From Pezizomycotina sp. ARF18 (Eukaryota; Ascomycota): a stretch of DNA of 49,351 bases. Within the stretch, counting starts at the first letter, position 1. Every line of letters begins with the position of its first letter. Position numbers and translations under genes: made by a program. Below the pieces are notes generated by a model that saw only the letters and a list, made by a program, of their open reading frames with translations, ran no database searches and was not told where the DNA came from. This document shows, one piece after another, positions 1 through 49,351 of the stretch. Location of the stretch: positions 1 to 49,351 of the forward strand of contig AZLU01000066.1 of NCBI GenBank assembly GCA_002224055.1. Reading direction: 5' to 3'.

Positions 1-1965
1 AAATGGATAAAGAGCGCATTAGCACCTGTAAAACCAGAGCTCGCATGCCGTGTCGAAATTTTATGGACGGAAGGGAATACGTACCAGTCAAAATGAAGAA
101 ACAAAAGGCAATGAGCGTACTATTAGCCTAGGTTAGGACATTGCTCGACGACCACCAATAGATAGCTTGCTGAGCCAGTAAATCAGGGCATCAACAGAAC
201 GTAGAATTGCACTGGCGCCAGAGATGAAAAATGCTCTCCAATGCCAGTGATAGTTTTCCGAACACAATAAAAAGTATATGAGCAGAATCGTGACGGTGGC
301 GCACGGTGAGGACCATGATACCGTAGCAAAATGAACAGGAAGCCGAACATGTAGTAAACCTTGTGTATCCATATCGAGTTCATGATAAAGTAAAGCTCCA
401 CGAAGATTGCGCCGAAGGGGAGGATGCCGACGAGAAGCATGCTCGGGATTGGTTTCAGGTAGGTAGCTTGTTCTGGAATCTGGCGAGGAATCTGGTTGGT
501 CCGCACGGGAGCTTCGAACGGCTGAGCCTAAAACCGAGCCAACTGCCAGCAAAGTTAGGGTAAAGTGATAATGAACATATGCCTACCAAAGCAAGCATCG
601 TACCGAACGGCACGGCGCCGCTTGAGCCGGCGGACCAAATAAAGAGGTTTAGGAAGAAGAACGTTCCAAAGACGACCCGGGAATAAACAGCGGGTGAACA
701 GGATATTTCGCTTCCAAGCTTCGCCGCAAAAGTCTTATACATCCTTGCGGAAACGTAACCACCGACAGAACCAAGGAAGGTATAGAGCAGAACCATGGCA
801 GTTCCAAGACTGCCACGTCCCGAGGGGAGAGAAAACCGAGGAGAGCGAAAGCTAAAGAAATTGGGACTGTTAGTAATAGTTACAGGAGTATTACGAAATC
901 TAGAATGGTCCTTACCAATGGTTATGCCAGACATGCAAAAGATTTGAGCTCCACTGCCCAAGAAGATACTCAACATCATAGGTTCTTGGGAGGGCGGAAT
1001 ACGTCTCCATGGACAAGCTTCCAGCCGGAATCCTCCTGGACATCCTCGTTAAGGTCAAGCTGGTTGTATCTAGCGATATCCTTGCGCAACGCTTTAAGAA
1101 GCACCATCGCCACCATACCAGTCAAAAAGACGACGATAATCGAGCTGTTGATCAGCGAGAACCAGTGAATGCGCGGGTCCATAACGTGAAGGTACTTGTC
1201 CCACCGAGTAGCCCAGACGGTAGCCGACGGCGTCCAGTACACGCTGTAGGTGAAGGTGACGGTGTCTCCTTGTCCTCCTGGAGGTGAACGACCTCGCCAT
1301 CGTTGCACTGCATGGCATTTTCTCCTTCGCCGGCGACCTGGTGGATGGAACGTGGCTCGACGACGACGCCGACCACCCGGTACTGCCGGGTGCTCCGCTT
1401 CGGGATCTCGTGGTACTCGACGTAGATATCGTAGTGGTTGTGGAAGAACGGGACGCCGGTCTTCTCGCTGACGGTTTCCACGTTGCCGAGGCTGAAACCC
1501 TGCGTATAGAACAGCTTGTCGTCGTCACCTTTGTTCTGCGTCGCAGCGGGAAGGCCGTCGATAAGCCAGTTGATATTAAACCCTTTGCCAGATCCGTCGG
1601 TTCACAAATTTTGAACTCATCTTGTCGAATTTGGTGTCGCAGAGCTTCTTGCAAGTTTCATTCCGCGCCATTTTGAGCTCGAAGGGGATGTCTGGATGCG
1701 ATCGCCGAAGAGTATCGAGCCTAGGGACTCGGATATCTTTTTAGGTCCGCCATCGGTTGGCAAAAGTGGAACGCAGGGTGGTAGTATTCGTACGAGTATA
1801 CGCTATGACGTGCTGGTCCTTCTGTATTGTCGGTGTCAGGGCGTTGACGTATAGAGGGACGTGTCGCCGGCATTGTAGTCTGTCGGAGCGACGCCAGGAA
1901 GATAGAATGCCGGATGCTAGCGAGCATTGCAGTGCTGCTAGGGATATCAACGGACGTAACCACAT
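1..1965 (-). CDS. EMP70: TM9/EMP70 (nonaspanin) endomembrane protein, 3' end outside window
   Basis: Multi-pass transmembrane-9 protein of Golgi/endosome membranes; the family is linked to protein sorting and cell adhesion. Start at 1965 gives a signal-peptide-like N-terminus ([19 protein letters not shown]). The lumenal domain follows ([38 protein letters not shown]), then [19 protein letters not shown] as the first membrane segment, then family-diagnostic pieces: [41 protein letters not shown] and [16 protein letters not shown]. An intron is visible at 852..915 (GTAAGG..TTTAG), others near 550-575 and near the left edge. Coding frame changes at least five times, for example just after the signal peptide and around 1300 and 480. 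The last membrane helices run past base 1. Family assignment is very secure; integrity is not. Confidence 0.93.
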
Positions 1966-3412
1966 CTCGTGCCTATGATGATTGGTGAAAGAAATAAGGG
2001 GAGGGGGAGGAGAGAAAGGAAGGGGGAGGCAGCGTTGCCTATGTCGAAATCGTATTCTGTTTATTGGCGCAGTCTCGAATGACGGGCTTACTGTTCAAGC
2101 TGTACGACTTCCGCTGGTGAGGCGATACGAAGAGCAAATCGAGAAACAAAATAGCAAGACTCTGCGCCGGAAAGACCAAAAGAAATACAATGGCGAAGTA
2201 GATACGGTTCAGATGTACTTAATAAATGGAAATAATTTTAAAAAAAAGTATTACTCAGGGGATCGGCCTTTTTTTAATGGAGGTGATAAATATGGAAACG
2301 TTGTTGCAAGGGGGTCGACAGTTTAGAAGGGAGGGACACGGCGAAGGTTGAGATGATGCACTGCTGTTCTTTATGAGGCAGGCGGTAAAAAAATAAAAAA
2401 GGAAACCTTACTTATAAAAACAGCGAAATCCACCCCCTTAGCCTTTCTCTCACTCTCTCTCTCTCACTACTTTCAATTCCGCACAGCCCCGAAATGTCAC
2501 GACCGTATAACTGGACGAAAAACAGAAATTGAGTGACCCGATCACGTGATATTTTATATCTATTCATTGTCGTCTTCTCGCGAGGAGTTCGATGTGATGG
2601 TGACAACCCAGAAGGTGAGGCAGAGATCTGGAAGAATATTCATGGTTACCACTTGGTGCCCGCCGATCTAGATTATACTATCTATATGAATGATTTGGAG
2701 CTCGCGGGATCGTGTCAAATTGTCCTTTAGTAGAGATTGATAGTTAATTTGACAGATGCCTCTAATAATCCCATACGGGCACAAGAGGACAGCCTATACA
2801 TCCATTAATACTCAAGTGAGCGATTACTTAATGTGTAATTAAAATATAAAGTGTATATACATAATTATAAAAAGGTAAAAAAAAAAATAGAAGTATTTGA
2901 ATAGAAGGTAATATATACTGATTAAATATCTCTGGCTAGTAATACGGTTAAGTTATAGAAAAATATAGGAAGGGAAATCATTATCATTCATAATCGTCGT
3001 CTTCATGCGCATGCGTGTACACCAAAGTGCACTTATACGCCTTTCTCTGGCTCAAAAAAAAATTATAAAATAAAAGAGGGAGAGGTATAATGAATCGCTC
3101 GCTATTTCCATCACTATTGGAAATAAATATATCCACACCTGCTTGGTCTGGGGAGCTGTATTATCAAAGAAGAAGAAGAAAAAGAAGAGAAGAAGAGAAG
3201 AGAAGAGAAGAAAACGAGGGAAGTGAGGCTTTTCCCTGCCTGTTTAAGCCTGCAACTGCACTACGGCTGAAGGGAAATAATTTGGTAGAAAATAGCCAGA
3301 TCTCAAGGAGTTACTACACTCCGATCTCCTGTGACGATGGCGATCCTCGTCTGGCGTTCTAATGGTAATCGGTTCTCTGTGAGTCCGATACTTTGAGCTG
3401 CTATGGGAGCTG
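1966..3412. other. Intergenic, AT-rich, no gene recognised
   Basis: Upstream region of the TM9 gene. It holds a CT microsatellite at 2444-2466, a CACGTG hexamer near 2542 and several A runs. Short open frames on both strands show no family motif or splice logic that I can support. Confidence 0.5.
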
Positions 3413-4187
3413 CTATGGTAGTGCTTCGACCGTTCTCGTTCCCGATCCGACGGCGATCCCCGATACTAAGGTCGACCATTCTCTCAGAGATATCTTGGTC
3501 ATAGCTATTATCGTGGCTCCTCCGGCTATGGTGGTTCTGCGCGAAGATGACGGTGGTTCTTCTTCATCAGGAGAATATTCGTCGTAGCTTTCATTGCTAC
3601 GCTCAGTTCTAGGTAGGCCCCACCACTGGCCAACCGACGCCGTAATTCGGCGTACCAATCGTCTAGGACGTCGATAGGATTCCAGAGCAATTTTCCAAGC
3701 TTCGTTCGTTCCTTGGCGGAGCATCCTGTCCGCATGCGAATAATTCGAAGCCGTGGAGGAGAAGAAAAATGTAGTTCGAGTGCTGCGCTCGATGCTGTGA
3801 CTCTAGAGCGCGGAATCGTGATTGAATCGTGTTTCGGGCTGCTGTGGTAACCCATTGTCTGTCAAGGAAGTTAGCAACGATGCTCATATAGGATGGCTTA
3901 ATATAAATACATATCAATGGTAAATATATACCTTAAATCATCCATAATTGCACTGTGCTTCCTCTCGCATCCTCAACGTAGCGAGTAATAGCTTCGTGCT
4001 CACAAGAGCATTTGGCGTGGGCGGGCAAGCCGCAAATAAAGCAGTCCGGATCCATCGAGGCCGACGATAATCTTCCAGCCGATATTGACGAAATGGACGG
4101 TGACCTGCCCATCGCTAGCGAGCTTGTAGACCCGCCTCTATGTGACTGCCCGAGTACGACCGGCTTCGGAGCTGCTATCTGAGACAT
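3413..4187 (-). CDS. Conserved fungal hypothetical protein with N-terminal CxxC..CxC motif
   Basis: Start at 4187 (MSQIAAPKPVVLGQSH). Exon 1 has a Ser-rich leader and then a Cys cluster, DCFICGLPAHAKCSCEHE, which could bind a metal. An intron at 3859..3931 has donor GTATAT, a GCTAAC branch site and acceptor TTGACAG. Exon 2 continues with a helical stretch (QWVTTAARNTIQSRFRALES) and, after a one-base frame change, NEAWKIALES followed by DVLDDWYAELRRRL. From memory this order (Cys motif, helix, EAW..YPDVLDxW) resembles uncharacterised proteins annotated in many ascomycetes. The C-terminus is uncertain because the frame changes again near 3600; the stop at 3413 belongs to one of two possible frames. 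Function unknown. Confidence 0.65.
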
Positions 4188-6510
4188 GTAGCTGGTGTAT
4201 TAAAGCTCGCGCCGACGGTGCCTTGTGCGACCGCGGGTGGGAAACTGAGGAAGATATGTGAGGCATTGTAAAATCGAGTAGCTAGGACCCGGGCTCAATC
4301 AAGAAAGCCGGTATGGGAAGAAGCTGTCGTCTAGATTCTCCCTCAAAAATGCACTTTGTGTAAGTGCAAAAGCCAACCAGATCCAGCCGAAGGTACCGTT
4401 ATGATGACAACCTCCTGGACGGAGGGAGGAGATGCCCCTCCCTTTATCTAACATTTTGGATACTCGATAAGAGAGAGAAAAAAAGAAACTACAACATGTA
4501 GCTCTTACAGAGCTCCCTTCTAATTCGTAGACAAAGGACCAGTATAAAGAAACGGTGCTGTCATATTCCTTTTCCAGGGAGTGTTAAATGGAAAAAAAAG
4601 TAATTATATATTTGAAAGACAATGGAAGGCTTTTCCAAGTTTAGGAGCTACTTAATCCAACACCCGTGTGGGGAGAGGGAGAGGGAGAGGGAGAGGTGGA
4701 GAGGTATTTTGGTGCATCAATCCAACAGAGTCATCCGGACACACCCAAGTACAGGAGAGGATCACCAAAAATAAAATTTATGTAAATGAATAAATAAAAT
4801 AAAATGAATAAATAATAGAAATATATATAAAAACGGTAATATAAATATAAAATACGAAATAAAATATGAAAAATAAATAATAAATAATAAATAATAAATA
4901 ATAAATAAAAAGAAATATTACATAACGCGATCAGATTTACTTGATCGTGTACTGGGGTCCTATAACTTAGGTAGCTTCTCCAGGCTGGCGCTTGGTAGCG
5001 CCTACGAAGTACCTTCGTGCTGCAGTTCCCCAATTCAAAATATTTAGGACTTGAAATGGCTAAAAAAGAATTATCGAATCATTGCCTACCAAAAATTCGA
5101 GGCTTCCCGTAAGGATCCTCTTGAGGGTTACTTGCATTAACGTTGATTACGGTAGGGAAATAATTTCTAGGTCAGGAGAGAAAAAGAGAAGGGTAAGCAA
5201 CACTGCGGACTGACCAGCCTCGTAGTCTTCAGGCAGCAAGCAAACGTCCTCGCAGCCTCCACGAACAAAGAACAAGCGTTCATTTTCGCGCCAGAAGCCA
5301 TTACATCGCCTCATTTTTTTTTTTTTTTTCAGATTCGCGAACTCCACGCAATGTTCCTCTTCAGTTTTCTAGAAGAAAAGTTGTTCGGTTTTTAAGGAAT
5401 GCTAAATCGCTGGCTAGCCATACGATTTGAAACATCCACAACTATCTAGACGAATGTATAAGATACTAAGTAGTACAGTCTTCATAGCATAAAGGTAATT
5501 ATTGGAATATTAACATTGTTGCGCTGATGAGGCGCTCCTACTCATGCCGCGCGAGTGTCAAGCTTTAGCACCTTTGTCAAGCTTTGATTGCCGCAGCGCC
5601 CACGACGCACGGCAAAGCTTTCTAGAAAAACGGTGCCGTGAATGCGGCGCGGCGATCGCCCTGAAACCCCGAGATCTACCCGGCTCTGGGCGGATCCCGA
5701 ATGTTCGACTCAAAAGGCAGAAGCCACGGGCGCGCTCAAGGCTGCCAATATTCCCGTCGATCTAAAGGCAAGGGGGTAAAAATTCACCAGAAATCCTTCT
5801 TTTGTTTGAAAGATGTAAACACCGTCGAATAGGGAGCTGCCAGCAGGGTCCAAACACTCTTTCATGTAATGCAGGCAGCACCCGCTAAATCGTTTCGTTC
5901 GCAGCCGCAGTGAAGACTCCACAGGGAGCTCAATAAAAGCAGGCGGTGAAGGCTCGCGCTTTCGTTTCGTCGCGAAACAGAAGCTATATTAACCAATTAC
6001 CACTTAACGGACAACAAATCATTAGCGCCACTATATACACAATATAAAGGTAGAGCTATAATTTAGCTAATTAAATAATCATACCGTTACCAAAAGAAAG
6101 AAGCAACGGCATTTCCCGGTTTAGCTTGTGAAAGTTGACGATGTGAGGATGACACATTTTTTTTCTGGGGGCTTAAAAGGTTGGAGCTCCCAGGGCGAGG
6201 CTGTAAGTCAGGTGGGCCGTCAGATCCCCCCCCCCCCCCCCCCAATTAAGCTCCAGTAAGCAGCTATAGCTCTCTCAACTACCCAAAGCAAAGAAAGCAC
6301 CACGCGCTTTTTTGTACTCAACTATTATATCAACAACATTTATTACCTTGAACTCCACTACCGGGGTTTTTTGAGGGGTCTTAGACAATCTGACCTCACC
6401 ACCAGGGAGCTTTTCCTCAAATGTTATTTTATCTTATTTTACTTCAAGCTTTTTAAGCTCATCGTTATAGTAGTAAAACGTTTAACTCTTCTTGAGTGAA
6501 AAAAGAGATT
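4188..6510. other. Gene-poor region with low-complexity DNA and a GC-rich island
   Basis: Contains a GGGAGA tandem repeat (4671-4696), an ATAAATA-rich tract (about 4868-4912), a C18 run (6226-6243) and a GC-rich island (about 5540-5960) with overlapping open frames on both strands. On the minus strand, 5147-5347 has a stretch that reads protein-like (FWRENERLFFVRGGCEDVC), and 4950-5040 has another short one. I could not connect them into a gene with splice sites or match them to a family. Confidence 0.4.
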
Positions 6511-7541
6511 TCACAAGCTGGAGGTCTTATATTGAGATATATCGACCCTGTGCACCCTACAAGCTAAAGCCATGTGGGTCAAGTGAGCAGACTGTTGTTT
6601 GATATGCTCCATTTCAACATGGTTTTCAACTAATATCGACATCATTATTCTATCAAACTCCTCTTCAAGCTTCTCACGGTAATTACAGGGTTGATCAGCT
6701 GGGATCAAGGCTTGTCGTAACGTCTGTTGATGTTGAGAAGATAGATATGTTAATTCCCTTTGAAGAGAACAGTGATTGTCACTGTCACTGCCAGGCGAAC
6801 AGAAAAAAAAAAATATAATCCCGTATTGTTTTTATTCTCGCAGGCCGAATATTGATGAAAGAGGGATTTATCTGCAGTTCTCTTCTAAATTATAAATCGA
6901 GTCACGGTAAACCTGCTTCGCCAAGTATTAGAGTCACGATAGCAGACGCATGGAGCTGCATAATATTGAAGCCCGAAGAGCCTACACTTTTGTTCTTTGA
7001 GCTTCGGGGCCAACGTCTGTACTACCAAAACGTTCGGACATTTCTGACAATCCAAAAAGTTCTATTTCAACGCTGAATAAAACTTCTGCGCGATGCGAAA
7101 CAAATAGACCGTCAAAGCCGTGCTTCCCCGGCGCGCCGTTTAACAATTTACCGCAAAAATTTTGTTTCTAATTCGTAAGAATGAAGTGTTGACGTGTCCC
7201 GATCAATAGACAGGATTCCCGAAGCTAGAGGCTTTGTTCTTGACTCGGATTTTGGTCAAAAGCGCAGATAACTCTAGTGTAATTTAAGGCGAAGTTAAGG
7301 AAACTACTAGCACTAACACCGCGAGTTCTACGAAGCCGCGATATCCGGGGAACGCTATTCTGCGGATGATGAATTCCTCCGAAAAATTTAGCGAGAAAAA
7401 AAAATACTCAGCCTTCTTCCGGAAACCAGAATGAAACAGATTATACTGGAACTACTTGTTCTAGGAAGTCTTGAACAAGGCCAAGTATTAAACTCGTGAG
7501 AAGAATGACATCCATGCAATCTGTGAATTGATATATCATCC
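6511..7541 (-). CDS. Candidate spliced gene, unrecognised
   Basis: Two open stretches fit together across a clean intron at 6788..6985 (donor GTAGGC, pyrimidine run, acceptor GGCAG). The upstream exon ends GPEAQRTK plus two bases, the downstream exon supplies one base and continues DSDNHCSLQRELTYLSSQ to a stop at 6511, so the phase matches exactly. The terminal exon encodes about 94 residues, charged and probably helical (REKLEEEFDRIMMSILVEN). The exon before it reads CGKLLNGAPGKHGFDGLFVS. Further upstream, in the same frame but behind two stops that may lie in an intron, is a stretch with RRTRGVSASSFLNFALNY; a possible start is MIYQFTDCMDVILL at 7541. No domain recognised. It could be a decayed gene rather than an active one. 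Confidence 0.35.
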
Positions 7542-7901
7542 TTCAAACGCTGTTTCGTAGAAGTTCACGGTATTAGAGGCATACATATACAATGATATAT
7601 TTGATGTTTTAGTATTTACAGCTTCGTCATGCGTCTCAGAAACGATACAAGAAGAATACGAGACGCTAGCTACATTCCAAAAAAGAAATCCGCCCAGGAA
7701 AAAAAAAAAACAGATACCACTCTGATACTACAGGAAAAATGTTTGCCAAGCAGAAACTAGGAAAAAGAATGCTGCGAGAAGTTATTACAAAGAAATATGA
7801 ATGAATTTCGGGGAATGCAGATGTGAAATGCCCCTTTTTTTGCTAAGATATGAATGAACTAATGTTGAGTATAGAATTTTTTTTTGCGGACTTATGATGG
7901 T
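7542..7901. other. Intergenic, nothing recognised
   Basis: AT-rich spacer between two minus-strand genes, with short A and T runs. I see no gene or RNA. Confidence 0.5.
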
Positions 7902-8273
7902 TTATCCTCCCCTAATCCACCCTCTAAACCCGCCTTTCTGAGGAGGCGCATCCATGTGCGGCGCGGGTCGTTGTACTCCGACTTCGATCCCACCCTGCTC
8001 AACCCGTCGTACGCGGGTGGCGGCATCTGTACCATCCCGGCCTCCATCGTCCGAATTCTGATACATCGGCGGCGGTGGAGGCGACTGCGGAGTATAACCC
8101 GGCGCGTAACCCTGGCTCTGGTAAAACCCACCGTTGTAACTGCTGTTGTACATTTGGGGGTTGTTCTTGTGGTAGAGTGCCTGCGCGCGCTGCTGCTGGC
8201 GGCGCTTCCTGTAGGATCCCAGGCCGAGGATTAGGAGGATGAAGGCGAATATTAGGAAGAAGAAACCGAGCAT
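7902..8273 (-). CDS. Small single-pass membrane protein with Pro-rich cytoplasmic tail (Rcr-like)
   Basis: Start at 8273. Residues 2-20 form one hydrophobic helix (FFFLIFAFILLILGLGSY), then a basic stop-transfer stretch YRKRRQQQRAQ, then a Gln/Tyr/Pro tail (YAPGYTPQSPPPPPMYQ) ending KGGFRGWIRGG. This layout resembles fungal Rcr1/Rcr2-like proteins, whose tails bind the ubiquitin ligase Rsp5 through PY motifs. The frame is open throughout (123 codons). However, in the middle a neighbouring frame reads PPPAYDGLSRVGSKSEYNDP, which includes a PPAY motif and fits the family better, so a pair of compensating indels is likely. The family link is by architecture only. Confidence 0.6.
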   Translation of the reverse strand: MLGFFFLIFAFILLILGLGSYRKRRQQQRAQALYHKNNPQMYNSSYNGGFYQSQGYAPGYTPQSPPPPPMYQNSDDGGRDGTDAATRVRRVEQGGIEVGVQRPAPHMDAPPQKGGFRGWIRGG

Positions 8274-10064
8274 TTTGTTTGTTGTTGAATGTGTTTTATG
8301 GAGAGGATGGAGGTTGGTGGCGAAAGAGATATACCGAGGAGAACTTCGACGCGGCTAGCACGGAAGGGAAGATGTCGAGATCGCAATGGATTCGATGTAG
8401 ATTGAATGAAGATTTGTCGGAGGTAGATGTTCGCTTATATCTTCAGCATTGTGAGCTTCTAGGAGGTTCGCTAGAAAATATATATATCGATGGACCGTTA
8501 ATGAGGGGAAAAAGTGAAAAGGAGAAAGGAAAGGAAGGAAGGAAAAAGATTGGAAGGGGATATGTTAATAGTGTATTAATAATAATATTGAAAGGGTGGT
8601 GTGCCTGTTAAAAGGGAATCGAGGGTACTTACGCAAGCTCATACCTAAGAAAGGAAAGAAAACGGACGAGAAAAACCCTCGCTCAAGTTCTCGGGAGGTC
8701 GGACTTTGGTACTGTAGTTGTTAAAAGTGGCGACCAAATCGTGGCTGTGCCCCACCCTCAGTATTCAACTCCGTATACAACGCTGGTTGGTCAAAAACGG
8801 TTATACAGATCCCTTTAACCGGTATACAGATGTTCGAGTGTGGTCACTTGGATCCATTCTTCTTCTTCGCGCCTTTTCGATCGACTAGTTTGGCCTGTGT
8901 ATGCCTAGACTGAAAGTCAAGCTTTTTTGTTCTTTGTATAATATATGATTATAAATATCCTCGGGGATGATCAAAAGGAACATCATACTGCCCTATCCGT
9001 CACACAGTTACCAAAGTGCTACTTGAACAGTTTATTTTGGAACGCATGTGTCAGGTTGATTGCGATTGGTTCTGACATCCCCTTGGCACACATCATGTCA
9101 CAGGTCCTTCTTATTGCTACTACTACTCTATCGGGTTAACGAATCATTGTGCGATAGGTAATACGGTTTCAACAGCTACCGGTATAACCAGGGAATAGAT
9201 TTCAGAGTGATAAATTTAAGAATGAACAAGGGAAGCTAGTTTATTATATAGGTAGATATTGTATATGATATATACACATATAACCGAGGAGATAAAAAGG
9301 ATCCTTTGGCCTTATCTCTCGTTTACCCGTCTAGGGAAGCGATCCTCAGGGCTGGCCAGACATGGATGAAATATTTTTTAATGGTTTCCGGTGTTTATTT
9401 TCCCTGTCACATTTATAAACGGCACGGCGCGAAAAGAAAAAAGTGTACCGTGTATCAAAGTAAGTATTGGCCACCCGTGCCATTTTTAGGCTCCGAGAAG
9501 AGCTTCGTAAAGCTTGAGATTCGTACCTGGAATTTTTTAAGAAACCCATGAAAGGACCAAACCAAGTAGCGTCGTATCAAGCTTTCGGAAGGCGTTTCAG
9601 ATACTTCGGGGAATAGGATCGGACGATTCCAAACCTATAGAATGCCGTCGCGCTGTCGCACAGTCCATCTGATCAAGACCAACTCCAATTTTTCTAACTT
9701 CGGGTCTTAAAAATTGTCGTACTCAGAGACATATCGGATATCACCAACTCTGAGCAGAACGAAACTGTTCGAGAAGCTCCACGTACGAATGTCTCTCTGA
9801 AGGAAGTCTCCATGAAATTTTGCTATAGATATTATACATTGATAAGGGATATCGTACACGCCATAGTAAGATACTCAAGAAATAGGCGATAGTGTAGGAA
9901 TGAAAGGTCGTCAAGACGAGATCGCGTGATAGTGTTGAAGTACTGTATATCCGCAAAACGGAGCTTACTTATGGGAGCATCGAAGCAAAGAAGGTGCCTT
10001 TTTTCTTTCATGCTCATACCAGCAATACTATTTTACCTCCTCCTCGACAATAGCTTTCTCTTCT
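8274..10064. other. Intergenic, nothing recognised
   Basis: About 1.8 kb without a supportable gene. An open frame on the plus strand from 8279 lies over the promoter of the membrane protein and shows no domain. Two similar TATACAGAT words near 8800-8830 are the only local repetition noticed. Confidence 0.5.
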
Positions 10065-11342
10065 TCATGTACCTCTCACCGATCTAGCACCGCCGCCTTC
10101 TCCCGCCGCCAAAGTTGTCGGATGCCACCCTTTCCTGCTCCTCTCCAGCAACCCGCTCATGCCATCCTGCTTCTTCCTCTTCGTAAGCCTGTCGATCCTA
10201 TCAAAGTTCATATTCCCCTCGATCCCCTTCCAGTCTTCCCCTTCCCCACCCGCCGCTCCTACCGCCTTGCGCCTCCTTTCTGCCTGCATCTCCTTCTTGC
10301 TCGGCTTCGGCAAGCGGACGAAGTTCGCCTCTTCATACTCCCTGCGCTCGCTTCTTTGGCCCTTTCACGAGCCGTCGTCGTCTTGCGGCCGAGTTCTGAT
10401 ATCGTGCTGCCGATTGAGGGTACCGCCAGCGGAGCGGACGACAGCTCGGATCGACAAAGTCCTCGACCGCGAAGGACTTTTGCGCGCGCTCGCGGCGGAC
10501 GCGGCGGTCGGATCGTCGTTTGCGGACGGAGAGGTGCCATGGCTACGGGTTGATCTTCGGTGGCCTGTAGATGCCGTCCTTCGGCGCAGCGCCAGCACCG
10601 GCGGCGGTAGAGGACGTCGAAGCAGTAGCGTTAGGATCCTTCATCAGCATCGATGGTTGGGTCTGAATGACAAGTCGGACTGCTGGCCTCCGATCGAAAT
10701 CGACTTGACTTTTCTTTTCAGCTTGCTGTTGATAGAACGGATAGATCGTCGGAGTCGTAGTTCGTCGTCACGGCGAGGCCCGGTTCGTATCCCTCCACTT
10801 GTTCCCCTTCCTCCTCCTCGTCGTTTCAGATGTAATTTCGCTTACATCCTCTTCATCTTCCTCGTCGTCGCTAGACTCCTCACTGCTCCACTCTCGTCGC
10901 TCTCTGCTGTAGCCTTTGCCGCCGCAGCTTTTCTCCGCTCCTCATCCCTCTCCCAATCGCTCGCGGCTTTCAGTACCTTCTCAATCTGATATTTCAACCG
11001 CCCCTCGCACGGCCTTACACCCTTTTCCAAACCACACGCGGAGCTCAGCGAGCTTCTTCACCACCTCTGCGCCTAACTGGCGCATCTCTTCCGCGACGCG
11101 CGATTGTCCCCCATGTAGTAGTAGTAGTAGTAGCAACATCCGAATAATCACCCGATAACCGTACGCCTCTAATCCTGCACAGTATCAAGAAGGAAAGGTG
11201 GTGGAGGTACGACAGGAAGAGGTCGTTCTTGAGCTCGAACAAAGATATTCATTCCGCTGCGTAGACGGTAGCGAGGTCGCAGAAGAAGGAACGAGGAAGT
11301 CGCAGCTTGTAGCGATCGCGTAAGCGATTCGAGATTTGCCAT
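10065..11342 (-). CDS. LCP5: Lcp5/neuroguidin family protein (U3 snoRNP, Sas10/Utp3 domain)
   Basis: Nucleolar factor of the small-subunit processome, needed for early 18S rRNA processing. The start at 11342 (MANLESLTRSLQAATSS) fits the family N-terminus. Then come FELKNDLFLSYLHHLSFLIL (Sas10/Utp3 core), KGVRPCEGRLKYQIEKVLKA (the strongest match), an acidic DDEEDEED region, DGIYRPPKINP, PSIGSTISE, GRKTTTARERAKE, PKPSKKEMQAERRRKA and the end NFDRIDRLTKRK. These pieces occur in family order but in changing frames, so several indels separate them. An intron probably lies around 11110-11170. The stop is uncertain: 10065 in one frame, 10083 in another where the tail reads NFGGGRRRRC. Confidence 0.9.
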
Positions 11343-12720
11343 TGCGTTTTGTCGTTTTTGATGTTCTCTTCACTCAAACCCTTTTTTGAAGCCTTGGTGG
11401 CTTTAACGTTTTTTTGTTGGTCCAAATTTAAAGCAGCGAAAATTTTTATATGGAGACCCTTTTTCAATTTTCGGCTAAAAATTTATTAGGACCTTTTTTT
11501 TTTTTTTTTTTTTTTTTTTAATAAATATGAGGCTCTTTTTGCTAGTGGCAACCTTTCGTTAAATTCTCCCGGCTTGGCGCAGAACCAGGAAACAGCTTTT
11601 TGATGGAAAGAGCAGGCGACACTAAAAAAGATGAGCCAAAGCCTAAAAGTTAAGAAGGAACAGAGGGTGATAAATAAATAATCAGGAGTGCTTCTCTTAT
11701 AGACCTGCACATGCCATGATACAAGCAAGTATACGTATTTATATATATAGGTTTATAGAGAGAAAGTGTTCGAGGAGTTGAAATCCCATCGTTATCTTTT
11801 GTTACCTCAAGATCTCCTAGCTGATGTTTCGATGTCTAGAAATAGTGGGGTTAATGCTTGGAAGCTCAGTAAAAATCGCTCAATACGTAAGGGTCTTATG
11901 GGTTTTTGTATATGTCACACCATCTTATACTTAATATTGTGAATAAAGGAGAGTATTTGATTATTTTTTACTTAACCTACATGAGAATTAGAAAAGTAGA
12001 CGAAAGAGAAAAGAGGAAAAAAAAAAAATTTGCACCAGAGACGCCGTTAATAGTACTATTCGTAAAAATTCCAAGCTGCTGAGAAGATCCAATATCCATC
12101 ATCCATTGTTAGATATTGGCGTAATGGATAGGAAAGATTATCTCGTCGGTTACGGCTCGGTGTTTTACCCTTAGAATAAATGTATAATAATGAATAATAA
12201 GTTCCTTTTTTTTTTCTTTTTTTTTTTTTATTTTGCGGGTTAAAAGGTTTCGGAAACGCAATGTGAACGCAGAGAGAACAAAACACAGACATATATATAT
12301 AATCCAATTAAAAATAGAAAAGGGAACACATCTGCTTGCTGGGCTACACATGTCAAAAGAAGGAAAATTATGGTGAGGAGAGTATTTGGCTGAGTAAAGG
12401 ATTGGAAATGCTTTAGGGGGAGAAAATATAAGGAAAGGAATTGATCCGGGAAACTGAAGCAAGTATCTGTCGTCGCATAGCACGGCAACTGAAGAAGAAA
12501 AACCAGAGCCATCCATCCGATAATAAAAAATAGTTTAAAAAAAAAAAAACTGAAATCTTAAATTGAAACCGTCGTGTAACATAGTACCCGTATTTTGTGG
12601 ACCCTCATAAGACCTTTAAAACGATGGAGGTATCGAGAATCATTAATTGGTTGTCCTTTATTTTTCTTCTCTTCTTCCAAGGGAATTGCGAAGAAGATCG
12701 GGGTCGTCGTGGACCACCAT
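11343..12720. other. Intergenic with long T run
   Basis: Holds the 5' flank of Lcp5, a T26 tract at 11494-11519 and AT-rich sequence. Open frames between 12056 and 12516 are hydrophobic and T-rich and look like translations of AT-rich DNA. No gene supported. Confidence 0.5.
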
Positions 12721-13545
12721 TTAGCACATCTCCAAGCTATCCTGACGCACTTCCTGACGCGCTTCTTGAAGCCGGCGGGGTCTTCTCTCCACTGCTTGGC
12801 AGCCTCAATGTTGGCGGGGACTCATCATTGGGAGCTGAGCATGGAAATGACGCTGAGGAGGATGGTCTCGGGGGTATGGACGGGAAGCCAACGTTCTCCG
12901 GCGGACTCGTAACCGTACTTGTCTTCCTCTGGCGGATGTAGGATGGAAATGCAGACGTTCCGTTTTCGTAGACTGAGAAAAATAACATTGTACAATGGTT
13001 AGCTAGTCGAGTATTTCCTGAACAAATTATCTCTTCGCCATCCGATGCAAGAGTGATATTTCGGGTGAACGGACGGTCAGGTGCAGTAGCACTTACTGTT
13101 CGGATGCCAGATAGGGGTCTCGAACTTCATCTTCGGCGGCATCAGCGGGTATTCTTTGGGGAACTGCAAACGCGCCTTGAAGAATCCACCTATATGAGAA
13201 GAAGGCGAACCAATCGTTAGCATATGTTCGTACCCAATAAATGTAAAAAAAGGAAAGGATTGAAGATCTCCAGGAGTACGACAAATTGACTTGTTTGTCG
13301 CACTAAGAGAACCACCCCCCCTTTTTTTTTTTCTTTTCTTTTTTTTTTTTTTTTTTTTGGCTGCCGAGAAGGCAACATGTGGCAATCCTACCTCCGTAGT
13401 ACTTGCAGTCGTCGCTGATCATAAGCATAACCTCCCAGTCAAACACATCGTCGTTGTGCAGACCGCAGCTTATGCCCGGGATGTCCTTATCGGTCTGCAT
13501 CTGCTTGAGCTGGCGGCGGAGGAGGTTTGCAGACGCTAGCGACAT
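12721..13545 (-). CDS. UBC7: Ubiquitin-conjugating enzyme E2, Ubc7/UBE2G type
   Basis: E2 enzyme; the Ubc7 group works with Hrd1/Doa10-type ligases in ER-associated degradation. Exon 1 (13392..13545) reads [20 protein letters not shown] and ends KYYGG. Intron 1 is 13190..13391 (GTAGGA..TATAG). Exon 2 (13097..13189) gives [20 protein letters not shown] and the HPN motif. Intron 2 is 12973..13096 (GTAAGT..CTCAG, branch CTAAC). Exon 3 gives YENGNVCISIL with the catalytic Cys, then [12 protein letters not shown], the acidic insertion typical of Ubc7-type E2s, then [18 protein letters not shown] and NDESPAN. Exon 3 lacks an A in GGAA(A)CG near 12958 just before the catalytic Cys, and C residues near 12808 and 12822. 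Taking TAA at 12721 gives the tail RQDSLEMC. Confidence 0.93.
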
Positions 13546-14662
13546 TTGGTTTCTGCAGTGTTTGTATTGTGATCACTTCGAAATGGTTTTTTTTTTTTTT
13601 TTTTTTTTTTTAATCCTGCTAGAGAATTACGTCGGTGGATTTGAAGAGAGGTTTTGACGATGTCTTCGAAGATACGAGGAGGGAGAACTGTTGGAGAGAG
13701 GACCTTTTTTTTTGGTGGTCGCTTTGACAGATATGACTGGTTGGTTGCTTGTGTCGGTTGATTATCGATTTATAGGGCGACGGGTTTGGAGGGGTGGGAT
13801 TGTAAGGGAATTTAAATACTTACTCACCAGATCAGAATTAAAAAGGAAAAAAAAAAAAAGAAAGAAAAAAGCTCAAGCCTGCAGAAGAAAAAGGATAAAA
13901 ATAGAGAAAAATTCTTAGGAAGTATGTTCAACTTGAGGATCAAAAAAAAGAGTTGAGTTTCAGTCAAAGTAGAAGCACCTGTGATAGTTATATCCTTATT
14001 ATACAACTGTATGTTATAATAACGAAGCAGACTTAAGGGAAATATTTGGAAGGCGAAGGGAAGGGAACAGAAAAAATGAAGGCTGACAATCATTAATATA
14101 AATCAGATAGAAAGGGAAGAAGATAACGGGGGCCCTATACCTATAAATTGATAAACTCGGACGGCTTGGTGGCGGCCTTCGCCGTTCGGGGGTTCCAACT
14201 CCGCAATTGGTCTTTTTTTTTTTTAAGGCAATGATAGCGAGGATTCAGGCGATTGTGGAGCTCGAAAGCTAGCTTACGTGCTAAGTTTGGATAATGAGAA
14301 ACTTGTATAAATTTAGATTAGATAGATAGACTCATGATCATCAGATACATCGTTGTTTCCTAGCATATACGACATTATAAGAATTAACAAAGATGTAGGC
14401 AACTTTTTCATTTAATATACATTCGCTAGATACCCGGTATATATATGTATTCATATCAAAGAACAGATAGCAGCGTAAATTTCCAGGCGACCAGAGAAAC
14501 GCCAGATCCAAACAGGATGCAGAAAGAAAAACAAGAGACTTAAACCAAACAAAAAGGCTAATGAGATTCGTTAGCTAGACAAGAAAAGAAAAATGGCAAT
14601 ATATGAATGATCCTGAAAAAAACTCCAAACATCGTACTCGATCAGACATTGGACGGGGCGAT
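13546..14662. other. Intergenic, nothing recognised
   Basis: Spacer upstream of Ubc7 and downstream of the JmjC gene, with a T run at about 13587-13610 and an A-rich patch near 13845-13870. No supported gene. Confidence 0.5.
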
Positions 14663-16204
14663 CTAGTCCGAATAGTCTTGATCCGTGTGAACAGCATCTC
14701 GTCCCCGGAGAACTCGGTTGTGGAGCTCAAAATCTCCGGTGGGCGCTTCGGGCGACGGACTCGACGATCCGGAATTGTTAAAGGCCAAGTTGTCGACGTC
14801 CATATCCCACCAGAAATTTACAGATATGGAAATGCTGAGCGAGCGTACGTAATGCCACCAACCGCGCTATCACCCAAAAGATGTCAGTAATTAAATCTGG
14901 GGGAAAAGGCCGGGGAGCGAAGATCGCAAAAGTATCTTCAATTACGAAAAGGTGTTTACATGCCGGTATATAAATACAATCCCCGGCCCTAGAAGAAACT
15001 CGATGTACGAAGCAGATCCGAAGAGCGGGAACTGGTCCGTCTTGCCCTCGACTTCAACATACGAGCTATTGCTCTGGTCGATACCTTGCGCTGTCACACC
15101 ACGCGGTAAGCTTATCGGTCTGGTCTGGCGAATACAGGCGAACGTATTTATACCCTATGACCTGGCAGAGGATGTTCCAGTGCTTGTCAAAGTGCAGCGG
15201 TGTGACAGTCCAGCGGGACCGAACCAGACATTCGAAACCGGTTCGCAAATGTTTTCCTTCTCGTCAGCGCACCCAGCGACGAATTGAATGTAGTCTGGTA
15301 CAGCCACGTCCTTGCGTAGCTCGGGGATCTGCGTCAACAGGTCGTGCTGTGCCAGATATCCATCTCGGAGCTTTCTTTATGCTCTTTCATGATGAAGCGG
15401 TCGATGAATACGGCAAAAGTCATGAGCTCTGTCTTCATGGCATCGTCGAGTACGTTCCTCCGACTTCAACCGGTACGATGCGACGGCCGCCTATGGTCCT
15501 AAAGAACCAATAGTCGAGAAAGTCCAACGACCCTCTTCCAGCGCAAGCCAGTGGCCAGCGTGTTGTGCAGGAGCGCAGGCGTACCAGCATTAAAGAAATG
15601 ATCCAAAAATTCCATTCCGGTTGGCTGGTCAAGCTCCGTGCCTGGAAATTTGAGTATAGGTATGTCGGAAGTCTGCACCGGAATGCTTTCCGCCGCGATA
15701 AGGTTTTAAATCCCCTTCAGGTAAGTATCGATGAGCGCCAGCATATCGTTTATATTCTCTTCGCATTGATATCCTTCGGTCACTATCAAAGCTCTGTCGA
15801 GAACTTCTACGGCCTTGTCCATACTTTCGAGGACTTTCTCCTCGGTGGCATCTGTTGTGCGGTCGTAGGCGATACACGAGAGCTGCATTTGCGTAATAGC
15901 ACCAAGGAGACTCGCCCAATTTAACACCAGCTTGCTCTTGGGATCTGCTTGGGAGAATGGCACCGCATCAAGGTGAAGAAAGCTCGTTGGCTGCTATTGA
16001 GGCTACAATGTCCGCAAAAGCTCGAAGTCGAGGAATGCTCTCGTTCTCTCCCCTGCGCCCTGCGTATTGAGCGTGCTCCTCCAGGTTCCTTAAACATAAA
16101 TCGACAGATGGCCTCATAGTAAGGCGGCAGCGTCGCTTCGCAACTAAATACACAGAAACCCGTAAGCTAAAGCCATATAGCAAGACTAGAGAATAGGATG
16201 ACAA
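14663..16204 (-). CDS. JmjC-domain 2-oxoglutarate oxygenase, JMJD5/KDM8-like
   Basis: Fe(II)/2-oxoglutarate-dependent JmjC protein. The C-terminal catalytic region is clear: [34 protein letters not shown], then [20 protein letters not shown] with the HFD iron ligands, [37 protein letters not shown], and after an intron (14867..14959) [19 protein letters not shown] with the distal iron-ligand His. It ends with a Ser-rich tail and stop at 14663. The N-terminal part is a helical region ([34 protein letters not shown]) like the fungal JMJD5 N-domain. Frames change repeatedly; GGGG at 14981-14984 needs one more G to join GPG to DCIYIP. The true start is unresolved and may lie at 16409 or near 16620. 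Confidence 0.88.
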
Positions 16205-18146
16205 TCGAAGATAGATCGGACCTTTTAGTCTATTATTAGCTTGTTCGCGAGCGCTTTTTTCAGGATCTGCACAAAGTCATTGAGCATGCATTAGCAAAGA
16301 AACCATCCCGCCATTCCATAAGTGAATTCTGAAGCTTCGTGTATGTTATGCGTACCCAAGCTAAGCCGTGTTCTCGTTCCTTCGCCCTCGGTGTTGCCAG
16401 GTCCATCATTTTCTACCGGAAGGTGTTAGCGCCAGCTGTAACACTGAAGAATAGTAGAGTATGAAAGTCTGAAAACCCAACCATACCATCTTGACCTCTC
16501 ATAGCACAGACGATATCATACGCCGTTTGGAGAAAGATACTAAAGGAATCGATTTTGTCTCGAAGGTTTTGAGTGGCGTATTTTCGGTAGCCATATTGGA
16601 AGAAGTAGTGAAGGTGCTGCGGGGGCAGTCTTCGGAGGAGGCTAATTCAGCAAACAGGTCTGCTTTAAAACCCAAGGAAGACCAATTGACCGTTATTTCT
16701 CGGTCGAATTTTATGCTAGCTGATAATATTGCTCAAATTCAAAAGCAAACTGTTGCTGCGACAAGGTATGCCGAACACGAACATCTGCGGATCAATAGCT
16801 TCCTTTCGCTCAGGAGTCGTACGAGACCAATCCTGGGAGGCGCAAGCTCGCGTGTTTGGACCGGGAAGACGTTTCTCCAGGAGATGGAAACTGTTTGGGG
16901 TCTTGAATGCCGAAGCTAATCGTGACAGCACCTTTCTGTCTTTTTCTCTCTTGTCGATCGGCAGATTTACGGGACCCTTTTTGAGGCTACGGAATAAGTA
17001 TCTTCATCCGCAGCGACTTTGGTCCCTCCTCATAAGGTCGCGAACATTTGTCTGAACGGTAGTAGGTTGGATGGTTGAAAAAAAAAGCAGCACCGTAGTG
17101 GATGTTCGTGGTTTTTGACAGCACTTTTCATCCACGTCAGAAAATGGACCGTTACCAGGGTAATTTGCTGGTGTTTTCGTTACTCGTAAGGTAACTTACT
17201 ACTACTATGTATTGCTAGCCTAAACACGCCGCTTTTCATCCTTTTTTTCCTTTTTTCCCTTTTTTTTTTTTTTTTTTAAGCTGAGCTCTAGACGAAAATA
17301 GCGTGTCAATAGAGCTCAAAATAGCACGGCCGAGCACTCCTACCATAATAAGAAGCTACTACTAATTACAACGGCTTGCTTATTGCCTATTAAGTATATA
17401 AGCATGGGATTAACTACTTATTGAGTGCTTTGCTCAATTGTAAAACGTTTTCCAGTTAGCAGCGTGATATAAACCACTGCCGGATCTTATTTAACGACGA
17501 GAAAGAGGCTATGAAAAGTATATAGCGACAGTGTAACCAACTAAACGCGAAGGAGCAATTATCAAAAAAAAAAAAAAAAAACCTAGTCTGTTGTGATAGT
17601 AAAAGAAAAAAAGCGGCAAGAAACAGGAGGAGATTTTGCAATTGAACTTGAATGAATTCACTGTGAAACCCTCCTCTATAACAGCATCTTCGTTATAATG
17701 GAAATAAGTGATAATCGATAAGAGACTGTTGAACTTGAAAAATAGGAACCACCGGTGCATCATTATTTATACTGCGCTTTCGTCTTCTGTCTTATATCAG
17801 ATGACCACAAAAATAAAGGGAAAAAAAAGCGAATCAAACCAAAAAAATACAAAATTGCAGCAGAAACGCTGAAGTGGCGCCGTGAATTCCTTCCTTTTTT
17901 TTTTTGGCGTCTTGGTAGTTTATCGTAGTATCATCTCTTCCATTTCTAAGCCTTACTCATTAGGATTTCATGTATTTTCTTTTTTCTCCCTCTCTTATGT
18001 CCTCATTCTCTTAACTGATGGGGACCGTAATAAAACAATAATATAAAAATCCAGATAATTTCTCGCGAAATATCAAGGGCAAAGCTTGGTATTCAATGGA
18101 AAGTTTGGTCTCGGTAGTGGTCAGGCAGACGAGCACCACTCGAACC
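16205..18146. other. Probable 5' end of the JmjC gene, then intergenic
   Basis: 16205-16640 may contain first exons of the JmjC gene on the minus strand (a start MMDLATPRAKEREHG at 16409; a frame reading NLRDKIDSFSIFLQTAYDIV near 16500-16600). A plus-strand open frame over 16491-16919 begins at a TTG and has no recognised domain. 16950-18146 is AT-rich, with an A19 run near 17563 and nothing I can call a gene. Confidence 0.4.
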
Positions 18147-19353
18147 CTAGTCATTTCGTAGTATTTCTTCTCCCGACCCTTCGACAACTTTTGGGTCGTC
18201 CTTGTACGCGCTCTGGAAACCGTGGAATCCTTTCTTCAAGACCCTGACATCTGTTCCCCGACACCCACTCCAATTCGTCGTACTTGACCGGACCAGTATA
18301 TCCTTGCTGATCCAGTATAGGGACAACCATGTAGCTTTCGAGCTTGAGATTCTCACGTCCTCATCAGTAGCGATGACGGCTTGCTGACCGGGACTCAGGA
18401 TGGTAAGGGTAGTCTCTTGCGCTGTAACTGTTGCAGGGTCTGATGTCGCTGGTAGTCCTCTGCAGACAGTTCCTCTGCAGGCAATTCTTCCGCCGGAGCA
18501 GGCTCGGATGTTGTCGACGACTCTCCAAAGGTTGGTTCAACGGTTGGTTTCTTGTTGACCTTTTGGACATGTTTGGTTGGAGTCTTCTTGGGCGAATTTT
18601 TGGCGTCCGCCGACTTGAGCTTTTCCAACTCTGCCTTGCGCACTTCCTCAACGTGCTTGACATACTCCTCGAGGAAACGTCTGGCCTATTGGCGCTGGTT
18701 CAATTTCGCCGGTTAATATCATGTGAGGCCTCATTTTCACATATTTGACGACTTTTCGCGTAAATATGCACCGGTTAGCTTATATGAGTGATTATAATGG
18801 AAGCTTTAAATCTGGGAAGGATGGCTATTGGAAGCTTACAAATCTCTGGACCGCGGTGAACGGAGAATTGGCAGTAGATGATAACATTGGTCTTCCCTTT
18901 CAATTCCCTGACGAGCTCTTTCATGCGCTCTTCCTCCTTTCTCTCGCTCGTCAACTCCTTAAAGAGTTTATGCAACGACCCTACAATGTGGCCTCCGGCG
19001 TAATCTTCTGAAAGTTAGAAAACGAATTTGCGGAAGAAACTTATATATGTGTGTGTAAAAAAGGTGAAAAAGAAAGCAGTAATTGTGCTGACCTGCATCG
19101 CGGACGCTACGATTTGTCAAGTAAAACCACCTATTAGTCAAGTTCATTGAAGACAGAAGTTCGAAATTTCAACTAGTGGTAAGTAGCTACTCTACGAATA
19201 CAACGCTCGCCTCGGCCGTTTCGCTTTTGCCGCGTTGGATGACGAGGGCATGAACATGTTCCGCAGAAATAGCTTTGATAGGAGGGCAGTAGTCTTCCAA
19301 GACGTTGAATGCCCCCAAGAAGTTCCGCTTTCTTTTCCCTCCGTGTCTGGCAT
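18147..19353 (-). CDS. Acr2/Cdc25-type rhodanese-domain protein, paralogue 1
   Basis: Rhodanese fold with a Cys-x5-Arg active loop, as in arsenate reductase Acr2 and the Ych1/Ibp1 phosphatases. Start taken at 19353 (MPDTEGKE), then KAISAEHVHALVIQRGK, ASVVFVD, a 14-nt micro-exon (19093..19106) encoding VRD, DYAGGHIVGSLHKLFKEL, a charged linker ERKEEERMKELVRELKG, the active loop IIYCQFSVHRGP, then ARRFLEEYVKHVEEVRKAEL. A Lys/Pro/Glu-rich insertion (KKTPTKHVQKVNKKP; PAEELPAEELSAED) precedes a C-terminal part with SYMVVPILDQQGYTGP and VRVLKKGFHGFQSAYKDDP, which fits the last rhodanese strand. Introns: 19107..19190 and 19008..19092. Frame changes occur near 19330 and 18290. The usual His before the Cys is Tyr here, so substrate is uncertain. 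Confidence 0.78.
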
Positions 19354-19411
19354 AATCGCAAATGAAGACCTATACCGGTGCATTTTCTTTCTTAAAATAC
19401 ATATAAGTACC

Positions 19412-20179
19412 TTAGAGTAAAAATAGTTTCTTGATAACTTCTTTCTCAGGAGAGGCATTGAGCTTGTGAACGTAGTCGTCCCTCGCGGCTCTTAAGTTCC
19501 AAAAGGTAGTTCAGGTACATCTTCCTCCATGTTTCTGAATTTTAATAAATTTTTTCGAAACTCTCGGCAATTTGATCGTGGGCCTTAGGTCGCCCTATCG
19601 TGAGGAGGAGGAGCTTGAGACGGTTAAATTCATCCAGTTCCACATTAGATAAGTTCTCCAAGTCTAAAAACAGAATTCTAAGGTAAAAAGTTTCTCCCAT
19701 ACTTATCTTCAAAGCGAAAAAGGTTGTGACCCGTATAGCATGATGAAATGCATCTTCGTCGTTTCGGACACCTTTGTTGTATAATTGAGGGTCTGCTACT
19801 ATGTCGTCCGCTGTGGCGTGTCGATTCCCTTGCGCAATAACTGAATAATCCTTCGGGGGAGGTGTCTTTAGGATGTCCCTTCGAAGGTGGAGATAAAGCG
19901 ATTCCTTAACCCTTGTAATGTGCGTTTCGGCTTTTGATATTGTCCATCTCGGTTTGGAGTTGAGTTATTTGTCAGACTGTAGCTTTAACGACCTTCGTTA
20001 CGTCTTTCCACCCTTTCGTTCAATTGTCGTTCTTCCCAAAGCTGGTGGCTGGCGATGTTTCCCTGCACTTGCACTCCGTCATCATCTCTTCGGATAATCT
20101 CCTCGGCTGCTTCATCTGGCGATTTTCTTGCTGACTCTTCCTTGAGCTCATCGTCCGATTGGACGTCGTATTGGGTCAT
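19412..20179 (-). CDS. Unrecognised acidic/helical protein
   Basis: Start at 20179 opens an acidic N-terminus (MTQYDVQSDDELKEESARK). An intron at 19931..19992 restores frame exactly (donor GTCGTT is unusual, perhaps a base missing; acceptor AAAAG). Exon 2 then reads ETHITRVKESLYLHLRRDIL, KTPPPKDYSVIAQGNRHATA, DPQLYNKGVRNDEDAFHHAI, ELDEFNRLKLLLLTIGRPK, ETWRKMYLNYLLEL. A 39-nt segment beginning GTATGG and ending TTTTTAG (near 19672-19710) is open and in frame, so it could be a very short intron or translated. The end is ambiguous: stop at 19412 via a frame ending SPEKEVIKKLFLL, or about 19447 without a shift. It ends about 59 bp before the start of rhodanese paralogue 1. No family recognised. 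Confidence 0.6.
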
Positions 20180-20394
20180 TAAGACCCGTACCCAATAAGA
20201 TCCGTTATTTAATAGTTGTTAAGCTACTCGTCAAAAAAGTAAACCCTAGAGTCGTGGAGATGCGGGAGAAAAGGTGACTTGGAACTTTACCCTTCTTGGT
20301 TTCCTTTTTTCATCTTCTGCCCTTCGCTCTCTATCTCCTAGGATCCATAGTATTAGGTTAGGGGCCCTATTATTTCTCACTAGCCATGGTATTT

Positions 20395-20515
20395 AGCGTT
20401 GGTAAGCTTGGCAGTCCATACCTCTCCGGAACCGATCAAGTAGCGCTGGAGTGCAATATCTTTCTTTAAAGTTTACAGAAAACTTGCCAAGCTTACTGCC
20501 AAGCTTACCAACGCT
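20395..20515. mobile_element. Short inverted-repeat element (MITE-like, possibly pogo/Fot1-derived)
   Basis: The two ends, 20395-20415 and 20495-20515, are perfect 21-bp inverted repeats (AGCGTTGGTAAGCTTGGCAG plus T). The interior is 79 bp with no coding capacity. At the right end the 12-mer TGCCAAGCTTAC occurs twice in direct tandem (20485-20508), so that arm contains an extra partial unit. I see no clear target-site duplication in the flanks (TTT before, GAA after). Size and perfect ends suggest a non-autonomous DNA element; assignment to the pogo/Fot1 group is a guess from general resemblance. Confidence 0.6.
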
Positions 20516-21509
20516 GAACACCTGACACTAGCCACTTTACTAGCCTTTATAACACGCTCTAACAGCGCAGACGTGGCGCAGCCATGTATGGGTCTTCGAG
20601 AGTCGAGAGTAAAGCTAAATATTGGGGACTTCTGTACATTAAAAGCTTCACAATTTGGTATATAAAAAAATAAAAAAAATAAAAAGAGAGAGAGAGAGTT
20701 CGCTTTAATAACTTGGTATTCACAACTTGTCTCGTAGTCTCTATAGCGACGCTCTTGCTTGTTTTTTTTTTTTTTTTTTTCGCGCAGCAGCAATATAAGG
20801 AGTGTCCCACATCTTTTTCTCGTGCCCATCCATCCTTTCCCGCAGGGAAGGCAGGGTGCAATCCACAGCAAAAAAAATTCGAAAATATTTTAATTTAATA
20901 TCTATTCTTTTTTATTTGAATGGTAGCTAGCCCGCTGGCCATGGCGCCGAAGGCACCACTGGCCTACCTAATCACCGCTATCAGGCAGAGACAATGGCCC
21001 CAATAGTATGTACTATAATAATATGATATGTAGCGTACATCGAGAGTAATAGGGGATACCATTATATAGTATAAGGGAAAGGTTATAGATAGGGAAGGGC
21101 ATGTCATGCATACTACAACCGCTTACCCCACCGCTACCCACTTCTGCCCACCACCGCTATCTATTAGCGCTGTTTAATTCTCTGATTTACTAAAGTACTT
21201 TCTATTTATACCTATTTTGTTACTTTATTCCAACCAGAGAGCCCTTGGCCGTTTTACAAGAAGAATGTTGTAAGATAATAGCAATGGAGCGATGACTGAG
21301 CTGTCTCGATCTATTGTAGACCTTACTTATTGCTTCAATTAAATCTGTCAGAGATTGGACGGCCTTCTACATTCGCATTTCACAGCCATGTTTCTGGATG
21401 AAGGTGCGTTTCATAGAGGGCGGTAAAATCCTTCTAAATTCTTGAACCTGCCCCCCCCCCCCAAAGCCTTTTTTTTTTTGTGTTGAGCTTCGAGTAATAT
21501 TGAATGTAT
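20516..21509. other. Intergenic, nothing recognised
   Basis: AT-rich spacer with an AG microsatellite (about 20683-20699), a T20 run (20762-20780) and a short C11 run near 21451. Some GC-rich words (CTGGCCATGGCGCC near 20935) are partly palindromic. No gene supported. Confidence 0.45.
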
Positions 21510-22361
21510 CTATACATTATTATAATATTCATTATCGGTAGTAAACCACTTTATTGCTGCGATAACTTCAGAACCAATCATCGACCAAAGCTTCTTGTCA
21601 TAGTTCTGTGTCAGCTCTTTGTCTTCACCGTACTCTTCCTGCCATGCCTGAAAGCCGCCTTCGAGGACGTAGACTATTTGCTCTTTCGATTCTCCTCCAG
21701 ATTTTCTTGCTTGCCTCCTCAGATGTACTAGCCTTGCCTTCCTCCATAGCCACTTCGTCTCCTCGCTTTGAGCAACGGTAGCTTTCTTACTAGCACCGCT
21801 AGGGTAGTAGGGTTCTACGTCGCCCTTTGCTAGCATTTCTTTGCGCTCCCGGAGATATTTTAATGCTAAAATGAATGTTCAAGTTAGAAACAAAACCTTT
21901 GCAGATCCGAGATTATTGATAAACAAAGAGAGGAAGGAGATGAATGAAGTACCGCTGGAGGGGCCCCTTTGCTGGGAGAGGGCGCAGTGGAACACTACGG
22001 TCTCCTTGACCTGTAGCTCCCGAACCAGGGCGGGCATCTCGTACTTCAGGGATGTCGACGGCCTGTGAAGAGAGCCTTTATGTGGCCGCCACGTGATCTA
22101 TACATAGCATTAACAGCGGGCAAGATTAGGACTATCCAGGAACAGCTCATATGCTCCTTGAGGCATCTGAAGCTCAGATGCTGTTGCTTACCAGAGTCTC
22201 GAACACTGTGAAATATATTATATTAGTACAAAGTAGCTCAAATGAGAGTAGCGGCGTGGGTTTCCTCACTCAACTACAGCAATGTTACTTCGTTCTCCGA
22301 AAGTAGCAGTTTGCGCAAGTCCGCCCTCGAAATGCGCTGAAGAACCGGAATACGGCTCCAT
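21510..22361 (-). CDS. Acr2/Cdc25-type rhodanese-domain protein, paralogue 2
   Basis: Closer than paralogue 1 to classical Acr2/Ych1-like proteins. Exons on the minus strand: about 22270..22361 (ISRADLRKLLLSE; then NIAVVD after a frame change), micro-exon 22192..22205 (VRD), 21953..22097 (DHV..GHIKGSLHRPSTSLKYE, then VVFHCALSQQRGPSS with the HCx5R active loop) and 21510..21865 (ALKYLRERKEMLAKGD; VYVLEGGFQAWQEEYGEDKE). Introns 22206..22269, 22098..22191 and 21866..21952 have canonical borders. One G is missing in the GTGG(G)CGG of exon 3. The family includes arsenate reductases that use glutathione/glutaredoxin and protein phosphatases; the sequence alone does not decide. Start uncertain: an open frame continues upstream of 22361. 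Confidence 0.87.
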
Positions 22362-22946
22362 AGGAAAGTATTGTCGGCGGACAGGTTATAGAGCTTAAAA
22401 GTGAGTGATGGAGAGCTGTGCGTCTCCTGAAGCTCTGAAGAGTCATGTAAATGGGGTTTTGAGATGTTACTTTGGCTCCCTCCAACTCGTTGGTTCTATA
22501 TATTATTTTTCTCGAGTTGCACGCTTTTATCACAATATTTGCTACTTAGAGCCGCAAAGAAGAAATAACACGTAATGGCGAGGTAGATGAAGACAACCTG
22601 TAATAACTCTTTCAACACTTATCCAAAGGATCAAGAAGTCGCAAGGCCCTAGAAATTGCATTTCTGAACATGTGTTCTTATGATTTCTGTCTACTACCAC
22701 CGTATTTATAGCGAACTACATTTAGGAGTTATATCTTGATTGTTCAAGAATCTTAGTATATTTACAAAGCCTCGTCTCGTGCCACTGGTGTGGTAGGTAG
22801 TAGGCTGTGAATTAGCTAAGAATAGCTAAGAAATACTTAAGCAAGAAGCATATCGCAATATTATTACATGAAGTTGAGTGAGAAAAGCCAAGAGCGGAGT
22901 GGTTGAAATTGATCGATTTGAAGTTAATGAAACAGGGAGCTCAAAA
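22362..22946. other. Spacer upstream of rhodanese paralogue 2
   Basis: The first part may hold more N-terminal coding sequence of the rhodanese (an open minus frame reads SELQETHSSPSLTF and FLWSRIPVLQ). The rest is AT-rich with no recognised feature. Confidence 0.4.
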
Positions 22947-24099
22947 TTACGAGACTTGAACAATGACTTTCCCTCTCAGTGAGTTTCCCGTTCAAGAAGC
23001 GGTCGTATGCCTAAATATATTAGATAACATTGTTAGCACTATTTCCCTCTCCCTTCTCGGATAAAATAAGAAGACTGTGAATTCATTACCTTGAGGGCTT
23101 CTTCCATCGGCCATGTGCTGTCCACAATCCGCGAAGCTCCCCTGCTTCTACAGCGGCTCTAAGCTCTTCCAGATCCTTCTTCTCGGGTACTAGCATGCTG
23201 ACTTGGTGATATGACCTAGCACCACCTCCCAAAAGCCGAGGGAGTAGCATGTTTTTCATCATCGCGATCACAGACCAGAACATCGCCATGCCGGTATATG
23301 CCTTCATCTTCGCGCCAGCACTCACAAACGTCTTTCCTTTCTTTAGGTACGATCCGCTGTGGAAGTATATCTCCGGCACACCCACGGAATCTATCACCAT
23401 GTCAAAAGGTTGGTTTGCATAGGTAGAAGCTAGTTGTTCGTGAACTTTGGGGTTCTTTGTCCTGTAATCGATGCACTCGTCCGCACCGAGGCTCCTGACA
23501 GGTCAAAAAGTTGCTTTCTGAGCAAATGGCGACTACGTGACCCGTTTTCCCTACGGCCGCCCGTGCGAGCTGTACGACAAGGCAGCCTATTCCACCAGTA
23601 CCTCCCACGATCAGAACCCTCTCTCCCGGTTTCAGTCTGCTTTCCTCATCAGGAGCAAAGCGGTACAGCCTGCGATCCCAAACCCAGCCATATCCCTCAA
23701 GTTCGCATTAGACGGTATCCGTGCGACGTGACCGGCTTCTGCAACAGCGTATTCCCCAATGTTCCCGCGCCCGGCTTTCAGATGTGCATCGACCGTTACA
23801 ACTCCGAAAACTTCATCCCCTGGACGTAAGTCGTCGTATTTGGCCGCCACGCCGGAGCCGACGGCGACTATTGTCCCCGAAAAGTCCATTTCCGGAATCC
23901 AGGGAGCGGGCGCCGAGTGGAAGAAGGACGGGAATATTGCATGGCGATGCTACCGCCTGGATTTAAGGCAGCGTGTGAGATTCGAACGAGAACAGATGTT
24001 GGGGTACAACGCGGCCCGAAAGTGTAGGGGTTGGAACAGAATCGTTGAATGTAAGTTTGTCTGATGGTAAGCCGGGAGATCTGTATGTCCAAGCCTCAT
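22947..24099 (-). CDS. Medium-chain dehydrogenase/reductase (quinone-oxidoreductase/RTN4IP1-like)
   Basis: NAD(P)H-dependent MDR-superfamily enzyme without visible zinc ligands. Start at 24099; adding one G to the AGG after the ATG gives RAWTYRSPGLPSDKLTF, typical of the family. Then VLVRISHAALNP, MDFSGTIVAVGSGV, the GDEVFGVV motif, IGEYAVAEAGHVARIPSN, FGIAGCTALL, the nucleotide-binding loop MGGTGGIGCLVVQLARA, ECIDY-like and VIDSVGVPEIY, SYHQVSMLVPEKKDLEELRA, and after an intron (near 22995-23085) AYDRFLNGKLT and VIVQVS with TAA at 22947. Frame changes near 23900, 23500 and 23100. Substrate unknown; such enzymes reduce quinones, enones or act in secondary metabolism. Confidence 0.88.
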
Positions 24100-26324
24100 C
24101 GTGGAGGGATTGGTGTGGAAATCTGGTCTACATTTCTTTCGTCGTTGTTTGTGTGTATATTTAGATCGATCTTTGTAAGAAACAACTTTTCCCTTGTTGA
24201 AGGTATTTTGGTTTAAGCCAGCATTCAAAAATCACTTGCCCGAGCAATCGTATTCATTTTATAGACCACTCTTCCCCGCCATTTCATGAGCTAGTAAGCT
24301 AACAACAACTGTGCTCTAAGCCTCGCCATGCGCCGCTGCGTATGACTGAAATACTAAGAGCTTACGAGTCGTGGGGAAAACTTGGGGCTTGCTACTTCTT
24401 CCCCACAATTAAGTCTCGGAGGTCATAAAGGCGTTTAAGAGATCCTTTTCAATAAAAATTGGCGCTGCGTAGCCAATGTTCACAAAAAAAAAAAAGTCAC
24501 CGGATAATCCTCCTATGATCCTACCTCTCGCTGTTATAATAAACTCGGGCAGGGATGCATTGCCTTTCGCGTCCTCTTTAGCCTTATATCCTTGTTGGAG
24601 CTTTCCTTAATTACACACCAGTAAAGACCCAAGAAATAAATAAATAAATTCTCAGTAAATGAATTAAAAAAAAAAAAAAAAAAAAAATCCCATGGGCCCC
24701 AGCTTTCGCACGAATACCTACCCAACTCAGAATGTTTTCACTCATTCCTTCGAAACAAAGAAGCTGTATACTTGTTCCAGCAAGGGAAGGTCCAAGCCGA
24801 CAAGATCGAATAACGAAATCGAAAATCAAAGAAAGTGGAGAGACGAGTGGGTGTAAGATAAATCTTGGCATCACGGCAGTGACGGTGCTTTTCAAGCGAT
24901 ATACGGAATAAAGCGACTGTGACAGCGTACAGCTGAAAGATATAATATAATGACCTCCTCCACTAGTTACCGGCAGGTAATACTACCATCTGGTTATATG
25001 AGTATGCGAAAGCAGCCTCCATCTGGTCCAGATACCTCGTGATGTTTTCATTTAAACAGAGGGGTGGGGGCAAGTCAAGAGAGAGGGAGAGGAGAAAATA
25101 CTGTACTTCGGAAGTGGAGAGCGATGGTGACATTGCTTAGCCAGAGATGCTCTAGTGCAATGATATAAGATAGCTTCTCTCCAGTCCAGTTTGATATTCA
25201 ATAGTGTTCGAAAAAGGAGGCTGAGCTTACAGGCGACAGAGAGTGCTCCATTCCATCTTCAGCCGGCATGGCACCTTTTTTTTCGATTGATTATTGATGC
25301 CTTCTTTCAGTTTCGCTTCCCTTCCTTCCTAAAATCAAATGCATTGCGTTTTTATCAGGCAAAAAAAAAAAAAAAAAAGGAGGAGAGAGAGGGCAGTAGA
25401 CGGTGATGGAGAACCCCAATTTTCAGACATTGCAAAGATTTCGTCGGTAGTCTCGGACGCTCCCCCCCAAAAAAAAATTAAAAAATCCGAGACTGCTAGG
25501 TGTCTGTGGGTACGCTCGAAACCGTATCTGACCGAACTACCGTAGGAACTGAAGATGTTTGTCCCTTCTATTTTACGTTACGAGCTTCCTAGGGCTGAAT
25601 GATGAGAAATTGAATCCATCTTTTTTCCAGGTCTCATATCTGAATAGATTCGATTCGCCGAGAATCAGTTCAGTAGATCGGAAGCAATTTTGATACAGCA
25701 AAGCTTCGTGAATTAACCTCCCAAAGAATCTTTTAGCCTGTTAAAAAGAAAAGAAAACAAGATGGTAGTTGTATAAGACAGGTATATTGTCAAATAAACA
25801 AAGAAAGAAGCAATTTGCTCTCTTTTTTTGATTTCTAATAATTAACGGGTGTTCATATTTTAATAGAATACTTAACTTAGTATAAAATATTATTATTATT
25901 CTTTTATATTTTTTTTGTATTTTTCTGTTGTCACAATTTATACTTTTCCCTCCCCATTCCACCCCTTCTTCTCTCACAAGACCCTCCACTCTTTCCACTT
26001 TATATACTACTTTACTTTATATAACCTTTCTTCCTCCCAACCAGTGAGCGCTACCATTTATTAACCATTTACATACACAGCAAGCAGCTCAACCATCACA
26101 ATACAGAAATAACGCCATAAATTTCTCATCTTTTTCTCATCAAAAAAAAAAAAAAAAAAAAAGAATATATACCGAGTAGCTTAAAAAAAACTCACTCATT
26201 CCTGCTCTTTTCATCGGACACCGACTTCCCTTCAGAGACCGGAATATAGACATTCGTTGGCTATCGAAAGCCTTCCTCTTATCCTTATCTCTTTTTTCTG
26301 TTTCGAGCACTAAATTAAGTAGCC
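24100..26324. other. Intergenic between divergent genes
   Basis: 2.2 kb separating the MDR gene (-) from NCS-1 (+). Contains an A22 run (24666-24687), an A18 run near 25361 and a 9-bp inverted repeat (AGTCTCGGA near 25452, TCCGAGACT near 25487). The last 300 bp are pyrimidine-rich with an A22 run near 26141 and resemble a promoter plus 5' UTR of NCS-1. No extra gene supported. Confidence 0.5.
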
Positions 26325-27647
26325 ATGGGCAAGAAGTAAGTTGTTCTTTTGCGTTTGCCTCTCTGTTTTTGTTTGCGGTGATTTCCATGCCCCTCGGTCG
26401 ACCCTCGCCGTCGCATTATGATCCCCCCCTTTTCTCCTTTCCCTCTCTATTCAACAAAACCCCCGCCTGCACGATAAGAGGAGGCCACGAGAGTTGCGCC
26501 ACGGCCATCGCCAACCAGCATACATCGAATACTTCCCGATCCTCCTTTTTTTCACCCAGTGCCTCCAGCCTTTTTTAAAGCCTTTCGGGATTGCCTCTCT
26601 CTCTCCCATAAAACCCACACAACATGCTAGCGACGAGAAAAAAAATTTTTTTTTTTTTTTTTTTAGCGCACGGCTTTCGGACTTCGGAACGGAACGACAG
26701 AGCCTCCACAAGCTCGTATATCCGATAATGAATAAAGCTAACGGTTCATTTCAGCCAGTCAAAGCTTTCGGCACAGGAGATCGAGGAACTCCAGAACAAT
26801 ACCAAGTTTGATAGAAAGGAGCTTCAGCAGTGGTACAAAGGTTGGTCATACATTTTATTTCGGAAACTCGCGATTACGATATTTATGCAACTACTCGCAC
26901 CGTTGAGCTTTCGATTGTTATTTCCCACGTTTATTCGTATCTATCTATATATTTGGGAAAAAAAAAAAAAAAAAAAACCAAATTCTTATTCGAATTCTGT
27001 ATAACTCCCACATTTTAAAGGGTGGATAGAAACCATTTCGTATGAGCCTTACTAACGATATCTTAACGATTGTCCTATTAGGTTTCCTCAAGGATGTCCT
27101 TCTGGGTCACTAAACAAACAAGAATTCCAGAAGATATACAAGCAGTTCTTCCCGTTCGGTGATCCGACGAATTTCGCAGATTATGTATTTAACGTGTTCG
27201 ATGCGGACAATTCTGGGACGATTGATTTCAAGGAATTCATCTGCGCGCTGAGCGTCACATCACGAGGCAGCCTCGACGACAAGCTCAAGTGGGCTTTCCA
27301 ACTGTATGATATTGATGGAGATGGCGAGATCAGCTACGATGAGATGCTCAAGATCGTAGAAGCGATCTACAAGATGGTAAGCAATCAAGCCTTTTTAGAC
27401 GAAATCTAAATTTCACGTTTGATAGAGTTGCGCCTAAACTAAGCGATAATTTTCTTTCTGCGATATATAGGTCGGAACCATGGTGAAGCTGCCGGAGGAC
27501 GAAGATACCCCGAGAGCGGTGAAGAAGATCTTCAGGATTGATGGACAAGGATGAGAGCAACAGCTTGACAATGAGGAATTCCGCGAGGGAAGCCAACGAG
27601 ATCAGACCATTGTCTCGGCTCTGTCCCTCTACGATGGCCTCGTATGA
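26325..27647 (+). CDS. NCS1: Neuronal calcium sensor 1 / frequenin (EF-hand protein)
   Basis: Calcium sensor that in yeasts activates phosphatidylinositol 4-kinase at the Golgi. Exon 1 (26325..26335) encodes only MGKN; Gly2 is an N-myristoylation site. Intron 1 is 26336..26754. Exon 2 (26755..26840) gives [20 protein letters not shown]. Exon 3 (27082..27376) gives [22 protein letters not shown]-hand 2 [13 protein letters not shown] and EF-hand 3 [13 protein letters not shown]. Exon 4 (27471..27647) gives [16 protein letters not shown]-hand 4 [13 protein letters not shown] and the end LSLYDGLV. One T is missing at about 27094 (GAT(T)GTCC), a G is inserted near 27541 and one is missing near 27571. 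Donor of intron 2 (GTTGGT) is weak. Confidence 0.95.
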
Positions 27648-28625
27648 TACGTTACATATTGCAAGAAATCGACCAAAAGAAGAAAATGCTACGCAAAAAA
27701 CCCTATACCTTTCTTTCCACGCGGTTTAGTTATTGAGTTAAAGCTGTACTATTGGGTCATTTTTTCTCCTTGTGCTCTTCTGTTTTTGGTTTCATATTAT
27801 ATCTACTGGAACTAATTTCCATCTCTCACACTACAATGGCCATTCCGTTGGCCTGGGCGCCTCTATACACATAACAAAATCGCCGCGATCAATCTTTCTA
27901 TTTCTTCCTCGTCATTCTACCGGGATTCAACTCTTACCCTGCTGGCTTCTGTTACTTGCGTGAAATATTCAATACTAAGAATTACGTTTAGTTGTTCTTT
28001 GGATGTTTGTTTTGGAGAATTATTCATATTGTGACACAAAGTTTTTCTACTATCTCGAGGACCAAAAATGTAAAGAAATCTGGTTTATATATATAGAACT
28101 GAATTTAGGAATTCAATAAAACATCGCAAATTTTTTTTTAATAATTATTGGTAGAGTCGAAGTGAAGTTTGAATACTCCCGGAGGTAAGTATTTACGGGA
28201 ATTTTGGCGAGCGCCTTTCCGGGTGTGTGGTACAGTTCTAAGAAAGCCTGAGCCTAAGAAATACTCAAATTTGGTGCTATCAACGCAATGGCCGCCCGTA
28301 CGTGTAATAAGGATCGAAGGAACTAATAAGATCGTATTTGCGACTAAGTAGAAGTAATTGTAGATATAAAAACCCGTGATATAAAATGAAAGAAGAAAAC
28401 TAAATAGGGAGGTAAGACTAATAAATAAATAATAATAAAAATCAATAAAATTAATAAAATGTACGGTTTATAGGCTTGGCACTTCTAATTGGTAGTGCCG
28501 GGTTTAGGTTGTCAGTACGCGAAAGAATTAATCCCACCTTAAGCCTTCCGACCTTCGAAAAATAACAGCGATAACAGCCAGTAAAACAATCTCTACTCCA
28601 CACCAACCAACGACACGCCAGCATA
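27648..28625. other. Intergenic between NCS-1 and Med4
   Basis: AT-rich 3' flank of NCS-1 and promoter of Med4. A short stem-loop (GGCACT..AGTGCC, 28476-28499) lies about 130 bp before the Med4 start. Nothing else recognised. Confidence 0.45.
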
Positions 28626-29851
28626 ATGAACTCGTCATTACAAAAGGCCTTCGACAGGCTCGAAGCCTCCCTCGCCACCCTTCTAGAATCCGTCACCGCT
28701 AACAATCCTCCCCGCCCGCGGCACTAGCTCTGGTAGCGGCGGACGACGAGGTTTCGGCGCAGCTTGACAAACGTACGTTAAACTAAGATAAAAAAAAAAA
28801 TAATAAGAGGACCTTCTTTCCAAGTTTATATTTCACAAAATAGCTGACACACACTCTCTCGGTACAGTCGTAACGCACCAGCAAAACCACGTCCGCCTGC
28901 AGCGGCTCCGCCACCTCTCCTCCCTCCTCGACGCCGAGCTGACGAACCTGCTTACCTCCTCTCCAACACCCAGCGAGATCATCAGCGTCCCTCGACGCAG
29001 TTCAACAAGGAAGAATACAGGAAGGTGGATTACGCGGCTCTGCTCGCGTACGCGACCAAGATCAGCCGGTACACGAAGGTCGCGGCGGCGGCCGTACCAG
29101 TCGAGGATGCGACGGCTTTAGGCGGTGCTAAATAATGGGGCGGAAGGTGGTACGGGGAAGCGGAGGTGCGAATGCGGGCGGGAATGGTGCGGCTACGACT
29201 GGTGAGGGGATGTGAAACCGGACGCGGGGGGTGATAAAGCTGGGAACGTGCAGCAGCAGCAACAGCAGCAGGCTCACAGCAGCAACAGCAGCAGCAGCAA
29301 CAGCAGAAGGGGAAGGAAAACAAGGAGACGGAAAAGCAGAGGACCCAAAACGCAAATGGCGGAGGTGCAGCTGCAGGGTGGCGGCAGACGGAGCTGGTGG
29401 CAGTGGTGATGGCGGTAACAAGCCGGCGGATAACTCGAGGCTCAGGCTAACGCACGAGGAGAGCGCGCTCGTGGACCCTTCGAGCGGGATGCCGTTCGCG
29501 CCGTGGCGAGCGAGCAGATCATCCAGCGAAGCCTGCTGTCGGGGATGGACTTCCAGGATGTATCAGCGGAGGAGCTCATCGAAAAGCGGCGGCAGCTACT
29601 ACAGCAAGGCGTTTCGGGGGCGCTACAGCCGCAAGACGAGCAGCAGCAACGGCTAGAGGTGGCAGATCGTCCGCAAGGGCAACGGGGCGGCCAAACCGGC
29701 GCAGGAAGGGGTGGAAAAGGCACAGATTCAAGGCGTGGACAGGGAAAGGGAGCGGCAAAGGGAAGCGGAAGCGGCGGCGGCGCAGGAGAGCGAAAAGAAG
29801 GCGGCCGTGTTCACTGGTTTGGATCTTTACGATCCGGATCAGGAAGATTAA
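28626..29851 (+). CDS. MED4: Mediator complex subunit 4
   Basis: Middle-module subunit of the RNA polymerase II Mediator. Exon 1 (28626..28772) starts MNSSLQKAFDRLEASLATLL and contains ALVAADDEVSAQLDK. The intron is 28773..28867 (GTACGT..TACAG). Exon 2 continues VTHQQNHVRLQRLRHLSSLL, LDAELTNLL, EYRKVDYAALLAYATKISRY (the most diagnostic stretch), a Gln/Lys-rich low-complexity region coded by CAG/CAA repeats (about 29251-29308), SALVDPSSGMPFAPW, AEQIIQRSLLSGMDFQDVS, and the typical end VFTGLDLYDPDQED with TAA at 29849-29851. At least three frame changes lie in the low-complexity part. Confidence 0.92.
29251..29308 (+). repeat. CAG/CAA trinucleotide repeat in Med4
   Basis: Imperfect CAG/CAA triplets (GCAGCAGCAGCAACAGCAGC and similar) inside the coding region, giving polyglutamine in one frame and Ala/Ser-rich runs in the others. 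Because neighbouring bases carry indels, which amino acid is encoded is not certain; Gln fits Med4 linkers best. Confidence 0.75.
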
Positions 29852-30489
29852 ACAACTCTTTGAATAGAGATATATACATTGCTACGATATCTACCATTGA
29901 GATTTTGCTTTTGATATTTAGCATCCGCTTATTAATTGCAGGCCTATAGTTTGCCGTATATTGTACTCTACATGAACGATAAGGACAGCTTAATCAAGTG
30001 TACACGACGAAAAGATGATAAATTCTCTCTAAATATCACATGGAACTTTCATCTGAGATCAAACAACCATGGATTTGCTTCTCGATTTTAAGAATAGAGA
30101 GTATATAAATCAACCTGACGAAGAAATATCCTTAACCTACTCTCCTAATACAGATAAATCATTCTAGTTAATGAGAGGAGAAATAAATAATTTCGAGGTG
30201 CGTTTCAGCAGAAAACGAAAATTCTATGCTAAACCGAAGGAAAGTATTGGGAGATAAATCAATTATCCGAAAAGATCAAAATATGGAAGAGAAATTTAAA
30301 ATGCCCTTGCAATATATACACCGAGTACCGAGTAATAAAGAGAGAAAAGAAGGGAATAATAACACTCGTCTTCAACTACAGCTCTGTTTCCCAAGTTTTG
30401 CTAAAGCCCTATCAACTGCCTAAGCGACCAGATTTCTGAATTCGACAGGGTTTAGTTCGCTCTGTTCATGGAGTTGCGTAACCAAGTCT
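29852..30489. other. Short convergent intergenic region
   Basis: 3' flanks of Med4 (+) and the membrane protein (-). AT-rich; no gene or repeat recognised. Confidence 0.5.
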
Positions 30490-31726
30490 TCAAAATTTGA
30501 TCAAGAACACGGCTGTTCTCACCCATAGCCAAAGGAAGAGGAAGAAAAGGACGGTTCCGAAGAGCAGGATGACGATCCACTCGAGGGTCATAATCTTGGC
30601 GTACAGCTTCGCGAGCCTCTTCTTACCCTCCAGGTGTAAGTCTTCCAAGCCTCGACGACGTTCAGAGGTCCTCTCCTCTCGAAGGGGATGATGGACTCCT
30701 CATGGGCGGGGAAAACGGAAGCTTGGACGCGGAACAGGATGATCATGGATGGGATGAATAGGAGTACGTGAGTGGCGAGGAAGACGCTGTACAGCGCGAA
30801 GCATTGGAGGGTGACAGCATGGCGGTATAAGGGACATCCGGGTTCGGGGGCATCGGGTCGTCGTAAGCCGCCTTGGCACGAAAGCGTGCAGCAGCAAGTT
30901 GGGAAGGCATACGTCGCCTGGCCCGCGAAGGCGAAGAGAAGCATAGCCGGGAGCGTGTGAAGGACGGACTTGTAGGGAGTCCTCGCGAGCCTTCCGAACC
31001 AAGTTTCCTTTGTCGGAGCGGCAATGACGACGTGCGTGTGTACGAGACTCAGCGGGGAAACGAGCAAAACGACGAGAATGCCGGCGAAGAACTTGCCCGT
31101 CGGAAAGGCGAAGAGGGACAGGAAGATGCCGTTGACGATGGAAGCGCAGACGACGTAGGCGATATCTGCAGAGAAACCACGCCAGGCGCTGAAGAAGCCT
31201 GCTTCCTCACGGAGGTAGCGCAGGGTTTTGCGGAAAGAGGAGGTGATGTACTTGTCGGGAGGGTGGCCACCCACGTAAAGACCGGTAGCTATTTTCGGAA
31301 GTTCCGCGTTATCGGCATTCTCCTCGGCATCGGTGCTACTGTCCTGACTATCCTCCGATGCAACGAGGTTGTAGTCGGATGGCAGGTCTTCGACGATCGT
31401 GAGCAGTTTGACGACTTGGAATGTATAATCGAACTATGAAACTGTTAGGTCTTATCCATGATTAAAAATAGAGTGGAAATAACCCCGCAAAAAAGGGGAG
31501 GCGATGGATTGTGTAGTGCGATGACGATAAGGTAACTTAAGAGAGCAAGGCAACATACCAGTATCAAAATAATGAAGCCTGTAAGCATAAACAGGATAAG
31601 GAGAACCAGGGCAAGAATATTCGGGTCCTTCTTCCCCTGATCCATCGCCATGAACTCATCGGAGGCTACGATGAAGTTGCCGGCCCCGCCGGAAGTCACC
31701 ATTCGTTTTGCCAATGATGCGAGCAT
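30490..31726 (-). CDS. Fungal multi-pass integral membrane protein, function unknown
   Basis: Start at 31726 (MLASLAKRMVTSGGAGNF). Exon 1 ends in the first membrane segment NILALVLLILFMLTGFIILI; intron 31434..31558 (GTATGT..CATAG) joins LFDYTFQVVKLLTIVEDL in frame. After an acidic loop (SEDSQDSSTDAEENADNAEL) come further hydrophobic segments: AYVVCASIVNGIFLSLF, FFAGILVVLLVSPLSLVHTH, LPAMLLFAFAGQATYAF, FALYSVFLATHVLLFIPSMI, then RVQASVFPAHEESIIPF and, after a one-base shift near 30620, GKKRLAKLYAKIMTLEWIVI and LFFLFLWLWV with TGA at 30490. About 370 residues and six predicted helices. The WTHVV/RVQAS..E..IPF pattern resembles an uncharacterised fungal membrane-protein family. No enzymatic motif seen. 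Confidence 0.75.
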
Positions 31727-34700
31727 TTTTGCTACTTGTCAGATCCTCCACGAAAGTTGTGAAGACGTCTCCAAGTGAAAATATCCGGAACCGAAATGCG
31801 CACAGAAGGGTTGTGTTTTCCCTTCTTTTTTTTTTTTTTTTTTCCGCTGCTGACGAAACCAGAACTTTCGACAAAGATGTTTTCGAGATGGTCGCCTCCG
31901 GTAAATAAATGAACGTTCCTCCCAAGTTTGAAATAGAGAGACGTAGCGGTGTATAAAACAAGCTGAAGACTGTCCTTATGCCGTCCTTGCGTGAGTTCGT
32001 GGTTGATTATATATATAAGAAAGAGTGGTGATGAATATTTAGTGGGTAAAATAAAATAAAATAGAACAGAATGACCTAAGCCTTGTGATTTAATATTTTT
32101 AGTTTTCCCCCGTTATTGCGCCTTGGCCTCTCGGACCTTCCCTTTACCTAAAACCTTTTTTTCGCCGCCACTCCGGGTAAAAGACAAGCAACCGAGTGAC
32201 ATCCCACACTAAAGAAGTATCCATGCTTTCCCAAAGCCTCCCTACTGCCATTATCTCTCAGTACTGACTGCGAATGTGAGAAAGGTGTCAATGTATATTT
32301 TTCTATCAGCGTCTCATCTTGAAACGAGGTACAGTACGAGCTTTGTTAGCATTTCTCTTTTCCTTTTGATCTTCAACGCGAGATTATGATTGCTAACCGT
32401 GTCTGATAATTAGTCCGAAACGCTTGCCCGAAGAAGGAGAAAGCGCTTAGCAAAATGGTAAATATAAGATCAAATGTCTGACCCGCCATACGTTAAACAC
32501 CTCGCTTTTGAGGGATCGCGGAGTCCGAACGTGCCTGCCGTGAGCATATCAGTGCGCTATTTCATGGGTGTAACGTTTATTGTGGTCCTTGATCGCCGGC
32601 TAGACGGCCACCGCTCCCCTGGGGTTAATAGCCACGATGCAATCCTTTTTGCTTCCGTATGCAGAAGCTCGCATCCTCGTTAGTGGCACTCTTGTCCTTT
32701 TTCGATATCCTTCTTTCGTGCAAACGAGGCTCTTAATGACTCAAAGCCGTGACAAAAAAAATTTAGCACCAAAAAGAGTGGGCTGAGTTGCATTCAGGGA
32801 AATAAAGCTTAAGGACTTATCTATCATGTTTAAGGCGTTAGATTCGCAAGTTTCCTCATTAGCTCTCTGCTTGCGATTCAAATACCGACGGCGGTAAATT
32901 AAAAGGCTTCTTCTCGAGTCCAGGTTATCATTTTAAATCTATATACACACTTATTGAAAGACAGCGGACATACGTTTTCCATGATCCGGAAGGACCTATC
33001 GTTGAAGACCTCGTGATACCTCGCGTCACAACCCGTATATATTTCGATTGAAGAAAAAGAAATATCATATCTAACTTCTCTCTAGGATTTAGAATTGATA
33101 AGAATTAATTCTGGGCCCTTCAGTCGTCGAGCTTGTTTAGCGTGTATAGCAGTATATAGTCTAGCACCACTGAAGTTTTTTTTTTTTTTTTTTTTCTTTC
33201 TTTTTTTCTCTAGTACAACAATAACATAAATACTCAGCAAGCTGAAGTGTTGAAAGAGGGTAAAATAGACTAAGCTAGGGGGTTTGCTTAAGGGATCTCT
33301 TTCCACAAATCAATTACCGTAGAAAAAGCGACGAATAATATCTGCAATTTTTTTTCTCCTTCTATTATATTGGGTCTTTGTTTTGGAAGAATACTGCTAG
33401 TGTCAAATATCCTTCTTCAAGAGAGAGAAAGAGAGACATAAACTACAGCACAATCAATTGTTCAGATATTACCTCTCAGTCGAATCACTGAAAAGAGATA
33501 AACGTTGTTTTGATTTTCCACCCTCACATCCTTTTCTCTTTTGAAAACTTCTCCATTCAAGTTATCAATGCAGTATCATTCACAGAATCACCACTAGCAC
33601 TTAAGTATGCATTGCGTATGTATGTACATATATGCATGGCAAAGGCAAAGGATGAGTTTGACGACCCCGCAGACAACATAACGCACAGAGTAACGAATCG
33701 TTTATCATTCCAAAAGGCAATGACGGAATATCATTCGAATGTATTGGCATTCTACCACCCAGCGGTTAAGTGTTGACTATCGTAGGTATTTTCACTTCAC
33801 ATGTGCAAATGTAGATCCACCAAGAATTATTCTTGCATTTTATTCATACTTATTATCTCTTCTTTCCCTTTTCATCCTTTTTATTCCTCTTTTTGCTTCA
33901 GGTCACCAATAACTATCCGTTCGTTTGGGTCCATGGTCCTAACCTGATACATTCTAGACCCACCACGGTTCCCAAGAGGAAATAGAAGCGAGCTCTCTCA
34001 AAGCTAAAAAGTGACTAGCTTTCTTCCGCTTGAACCTCTCTGATCGTATTACTTTGCATGCGCGAAGCTATGCAGGACGAAAAGAAACAAAAGGGAAGGA
34101 AATAGTTTTTTTTTTAACGATTCGTTCCCGAGGTCCCGAGTTGTCGTGTACCATGTACCAAGTTTTACAAGGTACATGTACATGTACGTACACCCCTCCA
34201 ATACAGCTCACTATCTCTCTCGATCAAATTTGCAAGAGAGCGATGGCGAGCGCACTATACAGTTTACATCAACCCGAAAAGAAATTACTTTTTTTTCGTC
34301 TGAAGAAGGTAAAGACATAAGGGGAAAATTGTCGATACATATAGCCTTATGAAAGTTTTATCTTTTTTAAGATCTGGGCCTTGCATGTCAGAGAAACGTA
34401 CACACGTCCATTGGGAAAATTTTTTTTTTCTTTCCACATACATTTTTTTTACCGACGCCCCTCCTTTTCTATATCTTCTATCCTCTCACACCTTCGTCTT
34501 ACCCTTCCTTCAGCCTTTTTATCATTCAATATTCTTACGGTATATCAATCTATACATCTTCAAGGTATCTTTTTTTTTTCTCTCGCAGTTATTGTTACTT
34601 CCTTGCAAACCCCCGCCAATCGCCGGGACGTGGAGAATCAAGGTATACGTAGCATATTGTGAACTAAAGTACATACGGACAAGTACCAAGTACCCGTTTG

Positions 34701-35426
34701 CTGGCGAAAAACGATGGACAACATGGCTAACAAGGAGCTTGGAAAAGGGAGAAAAAGAAGAACAAGGGGAGACCTAAAAGGAAAGATAAAAAATCGAAAA
34801 AGAAACAACTAAATACCAATATTATTATATTATCATTCTTATAATATTTTTTAGATCTTAGAGATATCTACATAAGTACTGGCTAACTTTCTTTTTTCCT
34901 ATCTTTTTTTTAGTACTTTTTGCCGCTTTTTACCTTTGCAAACCAGAACTATTCCCACCGCTTTCCTCCCTACTACACTACACAGTCTGCATATGAACTG
35001 TAGATGTACACCGCGACAAGAGGTAATATCGGGGAACTGGGGAAGTCCGCCAACACACCCTCAATTCGATCCAATCCGAGATCACGCCAAAACGTACGTG
35101 ATTAATTAAATGGGGCGATGGAGGGTTACAAAATGGCAAAAAAAGAAAGCTGCAAGAGGGTCAACCTTTTCGGCTTCGAAGAAATGAAGAAGGAGGCCTA
35201 TAGTGCAAGGAAGAAAAACGAGTTTTTTGAAAGAAACCAATTGACGGGATAAACATGAGTTAATAATAAGTAAATGACGACAAAGAAAGAGGCTATAGCT
35301 AACAATAAAGAAAAGAGATCTCTGTGAGCTTTTCTGAAACTAAACAGGCCTTGGTGAGAAGGAAGAAGAGCCTACCCTATCCCTACCTCGTTTCGCTTTT
35401 TTATTCTTTCCTTAACCCTTGACAGG

Positions 35427-35490
35427 AAAAAAAAGAAAAGAAAAGAAAAGAAAAGAAAACCCCGACTGTCCAAGCAAGCAAGCAAGCAAG
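35427..35490. repeat. AAAAG and CAAG microsatellites
   Basis: An AAAAG-type repeat at 35427-35459 is followed by five CAAG units at 35471-35490. Confidence 0.85.
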
Positions 35491-36131
35491 CCCGGAGTAT
35501 TTTGGTGGCTCTTCCTTTTTTACACACCACCTCGAGCAGCTATTAGCAGTAAAAGAAAGAAAGAAAGACAGAGAAAAAGGAAATAACCGGCAGTGTGAGA
35601 TTTTAACTAATCATTATTTTTTATTATAATTTATCATTTTATTAATTTTTTAATTATATTTTTTAATACGGAGTATAATAAGCAAAAAAAAAAAAAAAAA
35701 AAAAAAAAAGAAAAAAAAATTACATTGAACTTTTTTTTCTCTCTACAAGTCGCGCAGAGCAGAGCAATTGCAATTTATGCAGTGCACGAGACGGCAATAA
35801 AGGACCCCAAGGAGAAAAGAAAAAAAAAAAAAGAAAATACACGGGCAGAAGAAAGAAAATCTTTTTTTTTTTTTTTGCAGCTCAACACCACGAATCGATC
35901 CAATGACGAGGTGTATATCACAACTCACACACACACACACTTTTTATTCAATCTTTCTCGCGCTCGCTCCTAACGCCCACCAACCCCCGAGTGGGGTCGT
36001 TTCCCTAATCCTGCTTGGACCGGATCGAGATCATGGAGACGGTAATTGACGAGCGGACTCTCTCTTCTCTCTGCTCACTTCCAGCGATGCGGTCTTTACC
36101 CTATCGAAGGGGGACCCCCCTTTCGGACGGG

Positions 36132-36140
36132 TATAAAAGG
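36132..36140 (+). promoter_or_regulatory. TATA box upstream of Kxd1
   Basis: TATAAAAGG followed by a strongly pyrimidine-rich stretch (TTCTCTTCTTTTCATCACTC), a usual fungal transcription-start context. The next recognised start codon is 36584, so a 5' leader of roughly 400 nt, perhaps with an unrecognised intron, is implied. Alternatively it drives a transcript I do not recognise. Confidence 0.5.
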
Positions 36141-36583
36141 GCAGCTCCTCGACCTCGACCTCCTTCTCTTCTTTTCATCACTCCCTCTAGCTAAATCAAT
36201 TCCAAAGACCATCTTCTCTTTCTACCATAGTAAAAAAACCAACTTCAGATCTCTTCAAAGTCCTCCTCCTTCTACTTATACCAAGTCCTCTCTTAAAGAG
36301 TTTCCTCGCCTAAAGTTATTAGGTTTGAAACCGGCAACTTATTTTTAAGCCTTAACCTTAAAATCTATCTTCTCTACCACATTCACATTCAACGTAGGCT
36401 TAGTACGCCTAGAGCAAATTTTTCTTTTGGATAAACTCTACATCTCAGTCATCGCGATACTCCTCTATCCTACTTCACGGAAACGCGCACATTCCAGAAT
36501 TTATTCTTGTGTATTCCTTCCTCATTTTACTAGCCCCTATAAAAAACGCTTCTCCAGCTACTCTTACTACCACCCCGTTCAAA

Positions 36584-37212
36584 ATGACCGACGCCTACTC
36601 TCTCCCCATGCCAATGTCGCATTACGGCAAGCACCGCGAACCAATTGTGTCCCCAGACGCTTCCTACGAGCAGCACTTATACGACACTCGCCATCATCCT
36701 CATCGCATCCAATGGTTCTGGCAGGAAATCATTCCCGCGCTCCTCGTTTCCACGTCGTCGCTGTCGTCGTCATCGTACGCCGGCAGCGCAGCGGATGAGC
36801 TCGGACCAAACGGAGATGCGCCTGCTGACGATCTCGTGAGCCACCTTACTGAAAGGCTCATCAGCGCCTTTGATCCGATCCCACTGGATCGCTCACTGGC
36901 GATGCAAGCGCAGACGTAAGTTTTTTTTTTTTTTTTCCCTTCAAATTTCCTCGCTGTTTCGGCGATTCATTCACTCTTTTATTTTTCGATTTATTTCTAT
37001 CTAAAACAATAATTTTTTACTGATTTTTTTTCTCTCGGCCTATCCGCAGCTCCGGAATGCTCAATGCGAAGAACCGTGAACTCATGGAACTTCAGGCACT
37101 TGCGCAGAGCCGTCTCGCCGAAACACGTGCAAACTTCCTTGACGGCATGAGGGCCGCGAAGGAAGTCAAAGCTGACCTGGACTGGTCCAGAAGAAAGTCA
37201 AGTAGGTGTCAT

Positions 37213-37249
<37 letters not shown>

Positions 37250-37422
37250 CGCAATGCAACATGCGCTTTTTGCTAACGGCATGTCTTTCCTCTTTTTTTT
37301 TCCTACAGTACCCTCAAAGCCAAGCAGAACAGAAATACCCTGTCGAATACAACATGGCTAAAGACAGATATCCGTACCCTCAGAATACGGGTACTAGACA
37401 GCACAACCGCTTTCTTTATTAA
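36584..37422 (+). CDS. KXD1: KxDL-motif protein (BORC/BLOC-1-type complex subunit)
   Basis: Small coiled-coil protein of the lysosome/endosome positioning complexes. Exon 1 (36584..36915) begins MTDAYSLPMPMSHYGKHREP and carries a Ser-rich stretch and a helical segment (HLTERLISAFDPIPLDRSLA). Intron 1 is 36916..37049. Exon 2 (37050..37201) holds the KxDL core: SGMLNAKNRELMELQALAQS, RLAETRANFLDGMRAAKEV, KADLDW. Intron 2 is 37202..37308 and contains a T33 run. Exon 3 ends KYPVEYNMAKDRYPYPQN with stop at 37420-37422. One C is missing in TCC(C)AG near 37187, and a second indel follows TLKAK. About 185-190 residues. Confidence 0.9.
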
Positions 37423-38821
37423 AGATCCATTATCAAACCCCACTTTTTTTTATTCTTAGTTTTCTCTCCGCAACAACTTTTCTCCCTTTCCATTGCTCCT
37501 TTGTTTCCTCCTTTTTTCCCATCAGGGATGGCGGCAGTCTTTTTCAGCTCAGTCAAGTTTTCAATATGCGCGGCGCAGGGTTTCATTTTTTTTTTTCTTT
37601 TTTTTTCTAATGTTCTTCCGGGTGGTCTCCTTTCCGTTATCGTGCGTTTTTGTCTCGTCTTTCGTATATTTCCTTTTCCTCATCATTGCAACCTCTCTAG
37701 CTCATGACGACACGACCATGGAAGCATTTTATGACCCCCACCAAAAAACAAATTAACAGCGATAGTCTGGTTTTTCTGTTCTGCGTTTAATTTTTATGAA
37801 TTCACGAACTCTTTTTTTCCTTCCCTCTTTGCAAAATAGGACAACTCATTCTCCAAGGTTTTTAATGGTTTAACGAACCTTTCATTGTCTCCGGTTTGCC
37901 TTTCTCTTTCTCTGCTATCCTGCGGGTTTTATGCAGGCTTCCGTTTAAAAAGCAAAAATATAATATTTTTCTTTTTAAAATCTTCAGGAAGATCGCACGG
38001 GAAATCCTGAGTCTCCTGATCCCCTCCCAAAACAACCCGATATTTTCATTCCTTCCTCTTTCATTTGTGCATTCAAAGGAAATCCTTGTAAACTGTCAAT
38101 ATTTTTTTTTTCATTTGTAGCAATTTTGTCAGTTTTTCTGTTTTTTTTCGATTTTGGAGGTAACTGGTTTTTTCCTATGACATGTGGTGGAAACAAGCTC
38201 CACACTCTTTTCCCGATTTTAATATGCAGGTACCAAGACACAGCTAAAAAAATAGTAGTCTCTTTTTTGGTAATTTTTTTCTTTTCTTTTTTGCTGCACA
38301 TCCAGCCCACGTGCTTTCGCAGCTAAAAAGACTATGGCTGGCGCTTTTCTAGAAGCGCGTGAACTCGCGTGCTCCTCGAATGGGAAAACCTGGGGAAGGG
38401 GCGTCCTCCTGCTAGAGATCAAAGTTTATAGTAGATCTCTGGCGCTTGTCCATGACCCATCCCATTGGCTCTCCGGAAGGTCCCCAATCAGAAGGGAAAA
38501 AAATAATTCACCGTAATGGAACTCGCGAGCGAATCAGAAGTAACTGAAGTCTCTGTCCCACTCACCATGATCGCGTGTATAACAAAGGGACGGGCACGTG
38601 AGGCGGGTGAAAAATATTATAACAAAAGTGATGTGAAAAATGCAATTTTAGGGCGTGAACGTTGCAAAATGTCGTACTTGTAGCCTGTAAGCCCTGTTAC
38701 GCATGTTTCGAAAGTTGACCCATGCCGCTAACTAAAACGGTTCGCCTCGTTGTCGTCGATCGATCGAGTCCGGGGATTGGTTGATATAGAAGGAATTTCT
38801 AGAATGTCTGTTTTTGTAGCG

Positions 38822-38865
<44 letters not shown>

Positions 38866-39120
38866 CAAGGAAAAAATAAGTGGGAGTTGGTGTGCGTGAA
38901 CACGTGTACAACCACATCACTACGCCACATCTGTTTTTCAACCCATGAAATATATTAAAAAAAAAAAAAAAAAAACGAAAAAGAAAATCTGTAGAGCATA
39001 AGGTGAAAGTAAGTAACCTCTTCTTGTTCTTGCTTTTGTTCCCTGCATTCGAATTTTTCATGGAAAGGTATTTTTTCTTTTTATCAAACCATATCAATGT
39101 CAAGTCCATATTGAGGGATA
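37423..39120. other. Convergent intergenic region with A38 tract
   Basis: T-rich 3' flank of Kxd1 and A-rich 3' flank of the glycine-rich gene. Includes an uninterrupted A38 run (38826-38863) and an A19 run near 38956. Many open frames here are only translations of T/A runs. No gene supported. Confidence 0.5.
38826..38863. repeat. Poly(A) tract, 38 nt
   Basis: The longest uninterrupted mononucleotide run in the window, intergenic between two convergent genes. Confidence 0.9.
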
Positions 39121-39883
39121 TTATTCTTCCTCCTCAACTCTTAAATCCTTCCACGGGTCGTCCAGCATGGACTTTTTGAAATAGCTCTGACGAACTCCTT
39201 GTCCACAACCCGTGCCACTGCTTGCTCGGCTACTTCCGCCGCCGCCTCTATGCTGCCCGCCTCCAGGACGGGAGTAAGGGTGATGACGCCGTGACCGCCG
39301 TGTCCAGAATTCTTGATATTTGATGAAAATGTTAGTTTCAAAAACCAAAATCAATGACAATACATATATCTCTAATTTTTTTTCTCTCGGATAATATGAT
39401 GTGAAGTTGAATGAATTGTAAAAATCTTTTTTGAAAAGAAACTTTCAAGAAGAAAAAAGCGAAGTCGAGCTTACGAAGCTGCCCCTTCCTCCTCCCCCTC
39501 CTCCTCCTCTCCCTCTCCCACCGCCACCATGTCCGCCTCCTCCGCCGCGATGGCCGCCCCTCGTATTGTAATCGAACCCACCGTGGATTGACCACCACCA
39601 CTTCCTCCGCGAAAACCGCCGTGGAACCGTAATTATGGTCGTCGCCCATTCCCGGCGGTGGAGGTAGGTCGAAGTTCATTCCTTGCGTGGGATCCGCAAC
39701 GCCGGGGGGAGGAGGTTGTGGAGGAACGTAAGGCTGCCGCTGCCGAGTGGCGTCGTGTTAGAGGACGTACCTCCTCCCCGAGATCCGTGGTGTCCACCTC
39801 CATCTCCACGCGCGGCGGCTTCTGCTTGCCGAAGGCGGAGAAGCCCATGGCCGCGTCCATGTCGCTGTTCCTTCATCGGCCAT
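39121..39883 (-). CDS. Glycine/RG-rich low-complexity protein with MGFSAFG and DPWKDL motifs
   Basis: Start taken at 39883 (MADEG), then after a frame change MDAAMGFSAFGKQKPPRVEM, EVDTTDLGEE, a Pro-rich stretch PYVPPQPPPPGVADPTQGMN, FDLPPPPGMGDDHNYG, then Gly/Arg repeats (GGFRGGSGGGQ; HRGGGGGHGGGGRGRGG). A donor GTAAGC follows GSF near 39475; the last exon gives a second Gly/Arg stretch and ends SYFKKSMLDDPWKDLRVEEE with TAA at 39121-39123. I recall fungal proteins with an N-terminal GFSSFG box, RGG middle and C-terminal NPWE/DPWK box, but know no assigned function. RGG tracts suggest RNA binding. Frames change at least four times, mostly in G/C runs. Confidence 0.65.
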
Positions 39884-40306
39884 TGCGGCGGTATGCAAGG
39901 TTGAAGAGAGACGAGGAAAGGAGGAGGAGAGGGGATTCGGCGTAAAAACAAAGGAAAGAGGAAGAGAAAGATGGATAAGAAGAAAGATAAGAAAGGGGAA
40001 AAGATGAGGGAGGGAGCAACAGAAAGAGTAGTAACTGTAGGAGTAGTAATGTTTCTGCCGCGGGGACGTGAGTTTGCCCAGTTTAATAACCTTGGTATCG
40101 TTAGCAGGGATTGATGTAGCAGTAATAGCGGCGTTTGCAGGTTGTGATGTCGTGGTCGTGGTGGCTTGCAATTTTTTAGTGTCCTTCTGCCAGCGTATCG
40201 ATTTCTGAAGCGAGACCTGCATACGTGACACGTTGGACGAAAAAGAAAAGTGCAAAAATCAAACGAGAAAAAAAAAAAAAAAAAAAGAGAGAAACTTAAC
40301 GAACCC

Positions 40307-40309
<3 letters not shown>

Positions 40310-40343
<34 letters not shown>

Positions 40344-40373
40344 CATTATTATCATTATTATCATTCTTTCTTT
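40310..40373. repeat. TTA trinucleotide microsatellite
   Basis: About 20 TTA/ATT units, the last few interrupted as TATCAT. Confidence 0.9.
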
Positions 40374-40462
40374 ACCTTTTGGTGGGGTCGCCGATACTAC
40401 TTACTACTTACTACTGCTATTGTCTCTGCGACTCGACCAACCAAAATTCAACGACAAAGAAA

Positions 40463-40500
40463 GAAGGAAGGAAGGAAGGAAGGAAGGAAGTAAGGAAGGA
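40463..40500. repeat. GGAA tetranucleotide microsatellite
   Basis: Perfect GGAA units followed by a TAAGGAAGGA variant. Confidence 0.9.
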
Positions 40501-40746
40501 ACAAAGACCAACAGAGGGGCAATTACTTTACCGACTGCACCTGCTAGTATCCCTAACGCTAAGGACCTCTCTCTTCCGTCTAGCCATTCTCCATTGATCG
40601 ACAATACCGTACTTTATTTCTTTTTCTTTTCTTTGTTTATATATATATTTGTATAACCGCCCTAGCGTTGCGTGCGAATTCATAGAGAGCAGCAATATCG
40701 AAACTAGACAGTATTTTAGTTGCATAGGTCGAGCGAAACGAGAGTT

Positions 40747-41375
40747 ATGTTGCGAGACATAACTCTGCCGTTCTGGCCAACCTCCTATTCGAGCTTTAAA
40801 TGGTCTCAAGACGGCCAGCTCTGTTTAGCGGTCGATAATCGCGTGTACGTGCTGCACCGACATGTTTTACCGACATGTTTAGCCGCTTCAAACGGTGTAC
40901 CCTCCGGAAGAATTGGCGAAGAAAAGCCTAGGCAAAAGGCAGAAGAAGACGCCGTCAAGGATGCAGGCAAATCCAAAAAGGCGACAGCGAAAAGAGAATC
41001 CACATCAACAAGTACCAATGCCAAGAAGAAGCAGGAAGGCAAAGGGAAGGAAAAGGCCGGCGTGAATGGCAAGGACACCGAAGGAGATGTTGCCATGAAC
41101 GATGCTGCTCATACTACAGCCAATGGCGCTGGCGAAAACAATGCAGCAGAGTTGGATAATGACGATTACGATGTTGAGGATTGTGATTACGAAAAGTTTC
41201 TCCATCCACTTGAGGAAGCGTTCACACTTCCTCGACGGCAATTTCACTATTCGCAGATCCAAGTTGAAATAAAGAAGGAACCATATGGTTATGCCGTTGA
41301 CGGTATGAATATTGCTTTCCTAACCCCGGTCAAGGCCAACACACAAATTTTGGGCTTTGCAGTGACCTGACTACT

Positions 41376-41416
<41 letters not shown>

Positions 41417-41546
41417 TTCAAGATTGGTCTGCGCCGGAGACTGAGAACCCTAGCCTTATCTTCAAACTAGAATGGTCGCCACTGGGTGTTGGAAGAAATA
41501 AACGGTACAGACAAACAAATCACAAAAGAGAACATCTCCCCCCCCC

Positions 41547-41584
<38 letters not shown>

Positions 41585-44149
41585 CAAGGAGAGATGGCTT
41601 AGAGTACGGTGTAGATGCTGATGATATTCTTGAACCTATATGTAATATATTTTTCCGACCTAGGTGTGTTCTGACTGTGCTAACGTCAGGCCATAAGGTT
41701 CTATTATATTCGCCAAAATCTCGGCTGGGAGGCGAATGGGAGCTGGTGTGTTTCCCCTCTGAATAATTAACAATATTGAAACCTACTGCCATCTTAGTTC
41801 AATTAAAAGGCTAACACAAGTCTATTGGGGTGTTCAGTTTTATGATGTCACCAAATTCCTTCGACAGCCAGAAGCAAATGGCGATGGTGTAGAGGAAGAT
41901 CATGCCGCGCGCGTTAAGCGATGGTACAAAACACGAACCAGAGTAGAACTTATAACGCACACCAAATTATTGCATGAAAATTTACTAACTTTAGCCGCAA
42001 GATATCTCCTGGTCTCATGCTTGTAATTCTACTAGCAACAACCGTGGCTATTCACTACTATCCCTGAGCAATGACTGCAATGACATCACGCTGGTCAGCG
42101 TGACAGCCCGTGGCATGAAGCAGCATCTGCGAAAGCGCATTGCAAATACAGACGGAACATATATCAAGAATATGTCATGGTCACCCTGGTCCCCGAAAGA
42201 CGAATCATCGGGTGAGTAATACTACCGCAAGCAAACCTACTAAGACGCCGTGTGATATTGACATTCGTTTTGCAGCTTCTGCTTGGCTTACATTTTCTCT
42301 CGGGCATCAACAATACGTGTTAAGAGTTGAAATGGATCTTCAAATGGCGAAGCCCTGGTAAGTCTAAGAGAGCTTCATTCATTAACTACTGCCATAACGC
42401 TATCGCACCAGCCTCAGCAACTTGCTGGTTCCCGCGGTTATTGAAATCTTCTTTAGATTCCGAGAGCAATGCCGTGATGTGTCTGTTAGCGGTTGTGCTA
42501 CAGACATCCGTAGAAGTCTATACGGTGGATGCGGCTAGCGCCAAATTCACTCAATGCAGAAACTACAAAAGTCTGAGGTCGATTTGCCCGATTCAATTGT
42601 CGGCGCCAGTTTCGTCTACGGCAAGGATTAGGGACTATCAATCTTAATATCGTTACGGTCAATGGAACATTTGTCCAAATACCGTACGCTCCCGACGAAA
42701 AGTTTGTCTCTGCGATCATTTACAACTCTGGGATATGAGCAGAAACGAGAAAACCGTGCAGAAGATCGATTTCATGCGGTCGTTCCAGCGTAGAAGATTA
42801 CAATTCATGAGGAGGTTCAAAATCACAAACGCCTCGTGTAGAAACTTTGGGATGGCTGTCTCGCCCTTCGCCGGATATGTTGCGATATTATCTCGGTCGG
42901 TAAATTAGCTCGGCCTTTAACTCGAGCCTGCGTTTCTCATGTCCCTGAAACTGACAATATAATAATAGCATGAAGCCCGAAGGTTATGTAGAATTTACGA
43001 TGAAGAATGACGAAGACTCCGTGATTGTGTTCAGCCATAGTCGAAACCTGGAAAGCTTTCTAAACTTCGAAGAGGACGGGATCGTTTTACCGCTGAGGTC
43101 GTCTGGTGAGCAAGAAGCAGATTCCAATGAAATGACTAATGTGAGCTACCACTAACATTTCCATGCAGCCTCAGAGCTTTCTACTGAGGGGTTTTTGGCC
43201 GATATCTCGCATATCGCGCGTACCTGAAAAGTAATACGGCGTTTTATAACACCTTAGAGAACCAGCTGGCAAGTAAAGAAGGTAATAAGCTTACATCTCA
43301 GACATTATTGGATTGAAATTGTTCGATGTCACGTTGACTGACATCTTTAAATAATCATGTATAGTCTACAGGCTACAGACTGCAATTAAGCTTCTGCGTA
43401 GGAACCAGATATCGGTTAGGACGGCAGCGACTCTCGTTCCTCCACGAGCAACAACAAACCGGCTTCTCTACTCCACTCTTTCGATACCCGTGGAAGCCTT
43501 GCAAGAGATGCTCAGTTCCTCAAAGCTCTCCAGAAGATCATTTACTTTTACGCTGCGTAGCTATTATCGGGTTTTACATCGATGAGCGGATATTTACCGA
43601 AGCAGCGTACAAGCTCAACATCCTGCGGGACGGCTTCGGTTACGACATTGAGGAAGAGAGGACGCTCATCGTGAAGCGAATAGCGGCAATTCGGGGTGAC
43701 GTTCAGCTAACACGGTACCGGAAGCAATAAACGAACATGCGCTCGAGACATGCAAGTGGTGCGGATCCGGCATGCCATTCAGGGATCTAGGAACGCATAT
43801 TGTACCAATAACCATCAATTCCGTAAGTCATTCGGCAATCAAACGGACTTTTGTTCCGTTTCTTTTTTAATATTTCAGAGCTAATAAAAAATGTTTTTTT
43901 GAAAAAGGCCGTTGTGCTTTGACCTTCGTGGCTCTTCAACAAGGAAGTGCAAGATCGTGCAGTATTTGCGCTCGGAGTTTCTTCACAGAAGAGATGCTAT
44001 TGGACGACGAGGAGAACGAGAACGACGGGTCTGTGGGCACCCAGCACGAAGACAATTCTGTTTCCCGGAGGGGCTACAAGTCGCTTGCGAGACTGTGGTT
44101 TGAGACCATTGACCTCTGTCCATACTGCGGAGGCTGTTTTACCGAATAA
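40747..44149 (+). CDS. Transcription factor IIIC subunit (TFIIIC90/Sfc9-like)
   Basis: RNA polymerase III assembly factor subunit with an N-terminal WD40-like domain and a C-terminal zinc domain. Start at 40747: MLRDITLPFWPTSYSSFKWS then QDGQLCLAVDNRVYVL. A Lys-rich insertion (KSKKATAKRESTSTSTNAKK) follows, then FHYSQIQVE, QDWSAPETENPSLIFKLEWS, CVLTVLTSGHKVLLYSPKS, FYDVTKFLRQPE, SAWLTFSLGHQQYVLRVEMD, VNGTFVQIPYAPDEKFVSAI, FGMAVSPFAGYVAIL, MKPEGYVEFTMKNDEDSVIV, FYIDERIFTEAAYKLN. The C-terminus has the Cys pairs CKWC (in KWCGSGMPFRDLG), CSIC (CSICARSF) and CPYC (DLCPYCGGCFTE). At least six introns (for example near 41504-41664, 41746-41834, 42211-42275, 43817-43905) and many frame changes. The first intron holds a T35 run. 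Confidence 0.9.
41378..41412 (+). repeat. Poly(T) tract in TFIIIC intron
   Basis: T35 between a CTGACTACTAAT branch-like sequence and an AAAG acceptor. Slippage here makes the exact intron end unreliable. Confidence 0.85.
41538..41584 (+). repeat. Adjacent C9-T11-A27 runs in TFIIIC intron
   Basis: Three different homopolymers directly abut inside an intron: about nine C, eleven T and twenty-seven A. Confidence 0.85.
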
Positions 44150-45477
44150 AACTGGAGCTGAGTATGATTGGGGGATATACCTACTATATTATTATCCCCA
44201 ATCTGCAATAATGGCCGAAATTATTTCGCTCACACGCATTCAATTTCTTCATCTATTATCAACATATTTCAGTTATCCTCTAGTCAAAAATGTGTTTCTC
44301 TATTCCTCACAATTTTCTCTTCCAAGGGTCGGAGTTTTGTGGGTGGATCATTGCTAAATATCGTCATGTTCCCTTCAGGATTCATTTTCTGGCAAATAAA
44401 TAATTAAAATTCCACTGACGATCACAAATGCATTGACACGGTAAGCTAATGAGCATGCAGCTACTCTGCGAACGTTTCCGAGCTCGGGTAAGCTACTACG
44501 ACGGAAAGTCTTACAGCTTCCGAAAAACTATAACTTGATCCGTTCCTGGAGCCTGATTCTTCCGGTTTCTTCTTTTTTTTTTTTTTTTTTTTTTTTTCAT
44601 TCGTGTTTGCGAGCTGCCTCGCCTTTCTCGCCCAGGATACACAATATGCATATGAGCTCTTGTATAGGAAACATCAAGCGTGCTCTTAAGATATAAACGT
44701 GCTTTAGAAAGAGCTAGAACCAGAAAAAGAGGACTGAGCTGCAGAGAGAAGAGCTCTAACTTGTTTCGTCACGATCGGATTCCTCGAACAACTTACTTGA
44801 CTTCCCGCATAAGTTATAACTAAACTAGCTCCCGGCCATTTTTCGTCGCAGTTGACATGGGTCCCACGCATCGGAGCCGACCGACGGGCCAAAACCTTTC
44901 AGTTTCATTACTCAATCGATATCCTATTGGGCCAGGCCAAAGGCTAAGATGCCCTGGACCTTTTGTAAGGAATACTAAGCAATTTAGGAACCAGAACCGT
45001 TACATTTCCTTTTTGCGATTGCGATTTCATCCGCCGATAAGACCTATATATTTCCCCCCCAAAAAATTTTTTTTTGAACGAACGACGATCGGAAAAAGCA
45101 TTGTCTCGTGCGCTATTTTGACCCGTGAGACCGGCCATTGGCATTGGGAATAAATACGGATTCTAAAAGTAACGGCATAGAGGTTCTAAACATGGATGCT
45201 AGTTACTGTAATTTTTTTTTTTTTTTTGTTTTCCCTTTTTCTTGTCGGTTCATTTAACTTAAAAAGCTCTTATCTCCCTAGAGTCGTCCGAGCTAAAAAG
45301 AGCTTCTTCACCCACACTCAGAAACGAAGGACCGCTCTAAAACATAGCTACATCATCGCCTTCTGTTAGCAGCATACAACAAACTAGAAAGCTTATTTAG
45401 ATTAAAACGCCATAGGATCTTCTTCTGGTAAATAATCTTTATATCAATTGATTATAATCAGGGATTGTTTTTTAATC
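44150..45477. other. Intergenic between TFIIIC subunit and allantoicase
   Basis: 1.3 kb of AT-rich sequence with a T27 run near 44573 and a T16 run near 45211. Open frames at 44857-45153 show no domain. No RNA gene recognised. Confidence 0.5.
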
Positions 45478-46675
45478 ATGACGAACGGAGTCAAGCGTAT
45501 AGATGAATCCAAGGTTAGCGAGACCTTCGATGCTAATTGCATCGGTAAGTTATTCTAACTTTCTCCCTCTCAAGTTCGATAGAAAGAGTATACATATATA
45601 TTCTATCATTTTGATGTGAATGCATCAGGCTAACCAAATTTTCCTATAATTTTTTGGATTGTTTTTTTTACTTTTGACTCTAGACCTCGTGAGCGAAGGC
45701 CTGGGCGGCAAGATCGTAGCAGTAAGCGATGAGTGGTTTGCACCAGCAACGAACCTGATAAAGGTTCCCCCTCCCGTTCGCAAGCCGGGAGTGTTCGTGC
45801 ACACGGGAGCGTGGTACGACGGTTGGGAATCGAAACGTCACAACCAGGAATGGGCCGACTGGGTAATAATCAAGCTCGGCGTCGCCTCCGGCCGCGTGTT
45901 CGGCTGCGAGGTCGACACCGCTTTCTTCAACGGCAACCACGCGCCCGAGATTAGCGTCGAGGCATATTTTATACGGGGGAAGGCGAACTGCTCAGGACTC
46001 GAAGTGGGAGGAGATCGTACCCGTCCAGAAATGCGGCCCCAGCCAGAGGCACGTTTACCTACTGAACAAACCCACGGAAAAGGCGTACACGCACGTAAAG
46101 CTAAACATGATACCCGACGGCGGTATCGCGAGGTTTCGATTGTTCGGGCAGGCCGTGCCCGTTTTTCCTCAGGATTTAAACCAGGTCATCGACCTGGCGC
46201 ACGTTTCCAGCGGCGGGTTAGCCGTCGCGTGCTCCGACAGCACTTCGGTAAAAAGATAACCTCCTGCACCCGAACCGCGGAAAGGATATGGGCGATGGGT
46301 GGGAGACCGCGAGGTCTCGCGAGAAAGGACATACGGATTGGGTCATCGTCCAAGCTCGGCGCGGCGGGACAGTGCAGGCCGTGACGGTGATACGGCGCAC
46401 TTCAGGGGAATTACCCGCAGAAGGTTAAGGTGGAGGCGATAAGCTCGCGCGACCCTGCGGCGACGTACCCTTCGCCCGACGACGCGGGGGACGACGGTGG
46501 TGAGCCGTCGCCGTGCAAGGCGGACTTTGAGCACCACTTTGGCATCGACGGCGACGGGGCGGACCTGTTCGAGGCGTCGAGGGGAAGGTGTTCACGCACG
46601 TCAAGATGACGATCATACCTGAGCGGCGGAGTTAGTAGATTGAGGGTGTACGGGAAGAGGGCTGCGGAACAGTAG
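45478..46675 (+). CDS. DAL2: Allantoicase (EC 3.5.3.4)
   Basis: Hydrolyses allantoate to ureidoglycolate and urea in purine catabolism. Exon 1 (45478..45544) encodes MTNGVKRIDESKVSETFDAN plus CI; intron 45545..45683 (GTAAGT..TCTAG). Exon 2 starts DLVSEGLGGKIVAVSDEWFA, PATNLIKVPPPVRKPGVFVH, GAWYDGWESKRHN, ADWVIIKLGVASGRVFGCEV, DTAFFNGNHAPEISVEAYF: first allantoicase repeat. After a frame change near 45995 the other frames give KCGPSQRHVYLLNKPTEKAY, THVKLNMIPDGGIARFRLFG, the second repeat (DWVIVQLGA; HFRGNYPQKVKVEAISSRDP), and VFTHVKMTIIP, SRLRVYGKRAAEQ with TAG at 46673-46675. Length and both repeats match the family; at least five indels. Confidence 0.95.
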
Positions 46676-48083
46676 GGTGTTTTTTTTTTTTTTTTTTTTT
46701 TTTTTTTGGAAAAAAGTACCGGAGAAGAGAATGTAGAAGTATTGTTGTTTTCACTACTTCCCCTTCAGTATTTTGCTACGGCCTCATTTTTTTTGTAGGA
46801 GTCTCAGGTCCCAATATACCAATTTTGCCTTGTAAAGTAAAAAAACCAAAAGCGATTCACTTATCGTTTACGAATTCACAGTAGTTTTGCGTCCGAGATT
46901 ATGATTGATATATTTATCTGATTCCTTTAATCATCTATTTTTTTTTTTTTTTTTAAAAAAAAAAACAAAAAAAAAAAAAAAAAGATAAGTAAACAAGTTT
47001 TTAAGTCCCAATACTTTTTTTTTAGCAACAATACTTTACTTACATAGCCTAGAAATTATTTTTCAATCTAGACTTGAATATGTAAATATTTTAACCCTTG
47101 ATATAAACCAATACCTCTTCGAACCCCGAAAGAGATGAATACAAATAAAATAAACTGAAGTGAAAGAAAATAGGATGATTGGTAGCGTAGCACACCAATA
47201 AGACTGGTCGGATTAACTATAGTGAGAATGGTAGGAGAACCCTTGTATCATACAGTGATAAATTTTTGAAATACAAGAAAAGAAAAGAAGCTCTATACCA
47301 TGGACATGAAAAAAAAAAAAAAAAAAAAAAAGCTCCCCTTCTGTGATAATAAAACAACCCTTTTTTTCTTTCTTTTTTTTTTTTTGGCGTAACGGTCATT
47401 ATTATAATTACTTTAATTCTTCCCCGTTATGTCCCTTGTTTAAGATGACGAGGATGTTAGATCCACAGGATATCGAACTAAAAAAAAAAAAAAAAAAAAA
47501 AGACACCAAACCAAGAAACGGAAGAGTTTAGAGAAAAGACAAAGTACAAAGAAAGAAATAATTACAAAGCTGAACATTTGAATTTGACTCCTTGGATGAA
47601 GACGCCGGCGGAATGAATCTTTTTTCCAGTCGTGAGAATGTCTAAGAAATACAAGACTATTAATTAAAAAAAGCGTATAGGTCGTGACAGAAAAAAAAAG
47701 GAAGAAAATGCTATGATGAACAAGCAGATATGTTGGAGGAAGGGCGGGCTAAAAGTGCTAAGACTGATCAGCTAAATACAACGAACTGGGTAGAAACCCC
47801 AACCATCGACCCTGTCATTTTCGTGACTATTTTTGTCGTTTTAAAATGATATAAAATGCATATATAATATATTTTGAAGAGCAAAAGGCCATAATTAAAG
47901 GTTCATAATCGAGGATACCGAACCATTAAAGCAATCAAAAAAGGAACCAAAAAAAAAAAAAAGATAAAATGGAGAAAATATGTGTGCGAAGAAAAGAAGA
48001 AAATAATGATAATAATGATGATGAGAAATATAAGTGGGAGAAAAGCCGGCGACCGTTGACGAAATGAACACTTTCGGGAGCGA
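46676..48083. other. Convergent intergenic region, AT-rich
   Basis: 3' flanks of allantoicase (+) and the histidine kinase (-). Contains a T27 run (46681-46707), a T/A run pair near 46938-46983, an A22 run near 47309 and further A runs. No gene supported. Confidence 0.5.
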
Positions 48084-49351
48084 TCACATCCCGCCGTAAA
48101 TGATGGTGCTTGCATTATTTTCCTGATCCTCGGAATACCTTGGGTCCAGTACTTGCTTGATCGTGTCTCCGAGCACTTTGAAGTCTACGGGTTTCGAGAC
48201 GTAACGCGAAAATCCGGCTGCGCACCGTTCGGCGACATCGGCCATGACGTTTGCCGAAAGGGCTATTATAGGTGTTAATTTGGCCTTGTGCTCACGCTCC
48301 CAACTTCGAATCTCAGAGCAAGCAGCAAATCCATCCTTGCGAGGCATATGGAGATCGCACTAAGACTTATGTTAGTGTTGTTTCGAATTGAAATGAAGCA
48401 GGAAAAAGAAAGGGATCAAAATATGGACCATACCAGAATTAGCCGTAATAACCGGGTGTTTTTCTTGTCACTTTTTCCACGCACTCGACTCCGTCAGAAG
48501 GCGGTTTCGACCTCTAAGCCGACACGGCCTAAAAACCTCAGCAAGACCTTCTGATTAACCCGTTATCTTCCACCAAAAGCACCCTGTGGCCTTTATTGCC
48601 AACCTCCTTTCCATATCGCTAAAGACTGCCTTCTGGCTCTCCACAACTTGTTGCGCCGTGTGCCGATACTTGTCTGTGTGAGCGTCCCTTTCCTTTCGAG
48701 GATCAAGAATACCCCAAGCGAGATGGCTTTATCGGCTTGTAGATGAACTGAATTTTCGGCCCGAGTCCTTGTGGCTTGTTGCGCCGCTCCTTCGATGATT
48801 GCAGTGCGCTGCATTGCGTCGTAAGGAGAAACAACTGTGGTCTGGCTGTGAATGACAGACTTCGTGATTGTTGTAATAAGCGATATGATTTCCGAATGGT
48901 CGACAAGGTTGATTACCGATATGCTGAAAACGACGGGATCATCTCCTGCAATTATTCCTGCATTCAGTGAAATCGTTTGCAACGGTAATTTGGCTAGGTA
49001 CGCTGCGTGGGAGCGTCATCTTAATGTGATGCGAAATAGCTATCCTGCTGTATAGTGAGATGATACTACAAGTATAGAAAATAGCGGCGGCGATAACGCT
49101 TTACCAAGCAGCGAGTCCATTGAGGATCGTTTGGACAAGCTGGGTGACGGTATAAGGTGATGGCGTGTTCTCTTTGAGCCTCTGTTGAACTTCGGCGGGT
49201 AAGGCAAAGTTCAGAGTTGACGGGTCTGGAGCCGAGGGCGGGACATTGAGAGCGGGTACGTTGGATGGGACTTTGGATATTTGCTCGGACCTGCAGACGA
49301 TGCATCTGTGGAAGCCGATACCGGGCCTTCGGAAGCGTTGATGCTTGAATG
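48084..49351 (-). CDS. Hybrid histidine kinase, C-terminal receiver region (5' part outside window)
   Basis: Two-component phosphorelay sensor; only the C-terminal region lies here. Going downstream from the right edge: NLPAEVQQ-like linker with TPSPYTVTQLVQTILNGLA; a degenerate receiver-like domain (VINLVDHSEIISLITTITKS, VVSPYDAMQRTAII) ending IQFIYKPIKPSRLG; a linker (RHTAQQVVESQKAVFSDMER); then a complete receiver domain: HRVLLVEDN (acidic pair), VLLRFLGRVGLEVETAF, CDLHMPRKDGFAACSEIRSW (phospho-acceptor Asp), LTPIIALSANVMADVAERC, FSRYVSKPVDFKVLGDTIKQ (conserved Lys), stop at 48084. Frame changes occur near 48720, 48590 and 48500; an intron probably splits the receiver near 48360-48440. Subgroup not assigned. 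Confidence 0.88.

Follow-up and report, generated by a model that had tools for sequence, protein, structure and literature searches.

Two neighbouring coding regions, here called P1 and P2, lie on the minus strand of the window (the whole stretch of DNA that was analysed, 49,351 nt), and each includes a 14-nt segment that is predicted to be a coding micro-exon. Their parts are listed below.

19191..19273, minus strand: conserved end of P1 exon A, in translation AISAEHVHALVIQRGKSETAEASVVFV followed by GA, phase 2
19107..19190, minus strand: P1 intron 1, 84 nt, GTAGCT..TCGTAG
19093..19106, minus strand: P1 micro-exon (predicted), CGTCCGCGATGCAG, 14 nt, coding for (D)VRDA(E)
19008..19092, minus strand: P1 intron 2, 85 nt, GTCAGC..CTAACTTTCAG, phase 1
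18841..19007, minus strand: P1 exon C, (E)DYAGGHIVGSLH...NVIIYCQFSVHRGPEI, C-X5-R included
18147..18685, minus strand: P1 downstream coding pieces, ARRFLEEYV... and VRVLKKGFHGFQSAYKDDPK, in different frames
22270..22340, minus strand: end of P2 exon A, RISRADLRKLLLSENE, then in another frame SNIAVV followed by GA, phase 2; 5' end approximate
22206..22269, minus strand: P2 intron 1, 64 nt, GTGAGG..TACTAAT..TTTCACAG
22192..22205, minus strand: P2 micro-exon (predicted), TGTTCGAGACTCTG, 14 nt, coding for (D)VRDS(D)
22098..22191, minus strand: P2 intron 2, 94 nt, GTAAGC..GTTAATGCTATGTATAG, phase 1
21953..22097, minus strand: P2 exon C, split into three frame pieces that read (D)HV / GGHIK / GSLHRPSTSLKYEMPALVRELQVKETVVFHCALSQQRGPSS, HCX5R included; 3' end set by eye
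21510..21865, minus strand: last P2 coding pieces, ALKYLRERKEML... and IVYVLEGGFQAWQEEYGED..., with internal frame changes

Both P1 donors, GTAGCT and GTCAGC, deviate from the usual fungal consensus. No ATG was found upstream in the frame of P1 exon A before a stop. The frame is open throughout P1 exon C, and shifts between the coding pieces downstream. P2, whose frame is interrupted on either side of the micro-exon, is the weaker case; by eye, the breaks lie some 20 nt ahead of the first junction and some 7 nt past the last.

The 14-nt segments

Both segments were found on the minus strand at the coordinates claimed in the earlier note, with AG before and GT after the 14 nt, so that each would be an internal exon of no more than 30 nt between GT..AG introns (84 and 85 nt in P1, 64 and 94 nt in P2). 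The claim that the preceding exon ends in the same phase also holds, exon A closing in phase 2 (GA|) in both genes, although in P2 the phase could be read only locally because frame breaks adjoin both junctions. As had been proposed for VRD, both 14-mers are predicted to give D-V-R-D: the codons are (GA)C-GTC-CGC-GAT-GCA-G in P1, where exon C starts AA-GAT-TAC-GCC-GGA-GGC-CAC, and (GA)T-GTT-CGA-GAC-TCT-G in P2, where it starts AT-CAC-GT... Between intron 2 and GGHI, P2 has one residue less than P1. Between the two 14-mers there are 6 mismatches in 14 bases; within D-V-R-D all four third positions differ and none of the first or second positions do, every change there being synonymous. The P1 14-mer occurs as a single exact copy in the 46.36 Mb assembly. 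Taken together, a 14-nt coding micro-exon that is common to P1 and P2 in position and phase, and that would supply the rhodanese DVRD segment, is supported.

Protein family

The rhodanese domain of P1 scores over the curated Pfam cut-off (38.4 vs 22.2 bits), and the one 41-aa piece of P2 that was searched gave no Pfam match. The loop HC-X5-R is the active-site loop of Acr2/Ych1/CDC25-type rhodaneses. It reads HCALSQQR in P2, and HCQQSTHR and HCQSSAFR in two further genes of the assembly, P3 and P4; P1 has YCQFSVHR, in which C-X5-R is kept and Tyr replaces His. Among PDB chains, the best matches of P1 were YGR203W, 1t3k and CDC25A, and in the alignments the VDVRD of P1 stands against VDVR of yeast YGR203W and IDVRD of 1t3k. 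Yeast Ych1 (YGR203W, PDB 3fs5/3f4a) and 1t3k, which we take to be Arabidopsis CDC25/ACR2, are thus the closest solved relatives of P1, the VDVR(D) segment included, the likeness being at the protein level only. An Acr2 arsenate reductase cannot be told from its phosphatase relatives by sequence alone.

Frame breaks and gene decay

One reading of the locus is that both genes are pseudogenes in decay, in which the 14-nt pieces survive as unspliced relics. By eye, the frame of P2 changes about five times along its coding length, and that of P1 changes near the start and in the C-terminal part, as decay would have it. However, frame breaks are numerous in the assembly; they also affect HSP70 genes and the ADH-like neighbour. 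On contig C49, seven HSP70 pieces tile the profile in shifting frames, and five of their six joins overlap in the DNA, leaving no space for an intron; the same kind of break is found in HSP70 on contig C70 (of 38 HSP70 rows, the 7 on C49 were examined by script and the 4 on C70 by eye). Decay is also argued against by the wholly synonymous DVRD differences between P1 and P2 and by the open frame across the whole of P1 exon C. We set the pseudogene reading aside as unlikely because the HSP70 and ADH-like genes have the same type of frame break, a comparison that is no proof that the P2 breaks are errors. It follows from these genes that split gene models here may reflect indels as well as a micro-exon.

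Splice forms, domain score and chance

All GT..AG pairs between the anchors were listed, allowing no intron under 40 nt and no exon over 90 nt. Single-intron models were rejected for both genes, none being open (0 of 5 open forms in P1, 0 of 16 in P2). DVRDA is given only by the 14-nt form among the five open forms of P1, and DVR among the 16 of P2 only by the 14-nt form and its 62-nt extension. With the 14-nt form P1 scores 38.4 bits against Pfam Rhodanese; the other four open forms score 21.9, 21.8, 21.7 and 27.4 bits, and in a longer construct the values are 39.3 vs 22.2 bits. The longer P1 exons, open as they are, were therefore rejected on their lower Pfam score. The earlier note had held that neither rhodanese domain is complete without the micro-exon; this is borne out in P1, where the score falls from well over the cut-off to about the cut-off, and P1 is the sole gene to which the test applies because the frame breaks of P2 lie beside both junctions.

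Alternatively, the exon might be longer or spliced differently, with the 14-nt form as just one isoform; examples are a 38-nt exon in P1 (VVFVEWFYLTNRSVRDAE) and retention of intron 2 in P2. These forms are open, and the 38-nt form, at 27.4 bits, exceeds the Pfam cut-off of 22.2. Yet the 14-nt form is 11 bits higher in P1, 14 nt is the only DVR-giving length common to P1 and P2, and nothing in P3, P4 or the PDB alignments shown matches the residues that longer forms would add, so that we consider this choice improbable. Retention of intron 1 brings stops in both genes, immediately in P1. Intron 2 is free of in-frame stops in both genes; when it is retained, reading continues outside the exon C frame in P1, and in P2 runs into GGHIKAL in this assembly.

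Skipping of the 14 nt leads to a frameshift and an early stop in both genes. Conditional skipping could thus act as a regulated switch, yielding a frameshifted mRNA and turning the enzyme off, and a 20-nt switch-like micro-exon is reported for Trichoderma Xlr2 (PMC11121469). A frame-breaking size is by itself no sign of regulation, however, and the introns on either side, being short and equipped with signals of their own, speak for constitutive use; we regard a switch as quite unlikely here. The related idea, that the 14-nt exon is an on/off gate with splicing efficiency setting the enzyme level, and that P1–P4 have caught the birth of a micro-exon by intron insertion, would be a long shot on the sequence at hand.

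For chance, the interval of each gene was shuffled 6000 times with dinucleotides preserved and anchors kept (exons of up to 60 nt, introns of 40 nt or more). Open forms carrying D[VCLI]R[DEGS], a motif picked after the sites were seen, arose in 13/6000 shuffles for P1 and 26/6000 for P2, and such forms of exactly 14 nt in 0/6000 for either gene. The two strands of the window together contain 347 AG-N14-GT stretches, of which AG-N-GTN-CGN-GAY-N4-GT, a pattern derived from the two sites themselves, matches only those of P1 and P2. That the 14-mer is a coincidence or assembly artefact, a chance open form inside intron sequence, is highly improbable: any open micro-exon form did appear in 4039/6000 (P1) and 5160/6000 (P2) shuffles, and openness alone means little because most shuffles yield it, but the motif with 14 nt never appeared in either gene, and the two genes agree in length, phases and residues with synonymous divergence.

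Paralogues and the origin of the micro-exon

P3 and P4 have a single intron (74 and 76 nt) at the exact downstream site and phase of P1 and P2, in the same codon (D-x-R-x-x-(N|NN)), and none at the upstream site; their DLRE is coded in the preceding exon. The earlier description of the micro-exon as conserved is therefore right for the position and phase shared by P1 and P2 but does not extend to P3 and P4, which lack the upstream intron, i.e. it applies to two of the four Acr2/CDC25-like genes. The matches linking the four are weak: P1 as query found P3 at E 0.12, and P3 found P4 at E 0.0022, P2 at E 0.060 and P1 at E 0.094. Searched singly, both P3 pieces stay under the Pfam cut-off (15.6 and 18.0 bits), and P2 exon C and the P2 C-terminus as queries gave no match beyond P2 itself. 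A Rhodanese family search of the assembly, in which five candidates were scored, recovered P1 but not P2, P3 or P4, so further rhodanese genes may have been missed. Four other rhodanese genes (C46, read as Cdc25-like, C149, C40:10727 and C40:223478), provisionally taken as outgroup to P1–P4, are continuous across both intron sites.

In our preferred reading the micro-exon is the tail of a normal exon, probably severed by a second intron. An older phase-1 intron just past the DVRD segment would be common to P1–P4, and another intron, in phase 2 within the Asp codon and present in P1 and P2 only, would have cut off the last 14 exon nt in their common ancestor. We hold this order of events to be somewhat favoured, the direction of change being judged from four genes of one genome. 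The paralogues suggest a route to a micro-exon in which two introns end up 14 nt apart.

Proposed splicing

In the favoured reading, P1 and P2 are neighbours that have diverged, both coding for Acr2/Ych1/CDC25-type rhodaneses, in a genome resembling that of a filamentous ascomycete, with their D-V-R-D codons on a 14-nt exon of its own between two short introns. Inclusion would be constitutive, through ordinary intron definition: donor, branch-like and acceptor signals all appear to lie within the 64–94-nt introns, so that the small size of the exon would matter little. Since 14 is not divisible by 3, the micro-exon would also be indispensable, its skipping shifting the frame into an early stop. 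What the sequence itself gives is the position, phase and length of the exon, its open frame, the domain score (for P1) and the synonymous divergence. On this in-silico evidence the micro-exon in P1 and P2 is probable and likely constitutive, and the whole reading, a DVRD segment on a separate 14-nt exon spliced in constitutively, is given a probability of about 0.85.

Relation to known micro-exons

Few micro-exons are documented in filamentous fungi (PMC11121469). In that paper, Xlr2 of Trichoderma virens has a 20-nt micro-exon that is glucose-regulated, supported by RNA-seq and missed by the annotated gene model; a study of intron definition in S. pombe is among those cited. Like that of Xlr2, the P1/P2 exon is tiny, not a multiple of 3, and inside a conserved domain in a filamentous ascomycete; unlike it, the exon is 14 nt long, in a rhodanese and in two paralogues, and known from sequence alone. 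P450 genes of Phanerochaete chrysosporium have micro-exons of 2–10 aa, with alternative splicing suggested (PMC1184071). They share very short coding exons, short introns and duplicated families with P1 and P2, but belong to a basidiomycete and to another protein family. Plant coding micro-exons of 1–15 nt are conserved, domain-encoding and often unannotated, and two clusters have structure variants in which the flanking introns are kept or lost (PMC8831610). The P1/P2 exon resembles them in being conserved and domain-encoding; those were followed across land plants with RNA-seq, whereas here four genes of one fungal genome are compared. In PMC8022950 and PMC3990503, micro-exons appear solely as an aligner setting. 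A literature search of titles and abstract openings returned no micro-exon described for a rhodanese or Acr2 gene. Tiny exons are already known in fungi, though seldom documented, and the 14-nt exon of P1 and P2 is a further candidate.

P1 offers a homology-checked candidate, in which loss of 14 nt brings the Pfam score down to about the cut-off, and the P1/P2 locus can be used to test annotation tools and to address questions of intron gain. For this assembly it is also a warning: a gene model may be split by a frame break or by a micro-exon, and the two need telling apart.

The assembly further gave at least 15 HET and at least 23 Zn_clus matches, domains that mark filamentous ascomycetes, and so points to a fungus of that group.

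The candidate 14-nt exons and their flanking introns

The window carries, on its minus strand, two neighbouring rhodanese-type genes of the Acr2/Ych1/CDC25 kind, P1 and P2, with their candidate micro-exons about 3.1 kb apart:

19106..19093, minus strand: P1 micro-exon, 14 nt, AG before and GT after
22205..22192, minus strand: P2 micro-exon, 14 nt, AG before and GT after

In both genes the preceding coding exon (exon A) ends in phase 2 with the bases GA, and the 14 nt complete this Asp codon, encode V-R-D-A in P1 and V-R-D-S in P2, and leave one base for the next codon (phase 1). The phases and the open frame are established by the sequence, and coordinates and translation agree with the earlier note, which had proposed a 14-nt exon in both paralogues with AG/GT borders, the same phase and a VRD product. 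Intron 1, which precedes the micro-exon, measures 84 nt in P1 and 64 nt in P2; intron 2, which follows it, measures 85 nt in P1 and 94 nt in P2. A TACTAAT in P2 intron 1 and a CTAAC directly ahead of the TTTCAG that closes P1 intron 2, both read directly, probably act as branch motifs. Comparing the P1 and P2 micro-exons base by base shows differences at positions 1, 4, 7, 10, 11 and 13, the first four being the third positions of the D, V, R and D codons, with no difference at the first or second positions of these codons; this is the pattern that a translated exon would be expected to show.

Alternative splice forms and chance

All GT..AG combinations between the anchors were listed, introns being set to 40 nt or more and the one inner exon to no more than 90 nt. 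The open forms numbered 5 in P1 and 16 in P2, and no single-intron form was among them (0/5 and 0/16). DVR is encoded in P1 by the 14-nt form only, and in P2 by the 14-nt form and a 62-nt extension of the same. Chance readily yields an open micro-exon, as such forms were frequent after dinucleotide shuffling of the interval (4039/6000 shuffles for P1, 5160/6000 for P2). Forms carrying D[VCLI]R[DEGS] were scarce (13/6000 and 26/6000) and never had exactly 14 nt (0/6000 for each gene), although this motif was picked with the sites already known, so the counts show how rare such forms are but do not amount to a blind test.

Contribution of the exon to the protein

With the 14-nt form, P1 scores 38.4 bits against Pfam Rhodanese (cut-off 22.2), compared with 21.9, 21.8, 21.7 and 27.4 bits for its four other open forms, and in PDB matches the micro-exon segment aligns to VDVR of yeast Ych1 (YGR203W) and IDVRD of chain 1t3k. 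The earlier claim that the domain is incomplete without the exon is therefore borne out for P1, whose domain completion is established by the sequence. For P2, only the 41-aa piece from the following exon (exon C) was scored, with no Pfam match, since the frame is broken near both micro-exon junctions and the whole domain cannot be scored. Skipping the exon shifts the frame, giving VVFVERLRRRPHCRVVA then a stop in P1 and AVVESRGGHIKALFTGRRHP then a stop in P2. Retention of intron 1 brings an immediate stop in both genes; intron 2 holds no in-frame stop in either, so the sequence allows its retention.

Frame breaks in the assembly

The breaks in P2 could reflect decay of the gene or errors of the assembly. 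An HSP70 search of the genome returned 38 pieces, seven of which tile the profile at C49:53036-54818 with frame changes among them; at five of their six joins the pieces overlap in DNA, leaving no room for introns at those five. Four HSP70 rows on contig C70 look similar, and frame breaks recur in a gene adjoining P2:

22980-24060, minus strand: ADH/quinone-oxidoreductase-like gene, ADH_N 27.5 bits on one piece

These breaks are likely to be uncorrected indels, which makes errors a more likely source of the P2 breaks than decay. Any exon length, taken singly, could be one base off in this assembly; a length error in both 14-nt copies is unlikely, because P1 and P2 agree in length and in phases. 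Further downstream in P1 (18686-18840, minus strand), the canonical sites of intron 3 give no in-frame join, which an indel or a displaced splice site may explain; in P2 a phase-1 join seems to exist near the corresponding place.

Paralogues and possible origin of the introns

Two weakly similar Acr2/CDC25-like genes of the same genome, P3 and P4, each have one intron in this region:

C166, about 43766-43839: P3 intron, 74 nt, FTIIDLREA-(T/CC)-LYNYAHIR, codon split T then CC
C157, about 11655-11580, minus strand: P4 intron, 76 nt, FAVIDLREK-(G/CC)-DFERGHIQ, codon split G then CC

Counting from the Asp codon, both occupy the codon and phase of P1/P2 intron 2, so that this downstream site is common to all four genes; neither P3 nor P4 has an intron within the Asp codon. 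Searches link the genes weakly (P1 to P3, E 0.12; P3 to P4, P2 and P1, E 0.0022, 0.060 and 0.094), and their suggested kinship rests on this similarity, a common C-X5-R loop and the intron site. The spliced P4 piece scores 26.4 bits for Rhodanese and the other P4 piece 14.4; the two P3 pieces (15.6 and 18.0) fall under the cut-off. Four further rhodanese genes, one each on C46 and C149 and a pair on C40, run uninterrupted across both intron sites.

Taking these four as outgroup, the simplest reading would be two successive gains: intron 2 ahead of the P1–P4 split, then intron 1 ahead of the P1/P2 split, with 14 nt remaining between them. It is possible instead that an intron was lost in P3/P4. 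We infer that the micro-exon would be included constitutively through intron definition, a general mechanism (PMC8624252), each short intron being recognised alone and exon size carrying little weight.

The P1 active-site loop (18841-18890, minus strand) reads YCQFSVHR, with Tyr for the usual His ahead of Cys; P2, P3 and P4 have His. At C40:10727-10810, a rhodanese exon (IVIVDVRDSEDYKKEHIAGAL) follows a little downstream of a signal-peptide-like stretch (MFFTAISLFAALAVAPCLAED) in a different frame, and is possibly part of a secreted rhodanese.

Relation to known micro-exons

Micro-exons as a kind are already known. In plants, those of 1–15 nt are conserved and frequently unannotated, and two clusters have variants that keep or lose flanking introns (PMC8831610). 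Fungal micro-exons are described as little characterised in PMC11121469, which reports a switch-like 20-nt example in Trichoderma Xlr2; others are reported in Phanerochaete P450 genes (PMC1184071). No report of this exon in a rhodanese gene was found in the portion of the literature searched. P1 and P2 are a new instance, and P1–P4 form a useful paralogue series alongside it.

Host genome and neighbouring stretches

The assembly (408 contigs, 46.36 Mb) holds at least 15 HET-domain and at least 23 Zn-cluster matches, with none of either in 14 control prokaryotes; such numbers are typical of filamentous ascomycetes. Elsewhere in the window, also on its minus strand, an open stretch of 281 aa (30588-31433) has a mitochondrial-carrier match of 15.8 bits, under the Pfam cut-off of 22.3, and another of 140 aa (19542-19964) lies in the interval that separates P1 from P2.
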